Of a stretch of 64,000 nt of DNA, positions 1 to 64,000 are shown piece after piece (within the stretch, counting starts at the first letter, position 1; every line of letters starts with the position of its first letter). The position numbers and the translations under genes were made by a program. The notes beneath the pieces are model-generated. The model searched no databases. It was not told the DNA's origin and saw only the letters and a list, made by a program, of their open reading frames with translations. The stretch spans positions 1-64,000 of the forward strand of contig NZ_JAUDCO010000008.1 of the NCBI RefSeq assembly GCF_030373545.1, read 5' to 3'. The DNA is from Collinsella tanakaei (lineage in GTDB: Bacteria; Actinomycetota; Coriobacteriia; Coriobacteriales; Coriobacteriaceae).

Positions 1-44
1 GCGGCAGCGTCAGATGGGATTATGCGACAGCCCCATTACAGTTT

Positions 45-70
45 GAGCCGGCCCTCGGGCCGGCTCTTTT
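45..70 (+). terminator. Rho-independent terminator
   Basis: A GC-rich hairpin (arms gagccggccc and gggccggctc around tcg) is followed by tttt. It probably ends a gene lying before the window and marks the limit of host sequence left of the IS110 element. Confidence 0.75.
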
Positions 71-71
71 G

Positions 72-305
72 TATTAGCCCGCATTCCGGCAATACGATGG
101 TGTCGACCCCGAGGGGTCGCTGGCCGACCGCCCCGGACGGCCCTTCCGCCCTGCCTCTCGCGAAGGCCCGGGGGGTGTTGCCGCCGGGGACGGCTCGCCG
201 CGGCAGGCGACTGATAGAGACATGCCGGGGGACGCCCCCACGGCTCCGTAATGTGGTTGTCGCTCCCGCGGCCGGCGGTCAGCCAACTTGAGGAGAGGAT
301 ACACC
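72..305 (+). ncRNA. Candidate IS110 bridge-RNA region
   Basis: IS110-group elements transcribe a bridge RNA from the non-coding segment upstream of the recombinase; its loops base-pair with target and donor DNA. This 230-base GC-rich leader has no convincing gene and contains self-complementary stretches. It also carries a 9-base match (214-222) to the putative element end, as a donor-recognition loop would. The RNA limits and fold were not computed. Confidence 0.35.
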
Positions 306-1481
306 ATGGGAGCGAAGTCAAAGGGGGCCGCCGCCTTCCTGGCCTTCGACGTCGGCAAGGCGGCGCACCGCGCCCGCGCCGTCGGGGCCGCCGGGGAGGT
401 GCTGTTCAACCGGGAGGTCGCCAACAGGCCGGCCGACATCGACCGCGCGCTCGCCGATGCCGGGCCGGGCGCCAGGGTCGTCGTCGACCAGAAGCGCAAC
501 ATAGGCGCGCTCGTCGTCGCGAGGGCGCGCGCGGCGGGCAACCCGGTCTCCTACCTGCCCGGGACCGCGATGAAGAGGGCCCGCGACATGTTCCCCGTCA
601 CGGCGAAGACCGACGCGATAGACGCGGAGGTGATCGCGCGGACGGCAGCGGGCATGCCCTGGACGCCGCGCGAGGTCGCCGAGGAGACGCCGGCGGCGGC
701 CTCGCTCAGGATGCTCGCCGCCCAGAGGGACTTCGCGGTCGGCTCGAGGACGCGGGCCGCCAACAGGCCGCGCGCCGTACTGCTCGAGGCGGACCCCGCC
801 TTCGAGGCGGCGGTCGATCCGTCGAGCCGCTGGCAGCTCGCCGTGCTCGCGGAGCTCGGCGGGCCGTTCGGCATCAGGGCCGCCGGGCTCAGGCGCTTCC
901 GGTCGGTGGCGGAGCGCGCGCACGGGGCGAGGAGGCCCGCCTCCGACCGGCTCTGGGCCGCCGCGGTAGCGTCGGCGTCCTCCGGCAGGCCCGAGCTCGC
1001 TGCGGAGTCGGAGCTCGTGCGCTCGCTGGCCGCCAGGATAGCCTCCGACGCCGCCGAGGCCGCGCGCCTCGACGCGCTCGTCTCCGACTCGCTCGCCGGC
1101 GACGAGGCCTACGAGGCCCTGCTCACCGTGCCCGGCGTGGGACCGAAGACGGCCGCGGCGCTCGTGACGCTCGTGGACGTGTCGATGTTCCGCAGCCACG
1201 ACGAGCTCGCCGCCTACACGGGCCTCGCGCCCTGCAACCGGCAGTCGGGGACGTCCCTCAACTCGTCGTCGCCGTCGCGGAGCGGCAACAGGACCCTGAA
1301 GAACCTGCTCATATACTCCTGCACGTCCCTGGTGGGGACGCGCAACCGCTTCGGGCGCTACTACGACGCCTGCAGGGTGCGCGGCATGCGGCACAACAAG
1401 GCGCTCAAGGCGGTCGCGCGCAAGCGCCTCAAAGTGATCTACGCGGTCATGCGGGACAGGGCACCGTACCGGGAGGGCTGA
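306..1481 (+). CDS. IS110-family transposase (DEDD recombinase)
   Basis: Predicted 391-aa RNA-guided DNA recombinase that moves the insertion sequence. The N-terminal RuvC-like DEDD domain begins with FDVGKAAHRARAV. Its second acidic motif reads VVDQKRNIGALVV, so Asp replaces the usual Glu, as in many actinobacterial members. KTDAIDAEVIA supplies the last acidic pair. The C-terminal Transposase_20 domain has VPGVGPKTAAAL, a helix-hairpin-helix, then YTGLAPCNRQSGTS and SGNRTLKNLL, which carries the conserved serine region. ATG 306 is preferred over TTG 288 because aggagagga lies 6-7 bases before it. The gene looks intact, so the element may be active. Confidence 0.93.
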   Translation: MGAKSKGAAAFLAFDVGKAAHRARAVGAAGEVLFNREVANRPADIDRALADAGPGARVVVDQKRNIGALVVARARAAGNPVSYLPGTAMKRARDMFPVTAKTDAIDAEVIARTAAGMPWTPREVAEETPAAASLRMLAAQRDFAVGSRTRAANRPRAVLLEADPAFEAAVDPSSRWQLAVLAELGGPFGIRAAGLRRFRSVAERAHGARRPASDRLWAAAVASASSGRPELAAESELVRSLAARIASDAAEAARLDALVSDSLAGDEAYEALLTVPGVGPKTAAALVTLVDVSMFRSHDELAAYTGLAPCNRQSGTSLNSSSPSRSGNRTLKNLLIYSCTSLVGTRNRFGRYYDACRVRGMRHNKALKAVARKRLKVIYAVMRDRAPYREG

Positions 1482-1589
1482 CGCCGCGGGAGACCCGGCT
1501 TCGAGGCGGCCCCGCCCGCGGGGCCGGCGCCAGCATGCCGAGGGGCCGCGGGCTCGAGGCTTGACAAAACTATAGAGACACCCCCCTCG

Positions 1590-2201
1590 CTACTGCCTCA
1601 AGAAACGAGATTCCGACTCATTTACTTTATCAACGCGGGGAAGAAGAGGCTCTCTCGATGAACACTTCGTACTTCCTCGCTCGTCATCCCATCGAGAATG
1701 ATTGTATCGATGAAGACGCTGAAATTCCGCATCGATGCATATTGTCAGCCACCTAGGAGGCATTTCCCAAGTTTGAAGGGGGCGCTTCCAGAACAAACAA
1801 ACTCGGAATATACAGAATCCCTTTTATAGCAAGATTAAGCTTCGGATGAATTGAGCGACTTGAGTGAATGAGATAAAAAACTGTCTCAAACTTGCACTAC
1901 AGGGCATCCTTCAGAAAGGCATCTGCTTGAAGAGCATCTATAGAATCCAGCTACATCATGCATTCAGTGAGCAAGAATAAGGCAAAGCTATCAGCCGTCC
2001 TTCACTGATGAAGATATGTTCGAATCAACGCGGGCATATTGATACCGTTATTCTGAGTTAAAAGATAGCTAAAGCCGCCGCGAGCAGTCAGTCCCATGTT
2101 GGGTGCCCCTATCGAATAGATCCAACCTAAACGATTTCGAACCTGTTTTTCTCCGAATTATAATTACTGAAAAAGGAATCGGCTTAGATTAAGGATCCCC
2201 T
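1590..2201. other. AT-rich intergenic region before hsdM
   Basis: About 600 bases of much lower GC than both neighbours. All frames are broken by stops within about 70 codons, and none matches a family I recognise. It may be the remains of a gene cut by the IS110 element. The only supported signal is the hsd promoter near its right end. Confidence 0.5.
2135..2164 (+). promoter_or_regulatory. Probable hsdMSR promoter
   Basis: A perfect -10 hexamer TATAAT (2159-2164) is preceded 18 bases upstream by TTTCGA (2135-2140), a weak -35. The hsdM start codon lies 38 bases downstream with aagga (2191-2195) as ribosome binding site. Confidence 0.5.
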
Positions 2202-3761
2202 ATGCCCCTGACCCAAGACGCCCAACGTACCGAGCTGCATAAAACCATCTGGTCCATCGCCGACGACCTGCGCGGGAGCGTGGACGGCTGGGACTTCAAG
2301 CAGTACGTGATCGGCACGCTGTTCTATCGGTTCATCTCCGAAAACCTAACCGACTACCTCAACGAACAGGAGGGCGACGGATTCGACTACGCGACCCTCC
2401 CCGACGAGGAGGCCGAGAACGGGCGCGAGGAGACGGTCAACGAACGTGGGCTCTTCATCCTGCCAAGCGAGCTTTTCGCCAACGTCCGCCGAGACGCCCT
2501 CGCCGGCAAGCACGATGAGGACCTGAACGAGGTCTTGGAGCGAGTCTTCAAGAACATCGAGGCAAGTGCCGCGGGCACCGACAGCGAGGACGACCTCAAG
2601 GGGCTTTTCGCCGACTTCGACGTGAACAGCGCCAAGCTGGGCAACACCGTGCTCGAGCGCAACAAGAAGCTCAAGATCCTGCTGGACAAGATCGGCTCCA
2701 TGGACCTGGGCAGCCGCTACCAGGACAACCGCATCGACGCCTTCGGCGACGCGTACGAGTTCCTCATGAACATGTACGCCAGCAACGCCGGCAAGTCGGG
2801 CGGCGAGTTCTTCACCCCGCAGTACGTCTCCACCCTGCTCACCAAGATCGCTCTGGCGGGTAGGACCAGCGTGAACAAGGTGTACGACCCTTGTTGCGGA
2901 TCAGGGTCGCTTCTGCTTAATACTGCCAAGCAGATCGGCGCGGCGAACGTGCGCGAGGGCTTCTTCGGCCAGGAAATCAACCTGACCACCTACAACCTGT
3001 GCCGCATCAACATGTTCTTACACGATATGAACTTCGATCATTTCAGCATCAAGCTCGGCGACACGTTGAAAGATCCCCGTCACTGGGATGACGAGCCGTT
3101 CGAGATGATCGTCTCCAACCCGCCCTACTCTATCAAATGGGAGGGCAAGAACAACCCGCTCAACATCAACGACCCGCGCTTCAGCCCCGCGGGCGTGCTG
3201 GCACCCGCCAGCAAGGCGGACCTCGCCTTCACCATGCACATGCTGAGCTGGCTTTCCGCCGACGGCACCGCCGCCATCGTCGAGTTCCCGGGCGTGCTCT
3301 ACCGCGGAGGTGCCGAGGGCAAGATCCGCACGTACCTGGTCCAGAACAACTTCGTGGACACGGTCATCCAGCTGCCGCCGAACCTCTTCTACGGCACCAC
3401 CATCGCCACCTGCATCATCGTGCTCAAGAAGTCCAAGAAGACGAGTGACGTGCTCTTCATCGACGCGTCCAAGGAGTTCGTGCACGTAGGCAACCTCAAC
3501 AACCTCTCCGATGAGAACATAGAGCGCATCTACCGCACCCACATGGACCGCGAGGAGGTCCAGTACTTCAGCAAGCTCGTGAGCAACGATGACATCGTGA
3601 CAAACGACGCCAACCTCTCCGTGAGCTCATACGTGGAACAGGAGGACACCCGCGAGAAGATCGACATCAAGGAGCTCAGTGCCCAGATAGAGCAGATCGT
3701 GGCCCGCGAGGACAAGCTGCGCCGCGCCATCGACGCCATCGTGGCGGATCTGGAGGCGTAG
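2202..3761 (+). CDS. hsdM: Type I restriction-modification system, methyltransferase subunit
   Basis: 519-aa N6-adenine DNA methyltransferase. With HsdS it methylates the host recognition sequence, and it is also part of the HsdR2M2S1 restriction complex. The N-terminal helical HsdM_N domain (about residues 1-135) starts ELHKTIWSIADDLRGSVDGW. The SAM-binding motif DPCCGSG lies at about 229-235 and the catalytic NPPY at 306-309. Length matches E. coli-type HsdM. It is the first gene of an operon, with hsdS starting 2 bases after its stop and hsdR 2 bases after hsdS. Nothing suggests inactivation. Confidence 0.97.
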   Translation: MPLTQDAQRTELHKTIWSIADDLRGSVDGWDFKQYVIGTLFYRFISENLTDYLNEQEGDGFDYATLPDEEAENGREETVNERGLFILPSELFANVRRDALAGKHDEDLNEVLERVFKNIEASAAGTDSEDDLKGLFADFDVNSAKLGNTVLERNKKLKILLDKIGSMDLGSRYQDNRIDAFGDAYEFLMNMYASNAGKSGGEFFTPQYVSTLLTKIALAGRTSVNKVYDPCCGSGSLLLNTAKQIGAANVREGFFGQEINLTTYNLCRINMFLHDMNFDHFSIKLGDTLKDPRHWDDEPFEMIVSNPPYSIKWEGKNNPLNINDPRFSPAGVLAPASKADLAFTMHMLSWLSADGTAAIVEFPGVLYRGGAEGKIRTYLVQNNFVDTVIQLPPNLFYGTTIATCIIVLKKSKKTSDVLFIDASKEFVHVGNLNNLSDENIERIYRTHMDREEVQYFSKLVSNDDIVTNDANLSVSSYVEQEDTREKIDIKELSAQIEQIVAREDKLRRAIDAIVADLEA

Positions 3762-3763
3762 GA

Positions 3764-4939
3764 ATGAGCAGGATCGATGAGCTTATCGAGCGTCTTTGTC
3801 CCGATGGAGTAGAGCACAAGGCCCTTGGTGAAGTTGGCACTTTTACACGCGGAAGCGGCATACAGAAAAAGGATTTCGTCGATGAAGGCATCGGCTGCAT
3901 CCACTACGGGCAGATTTACACCTCTTATGGCTTGTTTGCCGATAAAACCCTCAGCTTCATCTCTCCCGATTTTGCCAAAGGCAAACGCATGGCAAAATCG
4001 GGTGATTTAGTAATCGCAACAACAAGCGAGAACGAAGAGGATGTTTGCAAGGCAGTCGCGTGGCTAAGCGATGAGGAAATTGCCGTAAGCAATGATGCCT
4101 ATATTTACAGCCATTCTCTTAACCCTAAGTATATGGCCTACTTCTTTCAATCAGACCTGTTCCAAACGCAAAAAGCACCTTATATCACTGGAACTAAAGT
4201 CCTCAGGGTTTCTGGGGATAGCATGGCGAAATTCAGAATTCCCGTCCCTCCCATGGAAATCCAAGAGGAAATCGTGCGAATACTGGACTCCTTCTCGGAG
4301 CTCGAGGCGGAGCTCGACGCGGAGCTCGAGGCGCGTCAGAAACAATACGAATGTTGCATAAATCAATTATTTGAGTATTGCGATTCATTGCCAGTATCTC
4401 GACTCACCTTGAACGATGCATTTGAAATGAAAGCGGGACAATCGATTAAATCGGACTTGATACATCCAGTATGTAGCACCGGCCACACGGTTCCATGTTA
4501 TGGCGGCAATGGCATCAGAGGGTATGTATCTGCTGCAAACCAACACGAAGGTGCTGTGTTAATTGGACGACAAGGGGCGCTTTGCGGAAACGTTTGCTAT
4601 GCACCAGCGGGTTTCTATGCCACTGAGCATGCTGTCGTAGTTAGGCCTAAAATCGAAATGAATATACGCTTTGCTTACTACTTGCTGTGCCAAGCAAATT
4701 TGGCACAGTACAAGACGGCGGGAGCTCAGCCAGGTCTATCTGTGAATCGACTAAAAAGAGTAGAAGTAGTTGTCCCAGACATTAATGAACAACACCGTAT
4801 CGTCGACATCCTCGACAAGTTTGACGCCCTCGTGAACGACCTCTCATCCGGCATCCCCGCTGAGATAGAGGCACGCCGTAAACAATACGAGTACTATCGA
4901 GACAAGCTCCTCACCTTCAAAGAGAAACCCGGAGACTAG
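3764..4939 (+). CDS. hsdS: Type I restriction-modification system, specificity subunit
   Basis: 391-aa DNA-recognition subunit that fixes the target sequence for both methylation and cleavage. Two target-recognition domains lie at about residues 20-165 and 205-350. Each is followed by a helical spacer ending EARQKQYE (about 188) and EARRKQYEYYRDKLL (near the C-terminus). The spacers are GC-rich like the flanking genes, whereas both recognition domains are clearly AT-richer. That is usual where recognition domains are exchanged between strains. Only one hsdS copy is visible and no inverted partial copy lies nearby, so phase-variable shuffling is not supported here. The target sequence cannot be predicted from the protein alone. 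Confidence 0.95.
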   Translation: MSRIDELIERLCPDGVEHKALGEVGTFTRGSGIQKKDFVDEGIGCIHYGQIYTSYGLFADKTLSFISPDFAKGKRMAKSGDLVIATTSENEEDVCKAVAWLSDEEIAVSNDAYIYSHSLNPKYMAYFFQSDLFQTQKAPYITGTKVLRVSGDSMAKFRIPVPPMEIQEEIVRILDSFSELEAELDAELEARQKQYECCINQLFEYCDSLPVSRLTLNDAFEMKAGQSIKSDLIHPVCSTGHTVPCYGGNGIRGYVSAANQHEGAVLIGRQGALCGNVCYAPAGFYATEHAVVVRPKIEMNIRFAYYLLCQANLAQYKTAGAQPGLSVNRLKRVEVVVPDINEQHRIVDILDKFDALVNDLSSGIPAEIEARRKQYEYYRDKLLTFKEKPGD

Positions 4940-4941
4940 CC

Positions 4942-7900
4942 ATGCCCTCGAGCGACATCGAATACGATTCGTCGGATCGCCAGACCCTGGACGTCGAGTA
5001 CGCCTCGGCCCCCGATGCGCCGCAGGCGTCCGTCCTCGATGGCCTCCCCCGCGATGTCTCCTTCGATGTGCTCGCCACGGGCGGTCAGGCAACCGTGTGC
5101 TCCGTGAGCCCGCTCGATGGCCCCCGCTCCGAAGGCTACCAGAGCGAGGCCTCGCTCGAGCATGCCTTCATAGAGCAGCTCCAGCGACAGGCATACGAGT
5201 ACGTCACCTTCGCAGACGAGGCCTCCTTCATAGCCAACCTGCGCCGCCAGCTCGAGTTCTTGAACGGTTATCACTTCACCGACGGCGAATGGAAGCGCTT
5301 CTTCCGTACCAGCATCGCCGCCGCCAACGAGGGAATCGTGGAAAAGACCCGCCGCATCCAGGAGGACTACATCCAACCCCTCCAACGCGACGACGGCACC
5401 ACCCGCAACATCCGCCTCATAGACAAGCGCAACATCCACAACAACCGCCTGCAGGTCACCAACCAGTACACGCAGGACGGCGGGAGCTACGAGAACCGCT
5501 ACGACGCGACCATCCTGGTGAACGGCCTGCCGCTCGTGCACGTGGAGCTCAAGCGCCGCGGCGCTGCCATCAAGGAGGCGTTCAACCAGATCGAGCGCTA
5601 CCAGCGCGACAGTTTCTGGGGAGGTTCGGGGCTCTTCGAGTACGTGCAGATCTTCGTGATCAGCAACGGCACGCACACCAAGTACTACTCCAACACCACG
5701 CGCTGGTCCCACCTCAAGGAGATGCAGGGCAAGCGGCCCGGCGGCAAGAAGACCTCCAACAGCTTCGAGTTCACCAGCTGGTGGGCCGCGGCGGACAACG
5801 AGCCCATCCGCGACCTCATCCCCTTCACCAAGACGTTCTTCGCCAAGCACACGCTCCTGAACATCCTCACGCGCTACTGCGTGTTCGACACCGAGCAGGT
5901 GCTCAAGGTCATGCGCCCCTACCAGATCGTGGCCACCGAGCGCATCCTCAACCGCATCCTCATCTCCGAGAACGACAAGTCCATGCTGGGCACCACGCGC
6001 GCCGGCGGCTACGTGTGGCACACCACCGGATCGGGCAAGACGCTCACCAGCTTCAAGACCGCACGCCTCGCGAGCGGCATGGAGGGCGTGGACAAGGTCA
6101 TGTTCGTGGTGGACCGTCAGGACCTGGACTACCAGACCATGCAGGAGTACGAGAAGTTCGAAAAGGGCGCGGTCGACGGTTCAAAGAATACTGCCGAGCT
6201 CACGAAGAACCTCGCGGACGACACCAAGCCCATCCTGGTGACCACCATCCAGAAGCTCTCCCACTTCATCAAGGCCAACCCCAAGCACGACATCTACGCC
6301 AAGCACGTGGTGATCATCTTCGATGAGTGCCATCGCAGCCAGTTCGGCGAAATGCACCAGGCCATCACCAAGCACTTCAAGAACTACCACCTGTTCGGCT
6401 TCACCGGCACGCCCATCTTCGCCGAGAACGCCCTTTCCAGCGGCAACCCGCACCTGCGCACCACCGAGCAGGCCTTTGGCGACAAGCTGCACACCTACAC
6501 CATCGTGGACGCCATCCGCGACGGCAACGTGCTGCCCTTCCGCATCGACTACATCCAGACCATCAAGAAGAAGGATGACTTCTCCGACGAGAAGGTCTAC
6601 AACATCTACCGCGAGGGTGCCTACAAGGACACCCGCCGCGTGGACCTGGTGACCAACTACATCCTGGACCACTTTGACCAGAAAACCAAGCGCCAGTACG
6701 GCTACAAGCTCAAAGACAAGCGCGTCATGGGCTTCAACTCGATCTTCGCCACCGCCTCGATCGACATGGCGAAGCTCTACTACACCGCCTTCAAGCGCGT
6801 GCAGGCCGAGCGCGGCGGCGAGCCCCTCAAGGTTGGCCTCATCTACAGCTTCGGCGTGAACGAGGACGATTCGGGCTGCGGGCTGCCCGAGGAGAACTTC
6901 GACGTGGACAGCCTCGACACGCCCGACCGAGACTTCCTGGAGGGGGCCATCGAAGACTACAACGCGATGTACAAGACGAACTTCTCCACCACAGGATCGG
7001 GCTCCGACGGGTTTAACAACTACTACAAGGACCTCTCGGCGCGCCTGAAGAACCGCGAGATCGATCTGGTCATCGTGGTGAACATGTTCCTCACGGGCTT
7101 CGATGCCACCACCCTGAACACCCTGTGGGTTGACAAGGACCTGCGCCTGCACGGCCTCATCCAGGCGTTCTCGCGCACCAACCGCATCTTGAACGCCGTG
7201 AAGGACTTCGGCAACATCGTGTGCTTCCGCGACCTGGAGGATGAGGTCAACGCGGCCATATCGCTCTTCGGCGACAAGGACGCCAGCGGCATCGTGCTGC
7301 TCAAGCCCTACCGCGAGTACCTGGCCGAGTACCGCGACCGCCTGGCCCAGCTGCGCGAGATGCTCGCCCCCGGCGAGGAGCCCTTCGGCGAGGAGGCCGA
7401 GAAGGCGTTCATCCGCCTGTGGGGCACCATCATGCGCCTGCGCAACATCCTCACGAGCTTCGACGAGTTCGCCGAGGACGATGACCTTGCCGCATGCGAC
7501 GAGCAGGACTACCGCAGCGTCTACAAGGACCTCTACCAGAAGTACCGCCCCAAGGAGGGCGACGCCGCCATCATCAACGACGACCTGGTCTTTGAGATCG
7601 AGCTGCTCAAGCAGGTGGATATCAATATCGACTACATCTTGATGCTGGTGCAGAAGTACCACGACGGCAACTGCAAGGACAAGGTCCTCATAGCCGACGT
7701 GGAGCGAGCCGTCGCGGCGAGCTACGAGCTCCGCAACAAGCGCGACCTTATCGAGCAGTTCATCGACAGCTTGGACCACTCCGACGACGTCGAGGCCGAC
7801 TGGCGGGCCTACATCGCCAAGAAGCGCGAGGCGGAGCTCTCGGCCATCATCGCCGACGAGAAGCTGGACGACGAAGGGACCCACGAGCTGGTGGAGCGCG

Positions 7901-8061
7901 CCTTCCGAGGCGGCGGCATCCCCGAGAGCGGCACCGAGGTGGTGGACCTCATGACCAAGAAGCCCAGCCGCTTCGGCGGGGGTGGCGCCTACGCCACGGT
8001 GAAGCAGCGGATCCTGGACAAGCTCAAGGCGTTCTATGAGAGGTTCGCGGGGATGGAATAA
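4942..8061 (+). CDS. hsdR: Type I restriction-modification system, restriction subunit
   Basis: 1039-aa ATP-dependent translocase and endonuclease that pulls unmethylated DNA through the complex and cuts it. An N-terminal PD-(D/E)XK nuclease includes VHVELKRRG (near residue 200). The SF2 motor has Walker A HTTGSGKTLTSFK (about 360), the DECH box DECHRSQFGEMH (about 461) and motif III FTGTPIF. Motif VI is in the segment LIQAFSRTNRILN. The C-terminal helical region probably binds HsdM/HsdS. A long, slightly unusual Asp/Ser-rich N-terminus precedes the nuclease domain. ATG 4942 directly follows the hsdS stop. The gene is full length for the family and shows no disruption. Confidence 0.96.
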   Translation: MPSSDIEYDSSDRQTLDVEYASAPDAPQASVLDGLPRDVSFDVLATGGQATVCSVSPLDGPRSEGYQSEASLEHAFIEQLQRQAYEYVTFADEASFIANLRRQLEFLNGYHFTDGEWKRFFRTSIAAANEGIVEKTRRIQEDYIQPLQRDDGTTRNIRLIDKRNIHNNRLQVTNQYTQDGGSYENRYDATILVNGLPLVHVELKRRGAAIKEAFNQIERYQRDSFWGGSGLFEYVQIFVISNGTHTKYYSNTTRWSHLKEMQGKRPGGKKTSNSFEFTSWWAAADNEPIRDLIPFTKTFFAKHTLLNILTRYCVFDTEQVLKVMRPYQIVATERILNRILISENDKSMLGTTRAGGYVWHTTGSGKTLTSFKTARLASGMEGVDKVMFVVDRQDLDYQTMQEYEKFEKGAVDGSKNTAELTKNLADDTKPILVTTIQKLSHFIKANPKHDIYAKHVVIIFDECHRSQFGEMHQAITKHFKNYHLFGFTGTPIFAENALSSGNPHLRTTEQAFGDKLHTYTIVDAIRDGNVLPFRIDYIQTIKKKDDFSDEKVYNIYREGAYKDTRRVDLVTNYILDHFDQKTKRQYGYKLKDKRVMGFNSIFATASIDMAKLYYTAFKRVQAERGGEPLKVGLIYSFGVNEDDSGCGLPEENFDVDSLDTPDRDFLEGAIEDYNAMYKTNFSTTGSGSDGFNNYYKDLSARLKNREIDLVIVVNMFLTGFDATTLNTLWVDKDLRLHGLIQAFSRTNRILNAVKDFGNIVCFRDLEDEVNAAISLFGDKDASGIVLLKPYREYLAEYRDRLAQLREMLAPGEEPFGEEAEKAFIRLWGTIMRLRNILTSFDEFAEDDDLAACDEQDYRSVYKDLYQKYRPKEGDAAIINDDLVFEIELLKQVDINIDYILMLVQKYHDGNCKDKVLIADVERAVAASYELRNKRDLIEQFIDSLDHSDDVEADWRAYIAKKREAELSAIIADEKLDDEGTHELVERAFRGGGIPESGTEVVDLMTKKPSRFGGGGAYATVKQRILDKLKAFYERFAGME

Positions 8062-8187
8062 TCCTTCCACAAGGCCTGCTGAGGTGACTGTCGCCATAGC
8101 AAAGAATCACGTCCTCTACGCAGTCGCTTTCGGCTAAAGCAGCTCCTCCTTGCGATTTTGCCGGCATCGATAGAAGGCCGATAATCA

Positions 8188-8214
8188 TTTCGAGCCTGAG
8201 AATCGCGATATAAT
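8188..8214 (+). promoter_or_regulatory. Promoter of the yjdF leader
   Basis: A perfect -10 TATAAT lies at 8209-8214, with a poor -35 (tttcga, 8188-8193, spacing 15). The implied start site near 8221 falls exactly where the structured leader begins. Confidence 0.55.
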
Positions 8215-8220
8215 CGGCAT

Positions 8221-8310
8221 ATCGGAGATGAAAACACGACCCCGTCGGGTAGTCGGGGTGCGGGCGGCGCCCGTCAGTAACCTGCCTCCTTGGTTGTCCC
8301 TTCTCCGCGT
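8221..8310 (+). ncRNA. Candidate yjdF riboswitch
   Basis: The leader of a yjdF gene folds on paper into a closed multi-stem structure. The closing stem is cggag (8223-8227) with ctccg (8303-8307). Inner stems are accccg/cggggt (8239-8244 with 8254-8259), cggg/cccg (8261-8264 with 8270-8273) and aacc/ggtt (8279-8282 with 8292-8295). The yjdF RNA class is known to sit before yjdF genes and to respond to azaaromatic compounds. The assignment rests on gene context and hand-drawn pairing, not on a covariance-model search. The ribosome site aaggagga (8323-8330) lies just outside the closing stem. Confidence 0.65.
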
Positions 8311-8337
8311 GGCTTCTACATAAAGGAGGAATGTGCC

Positions 8338-8760
8338 ATGCGGAAGACAACCGTGTCCTCCACCCTTGTCGTGCGCTTCGACGGCCAGTTTTGGGTGGGG
8401 TATGTGGAGCGCGTCGAGAACGGGCTCCTCAGCTCGTGCCGTGTTGTATTCGGCGCCGAACCGTCAAATGAGGAAATATTCGAGTTCGTGCTCAGAGAGT
8501 GGACGAGGCTCCCCCTCAATCCAACCGTTGTCTGCGAGGTAAAGGGGGTGGCGGGCAACCCAAAACGCCGACAACGCCAGGTCGCGAAGGAGCTGAAGAG
8601 GTGTGGTCCTTCCACCAAGGCGCAAATAGCCCTTTCCGAGCAACGCGAAGCCCGAGCACGGGAAAACATCGCCCACGAGAAGCAACGCCGAGAAGAGGAG
8701 AGGCGTCTGCACTTTGAGCAAAAGCAGGAGAAGGCGAAGAGGAAACGCCGTGGTCACTAG
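8338..8760 (+). CDS. yjdF: YjdF family protein (DUF2992)
   Basis: 140-aa soluble protein of unknown biochemical role. The N-terminal two thirds carry the family pattern: a beta-rich start (STLVVRFDGQFWVGYVERVE), then FGAEPSNEEIFEFVL and KRRQRQVAKEL. The C-terminus is a Lys/Arg/Glu-rich helix (from about residue 95), characteristic of YjdF/DUF2992. ATG 8338 is chosen because aaggagga ends 7 bases before it. In other bacteria yjdF is controlled by the riboswitch proposed upstream and is thought to help cope with toxic azaaromatic molecules; the enzyme activity, if any, is not known. Confidence 0.88.
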   Translation: MRKTTVSSTLVVRFDGQFWVGYVERVENGLLSSCRVVFGAEPSNEEIFEFVLREWTRLPLNPTVVCEVKGVAGNPKRRQRQVAKELKRCGPSTKAQIALSEQREARARENIAHEKQRREEERRLHFEQKQEKAKRKRRGH

Positions 8761-9113
8761 CGAGGCGGCGGCTTGGACAACACGCCATCCATTACTGTTC
8801 GACAAGCATGACTGCCACATATCGGTCATCGTAGGAATTCGTATAGTCAGGGACACACGCTAGCAAACAACATGCCAACATATATCAATTAACATATCTA
8901 GTACGAAACAAATTGTTTTTCTGAGACAACCTTGAAACGTGCTTGGATAAAATGGACACTCACAGCAGCTGTGAAGCAATTATTATCCACTTAGTCTTTT
9001 TTATCCCCACCCCGAGAGCAAGGAGCCATCAGGGCGTAAGAGTAAATCCTCCCGAGGCAAGATAACAAGGGCGGATCAACGAAAAAAAAGCATCACAGAA
9101 ACGAGACCCGTCC
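8761..9113 (+). other. Intergenic region before the 796-aa gene
   Basis: About 350 bases, AT-rich in the middle. It holds no gene-length frame with coding character. It probably contains the promoter for the next two genes, but I could not settle on a -10/-35 pair. The ribosome site before ATG 9114 is weak. Confidence 0.5.
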
Positions 9114-11504
9114 ATGGACAGTTACGAGATAATCCCGGTTTCTGACGAAGGTGTGTCAGAAATCGATATAGATACCCCTGGAAATCCTTCAATTGTCGAC
9201 TCCTTCGAAGCGCTGGAGTTCGAGTTCGATGAAAGCGTCGACAAGGCCAGCCGCATCGATTACGGGGTCGCCGCTGGCAGCGGCCTCATCACCGGCCTGC
9301 TCAGCGTTCTCCTCGGAAAGCCGCTTTCGATCGAAGAGGCATCGAAGGTCGGTGGGAAAGAGGCGGACAGGATCGTCGTCGGTACCGCGCGCTCTCTCGG
9401 CTGCAAGCTTCCGAATGACAAGGTCATCTTCGGCAAGGACGGAAGATGCGACGTTGAGGCGTTGGCCAAGGCAATCGAGTTCCTGGAAGGCAAGTTCCCG
9501 ATTCCCCAGGACAAGCTGACCCCAGAATTCGGCGGTGGCCTGCAACACCACCTCAGGGACTACGCGCACCACCCGACCCTCCTCGGCCTGTTCTTCTCGA
9601 TCCTCGCCCAGCTCACAGGCGTGGGGTACGGAACGGACACTGCGGGAAACTTCATAAAGCCCCCACTGCCGGCCGATGCGCTAGTGGAGAAGAACATCCC
9701 AGAGAAGATCGCGATAGGAACGTTCAACTGGCTCTTCCACCTGATTAGCGACATCGACGGATCGCATGCGAACGCGGGCAAGGGCACCGGCATACCCGGC
9801 CCTATCCTCTCCGTGTTGAAGGAGCTCTCGTCGACGCCGCTCTTCCAAAACATCAAAGTCAATTTCAAAGACAGCGAGATCCCGTTCTCGCAATGGCTCT
9901 CCAAGCTGTTCAACGGCACCTATTTCAAGGATTCCGATGGCAAGGTCGTCCGCTTCGACTTCAGAACCGAGATGGGCCTGGCAACGCAAATCGCCGAAGA
10001 GTCACTTTTCGTCCTGGCAAACGAGGTCATCGTCCGCGTCTTCTACATGGTCTCGAGGCTCGCGTCGGAAATAAGGTCCAAGAACATCTCCTCGCCGCGT
10101 GATCTCGACAGGCTCGACCCGAAGAGCTTCATCCCCATCAGGAGCCGCGCCCTCACGAGAATGTGCACCGTGTCGAGCGGCACGTTCGTCGCCGTCAACT
10201 CCGCTGGAAGCGCAATCAAGGCGGGAATAGCCTCGAAGGGCAACGCCGGCATGTTCGCGAGGGCGTTCTTCCTCAACGTGAACTACCCGGGAATCGGCAG
10301 ATTCGCGATCGCGTGCTTCTTCGATGCGGGATATGTCAAAGAAGACCTCTCCGCCGCATACGAAAGAGCCGTGAGGAGGCAGGAGGAGCTCAAGCAGAAG
10401 CGTGAAGACGAGCTCCAGCGGCTGTCGGCCAAATACAAGTTCTTGACGCTCGATACGAGCCAAACCAGACTTCTCTATTCGTTCGAGTCAATGATGGTCG
10501 CATTCGACATCCTGAACACGAAGAAGGAGGAGGACGCGAAGGAGAAAACCAAATGGAAAGATGAATGGGAGGCGAACGTCTGCGAGTCCCTAGACGTCAA
10601 TTGCGAGGACTATTTCATCCGAAGCGGAAGGCAGGCGTTTGACCTGATGGATGAGATTTCAAGCAACGTTGGGGACAAATCCTGGATCGATCTCATGGTG
10701 CTCGAGCTCTCGCAGTTCAAGCCTTATTTCCAGCTCGGCGAGGAAGGGAGCAAGCCCCTCAATAAAGTAAAGCTTGAAGTTGATTACCTTATCGACGTAT
10801 TCTGCAAAGGCCAGGACTACTTAAGAGCGGAAGACATAAAGGCCATCCGGAGGGCGTATTCATCGGCTGTCGGCACCGTGACCGGAAGCCATAAACGAGC
10901 CGCAGTAACGGTAGCCGCGGTTGCCGCGGCAACCGCCGCCACAACGGGCGGAGCCTTGGCCTTCGCCCCTCAGATTGCTGTGCTGGTCGCGGGAGACGCC
11001 GTCGCTGGCCTTTCGGGAGCAGCGCTGACCAGTGCGAGCCTCGCATTCGTCGGCGGGGGCTCCCTAGCAGTGGGAGGTCTGGGAATGGCAGGGGGTACGG
11101 CCATCCTGACAGGAGGCGGAGCTCTCATCGGACTGGCCGGATCGGGAGTCGCCAGCGCGGCGTCCATCATCGCCCAATCATCGGAGGCGTTCGTTCAGAG
11201 CGAGTGCTCGAAGCTCCTCGCATTCTGCAAAGAGATCGCACTAGAGAAGTACGGACGAGCCGAAGACGTCGTCCTCGCGCGGGAAGGAATTGCGGGCTGC
11301 ATTGCCGAACTTGAAACGGAAATCGATAAACTCACCGATGCAGATAGCAAAACGGATAGGAAGCTCATTTCTCAGATGAAGAAGAGCCTAAAGTGCCTGA
11401 CACGATGCGAGAAGGCGCTATCAAAACTGAGCGGCAGACCTACAGAGCACAGGGCACATTGCTCCCCAATAGAGTCGAAGGATGGCATCGATGGCCGAGC
11501 ATGA
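9114..11504 (+). CDS. Uncharacterised 796-aa protein with Gly/Ala-rich membrane segment
   Basis: No family recognised. Residues 1-50 are acidic. Residues 50-70 (GVAAGSGLITGLLSVLLG) are hydrophobic. Around residue 145 is a His-rich segment, HHLRDYAHHPTLLGLFFSIL. Residues about 415-445 form a charged helix (AYERAVRRQEELKQKREDEL). Residues about 590-690 are a long run of Ala, Gly and Val that could form several membrane helices or a membrane-inserting hairpin. The C-terminus is helical with several Cys. It overlaps the next gene by 14 bases, so the two are probably co-translated and may act together. Its place between a restriction system and DUF2971/nuclease-like genes suggests a defence or toxin role; this is inference only. 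Confidence 0.85.
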   Translation: MDSYEIIPVSDEGVSEIDIDTPGNPSIVDSFEALEFEFDESVDKASRIDYGVAAGSGLITGLLSVLLGKPLSIEEASKVGGKEADRIVVGTARSLGCKLPNDKVIFGKDGRCDVEALAKAIEFLEGKFPIPQDKLTPEFGGGLQHHLRDYAHHPTLLGLFFSILAQLTGVGYGTDTAGNFIKPPLPADALVEKNIPEKIAIGTFNWLFHLISDIDGSHANAGKGTGIPGPILSVLKELSSTPLFQNIKVNFKDSEIPFSQWLSKLFNGTYFKDSDGKVVRFDFRTEMGLATQIAEESLFVLANEVIVRVFYMVSRLASEIRSKNISSPRDLDRLDPKSFIPIRSRALTRMCTVSSGTFVAVNSAGSAIKAGIASKGNAGMFARAFFLNVNYPGIGRFAIACFFDAGYVKEDLSAAYERAVRRQEELKQKREDELQRLSAKYKFLTLDTSQTRLLYSFESMMVAFDILNTKKEEDAKEKTKWKDEWEANVCESLDVNCEDYFIRSGRQAFDLMDEISSNVGDKSWIDLMVLELSQFKPYFQLGEEGSKPLNKVKLEVDYLIDVFCKGQDYLRAEDIKAIRRAYSSAVGTVTGSHKRAAVTVAAVAAATAATTGGALAFAPQIAVLVAGDAVAGLSGAALTSASLAFVGGGSLAVGGLGMAGGTAILTGGGALIGLAGSGVASAASIIAQSSEAFVQSECSKLLAFCKEIALEKYGRAEDVVLAREGIAGCIAELETEIDKLTDADSKTDRKLISQMKKSLKCLTRCEKALSKLSGRPTEHRAHCSPIESKDGIDGRA

Positions 11505-12630
11505 AGGATGGAGTTACCTAGACTCGGATAACTTGGAGGAATTCTCCGAGCGCATAAGTGAAGATGGGTCTGCCTACACGAATGATGACGGTAGCAGCTC
11601 GTTCTATGGCGATGACGGAAGCTGGGGCTACACAAATGCCGACGGCAGTGGATCGTTCTATGGAGCAGACGGCAGCTGGGGTTATAGAAATGCCGATGGA
11701 AGCGGCTCCTACTATGGGGAAGATGGCAGCTGGGGATACAGGAATGCCGATGGAAGCGGCTCGTTCTATGGTGATGGTGCCGATTGGGGCCACTGGGACG
11801 GTGATGGCAACAAAGCGTATTACGGCGATCTTGATGACGTATCAAACGACATCGATGATGGCAAGCCCGTTTTAGACGAAAGCTCGATTGCCAGCGTGGC
11901 TGCTGCGGCAATTGGGGGCGCTCTTTTTTTGGCAGCCGCTAGAAGAAATAGCAGAAAGCGCAGGGAGGCAGAACCCGAACGTGCTCAAAATGAAGGGGAT
12001 GGAGAGCAGCAGGAAAAAGCAAAGAAGCCGAAAGCATGGATGAAAAGCCCCGCTGGACGCAAAGCCCGAAAAGCCGGGCTTATCTCGCTGGCGATTCTGA
12101 CCGTAGTCTTCTTGGCCGCCTTGCTAGTAAGTTCTCTGAAAGTCGTTGGGCGTTCTTCGAGTGAGTTAATTGGTAGTCGATATGATATCGTCGCAGACCA
12201 CCTTCACCAAGCGGGTTTCTGGGATGTTGAACAAACGGAGATTCCTGATCTCGCCCCATCGCAAAGCGATGAAGATGGCCTGGTCACTCAAGTGAAAATC
12301 GGACCTATTGAGGACTTCTCGGCAGACCTCAGAATACCGTGCTTCATTAAGCCAGAGATTATCTACCATACATTAGCGCTCCTCAATCCTCCGATTTCTA
12401 GCGAAGATGCCAACGGGATGAACTACCGGGAAGTTGTGTCTATATTCAAGGGCGCCGGTTACTTGGATGTCGTTGTCGAACCGAAGAGAGATGTGATCTT
12501 TGGCCTCCTTAATAAAGAAGGTGAAGTTTGCGAAGTCCGCATTGGTGATACGGGAACATTTACTTTAGACGATGAGTTCAGGCCCGATTTGACTGTAACC
12601 ATCGTGTATCACTCCAAAGTATTCGGATAG
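11491..12630 (+). CDS. Membrane protein with GSWGY-type repeats and PASTA-like domains
   Basis: 379-aa protein of unknown function. Residues about 25-95 are tandem 18-aa repeats of the form DGSWGYxNADGSGSFYG. A weak hydrophobic stretch, SIASVAAAAIGGALFLAAA, is followed by a basic linker and a clear membrane helix (about 190-215, LISLAILTVVFLAALLVSSL). The C-terminal part has two related modules, each with a hydrophobic helix, GF or GY, then a strand pattern. They resemble PASTA domains, which bind peptidoglycan fragments or mediate contacts. ATG 11491 (or 11482) lies inside the end of the preceding gene, implying coupling. The repeats probably face the cytoplasm and the PASTA-like part the outside, if the helix inserts as a type II anchor. 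Confidence 0.8.
   Translation: MAEHEGWSYLDSDNLEEFSERISEDGSAYTNDDGSSSFYGDDGSWGYTNADGSGSFYGADGSWGYRNADGSGSYYGEDGSWGYRNADGSGSFYGDGADWGHWDGDGNKAYYGDLDDVSNDIDDGKPVLDESSIASVAAAAIGGALFLAAARRNSRKRREAEPERAQNEGDGEQQEKAKKPKAWMKSPAGRKARKAGLISLAILTVVFLAALLVSSLKVVGRSSSELIGSRYDIVADHLHQAGFWDVEQTEIPDLAPSQSDEDGLVTQVKIGPIEDFSADLRIPCFIKPEIIYHTLALLNPPISSEDANGMNYREVVSIFKGAGYLDVVVEPKRDVIFGLLNKEGEVCEVRIGDTGTFTLDDEFRPDLTVTIVYHSKVFG
11563..11775 (+). repeat. Tandem 54-bp coding repeats
   Basis: Three full 54-bp units (18 aa, DGSWGY...GSFYG) preceded by a 17-aa degenerate unit. The last two full units are nearly identical at DNA level, so copy number may vary between strains. Confidence 0.85.
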
Positions 12631-12908
12631 CAGAAGCTAACTGGAGGCAATCTATAACTAACCCCTTGCTGTTTATATCGGATCGAATGCCTGCCGGCTA
12701 GTGTGCCCTCGGTGATAAAGGCGAATTATCAACTGAAAGCGCTAATCATCACAACAAAACAACTTCGTTTAGACCAACTGATGAGTGATTTACATAGCGA
12801 GTAGATGCTTCATCATCTCACTCTAGATTTGATTATTATCATGATTCAATTCATCACGAGCATTGTAATGTATGATTAGCTGACTCGACAAAAGGCTTGG
12901 TGGAAAGA

Positions 12909-13886
12909 ATGAGCGATAACGTACAACGCGCAAGAGAACTGATACTCCATCAAATTGAGGAACTAAAAAAGTCTCCATATCTAAATAATATTGTATTATT
13001 GCGAAATGATATATGGCATTTTGCACAGAATCATTGCCCAATAACTTTATATCGGTATAGGCCAAACAAGCCTTATGAACTTGATGCATTAGTAAGAAAC
13101 GAGATCTATCTTTCTCAAATTTGCGAGTTTGAAGACCAGTTGGATACGTTCCCCTCATTATGCCCTGATAAAATTGACGAAGTTATCGATTCACAGTGTA
13201 CGGAATCGAATATAAGAATGCTCGTCGAAGAACAATCCCCATGGTTGTCCGACGAAGAAAAAGACCAGCATTGTTCTATTTTTACTCATTGGCTCACCAC
13301 AAAGAGCTATGACGACTTTAAATGCCAAATCAAAGAAAAAATGCGGCGGAGGGTCGACGAGTTGCGACAAAGACTTCGCTGTGCTTGTTTTACCGAGACA
13401 AGCGAATCGGAATTCATGTGGAATGAGTATGCCAATAATGGAAAGGGCTTCTGCCTCGAATACCGATTGAATTTCAATATGCCCGAGTGCGAATGCGGTC
13501 TTTTTGGTCCATGTGGTACTAATTTGGTGACATCGTTGCTTCCTGTTGTATACGATGGACAGGCAGAAATATACCAACAATCCTATGTTCTTGCTGGGTA
13601 CTATGACAGTTGGCCCATTCCGTCCGGTGAAGAGCATCTTGTAAAGTTGATAATGGCGCTGCATAAGCGGCCGCAATATAGAAACGAAAGAGAGTGGCGC
13701 TTACTGGCGGAAGACTGCGGCGAATGCGAGGGTAATGTTTTCGTGAAAAAATCCCCATCAAAAATCATTATCGGACCTAGATGCTCCGATGAAACGCGTC
13801 TATGTTTGAAGGGGATAGCAAGTGAACTGAACATTCCAATCGTAGACTCAATATGCGATAGGAGCCCCACGGTTGATGTTGATTGA
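12909..13886 (+). CDS. DUF2971 domain protein
   Basis: 325-aa soluble protein. It has the DUF2971 hallmarks in order: LYRYRPNKPYELDALVRNEI (about residue 45), a CFTET motif (about 160) followed by MWNEYANNGKGFCLEYRL, then YRNEREWRLL (about 255) and a C-terminal KIIIGPRCSDE. The family has no established reaction. It resembles ADP-ribosyltransferase-like or nucleotide-handling defence proteins only at a speculative level, and it is often found in defence regions. GC is much lower than in the core genes, consistent with acquisition. ATG 12909 is taken as start; upstream in-frame TTG/GTG codons are possible. Confidence 0.85.
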   Translation: MSDNVQRARELILHQIEELKKSPYLNNIVLLRNDIWHFAQNHCPITLYRYRPNKPYELDALVRNEIYLSQICEFEDQLDTFPSLCPDKIDEVIDSQCTESNIRMLVEEQSPWLSDEEKDQHCSIFTHWLTTKSYDDFKCQIKEKMRRRVDELRQRLRCACFTETSESEFMWNEYANNGKGFCLEYRLNFNMPECECGLFGPCGTNLVTSLLPVVYDGQAEIYQQSYVLAGYYDSWPIPSGEEHLVKLIMALHKRPQYRNEREWRLLAEDCGECEGNVFVKKSPSKIIIGPRCSDETRLCLKGIASELNIPIVDSICDRSPTVDVD

Positions 13887-13966
13887 TTCGCATTCCGCTA
13901 GCATTCTGGCCATTACGCTAAGTCAAACAGAGCGAATCATATTCAAACCAGCACGCGACATCGATG

Positions 13967-14833
13967 CTACAGCACATCTAATGCCTCTCGATATTGATTC
14001 GTAAGATCGTGCATGGCCGGATTGTGATATACATCGTTTGTCGTCGTAATTACCCAACCGTTTTGCCGTTCATTGAGCTTCGCTAGCGTGTGTGCCTCGC
14101 CGGCCTCGATTTCTCCAGCAAAATGCAGACTTCCATCTGGGTTAAATAGAAGAATAGCCAGCAGGTCAAAATCCCATGACCGAATGATGCCGAGTGAGGT
14201 AGCAGTGCCTTGTCGCAGCATTCGGGACTTGACTTGAACCCTTGTACCGTCTTGCAGGATAACGTCAGAGGACTTCGAGGAAGCCGGGAGCAGGGCTCCA
14301 TCGTGAACTCGCGCAACAAGAAGCTCAGATATTTCTCCCAGCGCATTCGATGATCTGCCGAGAGCCCCAACGAGAGCGTTGAGTGCCTCCGAGTACGCGC
14401 GCCAAAGAGCAGCAATCTCCCCATTGCCAGCTTGGACGGCATTCTGTTGCAACATATGAGTCGAGCAACCACTCGAAGTTTCTGATAAGGGAGCCGCAGG
14501 TTCCCCGCCGCCCATCGACGATCCGTTAAGGAGGCCCTCGACTGGGTTATGCAGGAGCCACGTCCGAAATTTAGAATACAGATTAACTGAGCTGCGATAC
14601 GTTGCGAGATTGGTATTTGCGTCACCATTAATGAGGTGAACGAGCTGATAGGAATTCCCGTCGTCGCGGGAAAGCATCGCAAGCATACTGACGCACCTAT
14701 CGCAATCGAATGCGACATCGAGGTCGCCAACGTTTGCCTCGATCCATTTGCAATTTGAAATGCGAGCACTGATGGTACTGTCTGCAAGGCCATGTATCGT
14801 ATGAGACCATGCCCTAAACAACGCTTCTTTCAT
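13967..14833 (-). CDS. Hypothetical protein with PD-(D/E)XK-like C-terminus
   Basis: 288-aa protein from the ATG at 14833, which has ggagag 7 bases upstream; longer in-frame starts exist but lack a ribosome site. The middle is helical (AALWRAYSEALNALVGALGR). The C-terminal 100 residues contain ISELLVARVHDGALLPA, SSDVILQDGTRVQVKSR and SWDFDLLAILLFNPDGSLHFA. The Asp plus Gln-x-Lys arrangement on adjacent strands is the pattern of PD-(D/E)XK nucleases such as small restriction enzymes. No cognate methyltransferase lies beside it. The assignment to a nuclease fold is inferred from motif shape. It is divergent from the next gene. Confidence 0.72.
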   Translation of the reverse strand: MKEALFRAWSHTIHGLADSTISARISNCKWIEANVGDLDVAFDCDRCVSMLAMLSRDDGNSYQLVHLINGDANTNLATYRSSVNLYSKFRTWLLHNPVEGLLNGSSMGGGEPAAPLSETSSGCSTHMLQQNAVQAGNGEIAALWRAYSEALNALVGALGRSSNALGEISELLVARVHDGALLPASSKSSDVILQDGTRVQVKSRMLRQGTATSLGIIRSWDFDLLAILLFNPDGSLHFAGEIEAGEAHTLAKLNERQNGWVITTTNDVYHNPAMHDLTNQYREALDVL

Positions 14834-15058
14834 AATGCAACTCTCCATAGAAACGAATGAGTCAAACAAAGGAATGAGAAATAGAGATAAAAGGAGCGTT
14901 GATATTATATAACGGAATAAACAAACAAAAGAGAGGTCACCAACCAAGCTCGATTCCAAACCCGTGCGCAACCGACTCTCATGATCCGCCTGCACATCGA
15001 TCAATACATGGAACTCGCCTTTCGCCCTCTCGCCTAGATTCATAAGAACGGAGTAACC

Positions 15059-15652
15059 GTGAACACCAATAATGCCATTGCCGCCATTTCAGCCATAATC
15101 AGCGGACTAACCGCCATTGTCGGACAAGCGATAACCGCCTCGGGCTTATTTGATGGATGGACTCGCCGCGTAGCAAAAATGATCGAGCTCTACGAGCGTC
15201 TTCCATCAGACAATTACACGACCGCACTAGAGGAGTTCGCCAAGGTGCTACTACGACGGGAGATATTTACCAGCGTGTACAAAAGGTTTGGCTATAAGAT
15301 CGAAGATGAAATACCGGTTCCATACGAGCGGAAAATGCCAACAAGCCGTGAAACATTGATGCAAATCACATGTTCCCTTTTTGCATCGCTCATTGTTATC
15401 GGAATACCCGAGTCTCCAAGAGAGTGGCTGTATCTCCTTCTCGGTCAAGCAGCAGGGTGGCTAATCGTGAGAATGGGCGGGGATGTTCTTCGCCATTGGC
15501 CCGCAATCAGCAGAAATCCATTTTATCAAGCAGAGCAACACAGAGTCGAGCAGCTGAAGAAAGACAGGGAGATGACTAGAAAGACACTCGAGTTAGTTGA
15601 CCGAGCATTAATCATGAGGCAGCCCCGGAGGGGGACAAGCAAAAACGAGTGA
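15059..15652 (+). CDS. Small membrane protein, unknown function
   Basis: 197-aa protein starting at GTG 15059 with cggag 5 bases upstream. An N-terminal hydrophobic helix (ISAIISGLTAIVGQAITASG) is followed by a soluble helical region. A second hydrophobic pair lies around residues 102-145 (LFASLIVIGIP and EWLYLLLGQAAGWLIV), and the tail is charged. No family is recognised. It lies in the accessory block and is divergent from the nuclease-like gene, with only 225 bases between the two starts. Confidence 0.72.
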   Translation: MNTNNAIAAISAIISGLTAIVGQAITASGLFDGWTRRVAKMIELYERLPSDNYTTALEEFAKVLLRREIFTSVYKRFGYKIEDEIPVPYERKMPTSRETLMQITCSLFASLIVIGIPESPREWLYLLLGQAAGWLIVRMGGDVLRHWPAISRNPFYQAEQHRVEQLKKDREMTRKTLELVDRALIMRQPRRGTSKNE

Positions 15653-15864
15653 TGAAATGGGATCCTCGCAAGCAATGCCATATGTAACAGTGCTGGTGGC
15701 AAGGGTCCTGAAGCATTTGTAGGCACCCACGGGAATACTCCTTTCCGCAAAGATCAGGTAAGACTACTGTCGCCGCTGCCAAATAGACAGAGCTCTCGCG
15801 TATACGAACGGCAATCCTACGAACGACAGCGTAGAGAATCCACCCGAATTCAAATGAGATATCT

Positions 15865-16480
15865 TCAGATGAATTGAAAGGTGATATTAGGACCTATTCT
15901 TATTTCAATTATTACGCTGGTTTCCCCTGCTCGACAGGATGCATGTTTTAGTCCAGCCCCCCCACACAGCTCCACGCACCGCTCCAGCCACCTGCAGTCG
16001 TTCTCCTCGCGCATAATGGCGTGCGTCAGCACCAGGTAGTCGCCGAACTCGGGCGTGTCCCGCGGCGGTACCCCGTTAAACTTCCGCTGGTTGCCGCGCA
16101 AGTGCTCCAGGCGCTCGCGGTGGAGCTCCAGCTGATGGTTCAGCATCTCAACCTGCCGCTCCGCCGGCAAGCAGCCCGAGAAGAACACCTGCAGCCTGGG
16201 CTCGCTCCTGGGCGTGGGCGGAAGCTCCAAATCCGCGTTCATCCACCTCATGAACTCCTCGCGCCCCCTGGGCGTGATCAAGTAGAGCTTCCTCTCGAGC
16301 GACGCCCCCACGACCTCCACCCGGTACTCCGTCAGGCCGTCTTCGGTCATCCTCTTCAGCTCGGGGTAGATCTGGCTGTGCTTGGCGCTCCGCAAACTCG
16401 TTGAGCGCGTCCTGGAACTCCTGCGCCATCTCGTAGCCGCTGCAGGGCCGCTGATAGAGCAGGTCAGCGGTCTCGGCCAT
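15865..16480 (-). pseudogene. PadR-family transcriptional regulator, frameshifted
   Basis: The 5' part (from 16480) reads DLLYQRPCSGYEMAQEFQD, the start of a PadR winged helix. The rest reads KHSQIYPELKRMTEDGL and then the PadR C-terminal helical region, but in another frame. The two frames meet at about 16385-16395, so one base has been gained or two lost. The first 8-10 residues of a normal PadR also seem to be missing. PadR proteins repress efflux or stress genes, and no obvious target lies beside it. A sequencing error is possible, because a second single-base frameshift occurs nearby at 17850. Confidence 0.7.
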
Positions 16481-16618
16481 CGCCCCCTATATCGCCCTGC
16501 TCTGCCGTGACAATACCGCCGGATACGTCTGCACCCGGTATGAGCCTCCCCTCTCCCGGGTACCCACCTAGCAAACATCCGCCCCGCCCTCACGGCGCCC
16601 ATCCCGCAGGAGAGACCC

Positions 16619-17014
16619 ATGAACCTCGCGCGCATCCCCCTCATCGCATCGATCTCGCTCGCCCTCGCGTCCCTCGCGGGGTGCGGCGTCTCGCCCGAGC
16701 AGGCGGGCTACCGGAAGGTGAGCGCCGCCGAGGCCCAGCAGCTCATGGAGACCGAGCAGGACTATGTCATCCTCGACGTGCGGACGCGATCCGAGTACGA
16801 CTCCGGCCACATCCCGGGCGCCGTCTGCCTTCCCAACGAGGACATCGGCTCAGATGACCCCGCCGCTCTGCCGGACAAAGACCAGCTCATCCTCGTCTAC
16901 TGCCGCAGCGGCAACCGCAGCGCCCAGGCGGTGCGCAAGCTCGCCGCACTCGGCTACACCAACGTGGTCGATTTCGGCGGGATCAACGCCTGGCCCGGGG
17001 AGATAGAAAGGTAG
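16619..17014 (+). CDS. Rhodanese-domain lipoprotein
   Basis: 131-aa secreted lipoprotein. The signal peptide ends in lipobox LAGC (Cys22), so the protein is probably anchored on the outer face of the membrane. The remainder is a single rhodanese domain: YVILDVRTRSEYDSGHIPGA, then the active-site loop VYCRSGNRS with catalytic Cys, and LGYTNVVDFGGINAW. Such proteins transfer sulfane sulfur or handle thiosulfate or persulfide; the natural substrate is unknown. It stands alone between two regulator genes. Confidence 0.9.
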   Translation: MNLARIPLIASISLALASLAGCGVSPEQAGYRKVSAAEAQQLMETEQDYVILDVRTRSEYDSGHIPGAVCLPNEDIGSDDPAALPDKDQLILVYCRSGNRSAQAVRKLAALGYTNVVDFGGINAWPGEIER

Positions 17015-17093
17015 AGGGCCCTAGGGGATCCCCGCTCCCGCATCGGCCGCCATCTTGATTGGCCCCGCAGCCCACCGTCGCCCCGGTGGTATG

Positions 17094-17126
17094 CATGTGA
17101 AATTGGGTCAGACGCAATTTCACATG
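17094..17126. promoter_or_regulatory. Inverted repeat upstream of the XRE-TipAS gene
   Basis: Perfect 12-bp arms catgtgaaattg and caatttcacatg are separated by 9 bases. The arms are AT-rich in GC-rich surroundings and lie about 110 bases before the regulator start. This suggests an operator, probably autoregulatory. There is no T-tail, so a terminator is less likely. Confidence 0.5.
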
Positions 17127-17238
17127 ACCCCTGCTCGCTCGGGTCCGCAACAACCCGTTTCTTGCCGCACCGCCCCCGCCGCCGCACAATCAAGACGCAG
17201 GGGGCGGACGGCGCCCCGGGCGTATGCGAGGAGGAACC

Positions 17239-18065
17239 ATGGCAATCAAGGACACCATCGCCCAGATCCGCCAGGAGGCGGGCGTCACGCAGGAAGAGAT
17301 GGCGCGCAGGCTCTACGTGACGCGCCAGGCCGTATCGCGCTGGGAGACCGGCGAGACCGCGCCCGGGATCGACATGGTCAAGCTCATCTGCGTGACCTTC
17401 GGGGTGCCGCTGGAGCGCTTCTTTGACATGCCGCAGAGCTATTACTGCCAGTGCTGCAGCATGCCCATGCCCGAGCCCGATCTGCACGGCACCGAGGCCG
17501 ACGGCTCCCCGAGCGAGGACTTCTGCCGCTACTGCTACGACCACGGCGACTTCACCGCCACCGGCGTCACCATGGACGAGTTCATCGAGGCCACGGCGCC
17601 GATAGAGGCCGAGGCCCTCGGCATCTCGCGCGACGAGGCGGTGTCCCTCATGGCGACGCTCCTGCCCCACCTCAAGCGATGGCGCGAGGTGGCCGCAAAC
17701 GAGAAGGCCTACGGGGAGGAGCTGCGCGCCGCGCACGGCGACGAGGTGATCGACGCGGCCAACAAGCGCTACGTGGGCATGGGCGAGGCTGCGCACCTGC
17801 GCGCCGACGAGCTGGAGCTCGCCATCAAGGAGAGCTGCGACGCGCCCTGGAAACGGGTGACGAGCATGGTCCCGAGGCCGAACAGCTCGTGCGCATGCAC
17901 GCGACGTGGCTTCAGATGTACTGGCCCGAGGGCCTCTACTCCCCCGAGGCGCACCGGTCGCTCGCCGACGGCTACCTGGCCGATGAGCGATTCCAGCGCT
18001 ACTACGATGCCGTTGCCCCAGGAGCTGCGCGCTTTTTGCGCGACGCCGTGCACACCTGGGCGTGA
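17239..18065 (+). pseudogene. XRE regulator with zinc ribbon and TipAS domain, one frameshift
   Basis: Intended product of about 275 aa. Residues 1-65 are an XRE helix-turn-helix (QEEMARRLYVTRQAVSRWE). Then comes a zinc-ribbon module with CQCC, GTEADGS and CRYCYDHGDF. Last is a TipAS-type domain, ending DERFQRYYDAVAPGAARFLR in a different frame. Frames join at about 17850 if one G is restored in the tggaaacgg stretch. TipAS domains bind thiopeptide-like antibiotics and are normally fused to MerR-type heads, so the XRE head is unusual. The start has gaggagga just upstream. The frameshift may be real or an assembly error; all domain residues on both sides look conserved, suggesting a recent change. 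Confidence 0.78.
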
Positions 18066-18075
18066 CGGTGCACGC

Positions 18076-18112
18076 GTCGGGGGCGGCAGCCGCGCAGGCC
18101 GCCGCCCCCGAC
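18076..18112. terminator. Hairpin between convergent genes
   Basis: A 12-bp perfect GC stem (gtcgggggcggc with gccgcccccgac) lies between the TipAS gene and the surface-protein gene, which end facing each other. There is no clear T-tract on either side, so its termination strength is uncertain. Confidence 0.6.
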
Positions 18113-18149
18113 AGAATGGCACGGTGTTGTCTTGGCTCGGGCCCGGGGC

Positions 18150-21100
18150 TTACGAGCGTCGCGACCGCATCATTGCGAACGTCCCCGTAGCGACGGCCGC
18201 CGCCGCGAGAGCGCAAAGCGCCGCCACGACGGACACGGAGCCATCGCCTGTCTTGGCAAGCGATTCTCGATCGTCATCGGCGTTGTCCGTTGAGGTGGAA
18301 CTGGAGCGCATCGCACCGCAAAGCTTGCAACGGCCGTCTTCTCCCCAGTCGTGACCGGTGGCGGGAACGGCTTCGCCCTCCGCGAGCACGAAGCCGCACA
18401 CGGAGCAGACGGCATCGCCCGAATAGCCGTCCTCGGTGCAGGTGGGCTCCTTCGCCCCGACAACCTCCGGCTCGTGCCCGGCGTACTCGAGCCTCTCGCC
18501 GCAGCCGTTCAGGCAGGAGCGCCAGTGCCCGCCGGCGTCGCCCTCCCACCCGTCGGCGGGGTCGTGGCCGGTGGCGGGAATCGCGACGTCCCCGAGCTTG
18601 ATCTCCTCGTTGCCGTCGGCGTCGCCGAAGACCTTGTCGCAGGCCTCGCAGGCCCAATACTCGTCGTTGCCGTCATCGGTGCAGGTCGCGGACTTCGCCT
18701 CGACCTTGACCAGATCGTGCACCACGGAAGCGGAAAGCTCGAGAGCCGCGGTGGCGGTGTTTTGCCCGTTGACGCCGGAGATGACGACGCTCTCGCTGTA
18801 TGTGCCCGCATCAAGGCCGTCCTTGGGCACGATAGAAACCTCGACCGCGTCGCCGGGATCTAGCTGGCCCGATGACGCCTCGAGCACAAGTTCGAACGCC
18901 TCCGACTGAGAAATCCGAATCTCAAGCGGCTGGTTGCCCGTATTGGTAATCGTAACCGTCACAGGCTGGACCTGCCCCTGAAGCGAGCCCTCAACGAGCT
19001 TGCCGAAATCCACGTCAGCCGGATCGAGGGAGATCTCGAAGACGGGTTTGGCGATAACGGTCAGGGTCGCGGGATCGCTCGCGGCCATGCCGAGCCCGCC
19101 GGTGACGAGGCAGCGGAATTGCATGCCGTCCATGTCCGCCGTCGTCGCGGGCGTGGTATAGGACACGTCGTTCGCGCCCTCGATGTTCGTCCACTCCCCC
19201 TCAGTGCCCGAGCGCTGCTGCCACTGATAGGAGAGCGTGCCCGTCCCGCTGGCGGATACCTCAAACGTGGCGGAATCGCCCTCGTCGACCGTCGCGCCCT
19301 TGGGCTGCACGGAGATGCGCGTGACGTCATCGATGCCACCGCTCGCGCAGCGGAAGTACGACGCGCTCTGAACCAGGTCGACGATCTGCTGCTCGGCAGT
19401 AAACGGGGAGCCGTCGACCGGCGCGGCGCTCTTCTCATCCGCGCCCGCGATGCCCGCAATGGCCTGGTCCTGAGCAGGAGCGATTTTGAGGGTACCCGGA
19501 TCGGTCTTGCCGGTAGACGCCAGACTCCTACCAGCCCCGACGGCGCTTACCCCTTTGTACGTTTGAGCGATGACGGTGCCGCCGGTGATGGTGACGTCGG
19601 CGCCGTTTCCCGCCGCGCGGTCCCCGATATTGCCCCCACCGCCGATTGCGGCGGCATCGCTGACGCTGTCCGAGACATAGACGGTGGTCGCCGTGACGAC
19701 ACCACCCTCGACCAAGACGGTTCCGCCGTCGCCCCCAAGTCCGCCTCCGATTGCCGCGCCGAAGCTTTTTCCGCCCGTCGCGCTGACGACGCCGCCGGCG
19801 ACGGTGAGGCTTCCGCCGTCGCTTAGCTGACCGCCGCCGATGCCCGCGGCGTTCCACCCGCCGAACGCCGTGACGACGCCGCCGGTGATGGTGACCGTTC
19901 CACCCTTTCCGGCGTCGGGATACCAGTAGCCTCCGCCGATCCCCGCCGCACGCGAGTATCCACCCGCGTTGTCGGCCGTGACCGCCCCGCCGTGAATCGT
20001 AATCGTTCCCGCATCCGCAGTGTCCTCCGTAGCGCCTCCGCCGATAGCGGCGCAATCGGCGAAGCCCGAGTTCCTCGTCGTGGCGGTCAGCGATCCCATC
20101 GTGGCTTCATCCGTGGATTGGGCGTAGATGGTGAGGCTGTTGCCCTTCGTCACCTCGATGCCGCCCTTGACGTTCAATGCGTTTCCATCGGTTAAAATCA
20201 GGTTCACATCGCCATCGACGACGATGCGCCTCTCGACGCTCACGTTTGAATCGACCGCATACCAGCCGTCTTTCCATTGCTCGTCGCCCGCAACAACCGG
20301 CAAGCAATCGGTCCTGGTCCGCTCGACGCCGTTCTCGTCGAGATGGGAAACGGTCAGGAGCTTTGTGGTGCTGCAGGAGAAATATTTCCTTCCCATCTCA
20401 TCGATCGGCACCTGGACAGATGTGCCCGACATGAAGGGAGAGCCGGCAAGCGCCACGGCGCTCTCCGCGCCGTCGCCCGTGCTCGCGGAAACGAGCCTAC
20501 CGCTTTTCGGGGCAATCGTGAGCGTACCGTGGTCGGAATTGCCCGAGCCGCCGCCGATGGCGGCACCTGCGGCGCTGATTGCGGTGACGCTGCCGCCGGC
20601 GATCTCCACCGTACCGCCTTTGCTGTAGCCGTTCGCATCCCGACCTCCGCCGATGGCAGCGCCGCCGCCGGTCGCAAGGGCGTTGACGATACCACCGTTA
20701 ATGGCCACAGGGCCGCCCGGGGCGTTCCATCCGCCGCCGATGGCAGATCCGGAGCCGAAGGATCGAGCTTCGATCCTTCCTCCGTTGATGGTGATGGGGC
20801 CGTTGGTGTCAGAAGAGAAATTGATATCCCCTCCGATGGCGGCGTCACTACTGGAACTGCTCGCATAGAGCTTCCCCATCGTGCCCTCGTCCTCGGACTG
20901 TCCGTAGATAAAGAGGCTGGCCCCCTCTTCCACCCCGATACCCTTGCTTGCAGTAAGGGTGCACCCGTCCGCCAAAATCAGGCTCACATAGCACGTTGTG
21001 GGATCGTCGCCCGTAACTTCAATGCGCTCGGAAATAGTGACATCGCCATACACCACATACCAGCCGCGGGTCAACTGGGTGTGCTCGCTCGTGATTTCCG

Positions 21101-21233
21101 TAGCCTCGAAAATCGTTTTGGAGTTCCCGTCCCCATCGATATATGGAACGCTTCTTGCCGCCAGCGCCGTCGTAGGCAGACCAAGGCACAGGACTAGTGC
21201 GCAGGCCAGGCTCAGCAACATTCGCCTCATCAT
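18150..21233 (-). CDS. Cell-wall-anchored repeat surface protein
   Basis: 1027-aa secreted protein. A signal peptide (MMRRMLLSLACALVLCLG...ALAA) is followed by about 600 residues of Gly-rich parallel-strand repeats such as AAIGGG and GGTVTITGGVVTA, likely a beta-solenoid. Next come an Ig-like domain (SYQWQQRSGTEGEW) and a beta-sandwich with DPADVDFGKLVEGS. Two Cys-rich modules follow (CTDDGNDEYWACEACDKVF and CTEDGYSGDAVCSVCGF). The C-terminal sorting signal is LAKTGD plus helix plus RSRRS. It was probably exported and attached to peptidoglycan by a sortase, and may take part in adhesion to host or glycans (inferred). The start at 21233 is preferred because gaggag lies 6 bases before it. Confidence 0.88.
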   Translation of the reverse strand: MMRRMLLSLACALVLCLGLPTTALAARSVPYIDGDGNSKTIFEATEITSEHTQLTRGWYVVYGDVTISERIEVTGDDPTTCYVSLILADGCTLTASKGIGVEEGASLFIYGQSEDEGTMGKLYASSSSSDAAIGGDINFSSDTNGPITINGGRIEARSFGSGSAIGGGWNAPGGPVAINGGIVNALATGGGAAIGGGRDANGYSKGGTVEIAGGSVTAISAAGAAIGGGSGNSDHGTLTIAPKSGRLVSASTGDGAESAVALAGSPFMSGTSVQVPIDEMGRKYFSCSTTKLLTVSHLDENGVERTRTDCLPVVAGDEQWKDGWYAVDSNVSVERRIVVDGDVNLILTDGNALNVKGGIEVTKGNSLTIYAQSTDEATMGSLTATTRNSGFADCAAIGGGATEDTADAGTITIHGGAVTADNAGGYSRAAGIGGGYWYPDAGKGGTVTITGGVVTAFGGWNAAGIGGGQLSDGGSLTVAGGVVSATGGKSFGAAIGGGLGGDGGTVLVEGGVVTATTVYVSDSVSDAAAIGGGGNIGDRAAGNGADVTITGGTVIAQTYKGVSAVGAGRSLASTGKTDPGTLKIAPAQDQAIAGIAGADEKSAAPVDGSPFTAEQQIVDLVQSASYFRCASGGIDDVTRISVQPKGATVDEGDSATFEVSASGTGTLSYQWQQRSGTEGEWTNIEGANDVSYTTPATTADMDGMQFRCLVTGGLGMAASDPATLTVIAKPVFEISLDPADVDFGKLVEGSLQGQVQPVTVTITNTGNQPLEIRISQSEAFELVLEASSGQLDPGDAVEVSIVPKDGLDAGTYSESVVISGVNGQNTATAALELSASVVHDLVKVEAKSATCTDDGNDEYWACEACDKVFGDADGNEEIKLGDVAIPATGHDPADGWEGDAGGHWRSCLNGCGERLEYAGHEPEVVGAKEPTCTEDGYSGDAVCSVCGFVLAEGEAVPATGHDWGEDGRCKLCGAMRSSSTSTDNADDDRESLAKTGDGSVSVVAALCALAAAAVATGTFAMMRSRRS

Positions 21234-21353
21234 GAGAGTCTCCTCGTCTCGCACGCGGTCTCATCTCCCCATCCGCGCCATTATCTCATGATAACTCGGC
21301 TGCTACCATGCGCTATCCCATGAACAGGTGAAATAATGTCTGACGATTTTTCA

Positions 21354-21407
21354 CCTTGATTGCCAAACTTAGTGCAGGCATGCCTGCACTAAGTTTGGCA
21401 ATCAAGG
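21354..21407. repeat. Perfect 54-bp palindrome
   Basis: The two 27-base arms, ccttgattgccaaacttagt... and its exact complement, meet with no spacer at 21380/21381. It sits in the divergent region between the surface protein and the methyltransferase cluster. It has no T-tail and no nearby transposase. It could be a large operator, a cruciform-forming site, or the fused ends of a lost element. Confidence 0.9.
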
Positions 21408-21471
21408 AGAGATGCATCTTAGCCAAGATAATACGGTTGGCCTTAACTTGCCGCATGATTCGTGTGTTATA

Positions 21472-21487
21472 GTTAGATGTCTCTAAC
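21472..21487. promoter_or_regulatory. Candidate operator before methyltransferase cluster
   Basis: Inverted repeat gttaga-tgtc-tctaac, 18 bases before the first methyltransferase ATG. It overlaps the region where the -10 (tgttat, 21465-21470) and transcription start would lie. The TTAG...CTAA halves resemble DtxR/IdeR-like metal-regulator sites, but no regulator gene is adjacent. Confidence 0.4.
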
Positions 21488-21505
21488 TTTTTGGGGGCGA
21501 TAGCC

Positions 21506-22135
21506 ATGCACGAACGCAAGGGCTTCTGGGACAAGAATGCCGGTCGGTACGACCGATTCATACGAAACGACCGGGCGGCGTATGAGAAGATGTATGGGCT
21601 GATCCGGCCGGTGGTGAAAGCAAAAACCGTACTGGAAGTTGCCACCGGCACGGGGCTTATCGCAAAGAGCATCGTGGATGCGGCGGCGCACATCGAGGCT
21701 ACGGACGCTTCTGCAAAGATGATCCTTGAAGCAGAGCGGGGCAATCAATCCGCGAAGCCGCACTTTTCCGTACAAGATATGTTCCGCCTGCCCTATGCAC
21801 AGAAGTCCTTCGAAGTGGTGATCGCGTCCAACGCGCTTCACATAGTGCCGCATCCGGAAAAGGCCCTGCGAGAAATCAGGCGGATGCTGAAGGACGACGG
21901 CGTGCTCATCGCGCCAACCTTCACCCACGCGGGGAACTCGGTTTCCGGCAAGGCAAAAGCCTTTTTTATGAGCATGGCGGGATTCCCCCTCCACAGCAGG
22001 TGGACAAGCGAGGAATACCTGCGTTTCCTGCGTCAAAACGGCTGGGCGGTGCAGAAAAGCGCGGTGCTGAAGGCCTCGTTCCCGTTGACCTATGCGGAAT
22101 GCACGAAATCGGAGGGGCCGGATGTCGTTCTTTGA
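21506..22135 (+). CDS. Class I SAM-dependent methyltransferase (UbiE-like)
   Basis: 209-aa methyltransferase. It begins FWDKNAGRYDRFI. Motif I is VLEVATGTGLIAKSI (about residue 50), followed by IEATDASAKMI (motif II), DMFRLPYAQKSFEVVIAS and ALREIRRMLKDDGVLI (motif post-III). This is the fold of UbiE and Methyltransf_11 enzymes; the substrate is unknown. It is the first gene of a tight cluster and overlaps the next gene by 14 bases. GC is lower than in neighbouring core genes and codon use is clostridia-like, suggesting transfer from Firmicutes. Confidence 0.9.
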   Translation: MHERKGFWDKNAGRYDRFIRNDRAAYEKMYGLIRPVVKAKTVLEVATGTGLIAKSIVDAAAHIEATDASAKMILEAERGNQSAKPHFSVQDMFRLPYAQKSFEVVIASNALHIVPHPEKALREIRRMLKDDGVLIAPTFTHAGNSVSGKAKAFFMSMAGFPLHSRWTSEEYLRFLRQNGWAVQKSAVLKASFPLTYAECTKSEGPDVVL

Positions 22136-22727
22136 AAACACCCGCAAGCCCGTGGGCCTCGGCGGAAAACTTATGGTTGCCATGATGAATCTGGGCCACA
22201 GCCCTGTGGCACGGTGGGGACTTCGATTTCTACGGCTTGCGCCAAACGCCAAGGTGCTGGATTGCGGCTGCGGCGGCGGGGCGAACATAAAACGGCTGCT
22301 GAAAAAATGCCCGCATGGCGTCGTCAAGGGCATCGACTATTCACCCGTCAGCGTGGAGAAGGCTAGAAAGCTCAACCGAACCGCAATTCAGGAGGGGCGT
22401 TGCGCCGTTCTGCAAGGCAGCGTGGCGGATATGGCGTTTGAGGATAGCTACTTCGATGCTGCCACGGCCTTTGAGACCGTCTATTTTTGGCCTGATTTAC
22501 CCCGATGCTTCCGTGAGGTCTGGCGGACGCTGAAGCCAGGCGGGACAATTCTTATCTGCAACGAGAGCAATGGCGATACGGACAAGGACGAGAGGTGGAC
22601 GCAGATCATCGGCGGCATGACCATCTACAAGGACATTGAATTAAAGGCGTGTCTGGAGCAGGCGGGCTTTCACGAGGTGCAGATACGCAAAAAGAAAAAG
22701 TGGCTCTGCGTCACGGCACGGAAGTAA
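22122..22727 (+). CDS. Class I SAM-dependent methyltransferase
   Basis: 201-aa enzyme. SAM-binding motif KVLDCGCGGGANIKRLL (about residues 44-60), then GIDYSPVSVEKARKLN and the acceptor-side motif AATAFETVYFWPDL, with VWRTLKPGGTILICNE near the C-terminal third. The start ATG 22122 has ggagggg 4 bases upstream and lies inside the preceding gene, so the two are translationally coupled. Together with its neighbours it may act on a common small molecule, perhaps a metallophore or lipid quinone; no substrate can be assigned. Confidence 0.9.
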   Translation: MSFFENTRKPVGLGGKLMVAMMNLGHSPVARWGLRFLRLAPNAKVLDCGCGGGANIKRLLKKCPHGVVKGIDYSPVSVEKARKLNRTAIQEGRCAVLQGSVADMAFEDSYFDAATAFETVYFWPDLPRCFREVWRTLKPGGTILICNESNGDTDKDERWTQIIGGMTIYKDIELKACLEQAGFHEVQIRKKKKWLCVTARK

Positions 22728-22765
22728 GGACACCAAGCACGGGCATTTTTGCATCCATCCTGCAC

Positions 22766-22831
22766 ATGGCGATAGGCATGACGGTCATAGCAGCTGTGCT
22801 GGCGGCAATTATGACAGTTTTTATTCACTGA
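22766..22831 (+). CDS. Possible 21-aa membrane peptide
   Basis: Short frame MAIGMTVIAAVLAAIMTVFI plus His, a single hydrophobic helix. It fits neatly between the second and third methyltransferase genes, with its stop overlapping the ribosome site of the next. The frame stays open and hydrophobic further upstream (IFASILH), but no good start codon or ribosome site is present. It may be a genuine small membrane protein or the tail of a lost gene. Confidence 0.3.
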   Translation: MAIGMTVIAAVLAAIMTVFIH

Positions 22832-22842
22832 GGAAGAAACCT

Positions 22843-23673
22843 ATGAAATGCAAAATTGAGAAAAACACCGTGCAGGAGACGTTGATCCTCCCCCTGTATT
22901 CCCGGAAGCTGTGTACGGAGCTGTACCCGAATCTTTACAAGGATGAAACAGCGGCTCGTCTGCTCGACCAGATCGACTACGACTTTTCAGAGGCAGAGAA
23001 AAACTCCCGCAGCCTGATGCAGCGCTTTGGTGCGCTGGAGGTGGCCATGCGGCAGGGTGATCTTGCTTTCGAGGTGCGGGATTACCTGAAAGGCCACCCC
23101 GATGCGGCGGTGGTCAATCTGGGCTGTGGGCTGGACAACACCGGCAGAACCTGCGACAACGGTAGATGCAAGATCTACAATCTGGACTTCCCGGATGTGA
23201 TTGCCTTGCGGCAGCAGCTGCTGCCCGCCGAGGATCGAGAACAAAATATCCCCTGCGATCTGAAAGACACCGCATGGTTCGGCAAAATCGATGCCTCCGG
23301 CGGGGCGGTGTTCTTTGCCTCCGGGGTGTTCTATTACTTTCTGACCCAGCAGGTCCGGGAACTGGTGCGGGAGATGGCGGACGCTTTCCCCGGCGGTGTG
23401 CTGGTCTTTGATGCTGCCAATCGAACGGCAGTAAAGATGATTGCAAAAACATGGCTTAAGACTGCAAGAATCAAGGATGTGGGGGCATATTTTGCGGTTT
23501 CGGATGCCGCCAAGGAAATCGGCACGTGGAACAGCCGTCTGCAGGTCACAAGTCGCGGCTATATGCTGGGTTACAACGATTTGAGAGACCCTTCTGTTAG
23601 CGGCTTTTTCCGGTTTCTCGCAAGGGTCGGTGACAACGGGATGAAAATGCAAATCGTGAAAATAAGATTTTGA
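22843..23673 (+). CDS. LCM/PPM-type O-methyltransferase
   Basis: 276-aa protein of the leucine carboxyl methyltransferase-like family (PF04072). Key segments are LYSRKLCTELYPNLYKDETA at the start and VVNLGCGLDNTGRTC as the SAM motif (about residue 90). YNLDFPDVIALRQQLLP carries the acidic SAM-contact residue, and VFFASGVFYYF follows. Related enzymes methylate carboxyl or hydroxyl groups of polyketides and small acids. ATG 22843 is preceded by gaggaag. It ends the methyltransferase cluster; the following sequence is a hydrolase-like fragment. Confidence 0.88.
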   Translation: MKCKIEKNTVQETLILPLYSRKLCTELYPNLYKDETAARLLDQIDYDFSEAEKNSRSLMQRFGALEVAMRQGDLAFEVRDYLKGHPDAAVVNLGCGLDNTGRTCDNGRCKIYNLDFPDVIALRQQLLPAEDREQNIPCDLKDTAWFGKIDASGGAVFFASGVFYYFLTQQVRELVREMADAFPGGVLVFDAANRTAVKMIAKTWLKTARIKDVGAYFAVSDAAKEIGTWNSRLQVTSRGYMLGYNDLRDPSVSGFFRFLARVGDNGMKMQIVKIRF

Positions 23674-23679
23674 GAGGCG

Positions 23680-23799
23680 AAAACGAAGCGCATTCACTTT
23701 AACGTTGAAGAAGACGGCTTTTACGGCGCATATTGGGCGTGCAAGGACGCACATACAGCAGCGGGCACGGATTCGATTGAAACCGTGCCCGCTATCTGA
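23680..23799 (+). pseudogene. Possible remnant of an alpha/beta-hydrolase-like gene
   Basis: The frame directly after the methyltransferase stop reads KTKRIHFNVEEDGFYGAYWA and continues for about 20 residues to a stop inside a hairpin. The opening resembles the N-terminus of acyl-thioester hydrolase/dienelactone-hydrolase-like proteins of Firmicutes, from memory rather than alignment. No start codon or downstream domain remains. Confidence 0.3.
23760..23793 (+). terminator. Hairpin ending the methyltransferase cluster
   Basis: A perfect 11-bp stem agcgggcacgg/ccgtgcccgct with a 12-base loop, followed by an AT-rich but not T-pure tail (atctgatactatatt). It is the likely terminator of the cluster. 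Confidence 0.6.
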
Positions 23800-23918
23800 T
23801 ACTATATTATTATATCAAACATCTGTTCTATTCCCACCCGATCGTAGCAAATTTAAAATACATGCTATATCGTGTCATCTTGTTGCTCCTCTTTCAGGAA
23901 GTTCCTTGTAGAGCGAAT

Positions 23919-23951
23919 CATTTTGTAATCGGGCGGGGTGATTACAAAATG
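23919..23951. promoter_or_regulatory. Inverted repeat upstream of bspA-like gene
   Basis: Perfect 12-bp arms cattttgtaatc and gattacaaaatg are separated by gggcggggt. It lies about 270 bases before the leucine-rich-repeat protein and has no T-tail. It may be an operator; its architecture matches the repeat at 17094-17126 but its sequence differs. Confidence 0.4.
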
Positions 23952-24140
23952 AGGTTTCTGCTTCCGTTTCATCTGATTTGCGACTATTCCCTGGCGACTA
24001 CTCCCATATTTACGAAGGGGAGTGGTCACAGGTGGTTTTCAACGGGCGCGCACGCCGTCTCTGATACGGCAATCGGGGGATGCAAACCATGCGCCCTCGG
24101 AGGCTTCCTCCCTGCCTTCCGTCAAGAGCGGAAGGCGGAA

Positions 24141-24180
24141 AACATTCTTTTTATGGGAAAAACATTCTTTTTATGGGATA
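24141..24180 (+). repeat. 20-bp direct repeat in the bspA-like leader
   Basis: Two tandem copies of aacattctttttatggga plus two bases, differing at one position in the last three, lie 40-80 bases before the start codon. The stretch includes -10-like ataat (24178-24182). Copy-number change here would alter promoter spacing. Confidence 0.75.
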
Positions 24181-24219
24181 ATAAAACAATGGATTATTCA
24201 TAAGGCGAGGAGACCCGTC

Positions 24220-26154
24220 ATGAAGAAAAGTATTTTAAGTCTACTCTGCCTCCTGGCATTTGCTTTGCCTTTCGTCGCAGCCACGCCATGTTTTGCGGAT
24301 ACGGGCGAAACCACGATAGGCCCAATAACCTATCAATACGATGCGGAAACCAAAGAGGCGATGGTGACGCACGCCGACTCTGGCATTTCTGGCGATGTTG
24401 AAATCCCTGGAACGATAGAAGTCGGTGACCAGAAATACAAGGTCACCTCTATCGGGGATCATGCATTTAGCTGGTGCACAGACTTGACCGAGATCGCCAT
24501 TCCCGAGGGCGTCACCTCTATCGGGGATCATGCATTTAGTGGGTGCTCAAGCTTGACCCAGATCGCCATTCCCGAGGGCGTCACCTCTATCGGGGATCAT
24601 GCATTTAGTGAGTGCTCAAGCTTGACCCAGATCACCATCCCCGAGGGCGTCACCTCTATTGGTGATGGCGCGTTTTCTTATTGCTATGGCTTGACCCAGA
24701 TCGCCATTCCCGAGGGCGTCACCTCTATCGGGGGTGTGGCGTTTAGAGGGTGCTCCAGCCTGACGGAGGTCGCCATCCCCGAGAGCGTCACCTCTATCGG
24801 GGATGGGGCGTTTAGCGGGTGCTCCAGACTGACCCAGGTCGCCATCCCCGAGGGCGTCACCTCTATCGGGGACGGCACATTTTTCTATTGCTCCAGACTG
24901 ACCCAGATCACCATCCCCGAAGGCGTCACCTCTATCGGGGATTATGCATTTAGTGGGTGCTCAAGCTTGACCCAGATCACCATCCCCGAAGGCGTCACCT
25001 CTATTGGTGATCGCGCGTTTAATAATTGCTCCAGCTTGACCCAGATCGCCATTCCGGAGGGCGTCACCTCCATCGGGGATCATGCATTTGACTTTTGCTT
25101 CAGATTGAAAGAGATCACCATCCCCGAGGGCGTCACCTCCATCGGGGATTACGCATTTACCTATTGCTCCAGCTTGAAAGAGATCACCATTCCCGAGAGC
25201 GTCACCTCTATTGGTGATGGCGCGTTTTATGGATGCGTTAACTTAACCAATGTCTATGTAAGGGAAGGCTTGAGCTTAGGCACCGATCCGTTTATAGATG
25301 GGCCACAGGGCGCACATGTATGGTGCTACGAAGTGTTGAAAAGCGCTGAGGAATCCGAAGACGGCAAAGTCCATGTTGCAATCGTTTCCGTAGAAGACAA
25401 AGACGGCACCGACATCGCTGATTCTCTCGCCATTTCCGACGGCGCTATGGGCGATGGCTATGTGATTGACGAAGTGAAGCCAAGTAATCTCACTTTGAAA
25501 CATACGCTCACCAAGACCGAGGCGACCCCTGCCACCTGCACCGAGCCCGGCAATGTTGAATATTGGACCTGTGATGCCTGCGGCAAGCATTTCAAAGATG
25601 AAAACGGTACAGAAGAAATAGAAGAAAGCGAGTGGATAATTCCAGCTGCTGGGCATAGCTATGGCGATGACGGGCATTGCATGGCATGCGGCGCGGTCGA
25701 CTCCGATTTCGCCCCCGCTATCATCGCCGGAGCCAACGCCACCTGGCAAAAGGGTAGCGAGGACGGACTGTCCTTCACTTCCAACGCCGCCTTCGCTGAC
25801 TTCCAGAAGGTGCAGGTGGACGGAAACGACGTGGACTCCTCCAACTACACGGTAAAGGAGGGCAGCACTGTCGTCACCCTGAATGCCTCCTATCTTGAAA
25901 CCCTGTCTGCAGGCAAGCACACGCTGGCGATCGTCTCCGATACAGGCACCGCCGAGACCGAGTTCACCGTCGTCGCAGCAGAGAAGCAGCCGGCCGATGA
26001 TGAATCTGCGAACGATAAGGCCGCCAGCGACGGCGACAAGGAATCGCTCGCCAAGACCGGCGACGACTCCATGCTGCCGATAACAGCGCTTTCTATCCTT
26101 GCCGTCGCCTCTATCGCAACAGGGGTGTTCGCTCTGAGAAGGTCTCGCATCTAG
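24220..26154 (+). CDS. BspA-type leucine-rich-repeat surface protein with sortase signal
   Basis: 644-aa secreted protein. Signal peptide MKKSILSLLCLLAFALPFVA is cleaved near CFAD. Residues about 75-350 are 12 LRR_5 repeats of 23 aa (consensus ITIPEGVTSIGDxAFSGCSS). A Cys-containing module (CTEPGNVEYWTCDACGKHF, then HSYGDDGHCMACGA) is followed by a beta domain. The C-terminus is LAKTGD plus a membrane helix plus RRSRI, closely matching the sorting signal of the surface protein at 18150, so both probably use the same sortase. BspA relatives bind host proteins or neighbouring bacteria. ATG 24220 has gaggag upstream; a longer in-frame start at 24022 would spoil the signal peptide. Confidence 0.93.
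   Translation: MKKSILSLLCLLAFALPFVAATPCFADTGETTIGPITYQYDAETKEAMVTHADSGISGDVEIPGTIEVGDQKYKVTSIGDHAFSWCTDLTEIAIPEGVTSIGDHAFSGCSSLTQIAIPEGVTSIGDHAFSECSSLTQITIPEGVTSIGDGAFSYCYGLTQIAIPEGVTSIGGVAFRGCSSLTEVAIPESVTSIGDGAFSGCSRLTQVAIPEGVTSIGDGTFFYCSRLTQITIPEGVTSIGDYAFSGCSSLTQITIPEGVTSIGDRAFNNCSSLTQIAIPEGVTSIGDHAFDFCFRLKEITIPEGVTSIGDYAFTYCSSLKEITIPESVTSIGDGAFYGCVNLTNVYVREGLSLGTDPFIDGPQGAHVWCYEVLKSAEESEDGKVHVAIVSVEDKDGTDIADSLAISDGAMGDGYVIDEVKPSNLTLKHTLTKTEATPATCTEPGNVEYWTCDACGKHFKDENGTEEIEESEWIIPAAGHSYGDDGHCMACGAVDSDFAPAIIAGANATWQKGSEDGLSFTSNAAFADFQKVQVDGNDVDSSNYTVKEGSTVVTLNASYLETLSAGKHTLAIVSDTGTAETEFTVVAAEKQPADDESANDKAASDGDKESLAKTGDDSMLPITALSILAVASIATGVFALRRSRI
24442..25269 (+). repeat. Twelve 69-bp coding repeats (LRR_5)
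   Basis: Highly similar 69-bp units, several differing at only a few bases (gtcacctctatcggggat recurs). Repeat number is likely to vary by recombination. Confidence 0.9.
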
Positions 26155-26185
26155 GCTTCGCCAAAAGCGCTCTACGAGTTCTATT

Positions 26186-26220
26186 CCGCCTCGCAGGCAA
26201 TCCTGCGGGGCGGTTCTCTT
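26186..26220 (+). terminator. Terminator of the bspA-like gene
   Basis: Stem ccgcctcgcagg/cctgcggggcgg (one G-U pair) with loop caat, followed by ttctctt, 32 bases after the stop. Confidence 0.85.
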
Positions 26221-26349
26221 ATATGGTCGTCGAACAGGCGAGGATTCGAGAGGTCGGTGTCAATGCGTCGCCTGGAAGGACTCGTCCAGGGCGCAGTCGA
26301 GCCGGACATGGAGAAAAGGGCCCCGTCAGAGGCTTTTTCACGCCGTGAC

Positions 26350-26376
26350 CCAGCTTTGACCCAAAAGCTGGTTTTT
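26350..26376 (+). terminator. Second rho-independent terminator
   Basis: Stem ccagcttt/aaagctgg with a 6-base loop followed by tttttctcttt. No gene is evident between this and the previous terminator, so it may be left from a deleted gene. Confidence 0.7.
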
Positions 26377-26390
26377 CTCTTTCGAAAAAA

Positions 26391-26705
26391 TGATACGAAA
26401 ACGTATCAGTTCTGGAATTGCAGGCGGCTTACGGGTCGATGGTCCCGCATAGGTTGGAAAAGCGCAGGAAATGATACGAAAACGTATCAAGTGACATTCT
26501 TTGGGCGTCGTCATAAATATGCCGAAAACGCCTGGTAGAAAGACGAACAACAACTCGTAAGCCGCGCGCAAGACGCTATCGCAGACGTTGTCGTTTCGTG
26601 GGCCACGATAATACGTGACCGCATCATCAAAACATAATAAATACCCTCTGAGCAGGCAATACTCAGAGGGTACGATGGGTCACAAACTGATACGAAAACG
26701 TATCA
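26391..26705. repeat. Three identical 18-bp palindromes tgatacgaaaacgtatca
   Basis: Exact copies lie at 26391-26408, 26472-26489 and 26688-26705. Each has 7-bp arms around AAAA. No gene starts within this non-coding stretch. The third copy ends 8 bases before the guaA-like att core at 26714. They could be regulator or recombination-accessory sites, or small mobile or terminator-like repeats (copy 1 on the minus strand is followed by tttttt). Confidence 0.9.
26642..26672 (-). terminator. Minus-strand terminator, probably the original guaA terminator
   Basis: Perfect 11-bp stem taccctctgag/ctcagagggta. On the minus strand it is followed by tttatta. It lies about 40 bases beyond the guaA-like 3' tail at 26706-26730, exactly where guaA would have been terminated before the island inserted. 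Confidence 0.65.
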
Positions 26706-26730
26706 CCATTTATTCCCACTCAGTAATCGA
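26706..26730 (-). other. guaA 3'-end remnant, left attachment site of the island
   Basis: Read on the minus strand this encodes SITEWE followed by TAA; intact guaA at 37105 ends ATIEWE then TGA. The shared core tcccactc lies at 26714-26721 here and 37109-37116 in guaA, in the same orientation. The 3' end of guaA is a known integration site for genomic islands with tyrosine recombinases, and an integrase gene lies about 1.1 kb inside. Confidence 0.75.
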
Positions 26731-27036
26731 ATCGTGCATTTCCATGGCCTCTCGTCCACGTGGTGTACCGTCGTCTCCCCGTTAACCGAAATCAGGCACA
26801 TTTCGCATGTCCGAGTTGAACTCAAATTGAACTCAACGCCGATTTGTCGGTCGGGGGCTTCAAAGCAGAAATATGCAACAGAGCGAGCTCCGCGAGGAAA
26901 CTCCCATTGATGATTCTATCAAAGGAGGGCGTCAAGCCGACTCACTTGACCGGCCGTGCACCCGACTGCTGAAAACCTCCGTTAAGGGGGTATCCGTCGG
27001 CGTTTCGACAGAGAACGCCCCCATAACCGCCGAAAT

Positions 27037-27465
27037 CTACCTTCCGGTGAACCCGCGCTTCCAGTCGAGGTACTCCTCCTCGGAGATCTCCCCAGAGTCC
27101 CGCCTCGCGCGCATCGCGGCCCACGCCCTGACCGCCGCGTCGAGCTTCTGGGCGCCGGGCGCCGCTGGGTCCACGGCGACCCGTGCGCCACCCGCGTCCG
27201 CCTCGGGCCTCGCGCCGAAGCTCTCCTCGAGCCGGAACAGGACCTCGATCGCGTCGCGCGCCGTCTCGACCCCGTAGTCGGCGAGCGCGGCGGGGGCGAC
27301 CCCGAGCGCCCTCGCGAGGGCCTCCAGGTGCTGCGGCCGGGGCGTCCTAAGCCCGAGCTCGTAGTTGCGCACCGCGGACTCGGTCACGCCCGCCATCTCG
27401 GCGAGCTCGCGCTGCAGGAGGCCGCGCCTCGTCCGGAGCTCGCGTATCCTGCTGCCGTCCGCCAT
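27037..27465 (-). CDS. XRE-family repressor of the island
   Basis: 142-aa DNA-binding protein. The XRE helix-turn-helix is at residues 5-60 (LRTRRGLLQRELAEMAGVTE, then AVRNYELGLRTPRPQHLEAL). A SHOCT-like short C-terminal helix pair (GEISEEEYLDWKRGF) ends the protein. ATG 27465 has ggggag just upstream. It is divergent from the excisionase-integrase pair, an arrangement typical of a regulator controlling excision. The palindromes between the two starts are likely its operators. Confidence 0.88.
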   Translation of the reverse strand: MADGSRIRELRTRRGLLQRELAEMAGVTESAVRNYELGLRTPRPQHLEALARALGVAPAALADYGVETARDAIEVLFRLEESFGARPEADAGGARVAVDPAAPGAQKLDAAVRAWAAMRARRDSGEISEEEYLDWKRGFTGR

Positions 27466-27579
27466 GTCTCCCCTGTCTCTCTCGTATATCTGGTGTACCT
27501 GCTTATCTCAGGATAACGCATCAGGATATGAAGGATTGTCATGTTGACCGTTCGATTTCGTGCTGCTAGTATCCGAACT

Positions 27580-27601
27580 GACAGCACGTTTTCGTGCTGT
27601 C
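27580..27601. promoter_or_regulatory. Operator-like palindrome before xis-int
   Basis: Perfect 9-bp arms gacagcacg/cgtgctgtc around TTTT, with a partial extra copy tttcgtgctg at 27556-27565. It lies directly before the excisionase gene and probably binds the divergent XRE repressor or the excisionase. Confidence 0.55.
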
Positions 27602-27617
27602 GCGAGATTGGAGAGAG

Positions 27618-27821
27618 ATGGAGAGCAGAACCATCGGCGCGGACGAGGTCGCCGAGGCCCTCGGCATGTCGCGCGCCTACGCCTACAAGCTCATCCGCCG
27701 GCTCAACAAGGAGATGGAGGAGCGGGGGTGCATCACCGTGCCCGGGCGGGTCAGCCGCGCGTACTTCGAAAAGCGCCTGTTCGAGGGCGAGGGGGATTCC
27801 GATGTCGGTGACAAGGGATAA
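27618..27821 (+). CDS. Excisionase-like helix-turn-helix protein
   Basis: 67-aa protein with a single winged-helix/HTH_17-like domain: IGADEVAEALGMSRAYAYKL followed by a charged helix and GRVSRAYFEKRLF. This is the size and motif of excisionases that direct a tyrosine recombinase toward excision. Its 3' end overlaps the integrase start by 20 bases, so the two are co-translated. Confidence 0.82.
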   Translation: MESRTIGADEVAEALGMSRAYAYKLIRRLNKEMEERGCITVPGRVSRAYFEKRLFEGEGDSDVGDKG

Positions 27822-28875
27822 GCGGAACGGCACCTGGTACGTCCAGGCCTGGTACAAGACCTACGACGGCAAGCGCGCCCACAAGGTGAAGCGGGGCTTC
27901 AAGACCAAGCCCGAGGCGCTCGCGTGGGAGCGCGACTTCTACGCCGTGCAGGCGGGCGACATGGACATGAAGCTCGTCGACTTCCTCGAGCTCTACAAGA
28001 AGGACATGGGGCCGCGCCTGCGCCTGAACACCTGGAAGACCAAGGAGTCCATCATCACGAAGCGCATCCTCCCCTACCTGGGCGAGAAGCGCATGAACCA
28101 GATCGCCCCGGTCGACATCGTGAGGTGGCAGAACGAGCTGATGGCCCTCGAGAAGCCGAGCGGGGGCGGGTTCTCCGCGACCTACCTCAAGACCGTCAAC
28201 AACCAGCTCTGCGCGCTCTTCAACCACGCCGTGCGATTCTACGGCCTCTCGTCGAACCCGTGCCGCAGGGCCGAGTCCATGGGGTCGAAGTCCGCCGGCG
28301 AGATGAGGTTCTGGACCAAGGACCAGTACCTCAGGTTCTCGGACGAGATCATGGACAAGCCGCTCTCCTTCCACGCCTTCGAGACGCTCTACTGGTGCGG
28401 CGTGCGCGAGGGGGAGCTGCTCGCCCTGAAGCCGCGGAGGTTCGACTTCGAGCGGGGGACCCTCACCGTCGCGGAGTCCTACCAGCGCATCGACGGGCAG
28501 GACGTCCTCACCGACCCGAAGACCCCGAAGTCGAAGCGCGTCATCGCCATGCCGCGCTTCTACGCGGAGGAGATGGAGGCGTTCCTCTCCGCGCTCGACC
28601 TCGACCCCGACGAGCGGATCTTCCCCGTGACCAAGTACTTCCTCAGCCACGAGATGGCGCGCGGCAGCAAGGCGGCGGGCCTCGAGCCGATCCGCGTCCA
28701 CGACCTCAGGCACAGCCACGTGTCGCTGCTCATCGACATGGGCTTCACCGCGCTCGCCATCGCGGACCGCATGGGCCACGAGGCGGCCGACATCACCTAC
28801 CGCTACGCCCATCTGTTCCCCAGCGTCCAGGCCGACATGGCCCGCGCCCTGGACGGGGCGAGAAGGGAGAACTGA
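27802..28875 (+). CDS. Tyrosine recombinase / integrase
   Basis: 357-aa site-specific recombinase that probably inserts the island at the guaA 3' end. The AP2-like arm-binding N-terminus (RDKRNGTWYVQAWYKTYDGK) is followed by a SAM-like core-binding domain (about 60-165). The catalytic domain carries Arg in WCGVREGELLAL, His-x-x-Arg in HDLRHSHVSLL, the second His in MGHEAADITYRYAHLF and the Tyr nucleophile in that same stretch. All catalytic residues are present. ATG 27802 is inside the excisionase gene. Confidence 0.95.
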   Translation: MSVTRDKRNGTWYVQAWYKTYDGKRAHKVKRGFKTKPEALAWERDFYAVQAGDMDMKLVDFLELYKKDMGPRLRLNTWKTKESIITKRILPYLGEKRMNQIAPVDIVRWQNELMALEKPSGGGFSATYLKTVNNQLCALFNHAVRFYGLSSNPCRRAESMGSKSAGEMRFWTKDQYLRFSDEIMDKPLSFHAFETLYWCGVREGELLALKPRRFDFERGTLTVAESYQRIDGQDVLTDPKTPKSKRVIAMPRFYAEEMEAFLSALDLDPDERIFPVTKYFLSHEMARGSKAAGLEPIRVHDLRHSHVSLLIDMGFTALAIADRMGHEAADITYRYAHLFPSVQADMARALDGARREN

Positions 28876-28876
28876 C

Positions 28877-29245
28877 ATGCCCTGCCCCAACTCCGCCCGC
28901 GAGAGGAGCGTCACCATCGGCTTCCGCGTCACGCCCGAGCAGGCCAGGCGCATCGACCTCATGGCGCGCACGTCGGGCATGACCAAGCAGGACTACCTCT
29001 ACAAGCGGGCCCTCGAGGAGGAGGTCGTCGTCAGGCCCGACGTGCGCGTCTACAAGATGCTCCGCGACGAGATGGCGCGCGTGTACCGGGAGCTCAGGCG
29101 CATACGGTCCGCCGGAGAGGTCGACGAGGGGCTCGCCTGGACGGTCGATTTCCTCGCGCGGGAGTTCTCCGCCATGCGCGGCGAGGCGGAGCCCTCGGAC
29201 GTCGAGCGGGAGGACGCCCTCATCTTCGGCATGTCGCGGAGGTGA
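28877..29245 (+). CDS. MobC/ribbon-helix-helix-like protein
   Basis: 122-aa protein starting one base after the integrase stop. The N-terminus has a ribbon-helix-helix look (ERSVTIGFRVTPEQARRIDL followed by ARTSGMTKQDYLYKRAL), as in relaxosome accessory (MobC) proteins. The C-terminus is helical. No relaxase is present in the island. It may help mobilisation by a relaxase supplied elsewhere, or act as an extra regulator of the integration module. Confidence 0.75.
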   Translation: MPCPNSARERSVTIGFRVTPEQARRIDLMARTSGMTKQDYLYKRALEEEVVVRPDVRVYKMLRDEMARVYRELRRIRSAGEVDEGLAWTVDFLAREFSAMRGEAEPSDVEREDALIFGMSRR

Positions 29246-29359
29246 GGGGCGAGCCTACCCCCGCCCCCGCCGGCGCCAGCGTGATCGTCGTGCGCGCAGA
29301 CCCCTCTGTGTCGAGGGTGTGGGACTCCTCTGATGGATGACCCGCACTTCCCAAGCGCT

Positions 29360-29388
29360 TTCCCCCGTCCGCCTCAATCGGGTATACT
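29360..29388 (+). promoter_or_regulatory. Promoter of the AbiF-associated RNA
   Basis: -10 TATACT (29383-29388); 17 bases upstream is ttcccc, a weak -35. The predicted start near 29395 places the hairpin RNA at the very 5' end of the transcript. Confidence 0.5.
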
Positions 29389-29394
29389 TCAGTC

Positions 29395-29458
29395 ATTGTG
29401 AAAAGCCCTAGGGCTTTTAGCGGCTGCGGGTACCTGTACCTTCAGCCGCATTTTTCTT
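29395..29458 (+). ncRNA. Candidate abiF-associated small RNA
   Basis: Two consecutive hairpins lie between the promoter and the abi gene. The first is the perfect 18-bp palindrome aaaagccctagggctttt (29401-29418). The second has stem gcggctg/cagccgc (29420-29426 with 29443-29449), an inner stem ggta/tacc, and a tail atttttctt, like an intrinsic terminator. Abi_2/AbiF genes are known to be preceded by a conserved structured RNA (abiF motif). Here most transcripts would stop before the gene, leaving a free RNA that could restrain the toxin. Match to the family was not tested computationally. Confidence 0.65.
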
Positions 29459-29474
29459 ATCTTTTGGAGCCGAT

Positions 29475-30620
29475 ATGGAAGACCCCGGCGCAGCGACAAC
29501 AAAGGAACGGCCACTCATCGACGCCGCTCAGCAGGTCCGTCACCTCAAGGAGCGAGGGGTCCGCTTCGAGCTGACGGACGAGCGGGAGGCCGAGCGATTC
29601 CTACGGGAGAGCAACTTCTTCTTCAAGGTGAAGGCGTTCGCGAAGTGCTTCTCCAGATACACCAACCCCAGCTCGGAGCACTTCGGCTCCTACATCGGCC
29701 TCGACTTCGCCTACCTCGCCGAGCTCACGAAGCTCGACCACCACCTCCGCGAGACGGTCCTCTCCCTCACCCTCGACATCGAGCACTACATGAAGGTCGA
29801 GCTCAACAGGATGATCATGGACGCGGGAGACGACCCCTATGAGCTCATGGCGTCCTTCTTCGACTCCGAGCGCGAGAGGAAGGTCAGGGTCCTCGAGAAG
29901 AGGGTCGACCTTTGCTCCGTTCGGTCGAAGGCCCCGACCGTCATGGACCTGTCCGGAGGCCTGGCGGCATCGGACGCCAGGTCCGCCATCTCCGCCCTCG
30001 CCTCCCTGCTGCACCTGGCATCGGACTCGCTCGGCGGGATAGACCCCGACCACACCGAGAGGAGCCTCGCCGGGCTGGGCGGGTCCTCGTACACCCGCGG
30101 ACTCGTCGAGAAGTACGGGAACCCCGGGCACATGGCGGTCTGGAGCTACCTCGAACTCGCATCCTTCGGGGGCGTCATCTCGCTCTACAAGTACTACGTC
30201 TTCGAGCGGCAGGCGATGAAGGACGGGGAGGCGGTAAAGGGCCTGCTCTTCCCGACGAAGGCGCTGAGGAACGCCGCCGCCCACAACGGGAACATGCTCA
30301 GCACGCTCGGCTCGAAGCTGAGGAAGCCCGTCGGCTCCATCTCGAGGATGGCGGTCGAGGAGCTGGGAATCGACCGAGAGCTCGTGTCGCTCACCAAGAG
30401 GGCGCCCATCGTCCACGACTTCACCGCCCTCGCCCTCTGCTACATGCACCTAGTCAAGAGCGAGGACGCGAGAGGGGACGCCGCAGAGAAGCTCCGAGCC
30501 CTGCGCAGGCGATTCATGGCGCACAAGGGCTACTTCTCCAAGCAGGGCGAGTTGAAGAACGGTCTGGCCATGCTCAGCGAGGTCATGGACAGGGCGGCCG
30601 ACCGGCTCTCACGGCCATAA
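29475..30620 (+). CDS. Abi_2/AbiF-family HEPN abortive-infection protein
   Basis: 381-aa member of Abi_2 (PF07751; AbiD/AbiF). The N-terminal signature is LIDAAQQVRHLKERGVRFEL, then FLRESNFFFKVKAFAKCFSR, then LTLDIEHYMKVELNRMI. The HEPN ribonuclease motif R-x4-H is RNAAAH at residues 265-270, followed by NG. HEPN Abi proteins are thought to cut RNA and stop growth upon phage infection. The gene lies downstream of a hairpin RNA and next to a convergent Gabija pair. The protein appears complete and the catalytic pair is intact, so it is probably functional and controlled by the RNA. Confidence 0.9.
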   Translation: MEDPGAATTKERPLIDAAQQVRHLKERGVRFELTDEREAERFLRESNFFFKVKAFAKCFSRYTNPSSEHFGSYIGLDFAYLAELTKLDHHLRETVLSLTLDIEHYMKVELNRMIMDAGDDPYELMASFFDSERERKVRVLEKRVDLCSVRSKAPTVMDLSGGLAASDARSAISALASLLHLASDSLGGIDPDHTERSLAGLGGSSYTRGLVEKYGNPGHMAVWSYLELASFGGVISLYKYYVFERQAMKDGEAVKGLLFPTKALRNAAAHNGNMLSTLGSKLRKPVGSISRMAVEELGIDRELVSLTKRAPIVHDFTALALCYMHLVKSEDARGDAAEKLRALRRRFMAHKGYFSKQGELKNGLAMLSEVMDRAADRLSRP

Positions 30621-30645
30621 CGGACACGTCTCGTAGCACCAGAAG

Positions 30646-32463
30646 TCAGCTCTCCGTATCCATCACCGCCCAGCTCACAGGCGCAATACCCGGAATAGAC
30701 ATTAGACAAGAGGGATGGGTGGCCTGATAGTCCCCGGATTTTGTCCTACGTTGCATCGAGGCGGAGGCATACACCGCCTTTCGAGCGCGAGTGACGCCGA
30801 CGTACAGCAGGCCGATTTCCTCGATAAGCCCGTCTGGCATTCTCCTCATATCGACAATCCGGCAACTTTGCGCGGAACGTGAGCACATACCAGTCCTATC
30901 GCACTGAATACACATTCCTCCCGGCCAATCTAAACGCGTGACACCCGGGATGAAAACGCTGTCCCACTCGAGCCCCTTGGCGGAATGAACGGTCATCATC
31001 GAGATGCCAGCATCGAGGTAATCCGAGAAACGCCGCAGGGAGCCCTCGGAGAAGATGCTCAAGATATAGTCGCGCCGCTCCGAAGGGCTCATCGCCGCGC
31101 AATCTGCCGCAAGGTGTTTCCTCAGCGCTCCGAGAAGCATGGCGTAGGACCGCCCATACTCGAATCCCTTGGAGCCGGAAAGGAGCTCTTCGGAGACGGA
31201 CTCGATGATTCTGTCTGCAGCGGAACGACTGACGCCTTTTTCACCAGGTGCTGCATCGACAATCTTGGAGAGGGCAAGCGCGTTGAACGCCATGAATTCC
31301 GAGCTTGTATCTGAGAAGAGTCCGTTGAAGTACGAGACGCCCTCTTCGTCCAACCCGTCCATGATGAGGTCGGCAAGGGGGCCGCGCTTGCGAACGAGAA
31401 TTGCGGTTCTCCCTCCCTCGCCTTGCGCAAGCTCTGCGACTTTGGAAACGATGGCAGCCGCTTCGCCTTGCTGCGTTGAGCTGATGAGGACGGGCAGTCG
31501 GGGTGTTCCGCCGACAGGGCCTCCCTTCATGTTGGAGCGAATCGCGGCACCGAGCTCTCCGATGATAGATCCTTCGGAAAACCTATGGTTATGCTCGAGT
31601 TCAAGCGGCAAGAGGCGTAGGTCGGTAGATGCCTTTTCCTTTAGTCCCGTCATCGCGCCAATAAAGCCGTAGACGCGCTGGATGGGATCGCCGAACATGC
31701 AGATTCCCGACTCTTCTGAAAGCAGACCATTTAGGAAGATATAGCACAGGGCATTTGTGTCCTGCGCCTCGTCGACAAGCACGACAGGATAAGCTGCCGA
31801 CAGATAGGACCTCAGCTTCGGACAGAGGGCAAGCAATTCGATTGCAAGGGAGATCATCGCGGAGTATGGCAAGATGCCATTCGGCACAAATCTATCCCTG
31901 ATGACTTTATTAAAGGGGCAAATCAAGCGCCTCAAGTCTTCGTCTCGACCGTGTCTCATGGAGCTGAGAAAGCTGTCGACGACTTTCTTTTCATCGTAAG
32001 TTATGCCGCCGCCTCGCGAAATCAGTTCGTCGACAGCACCATTGTCATCAAGCATGGAAAGCTCGTCGACGCAGGCTGGCAGCGAGAGCGATCTCCAGTA
32101 CCTTCGCAGCAGAGCCCATGCGAAACCGTGGAAGTTGGTTGTCATGACTCTGCCCTCGAAGCGCCGTGCCGCGGAACCGGGAAGCGCCGACAAGGCGGCG
32201 CTCATGTCCGCCCGCATCCTCCGCGCCGCGGCGACGCTAAAGGTCAGGGCCATGACCCTTTTTGGTGGTGGGACTTCACCGGATGCCAGCAGCCAGCATG
32301 CTCGTCCGGTCATCGCCGTCGTCTTCCCATAGCCCGCCGGCGCCTCCACAAAGACCCTCCTTGATGACGTGAAGATCGCAAAGAGCTGTGACTCGTCCCC
32401 ACCGCAGCGCTCTTCGATCGCAGCCCTGACACCATTTCTCAGGTCATCTTGCCTCCACAGCAT
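30646..32463 (-). CDS. gajB: Gabija anti-phage protein GajB (UvrD-like helicase)
   Basis: 605-aa superfamily 1A helicase. Walker A is VEAPAGYGKTTAM (about residues 39-51), Walker B/motif II VVLVDEAQDTNAL, motif IV region LELEHNHRFSEG, motif V GLEWDSVFIPG and motif VI LYVGVTRARKAVY. It lacks the usual 2A/2B bulk of UvrD, as GajB proteins do. Its ATG (32463) overlaps the gajA TGA as TGATG, showing translational coupling. In Gabija, GajB binds the GajA tetramer and responds to phage DNA structures or nucleotide depletion. Confidence 0.9.
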   Translation of the reverse strand: MLWRQDDLRNGVRAAIEERCGGDESQLFAIFTSSRRVFVEAPAGYGKTTAMTGRACWLLASGEVPPPKRVMALTFSVAAARRMRADMSAALSALPGSAARRFEGRVMTTNFHGFAWALLRRYWRSLSLPACVDELSMLDDNGAVDELISRGGGITYDEKKVVDSFLSSMRHGRDEDLRRLICPFNKVIRDRFVPNGILPYSAMISLAIELLALCPKLRSYLSAAYPVVLVDEAQDTNALCYIFLNGLLSEESGICMFGDPIQRVYGFIGAMTGLKEKASTDLRLLPLELEHNHRFSEGSIIGELGAAIRSNMKGGPVGGTPRLPVLISSTQQGEAAAIVSKVAELAQGEGGRTAILVRKRGPLADLIMDGLDEEGVSYFNGLFSDTSSEFMAFNALALSKIVDAAPGEKGVSRSAADRIIESVSEELLSGSKGFEYGRSYAMLLGALRKHLAADCAAMSPSERRDYILSIFSEGSLRRFSDYLDAGISMMTVHSAKGLEWDSVFIPGVTRLDWPGGMCIQCDRTGMCSRSAQSCRIVDMRRMPDGLIEEIGLLYVGVTRARKAVYASASMQRRTKSGDYQATHPSCLMSIPGIAPVSWAVMDTES

Positions 32464-34187
32464 CAGAGCCCCGCCGCCCTGCGAATGATGCTCTCGTAGC
32501 ATGCGGGAACGCTGTCGGCACCAAGCTCCTCCGCCAAAGCCACGCCGAATCTAACGCCCTTGTTCGATGAAAGCCATGCATGCATGAGCGCACGCGCTTT
32601 GGGCGTGTCAGCGAATTCCCCATCGAACTCCACTCCCTGGAAATCGTACTCAGGGTCCGTCAAATTGACGTCGTAGGCAGCGCACGCCTTTTGTAGCACA
32701 TTGCTATTGCCCTTAATGGGTGTTGCCCTTTGCAAGCGATCCTCAGACTCAAGAAGCGTGATGAACGAGCTCTGGTTGCCTTTCGCAAAGAGAGCGTCGA
32801 TGACCTCGGCTTCGAAATCCCGCTCGGTCGTCGTTATGTGATCTCCCGAAGTGTTAGGCGCCCCGTTATCCCTGTCGACGATGGAAAAGCTTGGGATCTC
32901 GAACTCGCCCAGGAGCTCACAAAGTGGCCCCACACTCCCCTTCCCTCCGGCCTTAATCGCCACAACTCCATAATCGTCCAAATCCATCCCAAGGCTGCGC
33001 GCGAAGACTGGGATGGCTCCGGACTCCGTCTCCCCCTCAAAGGCCAAAACCGACCAGGCGAAAAAAGCCTCCCTTATCGAATCAAAGCTCCGTATTAGGT
33101 GCTTTTCCGCCTTGCTGGACAGGGCGATATCCGTTCCGCACTTGACCGTCGGGGAACCTTCGCCTTGCCCAAACCGCACGATGTTCTTGTAGCCGCGAGC
33201 CAAAATGTTTGGGGAATGCGTCACCATGATGAGCTGGGCCTTGATTGAATCGATTCCGAAATAGGTCTTAAGAAGGGCGTTGAACTTGTCATCCTTCCCC
33301 TCGCAAATCCTGTGCAGGCTCTTTGAGAGCCGCCTCTGCATATACGGGTGGAGGTGGGCCTCGGGCTCGTCGTATGCCAGCACGGCATGCAGCACAAGCT
33401 CGCCGTCGGCGCCCAAGCAGAGGCTCTCTAAAAGGCGTGTGGGCGAGAGGCGCATAATGCTCTCGACTATCGAGAGAGAGGCGATGGCAAGGTACTGCAG
33501 GCCTACCCCCGCCTTTTTGAAATGGACGCCACTTTTATCCAGCAAGGCAACCAAGCTTCCAAGCGATCCATCATCCGACACATCGACGCCCGTCTTCACC
33601 CCATACGACGACAAGATGGGGACATCGTCGACGATTGCATTGAGCTCTGAAGCCAGACCCTCAAGCTCCTTATCGTCGAGAAAGTCGGAAACTCCCTTAC
33701 TCTCCTTTTCAAGGTAAAGCGCGATGCCCTTGGCGAGAACCTTGCCGACCCCTCGGGTACCGTCAAACGCCAAGTCTCCCCTGTTGAATGTTGCCGTCGA
33801 GTACCTGAACATGTGCACGGACCTCATCAGTGAAGGAGGGATCTTTTCCCCGCTTCCCTCGAGCTCGAACTCTATTCGGGAATCCGGGTCGTCGGCAAAG
33901 GCGTGTACGGTGATGGTGTCTCCGGTCATGGGGTCGATGTCGAGCCCCGTCGTTCCGAGCTCGTCCTCGTCCATCTTTAGCGTGACTACAGCCCCTGACC
34001 GCTTTCCGACGTCAGCGAAGTCCTCCTCGCTGATCATTGCTTGATTGAAGATTGTATTGAGCAGGTCGAGCACGTTCGATTTGCCGAGGTTGTTCTCCCC
34101 GACGATATAGTTCACGTCCTCGTCAAGCTTTATCGACACGCCATCGAGGTTCCGGTAGTTCTCGATCGTTAATTCGACAATCCTCAT
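32463..34187 (-). CDS. gajA: Gabija anti-phage protein GajA (OLD-family nuclease)
   Basis: 574-aa ATPase-Toprim nuclease. N-terminal ABC-type ATPase: Walker A VGENNLGKSN (29-38), signature-like VGLQYLAIASLSIVE, Walker B VLAYDEPEAHLHP and His-switch MVTHSPN. The C-terminal Toprim domain has the metal-binding Glu in LAFEGETESGAIPVF and DxD in IVDRDN. All known catalytic motifs of GajA are present. The start has ggagg 5 bases before ATG. In the known system, GajA nicks DNA when phage replication drains nucleotides. A plain OLD class 2 nuclease-helicase pair is the same architecture, so Gabija is the most specific name that fits. Confidence 0.92.
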   Translation of the reverse strand: MRIVELTIENYRNLDGVSIKLDEDVNYIVGENNLGKSNVLDLLNTIFNQAMISEEDFADVGKRSGAVVTLKMDEDELGTTGLDIDPMTGDTITVHAFADDPDSRIEFELEGSGEKIPPSLMRSVHMFRYSTATFNRGDLAFDGTRGVGKVLAKGIALYLEKESKGVSDFLDDKELEGLASELNAIVDDVPILSSYGVKTGVDVSDDGSLGSLVALLDKSGVHFKKAGVGLQYLAIASLSIVESIMRLSPTRLLESLCLGADGELVLHAVLAYDEPEAHLHPYMQRRLSKSLHRICEGKDDKFNALLKTYFGIDSIKAQLIMVTHSPNILARGYKNIVRFGQGEGSPTVKCGTDIALSSKAEKHLIRSFDSIREAFFAWSVLAFEGETESGAIPVFARSLGMDLDDYGVVAIKAGGKGSVGPLCELLGEFEIPSFSIVDRDNGAPNTSGDHITTTERDFEAEVIDALFAKGNQSSFITLLESEDRLQRATPIKGNSNVLQKACAAYDVNLTDPEYDFQGVEFDGEFADTPKARALMHAWLSSNKGVRFGVALAEELGADSVPACYESIIRRAAGL

Positions 34188-34503
34188 GTGGCCTCCGACC
34201 TTTAAGGTTCCACAGCTTCCATCAGTCTGACACGTTGCGTGTTGTGCTAAGCCGAGGCCGGCGGATGCCGGTTATTCCTCGTACGCGCAGCCTGTCACGG
34301 GTCCCGCTTTCCCCGCAAGGGCCGCGATGCTTTTCCGGCTTCGCCTTCGCTTCCTCCCTTGCAGCGCGCGGAGTCCCCCTCCGCTCCCGTCCTGAACGGT
34401 CGGCAGCAAACGAAGTGTAGCCGTCACGGAAGGAGCGTGGGGACGAAGGGGGAGAACCTAGAGGCCGGCGTATTCTCCATGGGACCAAAACGGCCCCGCA
34501 CGC
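34188..34503. other. Intergenic region between gajA and the LRV gene
   Basis: Holds the gajA promoter region on the minus strand (no clear hexamers) and GC-rich sequence without a convincing gene. Arg-rich frames on both strands lack ribosome sites. A hairpin-like ggggcc/ggtccc near 34480-34500 might terminate the LRV transcript. Confidence 0.4.
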
Positions 34504-35967
34504 TTATGTTCCAAGAACCCGGCTCTTTGCGACTGCAAATTCCTCATCGCTGAGCTCTCCCTTCTTATGAAGCTCTGCAAGCCTCGAGAGCTCGTCTACA
34601 AAGGAAGTGCTCGCGTTGTCGGCGGATTCCGACGAGGGGAATGACAGGAAGACCGGATTCGAAGCGGCATCGTACCGGATCGGGCTCTCGGCGCCCTGCG
34701 CAAGTCGTAGTATCGCTGTCCGGGGACACGAGGGGTTCTGGGCGACGTTCCCACGTACGCCCCAGCTCGTATCATCTGTGAGCCGCTCCAGCGCCCCAAG
34801 CGGGCACAAGGGGTTCCCGGCGACGCTCTCGCGCACGTCTCGGTCCGCGTCGGCGGCGAGCCGTGCCAGCGCCTCAGGCGGGCACGAGGGGTTCCTGGCG
34901 ACGCGATTGCGGACGCCCCGATCCGCGTCAACGGCGAGCCGCGAAAGCACGCCAGGCGGGCACGAGGGGTTCCCGGCGACGCCCTCGCGCACGAACGGGT
35001 CCGCGTCGGTCGCGAGTCGTACCAGCGCCTCCGATGGGAGCGAGGGATTCCGGGCAACCCACAAGCGTACGCCCGAGTCCGCGTCGGCAGCGAGCCGTGC
35101 CAGCGCCTCAGCCGGGCACAAGGGGTTTCGGGCGGCGGAGCGGCGCACGTCTCGGTCCGCGTCGGCGGCGAGCCGCGAAAGCGCGCCTGGCGGGCACGAG
35201 GGGTTCCCGGCGACGCCCTCGCGCACGACCGGGGCCGCGTCGGCCTCGAGCCGCGAAAGCGCGCCTGGCGGGCACGAGGGGTTCCCGGCGACGCCCTCGC
35301 GCACAAGCCAGTCCGCGTCGGCCTCGAGCCGCGAAAGCGCGCCAGGCGGGCACGAGGGGTTCCCGGCGACGCTCACGCGCACGAACGGGTCCACGTCGGT
35401 CGCGAGCCGCGTCAGCGCCTCCGGCGGGCACGAGGGGCTTCGGGCGACGCACTTGCGCACGTCCGAGTCCGCACAGGCGGCGAGCCGCGCCAGCGCCTCC
35501 GGCGGGCACGAGGGGTTCCCGATGGCGTACTCGCACACGAAAGAGTCCGCGTCGGCGGCGAGCCGCGCCAGCGCCTCCGGCGGGCACGAGGGGCTCTTGG
35601 CGGCCGGACGACGCACGAGCCAGTCCGCGTCGGCGGCGAGCCGCGAAAGTGCCTCCGGCGGGAGCGAGGGGTTCCCAGCGGCGTTCTCGCGCACGACCGG
35701 GTCCGCGTCGGCGGCGAGCCGCAAAAGCGCCTCCGGCGGGCACGAGGGGTTCAGGGCGGCGTTGCGGCGCACGCCCCGGTCCGCGTCGGCGGCGAGCCGC
35801 GCCAGTGTTTCCGTCGGGCACGAGGGGTTCCGGGCCACGCCGGAGATCAAGTCCGTAGGCCAACCTTCAGAGAGAAGGTCGTAAACATCTCGGGGGATCT
35901 CGCACTTGTCAAATGCGTCAGTAAAGATGGTCCGGCGTCTATTCTGAGTCTCCTGTAAGATATCCAT
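34504..35967 (-). CDS. LRV (HEAT-like) repeat protein with SHOCT tail
   Basis: 487-aa protein. A short N-terminal region (DILQETQNRRRTIFTDAFDK) is followed by 15 repeats of 24 residues with consensus NPSCPPEALARLAADADxxV. These are leucine-rich-repeat-variant (LRV)-type helical repeats that stack into a curved scaffold. The C-terminal ELHKKGELSDEEFAVAKSRV is a SHOCT motif, associated with oligomerisation or nucleic-acid contacts. Repeat-only architecture implies a binding or sensing role. As the third cargo unit of the island, it is a candidate defence component, but no such function is established. Confidence 0.88.
   Translation of the reverse strand: MDILQETQNRRRTIFTDAFDKCEIPRDVYDLLSEGWPTDLISGVARNPSCPTETLARLAADADRGVRRNAALNPSCPPEALLRLAADADPVVRENAAGNPSLPPEALSRLAADADWLVRRPAAKSPSCPPEALARLAADADSFVCEYAIGNPSCPPEALARLAACADSDVRKCVARSPSCPPEALTRLATDVDPFVRVSVAGNPSCPPGALSRLEADADWLVREGVAGNPSCPPGALSRLEADAAPVVREGVAGNPSCPPGALSRLAADADRDVRRSAARNPLCPAEALARLAADADSGVRLWVARNPSLPSEALVRLATDADPFVREGVAGNPSCPPGVLSRLAVDADRGVRNRVARNPSCPPEALARLAADADRDVRESVAGNPLCPLGALERLTDDTSWGVRGNVAQNPSCPRTAILRLAQGAESPIRYDAASNPVFLSFPSSESADNASTSFVDELSRLAELHKKGELSDEEFAVAKSRVLGT
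34750..35860 (-). repeat. Fifteen 72-bp coding repeats
   Basis: Near-identical 72-bp units encoding the LRV repeats; units 7-9 from the N-terminus differ by only a few bases. There are no spacers, so this is not a CRISPR array. Recombination between units should make length variable between strains. Confidence 0.9.
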
Positions 35968-36641
35968 GATTCCCCAACCCGAATAATGTCTCGCCCCAGG
36001 TTAGAAACAATTATATTTGCGAAATGTCCAGTTTGCTTTTGACAAGTCGCCGAACGAAAGGACACATCAGCAGTAACGGCCTTTGCAACTGCAATGTCCC
36101 CAGCCATATAGAAGGTACCCGAAACATCAGTGAGCCAATGAAATGTAGGGGTCGCAAACAGCCGAGAAAGGCGAAAAGGACTCTTCGCCGTTCACCTGCC
36201 ATCGCGCTTCCGGATCGCCCCGTCATCGCCGTACAACATGGTCTGGCACTTCCGATTCCGCATGGGCCCCACTGCCATCTTCTCAGCGCGCCACCGGCTT
36301 TTGGCATTGCCGTGAACTTGATGACACCACCGATGACAATCTCACGCGTTTGCTTCTCCGCCCTCTTTTCGCGCGGCAAATCCTTTAGCCGATTGCGTGT
36401 AGATCCTGACTCTGATTCAGCGGTCGTACTGGACGGCAAACCCATCGGGCTTCCGGAAAGCGTGTCGCGCGCGAGGCGCATGCCACCGAGCGCGGAAAAG
36501 CCCCGGTAAAGCTCCTGGACCTAGAGGCTTCCGGGTCAGAGCTTTCTCCATATCTCCCTTCCGCGTCTCCGCACTATCGAGCGCAAACCCGTTGGCTGAA
36601 ACGGAAAATGTACGTTGGTGGAATCGGTACCGCCCGTTGGT
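35968..36641. other. Intergenic region with no supported gene
   Basis: About 670 bases. Overlapping frames on both strands (about 155-160 codons) lack ribosome sites and recognisable domains. A minus-strand stretch reading KDLPREKRAEKQTREIVIGG looks mildly protein-like and might be a decayed gene. Confidence 0.4.
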
Positions 36642-36911
36642 CTAAACTGCGAATCTCAAATTAGTGGCGACACACACTCCCCTCCTCGTCCTGTCCGCCG
36701 TGAGATCGTCTATCAGACAAGTCTGGATGACCTCGTCGAGTTCCGCGAACTCGCCGCGCATCGCGTTCTCGATGGCGGAGAAGCTCGCAATCATGTCGTG
36801 TAGGATCTGCTTCTTCTCCTCGAGGGTGTAGCTCTCGGGCGAGATGTCCACGAGCTCCGCCATGAAGTAGGCGTGGTCCTCGGCGTCCTCGAGTGCCTTC
36901 CAGTCGGTCAT
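36642..36911 (-). CDS. Small acidic protein of unknown function
   Basis: 89-aa protein; ATG 36911 has aaggagc 6-7 bases upstream. The sequence is acidic and helical (DWKALEDAEDHAYFMAELVD, then EKKQILHDMIASFSAIENAM). No family is recognised. It is the last island gene before guaA. Size and acidity would fit an antitoxin, an anti-defence or DNA-mimic protein, or an RNA-polymerase-bound regulator, but none of these is supported directly. Confidence 0.7.
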   Translation of the reverse strand: MTDWKALEDAEDHAYFMAELVDISPESYTLEEKKQILHDMIASFSAIENAMRGEFAELDEVIQTCLIDDLTADRTRRGVCVATNLRFAV

Positions 36912-37008
36912 TTTTGCGCTCCTTTTCTCCTCCCCTGGGGCTCCAGAGCCCTCTGGGGCGGTACGAATTCCGGTACGAATAAACCCGAACGGAGCGTTTC
37001 CCCGCGTG

Positions 37009-37045
37009 ACGAAGGGTTCTGCCCGACTTGGACAAAACCCTTCGT
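37009..37045 (-). terminator. Hairpin downstream of guaA supplied by the island
   Basis: 10-bp perfect arms acgaagggtt/aacccttcgt with a 17-base loop, 60 bases beyond the guaA stop. There is no T-tract after the stem on the minus strand. It may act as the replacement terminator for guaA, or as a regulatory hairpin. Confidence 0.4.
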
Positions 37046-37104
37046 TGACCTGCTATTTTGTTACTTTTCGCTCAGAATCGTTGCGAACCGTTTTGAGGGG
37101 CGAA

Positions 37105-38703
37105 TCACTCCCACTCGATCGTCGCGGGCGGCTTGCTCGTGATGTCGTACGCCACGCGGTTCACGCCGGGGACCTCGGCCACGATGCGGCCGGAGATGCG
37201 CGCGAGCACGTCGTAGGGCAGCTTGGCCCAGTCGGCGGTCATGGCGTCGCTCGACTCCACGGCACGCAGAATCACCGGGCGCGCGTAGGTACGCTCGTCG
37301 CCCATGACGCCCACGCTCATGATGTCGGGCAGGACGGCAAAGTACTGCCAGCAGCTGTGCTCGGAGTTGCGCTCGCCGGTCGCCTCGAACAGGCGCGCGT
37401 TGTAGGCATCGAGCTCCTCGCGCACGATGGCGTCGGCGTTCTTCAGGATCTCGAGCTTCTCGGGGCTGACCGCGCCGATGATGCGGATGGCCAGGCCCGG
37501 ACCCGGGAACGGCTGACGGTACACGATGTGCTCGGGCAGACCGAGCGCCAAGCCGAGCTCGCGCACCTCGTCCTTGAAGAAGTGGTCGAGCGGCTCGATG
37601 AGATCGAAGTGCACGCCCTCGGGGAACGGAATCAGGTTGTGGTGGCTCTTGATGGTCGAGGCCTTGCCGCCGGTCTTGCGCGCGCCGCTCTCGATGATGT
37701 CGGGGTAGATCGTGCCCTGGGCCAGGTACTTCACGCCGTCGAGCTGCTGGGCCACGGCGAAGAACTCCTTCCAGAACTGCGTGCCGATGATGCGGCGCTT
37801 CTCCTCGGGCTCCGTCACGCCGTCGAGCAGGGCGGCATAGCGCTCCTCGGCGTGCACGTGGATGAAGTCCACGTCGAACTGCTTGGTGAAGACCTCCTCC
37901 ACCTGCTCGGGCTCGCCCTTGCGCAGCAGGCCGTGGTTGATGAACACGCAGGTCATCTGGCGACCGATGGCGCGGGCGCCGAGCGCGGCGACCACGCTCG
38001 AGTCGACGCCGCCCGACAACGCCAGGATCACGCGATCGTCGCCCACGGTCCTACGGATGTCCGCGCACATGGACTCGACCAGGTTGTCCATGGTCCACGT
38101 GGGCTCAAGCCCGCAGATGCCGAACAGGAAGTTCGAAAGGATCTGCTGGCCGTACTCGGTGTGACGAACCTCGGGATGGAACTGCGTGGAATACAGCTTC
38201 TTCTCGGGGCACTCCATGGAGGCCACGGGGCACACCTCGGTGGAGGAGGTCACCACGAAGCCCTCGGGCGCACGGGAGACGGCATCGCGATGGCTCATCC
38301 ACACGGTCTGCTCGATAGGCGTGGCGTTGAACAGCGCGCTCTCGCGGTCGCGCTCGATCGTCGCCGGGCCGTACTCGCCGATCTCGGAGTGGGAGACCTC
38401 GCCGCCCAGAGCAACCGCCATGGTCTGATGACCGTAGCAGAAGCCCAGCACGGGAATGCCAAGCTCGAGCACCTCGGGGTCGATCGACGGGGCGTCCTCG
38501 GCGTACACTGAGGCGGGGCCGCCGGAGAGAATGAGGGCCGACGGGTTCAGGGCGCGAACCTCGTCAGCGGTGATATCGCACGGAACGATCTCGGAGTACA
38601 CATGCAGGTCGCGCACGCGGCGGGCGATGAGCTGGCCGTACTGCGCGCCGAAGTCAAAGACCAGAACCTTCTGGCCGGCACTATTCGAAGAAGATTGCGA
38701 CAT
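37105..38703 (-). CDS. guaA: GMP synthase (glutamine-hydrolysing)
   Basis: 532-aa enzyme converting XMP, glutamine and ATP to GMP in purine synthesis. An N-terminal class I glutamine amidotransferase domain has the Cys nucleophile region in VLGFCYGHQTMAVALGG and the His/Glu part in FHPEVRHTEYG. The ATP-pyrophosphatase domain has the P-loop LALSGGVDSSVV. The C-terminal dimerisation domain ends canonically in TIEWE. ATG 38703 has aaaggga upstream; a longer in-frame extension is unlikely. Its last codons form the attachment site of the adjacent island and are regenerated intact by it. Confidence 0.98.
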   Translation of the reverse strand: MSQSSSNSAGQKVLVFDFGAQYGQLIARRVRDLHVYSEIVPCDITADEVRALNPSALILSGGPASVYAEDAPSIDPEVLELGIPVLGFCYGHQTMAVALGGEVSHSEIGEYGPATIERDRESALFNATPIEQTVWMSHRDAVSRAPEGFVVTSSTEVCPVASMECPEKKLYSTQFHPEVRHTEYGQQILSNFLFGICGLEPTWTMDNLVESMCADIRRTVGDDRVILALSGGVDSSVVAALGARAIGRQMTCVFINHGLLRKGEPEQVEEVFTKQFDVDFIHVHAEERYAALLDGVTEPEEKRRIIGTQFWKEFFAVAQQLDGVKYLAQGTIYPDIIESGARKTGGKASTIKSHHNLIPFPEGVHFDLIEPLDHFFKDEVRELGLALGLPEHIVYRQPFPGPGLAIRIIGAVSPEKLEILKNADAIVREELDAYNARLFEATGERNSEHSCWQYFAVLPDIMSVGVMGDERTYARPVILRAVESSDAMTADWAKLPYDVLARISGRIVAEVPGVNRVAYDITSKPPATIEWE

Positions 38704-38950
38704 GCTGCTCCCTTTCTGCATGCAATCGGTAGGCGGCGGCATGCGCCGCGCGCTCGAACCCCCCTATCATACATGCTCGCAGGGCATCTCCCGAAAACTG
38801 CACCGCATCAGCGGGTTTATGGGGCCGCCGATGCGCACGCGTCCCAAAAGGGGCCGGAGATGATCGGCGCGCTGCCGACAAGTTTGTACCTGGCACCATC
38901 TTGTCGCACAATAGGTGCGAATCGGTCCGCAAACGAACGAGGGGTGCGCG

Positions 38951-39997
38951 ATGAAAAAGATTCTGCTTCTTGCCACCGGCGGCACCATCGCCTCCGCCGA
39001 GGACGGCCACGGCCTCTCGCCCACGCTCACCGGCGACGACCTGGCCCGTGCCGTGCCCGAGATCGCGAACCTCGCCCATATCGGCGTGCAGCAGCTCATG
39101 AACATCGACAGCACCAACATGCGCCCGCGCGACTGGCGGCGCATCGCGCGCGCCATCGTCGAGGCCTACGACGAGTACGACGGCTTCGTGGTGCTCCACG
39201 GCACCGACACCATGGCCTACACCGCCGCGGCGCTCTCCTACCTCATCCAGGACAGCCCCAAGCCCATCGTGCTCACCGGCTCGCAGAAGCCCATGGGCGA
39301 TTCGTTTACCGACGCCAAGCTCAACGTGTTCCAAAGCATCGTCTACGCCGTGGACGAACGCAGCCACGACGTGGTCATCGTGTTCAACGGCGCCGTGATC
39401 GCCGGCACGCGCGGACGCAAGCAGCGCACCATGAGCTTCAACGCGTTCAAAAGCGTCAACTACCCGTCGCTGGCCTACGTGCGCAACGACCGCATCATCC
39501 GCAGCGGCGATGCGCTCGCGCGCGCCCACGGCGTGATGCTGCCGAAGGCCTCCATCGACTGCCCGCACTTCTTCGATGAGCTCGATGAGCGCGTCTTCGT
39601 GCTCAAGCTCACCCCGGGGATCGAGCCGGAGGTCTTCGAGCTGCTCAAACCGCGCTACGACGCCATCATCCTCGAGACGTTCGGCATCGGCGGCATCCCC
39701 GACTACGAGCGCACCACACCCGGCGCCCTCACCTTTAAGCAGGCGATCTTTGATTGGGTGGACTCCGGCCGCACGATGGTCATCACCACGCAGGTGCCCG
39801 AAGAGGGCCTCGATCTGGGCGTCTACGAGGTCGGACGCGCCTATGCGGAGCACCCCGGCATCCTCAAGGGCGACGACATGACCACCGAGGCGCTCGTCGC
39901 CAAGACGATGTGGGCGCGCGGCCAGACAAGCGACCCCACCCGTATCGAGGAGCTGTTCTACCAGCCGGTCAACTACGACCGCCTGCCGACCGCTTAG
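38951..39997 (+). CDS. ansA: Type I (cytoplasmic) L-asparaginase
   Basis: 348-aa asparaginase hydrolysing asparagine to aspartate and ammonia. It lacks a signal peptide, so it is cytoplasmic. The first catalytic Thr is in LATGGTIAS (residues 8-16) and the second catalytic set in VLHGTDTMAYTA (about 88). LTGSQKPMGDSFTDAKLN and FETFGIGG-like LETFGIGGIPDY complete the family pattern. It stands alone, divergent from guaA, and ends in a strong 60-bp palindromic stem. Confidence 0.95.
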   Translation: MKKILLLATGGTIASAEDGHGLSPTLTGDDLARAVPEIANLAHIGVQQLMNIDSTNMRPRDWRRIARAIVEAYDEYDGFVVLHGTDTMAYTAAALSYLIQDSPKPIVLTGSQKPMGDSFTDAKLNVFQSIVYAVDERSHDVVIVFNGAVIAGTRGRKQRTMSFNAFKSVNYPSLAYVRNDRIIRSGDALARAHGVMLPKASIDCPHFFDELDERVFVLKLTPGIEPEVFELLKPRYDAIILETFGIGGIPDYERTTPGALTFKQAIFDWVDSGRTMVITTQVPEEGLDLGVYEVGRAYAEHPGILKGDDMTTEALVAKTMWARGQTSDPTRIEELFYQPVNYDRLPTA

Positions 39998-40019
39998 TTT
40001 TTTGCGAGCGCTCCATCGA

Positions 40020-40079
40020 ATCAGGCGTCTATGCACAGGGGCCCGCGCGCGTGCGGGCCCCTGTGCATAGACGCCTGAT
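40020..40079. terminator. Near-perfect 60-bp palindrome after ansA
   Basis: The sequence atcaggcgtctatgcacagg... is self-complementary over 30 + 30 bases with one G-T mismatch near the centre and no loop. It lies 23 bases after the ansA stop. Its position suggests a bidirectional terminator, although the flanking T-run (ttttttg) is on the left side only. Confidence 0.7.
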
Positions 40080-40089
40080 CTGATTTCAC

Positions 40090-40110
40090 GGACCTCGCAA
40101 GACGAGGTCC
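40090..40110 (-). terminator. Hairpin after the DUF1648-like gene
   Basis: Stem ggacctcg/cgaggtcc with a 5-base loop, 6 bases beyond the stop of the minus-strand membrane protein. The tail (tgaaatc) is weak. Confidence 0.5.
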
Positions 40111-40115
40111 CCGGG

Positions 40116-40514
40116 CTAGAACACGAGCGGGTTCGTACCCGTCAGCACCATGTACAGCAGGTAGGCATTGGCCACGTTGATGACCGCGGTGGTGATGACG
40201 CCGCTGCGCAGGAAGCGCTCGGCCAGGCTCACGGCCATGGTCATGGAGTCCTTGGCGTGCTCGGCGGCCTTGCGCGCCGTCTGCACGTAGATGCCAAAAC
40301 CGAACGCGACCGACATCGCCGCCGGAATCAGCATCTCAAACTTGCTGCCGTACCGCGTGACCGCGCCGCTGGCATCGAAGCGCATGGGAACCTCATCGGG
40401 AAGCCCCGGGACGAGCACGAGCGCGATGACGACCGGAATGAGCGCGAGCACGATGGTGGCGATGCCGAGGTAGCCCGCCTTCTTTCCGTATTTGAACATA
40501 GACAGAGAGGACAT
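40116..40514 (-). CDS. DUF1648-like small membrane protein
   Basis: 132-aa protein with three or four membrane helices (LGIATIVLALIPVVIALVLV; FEMLIPAAMSVAFGFGIYV; a C-terminal TTAVINVANAYLLYMVLTG). The segment LPDEVPMRFDASGAVTRYGS between helices 1 and 2 is the DUF1648 signature found in SdpI-like and related envelope proteins. ATG 40514 has aaggagc 8 bases upstream. Function is unknown. It stands between ansA and ychF on the ychF strand. Confidence 0.8.
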   Translation of the reverse strand: MSSLSMFKYGKKAGYLGIATIVLALIPVVIALVLVPGLPDEVPMRFDASGAVTRYGSKFEMLIPAAMSVAFGFGIYVQTARKAAEHAKDSMTMAVSLAERFLRSGVITTAVINVANAYLLYMVLTGTNPLVF

Positions 40515-40595
40515 TGCAGGTAGCTCCTTTATGCGCGCGCGGGACAGCCGATGCGCGCAGCGTTTGCGAAACGGATACGAACGACTCGCCCCACC

Positions 40596-41672
40596 TTACA
40601 CGTTAAAGCGGAAGTGCACCACGTCGCCATCTGCCATGACATACTCCTTGCCCTCCATGCGGAGCTTGCCGGCGGCCTTGGCGCCCTGCTCGCCCCCGAG
40701 CTCGATGTAATCGTCATAGCTGATGACCTCGGCCTTGATGAAGCCGCGCTCGAAGTCGGTGTGGATGACGCCGGCGGCCTGAGGAGCCGTGGCGCCCTGG
40801 CGCACCGTCCACGCCTTGACCTCCATCTCGCCCGCCGTGAAGAACGACTGCAGGCCGAGCAGCTTGTAGGCGGCCTGGGCGAGCACCTCCAGGCCCGGGC
40901 GCTCGAGCCCCAGCGTCTCCAGGTACTCGGCAGCTTCCTCAGGGTCGAGCTCGGACAGCTCGGCCTCGACCTTGGCGCAGATGGGGATGGGGGTCACGCC
41001 GTCGATGGGCGCGAGCTCCTCCCCGAGCATGTCCTCGTCCACGTTGGCGACGTACAGAATCGGCTTCATGGTGAGCAGGAAGAGGCCCTTGGCGGCGGCG
41101 CGCTCCTCGTCGGTCATGTCGAGCGCGGCGGCGCGGTTGCCCTCGTTCAGCCAGGCGACCAGGCGCTTGGCGATCTCGAGCTTCGGCACGAGGTCGTGGT
41201 CGCGCTTGGCCTCCTTCTCCAGCTTGGGCAGCTGCTTCTCAAGCGTCTGGATGTCGGCCAGGATGAGCTCGGTCATGATGGTCTCGGCGTCGCCCGCCGG
41301 GTCCACGAAGTCGCCCGTGCGGCCGACCTCGCGCATGACGTTGGGGTCTTTGAAGTAGCGCACGACCTCGCAGATGGCGTCGGTCTCGCGAATGTTGGCC
41401 AAGAACTGGTTGCCCAGGCCCTCGCCCTCGTTGGCGCCCTTGACGAGGCCGGCGATGTCCACGAACTCAACCGTCGCGGGCACGATGCGGCCAGGGTGGA
41501 CGATCTCGGCCAGCTTGCCCAGGCGGTCGTCGGGCACGTCCACGATTCCCACGTTGGGATCGATCGTGGCAAACGGGTAGTTCGCCGCAAGGCCGCCCTT
41601 CTTGGTAAGCGCGGTAAAGAGCGTCGACTTGCCCACGTTGGGCAGGCCCACGATGCCGATTGACAGTGCCAT
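40596..41672 (-). CDS. ychF: Ribosome-associated ATPase YchF
   Basis: 358-aa Obg-like ATPase that binds ribosomes and affects redox and stress responses. P-loop GLPNVGKSTLFTAL (residues 8-21), switch region and DxxG motif in VEFVDIAGLVKGANEGEG, and NxxE-type base motif (NVDE in YVANVDEDMLG). It has a C-terminal TGS domain (LLGLQSFFTAGEMEVKAWTV followed by the TGS fold ending DGDVVHFRFNV). Length is standard. No operon partner is evident. Confidence 0.97.
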   Translation of the reverse strand: MALSIGIVGLPNVGKSTLFTALTKKGGLAANYPFATIDPNVGIVDVPDDRLGKLAEIVHPGRIVPATVEFVDIAGLVKGANEGEGLGNQFLANIRETDAICEVVRYFKDPNVMREVGRTGDFVDPAGDAETIMTELILADIQTLEKQLPKLEKEAKRDHDLVPKLEIAKRLVAWLNEGNRAAALDMTDEERAAAKGLFLLTMKPILYVANVDEDMLGEELAPIDGVTPIPICAKVEAELSELDPEEAAEYLETLGLERPGLEVLAQAAYKLLGLQSFFTAGEMEVKAWTVRQGATAPQAAGVIHTDFERGFIKAEVISYDDYIELGGEQGAKAAGKLRMEGKEYVMADGDVVHFRFNV

Positions 41673-41771
41673 GAATCGCTCGCTTTCTATCTTCGGGCCG
41701 CCTCGCTTGAGGATGCGGCCATCTCATCTGCACCTATCGTAGCGACGCGGCGCGTCGCACGGGATGGCGGC

Positions 41772-43037
41772 CTACTCGGCCATCTTCTCCACGGAATCGA
41801 GCACCTTGGTGAGGACCTTCTTGCCCTCCTCCTTGGTCTTGGCGATCTCGGCGCGCGTCTTCGCGGCGTCGGCAGCCTTCTTCTGCGCATCGGGATCGGC
41901 CATGACCAGGTCGCTCGCATCGTGCTCGACCATCTTGAGGGCGTGCTCCTCGCAGACCTCGACGCACAGGCCGCAGCCCACGCAGTACGCCGGCTCCACC
42001 GTGAAGCGGCCCGACCCCAGCAGATCGGTCGCGTGCGTGGGGCACTTCTTGACGCAGTCCCCACACGCCGTGCACTTCTCGAAGTCGCATTCGGGCGTGC
42101 TCACCTGGATGTTCTTCGCAAGCTCGGGATGCTCCTGCAGGGTGGACAGCACGAGCTGCCGGCGCTGGATGAGCAGGCGGCGACGCTTCTGCGTCGTGGT
42201 GCCGCATGCCGCCTTGAGCGTCTTTTCGAGCTCGCTGATCTTCTTGGAGTGGTCGCGCAGGCGCTGCGTGACCGAGGCGACGGCGGCGGTTGCCGGGTTG
42301 AGCTTGCTCACCGCCAGGCCGGTCGTCTTCATGATGTTGTCCATGAACTCCTTGCGCTCATATTCACGGCGCTTCACGCATTTGAGCTGCTTGGCATCGA
42401 CCTCAAGGCCCAAACCGGTGCCCGCCCACTCCTCGGCGGTGGCGATCGAGTCGCCCAGGACCTCCTCGCCGGTGGTGGTGCGGCAGCGCTCGCAGATGTC
42501 GAGCGGCAGGTAGACGCTCACGTTGGGATAGTCCGCCATGACCGAGAACCACACCTCGGGCGGAACGTCACCGATGCACGCGACCACGACCTCGTTTTCG
42601 CGCGGCATCCGGCGCAAAGCGCGGGTACAGGTCACATATGCCGTGTTGTACGCCGCCGCGGCGCCGGCGATGGCGTCGTAGAGTTTCTTGGGCGTCAGGC
42701 GCGGCGTCACGAAGGCCTCGGTGGGGCACACGCTCACGCACAGGCCGCACTTGCGGCAGCTGTCCTTGATATCGATGCTGAAGTCCTCGATCTCGATGGC
42801 GTTCACCGGGCAGGCGTCCATGCACGCCGTGCAGCTGCTCTTCTCGTAGTTGCACACCAGGCACGGGATGGAGTTCGCGCGCGGCTTGTCCTTGTAGTCA
42901 GCCGGGTTCCAGTGCGGCGCGCCGTCGCCCTCGCCTCCCATGAGCGCGTCGGTGACGCCGCCCAGGGGGTTCTTCAGGGCGCTCAGGCCCTTGCTGATGT
43001 CGATGATGTCGTCAAACAGATCGTGCTGTTGCGCCAT
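41772..43037 (-). CDS. 4Fe-4S dicluster ferredoxin-domain protein
   Basis: 421-aa cytoplasmic iron-sulfur protein. Its two paired ferredoxin regions are CTACMDACPVNAIEI with CRKCGLCVSVCPTEAF near the N-terminus, and CTACGDCVKKCPTHA with CVGCGLCVEVCEEHAL near the C-terminus. In between is a domain with CIGDVPPEVWFSV and CERCRTTTGEE, resembling the electron-transfer modules of oxidoreductase maturation or redox-shuttle proteins of anaerobes. A charged helical tail follows. No membrane helix is present. The electron partner is not encoded nearby. ATG 43037 has agggagag upstream. Confidence 0.88.
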   Translation of the reverse strand: MAQQHDLFDDIIDISKGLSALKNPLGGVTDALMGGEGDGAPHWNPADYKDKPRANSIPCLVCNYEKSSCTACMDACPVNAIEIEDFSIDIKDSCRKCGLCVSVCPTEAFVTPRLTPKKLYDAIAGAAAAYNTAYVTCTRALRRMPRENEVVVACIGDVPPEVWFSVMADYPNVSVYLPLDICERCRTTTGEEVLGDSIATAEEWAGTGLGLEVDAKQLKCVKRREYERKEFMDNIMKTTGLAVSKLNPATAAVASVTQRLRDHSKKISELEKTLKAACGTTTQKRRRLLIQRRQLVLSTLQEHPELAKNIQVSTPECDFEKCTACGDCVKKCPTHATDLLGSGRFTVEPAYCVGCGLCVEVCEEHALKMVEHDASDLVMADPDAQKKAADAAKTRAEIAKTKEEGKKVLTKVLDSVEKMAE

Positions 43038-43193
43038 GCGGCTCTCCCTATGCAGATGCTGAAGGCCTTTGGGGCCCCTCCTGTGCAACCGTTTTATTTT
43101 AGCGGGAATGGCCGCACGTCACACGGCAAAGCGCCAAATCGCGCCGAAGGCTCATGCGGTCGCGGTGCGAACGCGCAGGCGCGACGTCGCGTG

Positions 43194-44225
43194 CTAGTCG
43201 ACCGGCCCGCGATAGAAGCGGCCGTAGAAGCTTTCCGTGCGGAAGACGTTGATGACCGCGCGGTCGTCGTGCGCGCGCACGAGCGCCACGATCTCGCCCA
43301 CCTCGTAGGACGACACGACGGTCTCGATGCGCCAGAACGTCTTGCGGCTGTAGCCGCCGATCATCTCGTAGCACGACGAGCCGTGCTTGAACGCATCGTG
43401 ATAGGCCTCGAGGATGTCGTCGGGCTTGGTCGTGGTGATCTGCAAGGTCATGCGATCGTAGCGGTGATAGAACATCTCGATCGTCTTGGTCGAGATGAAC
43501 TGGAAGATGATGGAGTAGGCGGCGGCGGTCCATCCGAACAGGGAGCCGAAGATCAGCAGCACCACGCAGTTGCCCGCGAACACGAGCCCCCAGATGGACT
43601 TGCCCGTCTTGTTGGAGACCATGAGCGAGATGAAGTCGGTGCCCGCGGTCGAGGCGCCGCCGCGCAGCGCGATGGCAATCGACAGGCCGTAGATGAACCC
43701 GCCGAACACCACGAGCAGCACCGGCTCGTTGAGCATCGGCTCGAAGCGCATCTGGCTCAAGAAGAAACTGGCGAGGAAGACCTGAATCATCGAGAAGATG
43801 ACGAAGCGCTTGCTGATGCTCTTCCAGCAAACGATGGCCACGGGAATGTTGAGCACCACCATGCCCACAAACGTCGGGAAGCTGAAGCCGAACAGCGAGG
43901 TGATGCGGTCGATGAGGATGGCGAGTCCGGTGAATCCGCTCGACAGCAGGCCGGCGGGCTGCACGAACACCTGGATGGCATAGGCCTGCAGCAGCGCCGA
44001 GACGATCACGAAGCACAAGGTGATGGCGCGGCGGACGATACGGCGGCGGCGAAGGCTGCGCAGATGCTCGACCTCGGCGACGACATCGGCGACGACCGGC
44101 GCCTCGCTGATGCGGCGGTGCTTTCCGGAAGATCCCTCTTTGCGCTCGCGCTCCTTCAGCGCCGCGCGCGCCTGCGCGTCGCGCACATAGGTACCCTCTT
44201 CCGGCTTGTCCCACTCCTCGGCCAT
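43194..44225 (-). CDS. YitT family membrane protein
   Basis: 343-aa protein. A hydrophilic 60-residue N-terminus is followed by five or six membrane helices with the YitT pattern VQPAGLLSSGFTGLAILIDR and LRGGASTAGTDFISLMVSNK. A C-terminal DUF2179 cytoplasmic domain of PII-like shape follows (TLQITTTKPDDILEAYHDAF). Family members are widespread in Firmicutes and Actinobacteria, possibly as transporters or channels gated by the DUF2179 domain; the substrate is unknown. An upstream in-frame start (44300) would add residues without membrane or domain support. Confidence 0.9.
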   Translation of the reverse strand: MAEEWDKPEEGTYVRDAQARAALKERERKEGSSGKHRRISEAPVVADVVAEVEHLRSLRRRRIVRRAITLCFVIVSALLQAYAIQVFVQPAGLLSSGFTGLAILIDRITSLFGFSFPTFVGMVVLNIPVAIVCWKSISKRFVIFSMIQVFLASFFLSQMRFEPMLNEPVLLVVFGGFIYGLSIAIALRGGASTAGTDFISLMVSNKTGKSIWGLVFAGNCVVLLIFGSLFGWTAAAYSIIFQFISTKTIEMFYHRYDRMTLQITTTKPDDILEAYHDAFKHGSSCYEMIGGYSRKTFWRIETVVSSYEVGEIVALVRAHDDRAVINVFRTESFYGRFYRGPVD

Positions 44226-44377
44226 GCCCGCCAAACCTCCCTGCGAACCCAAGGCGACCCAAGATGCAACGGCATGGTAACACCGGCGGCATGGAGCCAA
44301 GGCGACAATTCAAGCAGTGGCTGGCGCATCCCCGTCAACGCCCCAACCCAAGACAACGCCCGGGACACCCCCTTCAC

Positions 44378-44613
44378 CGCCCGCCGCTCACAAGGGGGTA
44401 AACGCAGGAAGGCCCCAAGGCCCTCTCCTGAGCGATTCCGCAGCGCCGTAACGGCGAGGAGATTCGCAAGAACCCCTTCCTCGCCCGCCGTCACAAGGGG
44501 GTAAACGCAGGAGCGCCCCTCGGTGATCCCGCGCGAACATTCCGCAGGCCGTAAGGCCGAGGACGTTCGCAAGGGACACCGAGGGGCGCTCCGGTGGGAG
44601 TTTATCCCCTTTG
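44378..44613. repeat. Duplicated, strongly self-complementary element after groEL
   Basis: Two related units of about 103 bp share an exact 22-bp block (44388-44409 and 44491-44512; it includes cacaagggggtaaacgcagg). The second unit closes into a 16-bp perfect stem, ggagcgcccctcggtg (44510-44525) with its complement (44577-44592), enclosing gcgaac/gttcgc and further pairing. The pairing continues imperfectly outward: taaac near 44503 with gttta near 44600. It may be the groEL terminator region, a MITE-like element or a small RNA. Confidence 0.75.
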
Positions 44614-44617
44614 CGGC

Positions 44618-46309
<1,692 letters not shown>

Positions 46310-46597
46310 CTACTCGACGATCGCGTAGATGTCGTCGGCGCGCATGAGGAGGTAGTCCTCGCCGTCGACCTTGATCTCGTTGCCGCCGAACTTGCCGTAG
46401 ATGACGTGATCGCCCACCTTCACGTCCATGGGGACACGCTCGCCCTTGTCGTTGACCTTGCCGGCGCCGACGGCGACGACCTCGCCGCGCTGCGGCTTCT
46501 CCTGGGCGTTGCTGGCGATGTACAGGCCGGAAGCGGTCTTCTGCTCGGCTGCATCCGGCTTGATCAGAACACGGTCTCCAAGCGGCTTAAGGCTCAT
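46310..46597 (-). CDS. groES: Co-chaperonin GroES (10 kDa)
   Basis: 95-aa co-chaperonin that caps GroEL. Family motifs: LKPLGDRVLIKPDAAEQKTA, the mobile loop around ASGLYIASNAQEKPQRGEVV, and VGDHVIYGKFGGNEIKVDGE. ATG 46597 is preceded by a purine-rich aaggaggaa on the minus strand. It is the first gene of the groES-groEL operon. Confidence 0.98.
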   Translation of the reverse strand: MSLKPLGDRVLIKPDAAEQKTASGLYIASNAQEKPQRGEVVAVGAGKVNDKGERVPMDVKVGDHVIYGKFGGNEIKVDGEDYLLMRADDIYAIVE

Positions 46598-46666
46598 GCT
46601 AGGTTCCTCCTTCGTTCGGTCGGGGCGGTGCGCACACGCGTCCGCCGCGGCCCTTGCCTTAACTAC

Positions 46667-46741
46667 GCCAAGAATAATACCCACCTCTATCGACTTATAC
46701 AACGCAAAGGCAAAAAATCTAAATTCTTGGCACTTAGATTT
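46667..46741 (-). promoter_or_regulatory. groESL promoter with flanking inverted repeats
   Basis: On the minus strand, -35 TTGTAT (46697-46702) and -10 TATTAT (46674-46679) are 17 bases apart. Two inverted repeats surround it: gccaagaat (46667-46675) with attcttggc (46723-46731), and aaatcta (46715-46721) with tagattt (46735-46741). Neither matches the CIRCE or HAIR consensus, so an unfamiliar heat-shock operator is possible. Confidence 0.55.
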
Positions 46742-46913
46742 CTTCAGTCCCAACCCGCAAGTACGCGAACTGGGGGCGACGGCGCGCCGACACGTGAAAT
46801 GACGCCAGTCGTTTCTTTGCAATCGGAGAGCCCGTGGCGACCCCGTCCCACATCGGGCCTTCACGTCGGTACAATGTCTCCGTACCGCCATACCGTCGCC
46901 AAGGGGACATGCC

Positions 46914-48128
46914 ATGGGAACCGAGGACATCACCGCCACCATCCAGAAGCTCGTGGGCGCAACGGAGCCCTATCTCATCGAGCAGCGTCGCCACTTCCAT
47001 CGGCATCCCGAACTCAGCCTGCAGGAGTACCGCACCACCGACGACATCGCGCGCGAGCTCGAGGCGATGGGCATCCCCTACGAGCGCCCGCTGCCCACCG
47101 GCCTGGTCGCCACGCTGCGCGGCACGGCGGCAGGCGCCTACGGACCCGACGGGCAGCCGCGCCGGCGCCTGCTCATGCGCGCCGACATCGACGCCCTGCC
47201 CGTCCTCGAGCGCTCCGGCGTGGACTTCGCGAGCGAAAACGAGGGCGTCATGCACGCCTGCGGCCACGACTGCCACATCGCCATGCTCCTCGGGGCGCTG
47301 CGCGTCCTCTCCCACCTGACCGACCGGCTCTCCGGCGAGATCCGCGCGGTGTTCCAACCCTCCGAGGAAAACGGCAGCGGCGCCCAGATGATGATCGACG
47401 CCGGCGTGCTCGACGGGGTCGACGGCGCCTTCGCCCTGCACGTGTGGAGCGAGGTCGACGCTGGCAAGATCTCCTGCGAGCCCGGACCCCGCATGGCCAA
47501 CACCGACTGGTTCCGCATCGACATCGAAGGCGCGTCCTGTCACGGCGCCATGCCCGAACGCGGAACGGACGCCATCGTGGCGGCCGCCGAGATCGTCTGC
47601 GCCCTGCAGACCGTCGTCTCGCGCAACCTGTCGCCCTACGAGCCCGCCGTCCTCACGATCGGCGAGCTCCATGGCGGAACGGCACGCAACGTCGTCGCCG
47701 GGTCCGCCTACCTCACCGGCACCATCCGCACCTACTCCGCCGAGGCCCACGACCGCATGCCCGCCCTCATCGAGCGCATCTGTCAGGGCACCGCGTCCGC
47801 TCTCGGCGCCGAGGCCTCACTCACCGAATACACCGTCGCGCACCCCGCCGTCGTCAACGACGAGGACGCCGCCGCGCGCTGCCGTCGGGCAGTCGTCGAC
47901 GTGCTCGGCGAGGACGCGCTGGCCTCCTACCGCGGGACGCTGTCGGGCGAGGACTTCTCGATGTACCTGCAGCACGTTCCCGGCGTGCTCGCCTTCGTGG
48001 GATGCCGCAACCCCGAGGTCGGCGCCACCTGGCCGCAGCACTCGTGCTACTACCGCGTCGACGAGGGCGTCCTCGCCCGCGGCTGCGCGCTTGCCGCCCG
48101 GTACGCCGTCGACTTCCTTGCAGACTAG
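46914..48128 (+). CDS. M20-family amidohydrolase
   Basis: 404-aa zinc-dependent hydrolase of the M20D (aminoacylase / IAA-amino-acid hydrolase) group. It probably removes acyl groups from amino acids. N-terminal RRHFHRHPELSLQEYRT, metal ligands in LMRADIDALPV and MHACGHDCHIAMLLG, and catalytic Glu-Glu in FQPSEENGSGAQMM. A lid/dimerisation domain follows, and GEDFSMYLQHVPGVLAFVGC holds the last metal site. No signal peptide. ATG 46914 has aagggga upstream. Natural substrate unknown. Confidence 0.93.
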   Translation: MGTEDITATIQKLVGATEPYLIEQRRHFHRHPELSLQEYRTTDDIARELEAMGIPYERPLPTGLVATLRGTAAGAYGPDGQPRRRLLMRADIDALPVLERSGVDFASENEGVMHACGHDCHIAMLLGALRVLSHLTDRLSGEIRAVFQPSEENGSGAQMMIDAGVLDGVDGAFALHVWSEVDAGKISCEPGPRMANTDWFRIDIEGASCHGAMPERGTDAIVAAAEIVCALQTVVSRNLSPYEPAVLTIGELHGGTARNVVAGSAYLTGTIRTYSAEAHDRMPALIERICQGTASALGAEASLTEYTVAHPAVVNDEDAAARCRRAVVDVLGEDALASYRGTLSGEDFSMYLQHVPGVLAFVGCRNPEVGATWPQHSCYYRVDEGVLARGCALAARYAVDFLAD

Positions 48129-48157
48129 GCCGCACCGCTCGGTCGCCGCGCACGCGA

Positions 48158-48200
48158 AGGCGCCCCGTCCCCGCTGCAATCGCACGGGAACGGGGCGCCT
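48158..48200. terminator. Bidirectional terminator
   Basis: 11-bp stem aggcgccccgt/acggggcgcct with a 21-base loop, between convergent genes. No T-run. Confidence 0.6.
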
Positions 48201-48232
48201 CATCACATGCTGAAGCGATGGAGAGCGCCGGC

Positions 48233-49096
48233 TCAGTCCTTGAACATGATGCCGCATACCGCGCTCGCAGCGGCCGCGAGCAGCGTGAGCATCGCACCGA
48301 AACCGGGCGAGACGAACGGCTTGAAAGCGGACATGGTGGCGATGGCGGATGCGTCGGCCGTCCCGCTCATCATGAGGTCGTTGACCGCGCCCTCGATGAT
48401 GCCGTTGATCACGAAGGCGGCGATGATGCACACGAGCGCGAGCACCGCGGTGGCTGCCAGTGCGAAGAACAGCACGACGTCGATACCCTTGAAGGCGCGC
48501 AGCACGACGCCCGCCACGATGCCGACCAGGCAGATGATCCACAGGACGAACAGGGCCGTCAGCAGGAAGGACGCCATCGAGCACGAATTCACGACCTGCT
48601 GGGCGCTCTGCATCGTCGGGTCGGCCTGCATGCCGTAACCGTAGGTCATCTGGATGAGCTGGTTGATGTAGTCGGCCATCGCGCCGAGCGCTCTGCTGAT
48701 GCTGGGCAGGTCGGGAACGGAAAGACCCGTGCTCAGAGCGTTCTTGAACGACGCCATGTACTGACCGGTGGAACCCGCGGAGGACACGAACATGTCGAAC
48801 GCCTTGGAGACGACAGGCAGGTCGAACCAAGCCTGGAACATCGTGATCAGCGTGATGAGCGCACCGGTGAGCATCGCGGCGGTGCGGCGACCGAGCGGTG
48901 CAGCCGAGGACAGCTTCTTCGGAGCGGTAACCGGCATGCTCGCCGGCGCCGGCTGAGGCGCAGGCTGGAACGCGGGGGCCTGCGCAGGCGCGCTCGAGGG
49001 CGCAGCCGACGGGGCCGCCGCGGAGATGGGGTTGCCGCAGACGCCGCAAAACGTCGCGGTATCAGGCTGCTGGGAACCGCAATGAGGACAGAACAT
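48233..49096 (-). CDS. Zinc-ribbon membrane protein
   Basis: 287-aa protein. An N-terminal zinc ribbon (CPHCGSQQPDTATFCGVCG) is followed by an Ala/Pro-rich linker to about residue 70 and four membrane helices, including AAMLTGALITLITMFQAWF, LLTALFVLWIICLVGIVAGV and VLALVCIIAAFVINGIIEGA. Ribbon and membrane domain are joined as in many coriobacterial envelope proteins. Role unknown. It is the first of three such genes in a row on the minus strand, each with its own ribosome site. Confidence 0.85.
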   Translation of the reverse strand: MFCPHCGSQQPDTATFCGVCGNPISAAAPSAAPSSAPAQAPAFQPAPQPAPASMPVTAPKKLSSAAPLGRRTAAMLTGALITLITMFQAWFDLPVVSKAFDMFVSSAGSTGQYMASFKNALSTGLSVPDLPSISRALGAMADYINQLIQMTYGYGMQADPTMQSAQQVVNSCSMASFLLTALFVLWIICLVGIVAGVVLRAFKGIDVVLFFALAATAVLALVCIIAAFVINGIIEGAVNDLMMSGTADASAIATMSAFKPFVSPGFGAMLTLLAAAASAVCGIMFKD

Positions 49097-49209
49097 GATT
49101 GCACCTTTCCCTCGAACGCGTCGCGCGGACGCGGACTTATCTGCTGGCCATAGTATCGCCCCAACGGCATCGGGACGTGTTGCGCAACTTTCCCCGCACG
49201 TCCCGTAAC

Positions 49210-49239
49210 AAAACGGGAGCCCATCTGGACTCCCGTTTT
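49210..49239 (-). terminator. Terminator between zinc-ribbon genes
   Basis: Stem aaaacgggag/ctcccgtttt with a 10-base loop. A/T-rich ends on both sides make it functional in either direction. It lies 45 bases after the stop of the 161-aa gene. Confidence 0.85.
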
Positions 49240-49284
49240 ACCCACACCGTTCGCAATGAAGGCAGCGCCCTGCGAGGCGCGAGG

Positions 49285-49770
49285 CTACATATAGGCGACG
49301 CTGGCGACGCCGACGCATGCGGCGACGCCGATGATCAGGATGAGGCCGAGCAGCGACAGGATCGTGCCGGCGATCGCCAGACCGCGGGGCTGCTTGCCCA
49401 GGCCGATCAGCGACAGGACCAGGCCGACCAGCCACAGGACCCAACCGAGCACGGGAACCCAACCGATGAAGATATCGACCAGGGCGATCACGAAACCGGC
49501 CGTGCCGACGCCGTTGGTCTGCTTGACCGGCGGCATGACGTTGACGACGGTCGGCGTGCCATACGGGCCGCCCGGCTGGGCGTATCCGCCCGGCTGCTGG
49601 GGCGCCGCCTGGGGCTGGGGCTGCTGGGGCGCCGCATGCGCCTGGGGCTGCTGCGCCTGGGGCTGCTGGGGCGCTGCCTGAGCAGCGGGAGCGCCCGCGA
49701 GCGACGCACCGCACTTCGGGCAGAACGACGCTCCGTCCTGGATGGAAGATCCGCACTGGGGACAAAACAT
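49285..49770 (-). CDS. Small zinc-ribbon membrane protein
   Basis: 161-aa protein. Zinc ribbon CPQCGSSIQDGASFCPKCG (residues 3-21), then a long Gln/Pro/Ala linker (QQPQAQQPQAHAAPQQPQPQ). Two or three membrane helices follow (TAGFVIALVDIFIGWVPVLG, VLWLVGLVLSLIGLG and AIAGTILSLLGLILIIGVAA), as in DUF4190-like proteins. ATG 49770 has aaggagc. Its function is unknown; it is probably membrane-embedded with the ribbon inside. Confidence 0.85.
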   Translation of the reverse strand: MFCPQCGSSIQDGASFCPKCGASLAGAPAAQAAPQQPQAQQPQAHAAPQQPQPQAAPQQPGGYAQPGGPYGTPTVVNVMPPVKQTNGVGTAGFVIALVDIFIGWVPVLGWVLWLVGLVLSLIGLGKQPRGLAIAGTILSLLGLILIIGVAACVGVASVAYM

Positions 49771-49819
49771 GATGGCTCCTTATAATGCGTAAACTCGACG
49801 ACGTTCGAAGGTGCGGCCG

Positions 49820-50944
49820 CTACAGGACAGCATCGACCGTGCCGGTGGCACCGGGCAGCTTGAACGCGTAGTCGGTATCGCCCTCGTGCACCCACTCGGG
49901 AGCATAGCGCTGCGCCCAGTAGCCGACGGCGCGGTACTTGAGCATGCTCGTGAACGCGCCCACGAACGCGACCGCGAAGATGATGAGCGCGATGATCAGA
50001 ATCGCGCCGATCCCGCCGCCGAACAGCGCCGAGAAGAAGCCGCCGCTATGGGAGACGCCGGCGAGGATGGCGATCAGGATGCCCAGCAGGATGAGTACGA
50101 CCACCGCAAGGATGGCGCCGGTGATGATACCGGGAAGAAGCGAGGCACAGAACAGCTTGCCGAGCTGCTTTTTGTACGACTTCCAGATCTTGCCGAACGC
50201 GAAGGCGGACTCCACGCGACCCGTCACGGCCAGATGCATGACGGCGGCGTCGGAGAACATGGTGAACAGGATGCTGAGCGCAAACGATGCGACGTTCAGC
50301 ACAAACGTCAGCAGCATGATGATGAGCAACACACCGGAAAGGCCGGACGCAGCGCCCTCATAGCCGTAGGAGTAGGAGCTGTACGCAACCGCGCCGATGC
50401 CGGCGGCACCGCCGAGCAGCACGAGCAGCTGAGCGATGAGCGAGGGCAGCAGGGCGATGATCGACAGGACACCCGACAGCGAGCTGCTGAAGAAGCCGAG
50501 CGAGAACAGCGAGGTCCGCAGGATCGTACCGCTGGTGTCGAAGCCGCGGCCGCGCGAAAGCTCGCGGCCCCACTCGATCGCGTAGCCGTTGCAGCAGATG
50601 CCCGCGATCCACGAGAGCACCAAGCCGATCGGGCAGGCAACCCAGCCGATGATCGGGATGATGAGCACGAGCAGCGACACGAGCGCGATGATCGCCGGCA
50701 AAAACGCGATCTGCAGCACGCGCTTCATGACGCCGGGCACCTTGGTGATGTCCTCGAACGCCTGCGCGAGGCAGCCCTTCATGTAGAAGGTGGAAGGCGT
50801 CATGGGCGTCACCGGAGCGGAGGCGTCACCGGGCGCCTGCTCGGCAGTCGCACCCTCCTGCGACAGCTTGGCGTTCGGAGCTCCGCACGCAGGGCAGAAC
50901 TTCGCGGTATCTTCCATCTGGGCACCGCATTTATTGCAGAACAT
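49820..50944 (-). CDS. Zinc-ribbon DUF4013-like membrane protein
   Basis: 374-aa protein. Zinc ribbon CNKCGAQMEDTAKFCPACG (3-21) is joined by a short linker to six or more membrane helices (LPAIIALVSLLVLIIPIIGW; IICC-like IAGICCNGYAIEW; LSGVLLIIMLLTFVLNVASF; ILAVVVLILLGILIAILAGV; ILIIALIIFAVAFVGAFTSM). The segment GYAIEWGRELSRGRGF is the DUF4013 hallmark. It is probably a membrane scaffold or transporter subunit; nothing more can be said. ATG 50944 has aaggggag upstream, and a 46-residue in-frame extension is judged spurious. Confidence 0.87.
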   Translation of the reverse strand: MFCNKCGAQMEDTAKFCPACGAPNAKLSQEGATAEQAPGDASAPVTPMTPSTFYMKGCLAQAFEDITKVPGVMKRVLQIAFLPAIIALVSLLVLIIPIIGWVACPIGLVLSWIAGICCNGYAIEWGRELSRGRGFDTSGTILRTSLFSLGFFSSSLSGVLSIIALLPSLIAQLLVLLGGAAGIGAVAYSSYSYGYEGAASGLSGVLLIIMLLTFVLNVASFALSILFTMFSDAAVMHLAVTGRVESAFAFGKIWKSYKKQLGKLFCASLLPGIITGAILAVVVLILLGILIAILAGVSHSGGFFSALFGGGIGAILIIALIIFAVAFVGAFTSMLKYRAVGYWAQRYAPEWVHEGDTDYAFKLPGATGTVDAVL

Positions 50945-51136
50945 GGTCTCCCCTTTCACTTGCGAACGCCAAGGCGGCGCTCGACACGTCCCGCTATTGT
51001 ACGCTACCGACCGCTTCCGCGCGCGCAGGGCCGCGTTGCGTAATCGGCTGTTTGCACCTCTGTTATACCGGCATGCGCGCAACGAAGATTGCGCAACTTA
51101 CCGCTCCTGCGACCACATCGCCTACATCGTGCGAAA

Positions 51137-51204
51137 AACGCCCGCCGGGCGCATCCGTCCGGAGCGCTGAGGTCGCGCAGCGGACGGGCGTCCCGGCGGG
51201 CGTT
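51137..51204 (-). terminator. metNIQ operon terminator
   Basis: 13-bp perfect stem aacgcccgccggg/cccggcgggcgtt with inner complementary segments. On the minus strand it is followed by tttttcg. It lies 22 bases after the metQ stop. Confidence 0.8.
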
Positions 51205-51225
51205 ACGCACCCGGAGTCGAGATGA

Positions 51226-52101
51226 CTAGAAGGCCGCGAGCACCGCGCCGTCGTAGGTCTCGTCCAGATAGGCCTTGAAGTCATCGGTCGTGAGCACGGC
51301 AACGAGCGCCCGGATGGCCTCGTTGTCCTCGCGGTCGGGCGTGGTGCAGATGACGTTGGCGTACTCGGTCTGGATGACCTCGGACTGCGGGTCCTCGGAG
51401 GCGATGGCGTCTTTCAGGGACAGGCCGGCATCGATGGCGTAGTTGCCGTTGATCACCGAGAGGTCGACATCGGCCAGGGTGCTCGGCAGCATCGCCGCCT
51501 CCTGCTCGATGATGTCGAGGTTATGCGGGTTGTCCACGATATCGTTCTTGGCGGCGGTGATGCCGGCGTCCTCGGCCAACGTGATCAGGCCCAGATCCTG
51601 CAAAAGCAGCAGGGCGCGACCCTCGTTGGTGGGGTCGTTGGGCACCGAGACCTTCGCGCCGTCCGCCACGTCGGCGATGTCGCCGAGGGTGTTGGAGAAC
51701 ACGCCCATGGGCTCGAAGTGGATGGAGCCCGCGTTCACCAGGTCGGTACCGTTCTCCTCGTTGTAGTTGTTGAGGTAGTTGATGTGCTGGAAGTAGTTGG
51801 CGTCCACCTCGCCGGAGGACGTGACCTGGTTGGGGATGATGTAGTCGGTGTACTCCTTGACCTCGAGCTCGATGCCCTGCTCGGCAAGCAGCGGCTTGGC
51901 GTAGTCGTTCAGGATCTCGGCATGCGGCGAGGGGGAGGCGGCGACGGTCAGCTTGGTCGCGCCAGCGGTGCTGCCGGCAGCCTGCTCGCCTGCGTCCTCG
52001 GAACCGCAGCCGGCAAGACCGGCCAGGCCGGCCAGACTCAGACCCGCGGCAATCTGGAGGGCGCGGCGACGGGTGATCTGGGAAGATGCGATGTTGTTCA
52101 T
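51226..52101 (-). CDS. metQ: Methionine ABC transporter, substrate-binding lipoprotein
   Basis: 291-aa MetQ/NlpA lipoprotein that captures methionine outside the membrane. The signal peptide has an RRR motif (SQITRRRALQIAAGLSLAGL) and ends in lipobox LAGC; the twin-arginine-like RR is noteworthy. The mature part shows VAASPSPHAEILNDYAKPLL, DANYFQHINYLNNYN, VSVPNDPTNEGRALLLLQ and LSVINGNYAIDAGL, all typical of MetQ. It is the third gene of metN-metI-metQ, 57 bases after metI. Confidence 0.96.
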   Translation of the reverse strand: MNNIASSQITRRRALQIAAGLSLAGLAGLAGCGSEDAGEQAAGSTAGATKLTVAASPSPHAEILNDYAKPLLAEQGIELEVKEYTDYIIPNQVTSSGEVDANYFQHINYLNNYNEENGTDLVNAGSIHFEPMGVFSNTLGDIADVADGAKVSVPNDPTNEGRALLLLQDLGLITLAEDAGITAAKNDIVDNPHNLDIIEQEAAMLPSTLADVDLSVINGNYAIDAGLSLKDAIASEDPQSEVIQTEYANVICTTPDREDNEAIRALVAVLTTDDFKAYLDETYDGAVLAAF

Positions 52102-52158
52102 GATGAAACCTCTCTTGAATCTCGTTGGTAACCAAAGGGTTGGATGGCGCGATGCGCC

Positions 52159-52824
52159 CTAGCGGTGGTCGACCTTGCGGGCGATGAGGTCGCAGACGCT
52201 CTGAATGAGCTGGACCACGACCACGAGCAAGACGACCGTGATGATCATGAGCTCGCTTTGATAGCGATAGTAACCGTAGCGAATGGCGATGTCGCCCAAG
52301 CCGCCCGCGCCCACCGCGCCGGCGATGGCCGTATAGCCCAGCACGGCGATGAGCGTGACCGCGACGCCGCGGACGATGGAGGGCAGGGCCTCGGGCAGCA
52401 GTGCGGAGAACACGATGCGCGGCACGCTCGCGCCACAAGCCTCGGCGGCCTCGACGGCGTCGCGCGGAACCTCGGCGAGCGACTGCTCAATCATGCGCGC
52501 CACGAAGGGCGCGGTCGAGACGACGAGCGGAACGATGACGCCGCGCACGCCGGTGATGGTTCCGGCCACGGTGCGCGTCACCGGGATGAGCAGGATGAGC
52601 AAGATGATGAACGGCATCGAGCGGCCGATGTTGACGATCCAGCCCAAAACGGCGTTGGCGACGGGCGCGGGGCGCAGGCCGCCGGGTGCGGTCAGATGCA
52701 GGATGACGCCGAGCACGATGCCGATCACGTAGGCGATCGCGCAGGACAAAAACAGCATGATGAACGTATCGAGCGTGCCCTGGGCGAGCAGGGCACCGTA
52801 CTCGGAGAGAAACTCGTTAAGCAT
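52159..52824 (-). CDS. metI: Methionine ABC transporter, permease
   Basis: 221-aa inner-membrane permease with five helices. The coupling-helix EAA motif is EAAEACGASVPRIVFSALLP (about 140-160), followed by LIAVLGYTAIAGAVGAGGLG and IAIRYGYYRYQSELM, as in MetI of E. coli (217 aa). Its start (ATG 52824) overlaps the end of metN by 8 bases. Confidence 0.96.
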   Translation of the reverse strand: MLNEFLSEYGALLAQGTLDTFIMLFLSCAIAYVIGIVLGVILHLTAPGGLRPAPVANAVLGWIVNIGRSMPFIILLILLIPVTRTVAGTITGVRGVIVPLVVSTAPFVARMIEQSLAEVPRDAVEAAEACGASVPRIVFSALLPEALPSIVRGVAVTLIAVLGYTAIAGAVGAGGLGDIAIRYGYYRYQSELMIITVVLLVVVVQLIQSVCDLIARKVDHR

Positions 52825-53704
52825 CCCACTCCACCTTTCCGAGCAGCACGCGCGTCGCCTCGGCCTTAGGCTCGGCAAAGACGCGCTCCACACTCCCCTG
52901 CTCCACCACGCGCCCGCTCTCGAGCACCGCGACGTTGCGGCAGATCTTCTGCACGACATCCATGGAATGGGTGATGACCACCAGCGTCACGCCCGTCTCG
53001 CGGTTGATGTCGCGCAGCAGCTTCAGGATCGTGTTCGTGCTCTTGGGATCGAGGGCGCTGGTGGCCTCGTCGCACAGGATGACCTCAGGCTCGCAGGCGA
53101 GCGCACGCGCTATGGCGACGCGCTGCTGCTGTCCGCCGGAAAGCTGGGAGGGATACGAAGCTGCCTTCTCACGCAGGCCCACACGGTCGAGCAGGGCGAG
53201 CGCGCGCTCGCGATCGGCAGTGGTGACCTTGCCATTTGCGGCAAGGTACGGGAAGCACACGTTGTCGAGGACCGTCTTTTGCGCCAGCAGGCCGAAGCTC
53301 TGGAAGATCATGGCGACGCGGCGGCGGTAGCTGCGCAGCGCGGCGCCGGACAACCCGGTCACATCGGTTCCGTCGACGACGACGGAGCCGCTCGTGGGCC
53401 GCTCGAGCAGGTTGATGGTGCGCACGAGCGTGGACTTGCCCGCGCCGCTCATGCCGATGATGCCGAAGATGTCGCCGTCGGCGATGTCGAGGCAGATGTC
53501 CTCGAGTGCATGGACCTTGCCGTCGGCGGCGGCGAGAGATGCCGCGGCCTCGGACGTCGCCGCCGTCGCGGCGGCTGCGGCCATCACGGGATTGCCGCTT
53601 TGCGCCGACGCGAGCGCGACGGCGTCATCCGTGGCGCGCGCCGTGCGTCCGGCGCCCTTTTTGGGCAGGTCATACGTCTTGTATACGTGTTGTATGCTTA
53701 TCAC
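52817..53704 (-). CDS. metN: Methionine ABC transporter, ATP-binding protein
   Basis: 295-aa ATPase powering methionine uptake. Walker A GMSGAGKSTLVRTI, Q-loop IFQSFGLLAQKTV, signature LSGGQQQRVAIARAL, Walker B VILCDEATSALDP and H-loop VVITHSMDVV are complete. Two departures from the family are visible. An Ala-rich insertion of about 40 residues (around 24-62) splits the first strand from GKVHALEDI. The C-terminal NIL domain, which in E. coli MetN senses cytoplasmic methionine, is absent. The GTG start has cggag 8 bases upstream. Control may therefore lie in the leader at 53770-53886 rather than in the ATPase. Confidence 0.95.
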   Translation of the reverse strand: MISIQHVYKTYDLPKKGAGRTARATDDAVALASAQSGNPVMAAAAATAATSEAAASLAAADGKVHALEDICLDIADGDIFGIIGMSGAGKSTLVRTINLLERPTSGSVVVDGTDVTGLSGAALRSYRRRVAMIFQSFGLLAQKTVLDNVCFPYLAANGKVTTADRERALALLDRVGLREKAASYPSQLSGGQQQRVAIARALACEPEVILCDEATSALDPKSTNTILKLLRDINRETGVTLVVITHSMDVVQKICRNVAVLESGRVVEQGSVERVFAEPKAEATRVLLGKVEWDA

Positions 53705-53742
53705 GGGATTGGCTCCGCTCGATGATATGGATGAGGTAAGAA

Positions 53743-53791
53743 GGCGGGCCGCCTCCCGCCGGAGACGACCTAACGAAGGCGCCCGGTCTCC
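53743..53791 (-). promoter_or_regulatory. Candidate attenuator of metNIQ
   Basis: On the minus strand, after the leader ORF, GGCGGG/CCCGCC (53755-53760 with 53743-53748) forms a GC hairpin followed by TTCTTACC. Just upstream GGAGAC/GTCTCC (53786-53791 with 53761-53766) can form a second stem spanning the leader stop. Mutually exclusive folding was not computed. Confidence 0.5.
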
Positions 53792-53886
53792 CCATGCGCG
53801 AGAACATCGCTCGGCATGGCAAAGTGCCCGGGCGAGGGCATCTCCATGACCATCATCATCGCGATATGTGCGGCAACCGTAAACAT
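53770..53886 (-). CDS. Met-rich leader peptide of the metNIQ operon
   Basis: 38-codon ORF beginning MFTVAAHIAMMMVMEMPSPG and containing seven Met codons, five of them within residues 10-16. It ends 65 bases before metN. There is no Shine-Dalgarno sequence. The promoter hexamers at 53894-53922 would start transcription at about the ATG, so translation would be leaderless, a common mode in actinobacteria. By analogy with trp and his leaders, ribosome stalling when Met-tRNA is scarce could prevent a downstream terminator from forming. The ORF being translated is inferred from composition and position. Confidence 0.65.
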   Translation of the reverse strand: MFTVAAHIAMMMVMEMPSPGHFAMPSDVLAHGETGRLR

Positions 53887-53893
53887 AACGGTT

Positions 53894-53922
53894 AGAGTAG
53901 CAGGGCGCTTTAGCAGATGCAA
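53894..53922 (-). promoter_or_regulatory. metNIQ operon promoter
   Basis: Minus strand -35 TTGCAT (53917-53922), spacer 17, -10 TACTCT (53894-53899). The predicted start is within 1-2 bases of the leader ATG at 53886. Confidence 0.6.
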
Positions 53923-54235
53923 GCGCGCGCCCGAAAATAGGGGGCGCGCAAACAAGTCGAAACCCGATACCGCCACCGTGCGCCTATGGGACACAGCAAT
54001 CGGGACGAGCCATAGCACGCTTTACGAAGTGAGCGCTTCGATTCGAGATTCCCGAGTAGACAGGCGCACGCTTACAGTAAAACAGCAGGTATAGAAATTG
54101 TCACCGCAGCGGTATACAAAGCGAATCCGATTTCTCGCACACACTTCGCGAAGTAGGGTTATCTGATCCTGCCCGGACAAGCCTCAGATACCCCAATCTG
54201 GAGCACAAGCAACCTGCCGCTCTGCCCCACCACAT
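53923..54235. other. Intergenic region upstream of metNIQ
   Basis: About 310 bases of mixed GC between the met promoter and the asp23 terminator. No gene, tRNA or clear repeat seen; no T-box or SAM riboswitch landmark was found. Confidence 0.45.
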
Positions 54236-54278
54236 GAAAACGGCGCGGCGAAGCGGGTCTTCCGCTCCGTCGCGCCGG
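54236..54278 (-). terminator. Terminator of the asp23 operon
   Basis: 15-bp stem ggcgcggcgaagcgg (54242-54256) with ccgctccgtcgcgcc (54262-54276), two G-U pairs, followed on the minus strand by gttttcat. It lies 42 bases after the asp23 stop. Confidence 0.85.
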
Positions 54279-54319
54279 ACAGATCAGCAAATTGGAACCG
54301 AGATGAACGCGAGGACGGC

Positions 54320-54856
54320 CTACTCCGCGGACTCCTGCGCGTGCTTGTGGCTCGCAGCGTACTCCTCGCGCGTCATGACATCCTCAATGCGCAGGTTGAT
54401 GCCGGCGACCTCGAGGCCCGTCATGGCCTCCAGGCGCTCGGTCACGCGCGCCTTCACGTCCTCGAAGATGGCGGGCGCGTAGGCGCCGTACTCGATGATC
54501 ACGGAGATGTTGACGATCACGCGGTTGTCGTCGGTCACCTCGACCGAGACGCCCTTGGTAAGGTTCTCGGCGCCGAGGGTCTCCTGCACGAAGTGCATGA
54601 GGTTGCCCTTCATGCCCAGCACGTGATCGGCCTCGCGCGTCGCGATCGCGACGATCTTCTCGATCACGCCGTTGGAGTAGGTGAGCGAGTCCTCCGAGTC
54701 GAGGTCCTCGTCCTCCTCGTCCTCCTCGTCGTCCTCGTCGTCCTCGACGAGCTCGATCCCGTCTGCGGCGGCGTCATCCGCCGTATCGGTCGCTTCGGAT
54801 ACGGTAGCCTCGAGTTCGTCGTCAGGTGCGACCTCGACCTTGAGCTCATCGGTCAT
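54320..54856 (-). CDS. Asp23/Gls24-family envelope stress protein
   Basis: 178-aa protein. Residues 1-60 are very acidic (VEDDEDDEEDEEDEDLDSED) and probably disordered. Residues 61-165 form the Asp23 domain (YSNGVIEKIVAIATREADHV, VSVEVTDDNRVIVNISVIIE and VAGINLRIEDVMTREE). Asp23 proteins coat the inner face of the membrane through AmaP in S. aureus. It is the last gene of an amaP-DUF2273-asp23 operon. The acidic extension is longer than in staphylococcal Asp23. Confidence 0.92.
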   Translation of the reverse strand: MTDELKVEVAPDDELEATVSEATDTADDAAADGIELVEDDEDDEEDEEDEDLDSEDSLTYSNGVIEKIVAIATREADHVLGMKGNLMHFVQETLGAENLTKGVSVEVTDDNRVIVNISVIIEYGAYAPAIFEDVKARVTERLEAMTGLEVAGINLRIEDVMTREEYAASHKHAQESAE

Positions 54857-54927
54857 GGGATACTCCCCCTTCTCGTTTGCGCGACGTTCTCGCCGCGAAG
54901 CCTTGCGTACGTGAGCGGGAGCGCCGC

Positions 54928-55305
54928 CTAGCGCTTGCCCGAGAACAGACGTCTGAAGAAGTTGACGATGCCGTTGTCGCCATCGCGAATCTGGCCGAGC
55001 GTGGCGCCGACGCCCGCGAAGACGGCGATGACGATGGTCGCCCACAGGCCGAGCGTCAGGATCAAGATGGCGAGGATGAAGCCGATAAAGCCATAGAGCA
55101 CCGTGTAGTGATGCGAATCGGCGTACGCCCACACCGAGGCGCCAAGCCCCTTGATGAAGCCGATGGCATCCTCGTCGATCGAGCGCCGCGCACGCTTGGG
55201 CTCCTCGGGATGCTCGAAGTCCTCGGCATCAACGGGGGCCTGATCGATGGACAGCTTGGGAGCCGCAGACGCTTTGCGCCTATCGGAGCTCGCGTTATTG
55301 CTCAT
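54928..55305 (-). CDS. DUF2273 membrane protein of the asp23 operon
   Basis: 125-aa protein: a charged N-terminus (to about 65), then two hydrophobic helices around HYTVLYGFIGFILAILILTL and LWATIVIAVFAGVGATLGQI, with the DUF2273-like tail GIVNFFRRLFSGKR. Such small proteins accompany Asp23 and AmaP in many Gram-positives, probably as membrane anchors. Its ATG 55305 overlaps the amaP stop by 11 bases, implying coupling. Confidence 0.88.
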   Translation of the reverse strand: MSNNASSDRRKASAAPKLSIDQAPVDAEDFEHPEEPKRARRSIDEDAIGFIKGLGASVWAYADSHHYTVLYGFIGFILAILILTLGLWATIVIAVFAGVGATLGQIRDGDNGIVNFFRRLFSGKR

Positions 55306-55840
55306 CTGGGACCTCCTTGGTCACAATCGTGGTCTTGCTCGGCAAAAAGCGCACACGCACCTCGGTATCGATCGTGCCGAGCAGGCGCTCGCAGGCGTCG
55401 CTCACGCGCGCCCGCATCCGCTCGGCCAAGCGGTCGAGCCCCTCGTCTTGGAAGGCGATGGCCTCGACGGTCAGCCGAACGCGCTCGCGGTCGCGACCCG
55501 CGATGCGGCCCGTGACCGACTCGATCAGCACGTCGTCGGCCTCCGCGGAGCGCCGCGCCGACGACGTGATGGCCGCAAGGCTCACCTCGATGGCAGGATC
55601 GCCCCCGGGGTGCACGCAGGCGGGTTCGGCGCGCTGAACGTAGGTGGCGATCACGTTTATCAGCACGCCCAGCCCGAGAATGCCGAGCGCGACGAAGGCG
55701 GCGATACGGCCGGGGAAGGTGGAGAGCAGGGCCTCGACGCGATCGGCCCAGGTGCCCGTCAGCAGACAGACCGCCGCGCCGACGACCGCCGCGCCCGCCA
55801 GAAGGTAGGCGGTGGCGAGAAGGTTTCTGAACACGCGCAT
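55295..55840 (-). CDS. amaP: AmaP-type alkaline-shock response membrane anchor
   Basis: 181-aa protein. Two N-terminal membrane helices (LLATAYLLAGAAVVGAAVCL and GRIAAFVALGILGLGVLINV) are followed by a cytoplasmic beta-alpha domain related to Asp23 (AIEVSLAAITSSARRSAEAD, DRERVRLTVEAIAFQDEGLD). AmaP tethers Asp23 to the membrane in S. aureus. ATG 55840 has ggggga upstream and is the first gene of the three-gene operon. The family is divergent, so the name rests on topology and operon context. Confidence 0.85.
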   Translation of the reverse strand: MRVFRNLLATAYLLAGAAVVGAAVCLLTGTWADRVEALLSTFPGRIAAFVALGILGLGVLINVIATYVQRAEPACVHPGGDPAIEVSLAAITSSARRSAEADDVLIESVTGRIAGRDRERVRLTVEAIAFQDEGLDRLAERMRARVSDACERLLGTIDTEVRVRFLPSKTTIVTKEVPDEQ

Positions 55841-55971
55841 CGCCAATTCCCCCTTTCGCGTCCCTGCGGGGCGGCGAGCGACGCGCCCCATGGGTTTAGG
55901 TATACCCCGCGGCGGCCGATCGCTTGCAGCCGCCGCCCTACGCGTGCGCATACAACCAAAGAGCCGGGCCT

Positions 55972-55995
55972 GCGGCACGCGTCGCAAACCCGGCT
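55972..55995 (-). terminator. yebC terminator
   Basis: Stem agccggg/cccggct with a 10-base loop; on the minus strand the tail is ctttggttg. It lies 43 bases after the yebC stop. Confidence 0.7.
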
Positions 55996-56038
55996 TTCAC
56001 ATGAAACTATCCCGCAAAGGACAGGCACCGCATGGGGC

Positions 56039-56845
56039 CTACTCCTCCTCCAGGGCGGCGACGACCTCGTCGGTCATGTTCATGGTGTGGTAGACGTCCT
56101 GGACGTCGTCGAGGTCCTCGAGGCGGTCGATGAGACGCTGGACCTTCTTGGCGTCAGCCGGGGTCACGTCGGTCGGCGTGGTGGGAACCATGGTGAGCTC
56201 GGAGCCCTTGACCTCGATGCCCTGCTCCTCAAGACCCTTGGAGACGGCCATGAGGTCACCGGGATTGGTCCACACGACCCACTCGTCGCCCGCGTCCTCG
56301 TAGTCGTCGCCACCGGCCTCGGCGACGGCCATCATGAACTCTTCCTCGTCGCCCGCGGCGCCGTTGGCCATCATGTTCTCTTTCTTGTCGTTGGGGTCAA
56401 CGATCTCCTTGGCGACGACGACCTGGCCCTTGCGCTCGAACTGGAACGCAACGGAGCCGCTCGTGCCGAGGTTGCCGCCCGCGTGGCTGAACGCGGAACG
56501 GACGTCGGCGGCGGTGCGGTTGCGGTTGTCGGTCAGGCACTCGACGTAGACCGCGACACCGGCAGGGCCGTAGCCCTCGTAGACGATGTTCTCGTAGACG
56601 GCAGCGTCGGCACCGGCACCGAAGGCCTTGTCGATGGCGCTCTTGATCTTGTCCTTGGGCATGGACTGCGCCTTGGCCTTGGCGACGGCGGCGGCAAGGC
56701 TGGCGTTGTTGTCGGGGTTGGGATCGTTGCCCAGGCGAGCGGCAACGGTGATGTTGCGGCTCAGCTTGGAGAAGAGCGCGGAGCGCTTGGCGTCCTGCGC
56801 GCCCTTACGATGCTTGGTAGTGGCCCACTTAGAGTGTCCTGACAT
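56039..56845 (-). CDS. YebC/PmpR-family regulator (TACO1-like)
   Basis: 268-aa protein. It begins MSGHSKWATTKHRKGAQDAK, the invariant YebC start. Other family blocks are LFSKLSRNITVAARLGNDPN, YEGYGPAGVAVYVECLTDNR, AFSHAGGNLGTSGSVAFQFE and, at the end, the helical QRLIDRLEDLDDVQDVYHTM. YebC proteins relieve ribosome stalling at polyproline and affect transcription. It is about 20 residues longer than usual because of an acidic insertion (KKENMMANGAAGDEEEFMMA). It stands alone. Confidence 0.96.
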   Translation of the reverse strand: MSGHSKWATTKHRKGAQDAKRSALFSKLSRNITVAARLGNDPNPDNNASLAAAVAKAKAQSMPKDKIKSAIDKAFGAGADAAVYENIVYEGYGPAGVAVYVECLTDNRNRTAADVRSAFSHAGGNLGTSGSVAFQFERKGQVVVAKEIVDPNDKKENMMANGAAGDEEEFMMAVAEAGGDDYEDAGDEWVVWTNPGDLMAVSKGLEEQGIEVKGSELTMVPTTPTDVTPADAKKVQRLIDRLEDLDDVQDVYHTMNMTDEVVAALEEE

Positions 56846-57192
56846 GCGAGGCTCCTTCTAGATTACGCTAACCGCGCGGCGCCGGCGCGCCTGCGGTCCA
56901 TAGAAACACACGTTCAAGCATGATATACCGAACGGGCATCCGGCGAAAGACCCCGCTGCCAACGCCACGCAATGAGCAACAGGGATCGACGGGGGCGATG
57001 GCGAAAGGGCCGGTTCGCAGCGCCGTCCGCGCCTCCCTGTCGAGCCGGCGGCTATTGCGCAACAGCCGCCGGCGAGCCTTCTCCCCCGGGCCCCCATCGT
57101 GCGTGGTAGTCTGGTGCCGTCGCGAAACCGTACGGGCGCGCCGAGGCGCTTGGGCGGCCCAGCCGTTCCCCATACGACGAAAGGAAGTCACC
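56846..57192. other. Divergent intergenic region
   Basis: About 350 bases between yebC and the zinc-ribbon gene. Promoters for both are expected; only the ribosome site aaggaag (57181-57187) is clear. A short inverted stretch (gcggctattgcgcaacagccgc, 57048-57069) forms a hairpin. No gene seen. Confidence 0.5.
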
Positions 57193-57699
57193 ATGTATTG
57201 CGCTAACTGCGGAAAAGACAATCCCGAGGGCGCGAAGTTCTGCGCTGGATGCGGAGCCCCGCTCGCCGGTGCGGCACCGGTGACGCCCGCAGCGCAGCCC
57301 GCTCCCGCCGCCGAGCCGAAGCCTGCCGCCGATCCGACGCCCGCCGCCCAGCCGACCGCCGCGCCGCAGGAACCCGGGATCGTCTCCGCGCCGGCCCCGA
57401 CCTACACCTACACGCCGACGTCCGGCCAGGCGCCCGTCGTCACCTATGGCTACCAGCCGCCTGCCATGTCCTCCAACGACCGCACGCTGCGCATGGTCGC
57501 CTTCATCTTCTGCATCGTCTCGTGCGTGGCGATCGGTTGGATGATCATCCCGCTCGCCTGGCTCATCCCCATGACCGTCCACACCTACGGCATCTACAAG
57601 GGAACCAAGAACAACACCACGGGCTTTGCCGTCTGCACCCTCCTGTTCTCCAACCTCGTCGCAGGCATCCTGCTGCTCGTCTCCACCAAGGACGCATAA
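57193..57699 (+). CDS. Zinc-ribbon membrane protein (fourth paralogue)
   Basis: 168-aa protein with zinc ribbon CANCGKDNPEGAKFCAGCG (residues 3-21). A Pro/Ala linker to about residue 95 is followed by two to three membrane helices (RMVAFIFCIVSCVAIGWMII, MTVHTYGIYKG loop, CTLLFSNLVAGILLLVS). The architecture matches the 48233, 49285 and 49820 genes. ATG 57193 follows aaggaag. It ends in a strong terminator. Function unknown. Confidence 0.87.
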   Translation: MYCANCGKDNPEGAKFCAGCGAPLAGAAPVTPAAQPAPAAEPKPAADPTPAAQPTAAPQEPGIVSAPAPTYTYTPTSGQAPVVTYGYQPPAMSSNDRTLRMVAFIFCIVSCVAIGWMIIPLAWLIPMTVHTYGIYKGTKNNTTGFAVCTLLFSNLVAGILLLVSTKDA

Positions 57700-57730
57700 G
57701 GCGCATCCAAACCACTTCGTGTGACATGAG

Positions 57731-57770
57731 GCGCGGTGCGAGAGGATTACCCCTCGCACCGCGCTCTTTT
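57731..57770 (+). terminator. Rho-independent terminator
   Basis: 12-bp stem gcgcggtgcgag/ctcgcaccgcgc, followed by tctttt, 32 bases after the stop. Confidence 0.93.
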
Positions 57771-58053
57771 GTTGGAAACGGCGTACTGCCTTTTCGGGGC
57801 GAGCGATCTGCGACGTTACGGCGCGCTCACCCTGGCGACGCGATACGTTCCCCCACCCGAGCAGATGCCGCGTCGATGGATAAAAACACCGTTAAATGCA
57901 GGGACAGACTTCATTCCAAAAAAGTTGTTGCATGCCTGACGCCACATGGCTATGATGCGTGCCAACCACAGGGAGGTCGCGCGAGCCCTGTGGCCATGCA
58001 TTCCACTTTTCCGCCGGAGCGCTCAGCTCCGAACGGTGGGAAGGAGAGGTCTC
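57771..58053 (+). promoter_or_regulatory. Structured leader of the P-type ATPase gene
   Basis: 280-base leader. It holds nested hairpins: catggc with gccatg (57945-57950 and 57993-57998) enclosing ccacaggg/ccctgtgg (57966-57973 with 57986-57993). The ribosome site aaggagagg follows (58041-58049). It may hold a cation-responsive or antisense regulatory RNA, but it matches no class I know. Confidence 0.35.
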
Positions 58054-60981
58054 ATGGGACGACCGAATGACGCATCGTCGCATGCGGCGATGAGCCAAGA
58101 CCCCGACCCTCACCTAGGGTCGGCCACGCATGCACGGGCAGACGCACAATCCGACGATCTGCTCGAATCTATCCGACACGCAACAATCGAACAGGCACTC
58201 GAACGGCTTTCCGCCCGCACCGGTGGCTTGAGCTCCGAAGAGGCGACAAGGCGCCAGGCGACATACGGTAAAAACCTGATCGAATCGGGCAAGAGGCGCT
58301 CGCCCATCCTGGCGTTTCTGTCCAACTTCACGCACCTGATGGCGATCCTCCTGTGGGTCGCCGGCACCATCGCCTTCATTGCCGGCCTGCCCGAGCTGGG
58401 CGTCGCGGTGTGGCTCGTCAACATCATCAACGGCGTCTTCAGCTTCTGGCAGGAAGCGCGCGCGAGCCAGGCAACCGAAGCGCTCAAGAAGATGCTGCCC
58501 GCCTACACCGACGTCATCCGCGACGGACAGGAGCAGAAGGTGCTTGCCGAGGACCTCGTTCCCGGCGACATCATGCTGCTGGCCGAAGGCGACCGGATAT
58601 CGGCTGACGCCCGCGTCATCGCAAGCTCCGATCTGCAGGTCAACCAGTCCACCTTAAACGGCGAATCGAACCCCTCGCGCAAAGTCGCCGACGCCGTGCT
58701 CGAGGAAGGCCTCTCGCCCGCCGAGATACCCAACCTGGTGTTCGCGGGCACGAGTGTATCGGAGGGCAACGGGCGCGCCGTCGTCATGCGCATCGGCATG
58801 GACACCGAATTCGGCAAGATCGCAAGCCTCACCCAGAACATGCAGGAGGCGCCCAGCCCGCTCCAGCGCGACCTCGACCGCTTGACCAAGCAGGTCACCG
58901 TCTTCGCCATGTGCATGGGCCTGATCTTTTTCGCCTTGAGCATGTTCGTCGTGCGCGAGCCGTTCGCGAGCTCGTTTATCTTCGCGCTCGGCATGGTCGT
59001 GGCGTTCATTCCCGAAGGCCTGCTGCCGACCGTGACCCTGTCGCTCGCCATGGCCGTACAGCGCATGAGCAAGCGAAACGCCCTGGTCAAAAAGCTGAAC
59101 TCCGTCGAGGCGCTCGGATCGACGAGCGTCATCTGCACCGACAAGACCGGAACGCTCACGCAAAACGAGATGACCGTCAACCATCTGTGGACCGCGACGC
59201 GCGAGTACGACCTGACCGGCGTGGGCTACGCGCCGGTCGGCACCATCGAGTCGGAAGGGACGGCCTATCGCGCGGTGGACGACCCCGATCTGGAGCTGCT
59301 GCTCGAAGGCGGCCTTCTGTGCGGCAACGCGCGCCTGCGCGCACCGGAGGAGGACGGGCAGCGCTACGAGGTCTACGGCGACCCCACCGAGGCGTGCCTG
59401 ATCGTGTCGGCGCAGAAGGGCGGCATCGACCCTGCCGAGCTCGAACGGCGCATGCCCCGCGTGAAGGAGCTGCCCTTCGAGAGCCGCCGCAAGCGCATGA
59501 CCACGGTGCACGCGCTGGAGGACCCCATCGACGGCGCCGCGCGCGTCGCCTTCACGAAGGGGGCACCCAACGAGGTCGTGCGCCTTGCGGACACCGTCCG
59601 CATCGACGGGCAGACCGTGCCCATGACCGATGAGCTTCGCGCGCGGATCATGGCGGCCAACGACGGCTATGCCGCAGACGGCCTGCGCGTGCTCGCCGTG
59701 GCGTACCGTCCCCTCGGCGCCCAGGCGGTGCGCGAGGGCGTGCCCACGTCTCTGAACGCCTATACGCCCGAGACCGTCGAGTGCCACCTCACCTTCGTCG
59801 GCCTCGAGGTCATGATGGATCCGCCTCGTCCCGAGGTGGCCGCCGCCGTGGCGGAATGCCGCCGCGCCGGCATCCGCATCGTCATGATCACCGGCGACTA
59901 CGGCCTCACCGCCGCGAGCATTGCGCGCCGCATCGGCATCGTGGACGGCGACGACCTGTCCGTCATCTCGGGCTTCGAGCTCGCGCACATGGACGACGCC
60001 GAGCTCAAACGTCGCCTTGCCGGCCAGGTGGTCTTCGCCCGCATGGCGCCCGAGCAGAAGCTGCGCGTGGTCTCCGCCCTGCAGGAGATGGGCGAGGTCG
60101 TGGCGGTCACCGGCGACGGCGTCAACGACGCGCCCGCCCTCAAGAAGGCCGACATCGGCGTGGCCATGGGCGTCGCCGGAACCGACGTCGCCAAGGAAGC
60201 CGCCGACATGATCTTGACCGACGACAACTTCGCCTCGATCGTCGCCTCGATCGAGGAGGGGCGCGCCGTCTACAGCAATATCCGCAAGTTCCTGCTGTAC
60301 ATCCTGAACTCCAACGCGCCGGAAGCGGTGCCCAATGCGGTGTACCTGCTCTCGGGCGGAGCGGTCCCGCTGCCCCTGACCACCATGCAGATCCTCACCA
60401 TCGACCTGGGCACCGATATGCTGCCGGCACTCGGTCTGGGCACCGAACCGCCCGAGCAGACCGTCATGGACCAGCCGCCGCGCGACCCGAACGAGCGGCT
60501 GCTCAACCGCCGCGTGCTGGTCAAGGCCTTCCTGTGGTACGGCCTCATGGGGTCGGTCGCCGCCATGGTCGGGTACTTCCTGGTCAACGTGCTCAACGGC
60601 TGGCCCGGCGTCCCGCTGGCGGGCTTGGGCGACGAGGGCGACCCGGTCTACATCCAGGCGACGACCATGACGCTCGCCGGCATCGTCTTCGCCCAGATCG
60701 GTCAGGTCATGAACTGCCGCACCGAGAAGACCTCCGTGTTCAAGGTCGGCCTGTTCTCCAACCGCAAGATCTTGATCGGCATCGCCTTCGAGGTCGCGCT
60801 CATCGTGTTCCTCACGATGTTTCCGCCGCTGCAAGGCGTGTTCAACACCGCCCCGCTCGCATGGCAGGACTACGTCTTCCTGTGCTGCATACCGCCGGTG
60901 GTCATCGCCATCGAGGAGGCGCGCAAGGCGTGGCTGCGCCACCGCGATGCCGTGCGCGCGAAGCGAGGTGATGGACGATGA
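58054..60981 (+). CDS. P-type cation-transporting ATPase (P2, IIC-like)
   Basis: 975-aa ion pump. Cation_ATPase_N domain (SARTGGLSSEEATRRQATYG), actuator with LNGESNPSRK (TGES-like), M4 motif FIPEGLLPTVTLSLAMAVQR, phosphorylation site ICTDKTGTLTQNEM (Asp363) and nucleotide-binding FESRRKRMTTVH. The hinge is VTGDGVNDAPALKKADIG, with six C-terminal helices. PEGLL in M4, rather than PEGLP, points to the Na+/K+- or H+/K+-like branch rather than Ca2+ SERCA. ATG 58054 has aaggagagg. It is followed by two TrkA genes, so Na+ or K+ is the likely substrate (inferred). Confidence 0.93.
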   Translation: MGRPNDASSHAAMSQDPDPHLGSATHARADAQSDDLLESIRHATIEQALERLSARTGGLSSEEATRRQATYGKNLIESGKRRSPILAFLSNFTHLMAILLWVAGTIAFIAGLPELGVAVWLVNIINGVFSFWQEARASQATEALKKMLPAYTDVIRDGQEQKVLAEDLVPGDIMLLAEGDRISADARVIASSDLQVNQSTLNGESNPSRKVADAVLEEGLSPAEIPNLVFAGTSVSEGNGRAVVMRIGMDTEFGKIASLTQNMQEAPSPLQRDLDRLTKQVTVFAMCMGLIFFALSMFVVREPFASSFIFALGMVVAFIPEGLLPTVTLSLAMAVQRMSKRNALVKKLNSVEALGSTSVICTDKTGTLTQNEMTVNHLWTATREYDLTGVGYAPVGTIESEGTAYRAVDDPDLELLLEGGLLCGNARLRAPEEDGQRYEVYGDPTEACLIVSAQKGGIDPAELERRMPRVKELPFESRRKRMTTVHALEDPIDGAARVAFTKGAPNEVVRLADTVRIDGQTVPMTDELRARIMAANDGYAADGLRVLAVAYRPLGAQAVREGVPTSLNAYTPETVECHLTFVGLEVMMDPPRPEVAAAVAECRRAGIRIVMITGDYGLTAASIARRIGIVDGDDLSVISGFELAHMDDAELKRRLAGQVVFARMAPEQKLRVVSALQEMGEVVAVTGDGVNDAPALKKADIGVAMGVAGTDVAKEAADMILTDDNFASIVASIEEGRAVYSNIRKFLLYILNSNAPEAVPNAVYLLSGGAVPLPLTTMQILTIDLGTDMLPALGLGTEPPEQTVMDQPPRDPNERLLNRRVLVKAFLWYGLMGSVAAMVGYFLVNVLNGWPGVPLAGLGDEGDPVYIQATTMTLAGIVFAQIGQVMNCRTEKTSVFKVGLFSNRKILIGIAFEVALIVFLTMFPPLQGVFNTAPLAWQDYVFLCCIPPVVIAIEEARKAWLRHRDAVRAKRGDGR

Positions 60982-61099
60982 GGTCACCGGTACCGGCAAG
61001 GCGCGCCGCCCGGCAGGCTCACTCCAAACGGTGGTACCGCAGCGGCACCGCGCCTCACGCCATGAAGTCTTTCTCCCCTCTTTGTAAGGATGGTGCACG

Positions 61100-61753
61100 A
61101 TGAACGTTATCGTCGTAGGCGTCGGTTTTATGGGATCCGGCCTGGTCAAGCGCCTTGCGCGCCAAGGGTTCGACGTCACCGCCGTCGACCGCGATCAGGC
61201 TGCGCTCGATGGGCTCGGGTCCGATTTCGAGGGCGCCCGCATCTGCGGGGTCGGATTCGAGCGCTCGGTGCTTGAGGAGGCGGGGATCGTACGCGCGAGC
61301 GCGCTCGTGTCGTGCATGGGCTCCGACGAGGCCAACATCGTCGTCGCCCACATCGCGCGCAGCATGTTCCGCGTCCCCCGCGTCATCGCCCGCCTGCATG
61401 ACCTCTCCAAGGCGGAAACGTATCGGCGTCTGGACATCCAGACGATCTCGCCCAACGCATGGGGCATCTCGCGTATCTGCGAGCTGCTCACCTACCAGCA
61501 GCTCGACGGCGTGTTCGAGATCGGATCGGGCGAGGTGCGCCTGGTCCGCGCGGACGTGCCGCCGCTGCTCGCCGGGGCGACGGTCCGCGAGATCACCAGC
61601 ATCGGCGAGGTGCAGATCGTAAGCGTCTCGCACGGTAACGAGACGTTCATTCCCACCCAGGGGACGATCCTGTCCGACGGCGACATCGTCTACGCGGCGG
61701 TCGCATCCTCCGCGAGTCGGAAATTCAAGCAGATGCTCGGCATCGGAGAGTAG
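61100..61753 (+). CDS. TrkA-type K+ channel/transport regulatory subunit
   Basis: 217-aa protein. The RCK_N Rossmann domain starts MNVIVVGVGFMGSGLVKRLA with Gly-x-Gly-x-x-Gly, and an acidic residue (VDRD) ends strand 2. It resembles KtrA/TrkA. RCK_C lies at about 135-217 (VRLVRADVPPLLAGATVREI). Such subunits bind NAD(H) or nucleotides and gate K+ uptake. Its partner permease (TrkH/KtrB) is not in the window. It is 118 bases after the ATPase gene and 9 bases before the next TrkA gene. Confidence 0.92.
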   Translation: MNVIVVGVGFMGSGLVKRLARQGFDVTAVDRDQAALDGLGSDFEGARICGVGFERSVLEEAGIVRASALVSCMGSDEANIVVAHIARSMFRVPRVIARLHDLSKAETYRRLDIQTISPNAWGISRICELLTYQQLDGVFEIGSGEVRLVRADVPPLLAGATVREITSIGEVQIVSVSHGNETFIPTQGTILSDGDIVYAAVASSASRKFKQMLGIGE

Positions 61754-61762
61754 GCGGTACCT

Positions 61763-62422
61763 ATGCAGATCATCATCGCAGGCGGCGGCAAGGTCGGCGC
61801 CCATCTGGCATCTCAGCTGTGCAGCGACGGCGAGACGGTCACCATTATCGAAAACCAACGCGAGAAAGTCGCGCGGCTGCGCCGCACCTGCCCGGAGTGC
61901 ACCGTGATCGAGGGCAGCGCGACCGACCCGCTCGTGCTCGAGCGCGCCGGCATCCACATGGCCGACGTTCTGGCCGTCGTGACCGGCAAAGACGAGGTGA
62001 ACCTCGTCATCGCCATGCTCGGCAAGATGGAGTTCGCCGTCCCGCGCGTCATCTCGCGCGTGAACGATCCGTCCAACGCGTGGATGTTCACGCCGGTCAA
62101 CGGCGTCGACGTCGCCATCAACCAAGCCGAGATCACCGTGCGCTTCATCCACGAGGGCATGAACCTGCGCGACATGTTCACCCTCATGAAGCTGGGGCGC
62201 GATGAGCACAGCATCGTGCAGGCGACGGTGAACCCCGGAGCCAAGGTCGACGGCGCGCCCCTGGCCGACATCGCGTTTCCCGCCCAGACGATCGTCGTCG
62301 CCGTCGAGCGCGGCGGCAACCTTACGGTCCCCAACGGACGCACCGTGCTGCGCGCCGGCGACGAGGCGATTCTATTCTGCAGCCGCGAGGGTCGCGACGC
62401 GATCCGGCGGCTCTTCGCGTAA
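61763..62422 (+). CDS. TrkA-type K+ channel/transport regulatory subunit
   Basis: 219-aa paralogue of the previous gene. It begins MQIIIAGGGKVGAHLASQLC with a dinucleotide-binding loop and IENQ at strand 2. RCK_C is around residues 140-215 (VQATVNPGAKVDGAPLADIA). Tandem TrkA subunits usually form hetero-oligomers. They may regulate the upstream ATPase, or a TrkH channel encoded elsewhere. Confidence 0.93.
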   Translation: MQIIIAGGGKVGAHLASQLCSDGETVTIIENQREKVARLRRTCPECTVIEGSATDPLVLERAGIHMADVLAVVTGKDEVNLVIAMLGKMEFAVPRVISRVNDPSNAWMFTPVNGVDVAINQAEITVRFIHEGMNLRDMFTLMKLGRDEHSIVQATVNPGAKVDGAPLADIAFPAQTIVVAVERGGNLTVPNGRTVLRAGDEAILFCSREGRDAIRRLFA

Positions 62423-62443
62423 GCGGTGAACGCGCAAGATACG

Positions 62444-62500
62444 GGCAGGGGCTCTTTACAGGGAAGGTCGCGCGCGGCCCTATGTGAAGGCGCCCCTGCC
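62444..62500. terminator. Hairpin between convergent genes
   Basis: Stem ggcaggggc/gcccctgcc with a 39-base loop, the loop itself partly paired. It overlaps the stop codon of the minus-strand gene. Confidence 0.5.
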
Positions 62501-63999
62501 TACCGTGTGCGCATATCGAGCGCCGCGACGGCGGCAAACGGCAGCGTGAATATCACCGGATACAGATAGCGCAGGTAGGTCGCTCCGTTACAAGGGCCGA
62601 TCAGACACACGGCAAGCACCGCGACAAGCGGTGCGACCAGCGCGCAGCCGCGCCAGCTGCGCTCGCGCATCAGGTAGATGAGCGCCAAGACGAGCGCCCA
62701 CACATACGGCGCCGAGGTCATCGCCAGCGACAGGACCGGAAGCTGCAGCCACGCCGTCCGATACAGCCCGACCGCCTGGTCGAGCACCTCGGTCGCCGGC
62801 GTGATCCACCGATGGAAATCGAAGTGCTCGCGATTGTCCGCACGCGCCATGATCTGGTCGCTCGACGCCGTGGTATACATCCACGGCACCCGCTCGCTGG
62901 GATAGACGTAGCCGTAGTAGTTGGCGATCGTCGCCGAGAGGTAGCACGCCGGGTCGCGAAGGAGCTGCGCGGCCCATACGCGCAGGTACGCGGCAAGGTC
63001 ATCGACGCTCGCATACTCGTTGAAGCCGTTTTTGACGGCGTCTGACTTGGTCGGCACGTAGCGGGACGCCAGCGTGTCGTAGCCGAGCACGCGGTCGATA
63101 ACCGTCCGCTCCTCCTCAGTGACCAATCCGTCGTCGGCACCACCGGCGATACCGGCATGCGCGCCGTCGTGCTTCTCCGCGTAGCGTGCGGTCTGCTGAA
63201 ACGGGATGGAGAGCACCTCGCGACGGCTGCCCGGCGTGATGTGGAGAGCGGGCATGACCACGGCGGTAAACGCGAGATGGGCGACAAGCGCCACGCCCAA
63301 TGCAATGAGCGACGCCCGGGCTGCGCGTCGACACGCATATGCGGCTGTAGGCACAGCGCGACGAGCATCCCGCAGGCGGATTGCGGCAACGGGCACGCAC
63401 GCGACGACCGAAAATATCACACCGCCGTTGCGCAGAAACGCCGTTCCCAAGCACGCCATGACAAGCAGCACCTCATCGCGGCGTCCCCATGACGCCGGCC
63501 CCGGCCCATCGCCTTCGCCTCCGTGCGGAGCGAGCAGCTTGGCCACCTGTGCCACCAGCAACGCGAGCGCATCGGCAAACAGGACATCCTTGGTGATCAG
63601 GACGGCGTAGTTGGAAAACAGGGGCACGAGGGCGAAGATCGCGAGCACGACCGCGCGAGCGGGCGCTTCGACACCGAGCCGCTTGAGCGTGGAAACCAGA
63701 TATGCTGCGCACGCGGCGGTCGCTGTGAACTGCAGGACCGTGTAGATGAACAGCCCTGCGTTCTCATCGCCGGCAAGCGCCTTGCCAAGCTGCACGCATC
63801 CACCGAGCAGCGCGGTGTGCGCCACGGGGTGATGCCCGTTGAGCACGACATCGGGATCGATCAGCTTGAGGTAGGAGCTCGTCCCGCTCGGCAGGCCGAG
63901 CCATTGGCGGATCTGGTCGCCCGTGTCCCCCATAAACACGCCGGGAGCGCTGGCAAGAAGCGTCGGGGCCCATGCGGCGACCAGCACGGCAAGCGGCAC
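62500..63999 (-). CDS. DUF6020-like multi-span membrane protein, 5' end off window
   Basis: At least 499 codons. The frame is open to the window edge, so the true start may lie beyond 64000. It has about 12 hydrophobic segments (FIYTVLQFTATAACAAYLVS; VFADALALLVAQVA-like; FSVVACVPVAAIRL; LALLVAPLVAVLAVCLIGPC). GVFMGDTGDQIRQWLG at the visible N-terminus and loops such as ERVPWMYTTASSDQ fit glycosyltransferase-like (GT-C shape) membrane proteins of the DUF6020 type. It probably modifies surface glycans or lipids; this is inferred from topology. Confidence 0.75.
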   Translation of the reverse strand: MPLAVLVAAWAPTLLASAPGVFMGDTGDQIRQWLGLPSGTSSYLKLIDPDVVLNGHHPVAHTALLGGCVQLGKALAGDENAGLFIYTVLQFTATAACAAYLVSTLKRLGVEAPARAVVLAIFALVPLFSNYAVLITKDVLFADALALLVAQVAKLLAPHGGEGDGPGPASWGRRDEVLLVMACLGTAFLRNGGVIFSVVACVPVAAIRLRDARRAVPTAAYACRRAARASLIALGVALVAHLAFTAVVMPALHITPGSRREVLSIPFQQTARYAEKHDGAHAGIAGGADDGLVTEEERTVIDRVLGYDTLASRYVPTKSDAVKNGFNEYASVDDLAAYLRVWAAQLLRDPACYLSATIANYYGYVYPSERVPWMYTTASSDQIMARADNREHFDFHRWITPATEVLDQAVGLYRTAWLQLPVLSLAMTSAPYVWALVLALIYLMRERSWRGCALVAPLVAVLAVCLIGPCNGATYLRYLYPVIFTLPFAAVAALDMRTR

Positions 64000-64000
64000 G

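Follow-up and report, generated by a model that had tools for sequence, protein, structure and literature searches.

The DNA analysed here, a stretch of 64,000 nucleotides that we call the window, contains a short open reading frame crowded with methionine codons directly upstream of the methionine importer operon metNIQ. This raises the question of whether the reading frame is a leader peptide through which the ribosome reports methionine supply to the operon, and, if so, which RNA structures take the decision. Known regulators of methionine genes are SAM riboswitches, T-boxes and repressors. Judging from sequence and comparison, we put at roughly 0.8 the probability that the leader controls metNIQ as a methionine-responsive, ribosome-mediated attenuator. 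The features are collected in Table 1.

The leader ORF lies on the minus strand and has 38 codons, seven of them ATG. Five of the seven methionines fall within the seven residues MMMVMEM, and the last is encoded by the ATG at 53841-53839. No other seven-codon stretch with at least five ATG exists in the six frames of the window, and none was obtained in 50 dinucleotide shuffles of it. The ORF ends with a TAG stop, 65 nt before the GTG start of metN, which is followed by metI and metQ on the same strand. The operon supplies the amino acid of the leader, as it encodes a MetQ/NlpA-type binding protein and a MetN-like ATPase. The first-pass annotation of the window had described the ORF with its seven Met codons and the cluster of five within seven residues, the 65-base distance to metN, GC hairpins that follow and a MetN lacking the NIL domain. 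The minus-strand sequence, the folding, which gives GC-rich hairpins, and Pfam, which finds ABC_tran and no NIL match in MetN, bear out each of these points. The listed ORF of metI overlaps metN, and the true start of metI is probably further downstream.

Table 1. Coordinates of the leader, its putative RNA structures and the metNIQ genes in the window.
Feature	Position	Strand	Basis
Promoter-like boxes: -35 TTGCAT (53922-53917), 17-nt spacer, extended -10 TGC-TACTCT (53902-53894)	53894..53922	-	Sequence and conservation
Leader ORF, putatively leaderless, MFTVAAHIAMMMVMEMPSPGHFAMPSDVLAHGETGRLR	53770..53886	-	Sequence, homologues, ATG frame-locking 360:4:0
Met-codon run ATGATGATGGTCATGGAGATG	53839..53859	-	Sole such run in the window
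Hairpin P1: CGCCCGG (53834-53828) / CCGGGCG (53786-53780) and inner stem	53780..53834	-	Fold z -2.4; inner-stem covariation
Hairpin H2: GGTCGTCTCC-GGCG-GGAGGCGGCC, putative antiterminator in this species	53747..53770	-	Covariation, arm-swap test
Hairpin T': GGCGGG-AGGCGG-CCCGCC then UUCUU, putative intrinsic terminator	53738..53760	-	MFE -13.0 kcal/mol, z -1.0
Shine-Dalgarno region of metN, GAGCGGAG	53713..53720	-	Identical 8-mer in 49/71 homologues
metN, importer ATPase, GTG start, no NIL domain	52817..53704	-	Pfam ABC_tran only; best NCBIfam match TIGR02314 MetN, below cut-off
metI, permease	52159..52959	-	BPD_transp_1
metQ, methionine-binding lipoprotein	51226..52101	-	Lipoprotein_9 2.8e-79; MetQ/NlpA family models, below cut-offs

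The importer was also considered as the sole methionine source of the cell, as MetE (PF01717) is absent from the genome. Yet two homocysteine S-methyltransferase domains are present, so the cell may also make methionine from homocysteine, and this idea was abandoned. As a separate observation, the conservation of the 8-mer GAGCGGAG exceeds what a plain Shine-Dalgarno sequence would need.

The leader ATG stands 7 nt 3' of the extended -10 box TGCTACTCT, in which TGC directly precedes the hexamer TACTCT (53899-53894). A generic sigma-70 scan returned no promoters and did not list the TTGCAT/TACTCT pair; the promoter assignment therefore rests on conservation. An in-frame ATG follows a TAnnnT box by 6-9 nt in 73 of 74 homologues, by exactly 7 nt in 64 of those 73, and TG occupies the extended -10 position in 55 homologues. 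The conserved spacing agrees with the earlier view that the ORF begins beside the predicted transcription start, and it supports leaderless initiation of the leader. Counting ATG triplets from the start codon up to the last Met, the 73 leaders with an assignable start have 360 in frame, while the other two frames hold 4 and 0. In the alignment, every indel from the start up to the Met run has a length divisible by three. Frame-locked ATGs, ATG spacing and triplet indels are what a translated, leaderless ORF predicts, and translation is likewise predicted for the window leader with its Met fraction of 7/38. The substitutions between the start and the Met run show no third-position excess, which means that the residues other than Met are without clear constraint at the protein level.

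Two observations concern the promoter region. An inverted repeat, GCGCGCCC-CCTATTTTC-GGGCGCGC, is found at 53924-53951, immediately upstream of the -35 region; it may represent an operator or what is left of a terminator. In one leader from another genus, promoter and leader start are identical to window positions 53850-53960 over tens of bases while the downstream part differs, the result of either recombination or a chimeric assembly.

By DNA search, 20 of 45 congeneric genomes contain the leader, and strong MetQ matches occur in exactly the same 20. The remaining genomes lack the leader because they lack the operon. Once aligned, the leaders are seen to retain the Met run, P1, H2 and the metN start. 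The covariance model R1 detects the leader in 42/67 genomes of the family, covering all 6 genera, and in 78/397 genomes of the order, covering 14 genera, with one of the 78 being a chance match. The strong R1 matches that were inspected lie upstream of metN, one per genome. Homologues of the metN leader are found throughout Coriobacteriaceae and in part of Atopobiaceae. Of the 71 stretches, 70 that were retrieved with a strict pattern come from Collinsella, Enorma, Olsenella, Thermophilibacter and related members of these two families. A strict-pattern match in Paraburkholderia was judged to be chance, as were ten weak covariance-model matches and four further ones outside the class, these fourteen lying inside genes or in unrelated sequence. 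The genome itself holds no other credible copy.

Homologous leaders lacking conserved Met codons would have spoken against the reading of the first-pass annotation. In the comparison, each of the 73 metN leaders whose start can be assigned has between 3 and 9 Met codons, with a median of 7; a few Atopobiaceae leaders, four in number, have merely 3-4. The last Met codon, directly before P1, is invariant in the core set, which was collected with a pattern including this codon; the covariance-model matches were not so selected.

Model R2, built from all metN leaders and searched over the class, extends the family to other orders of Coriobacteriia. Here the leaders, for example MVRFAAFVMMMDMMMTQPGSSRACEGSGRLGHPAVA, stand upstream of an O-acetylhomoserine sulfhydrylase-like gene (metY), which is a methionine-synthesis gene. 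These metY-type leaders (MMMDMMMTQPG) have 5-8 Met codons, and a Met-rich leader with P1 is present at 22 such loci and their relatives, with two or three copies in each of three genomes. Model R3, built from the metY leaders, adds leaders of this type from several more families of the class. It recovers the window leader with an E-value of 8e-8 and, applied to a sample of the phylum, gave no credible match outside the class. The metY leaders carry an upstream GGAGG motif and are probably not leaderless. The conserved GGAGGTG is located about 16 nt before the leader ATG, which is unusually distant. Another family of the order has MSSLFVHIMDMMMPKPGLVG... as its leader before metN, with P1 rebuilt as GCCUG/CAGGC and the pairing kept; the six loci of this variant look leaderless. 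In 31 metY and variant leaders, P1 has a mean z of -4.0 and folds better than shuffles in nearly all.

This conservation over the class, including before a methionine-making gene, makes it very probable that the leader senses methionine shortage via a stalled ribosome. Attenuation by Met-tRNA supply, which the first-pass annotation had called plausible, gains strong support from the comparison, that is from the conserved Met codons and the metY leaders.

Which structures would translate a stalled ribosome into control of the operon? In all leader types, the 5' arm of P1 begins 4-6 nt downstream of the last Met codon, and is expected to lie within the footprint of a ribosome stalled there. The outer stem of P1 is almost invariant, GCCCGG/CCGGGC in most types and GCCUG/CAGGC in the variant family, while the length of the interior varies freely. 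The inner stem of P1 and H2 covary among 57 leaders: 93.2% of the cells are paired, compared with 85.4% in shuffles, and 19/33 pairs change on both sides (12.5 in shuffles). Double-change cells number 146 against 34 in shuffles. Covariation reaches a score of 0.315, compared with 0.162 for shuffles and at most 0.106 with the 3' partner slid; all these counts lean towards P1 and H2 as the alignment was fitted to the tested structure. An ungapped count for H2 agrees with this picture. In H2, 9/10 pairs change on both sides in the same 57 leaders, and the native arms give -15.6 kcal/mol, compared with -10.4 kcal/mol for swapped arms.

T' overlaps H2, and the two exclude each other. The fold of T' alone is not unusual. 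A U tract follows T' directly, while the same tract is 4 nt beyond H2. A U-rich tail (at least 4 U in 6 nt) is present after T' in 25/39 Coriobacteriaceae leaders and in 1/32 Atopobiaceae leaders. In 58/71 leaders, the stop codon is at most 5 nt from the start of the H2 5' arm. A pairing between the Met-codon region and an H2 arm, which forms in the fold of the window, was rejected since it is not conserved (p 0.57 for f1 and 0.015 for f2).

We suggest that the transcript begins at the leader AUG or right next to it, where a 70S ribosome would start translating without a leader. When Met-tRNA is short, the ribosome would stall within the Met run and cover the P1 5' arm. This would leave the H2 5' arm free, and H2 could form, blocking the overlapping T' and its UUCUU, so that RNA polymerase would continue into metNIQ. 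When Met-tRNA is plentiful, the ribosome would reach the stop codon at the H2 5' arm and mask this arm; T' would form and transcription would end. With no ribosome, the window RNA would fold as P1 and T'.

The predicted ensembles of the window follow this scheme. T' has a probability of 0.96 with no ribosome, and a ribosome stalled at the last Met codon changes this to 0.73 for H2 and 0.06 for T'. With the ribosome at the stop codon, T' reaches 1.00, which is partly a consequence of the assumed masking, as this state excludes H2 by construction. The means over Coriobacteriaceae are 0.74 for H2 and 0.18 for T' when stalled, and 0.05 and 0.93, respectively, at the stop. Many relatives are predicted to form H2 whether or not a ribosome is stalled, so that the computed switch is clear for only some members of the family; H2 and T' overlap and switch in the model of the window, which does not hold for every relative. 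What we infer is that the ribosome stalls and masks, which hairpin terminates and in which direction control runs. The position of the stop codon together with the ensemble states favours T' as the terminator and H2 as the antiterminator in the family of the window. On this model evidence, we assign these exact roles tentatively, at close to even odds. The rarity of U tails in Atopobiaceae counts against T' as a universal terminator, and the 13/71 leaders whose stop is upstream of the P1 3' arm do not fit masking of H2. A somewhat more tentative proposal is a class-wide attenuator of Coriobacteriia, consisting of the Met run and P1 before the importer in the gut order or before the homocysteine synthase gene metY in other orders, in which, for the family of the window, a ribosome finishing at the stop beside H2 decides and H2 is the antiterminator.

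The same hairpins could also be read with the opposite role for H2, in a three-state attenuator where methionine starvation still turns metNIQ on. Here, P1 (1:2) would be the protector, the freed CCGGG of P1 and the H2 5' arm (2:3) would form the antiterminator, and H2 (3:4) would be the OFF state. It is H2, and not T', that is the universally conserved, covarying downstream hairpin, and by reading the alignment CCGGG can pair with YYYGG at the end of the H2 arm and in its loop in most leaders. Native 2:3 pairing is slightly better than swapped over all leaders (permutation p 0.0125), but its coevolution is weak within the families (p 0.12 in Coriobacteriaceae, 0.05 in Atopobiaceae). Moreover, H2 still dominates the predicted Coriobacteriaceae ensemble when the ribosome is stalled, and the U tract adjoins T' rather than H2. 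We therefore consider this assignment rather unlikely, although it deserves to be kept beside the preferred one.

It is distinctly less probable that the leader acts mainly on the translation of metN or on Rho-dependent termination instead of through an intrinsic terminator; a precedent cited in PMC9031893 is the leaderless polycysteine ORFs of mycobacteria, which are described as affecting downstream expression. Most Atopobiaceae and metY-type leaders have no U tract after the hairpin, and the 8-mer before metN is conserved; inspection by eye found no conserved partner pairing with this Shine-Dalgarno region, however, and the U-rich tails of Coriobacteriaceae include that of the window.

A nascent-peptide arrest, in which a conserved MPxPG would halt the ribosome for some signal other than methionine supply, is very improbable. 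The motif MP[KSTL]PG[HQ] is nearly invariant among metN leaders, but the metY leaders have MTQPGS in its place and one leader has KPEH. The PG codons are inside the P1 stem, which explains their conservation at the RNA level, and arrest leaves the Met codons unexplained.

Least probable of all, scarcely to be entertained, is a metabolite-binding riboswitch for Met or SAM with an incidental ORF: primary-sequence conservation around CCCGGGCA...GACCGGGCG is strong, but the ATGs are frame-locked with triplet indels up to the Met run, the P1 interior varies freely in length, the best Rfam match at the leader (E 0.036) is below gathering, and the SAM-I riboswitch covariance model (RF00162) has no match in the leader or in the whole genome. 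Searches of the leader against Rfam at gathering and at permissive thresholds gave nothing credible, a snoZ6 match being below its gathering score.

The attenuator that we propose shares RNA control of Met uptake or synthesis genes with the SAM-I riboswitch (S box) and the Met T-box. Those two respond directly to SAM or to uncharged tRNA and need no translation, and neither matches the window leader. With the leader-peptide attenuators of trp, his, leu, ilv and thr, it has in common a short ORF rich in codons of the supplied amino acid followed by alternative hairpins, predicted ones in this case, while it differs in its methionine specificity, in controlling an importer, in being probably leaderless and in belonging to Coriobacteriia. 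The leader would represent a new specificity and lineage of a known attenuator kind. The first-pass annotation knew of no well-described Met attenuator of this type in the lineage, and none was found in the literature searched, whose coverage is mostly without subscription papers, so that absence from it is no proof; Met-codon leader-peptide attenuation seems not to have been described before. An earlier survey of the actinobacteria available at the time saw no conserved RNA structure ahead of their methionine operons (PMC1262725). The leader also resembles the leaderless polycysteine short ORFs of mycobacteria, which regulate a downstream operon (Canestrari et al. 2020, as cited in PMC9031893). 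Both would be leaderless short ORFs with a run of codons for one amino acid in which ribosome speed acts on the operon; the run is of Met and not Cys, and the class is another.

The covariance models permit annotation of such leaders across Coriobacteriia, which are common gut bacteria (Collinsella, Olsenella, Enorma and relatives). Methionine is the initiator amino acid as well, so even when starved of it the cell has to initiate translation of the leader. With a Met-run leader that is conserved and probably leaderless, this question of elongator versus initiator becomes testable.

Elsewhere in the window, an azaaromatic (yjdF) riboswitch (Rfam RF01764, 69.3 bits) is found at 8218-8317 on the plus strand, directly before a YjdF-like ORF that starts near 8335.
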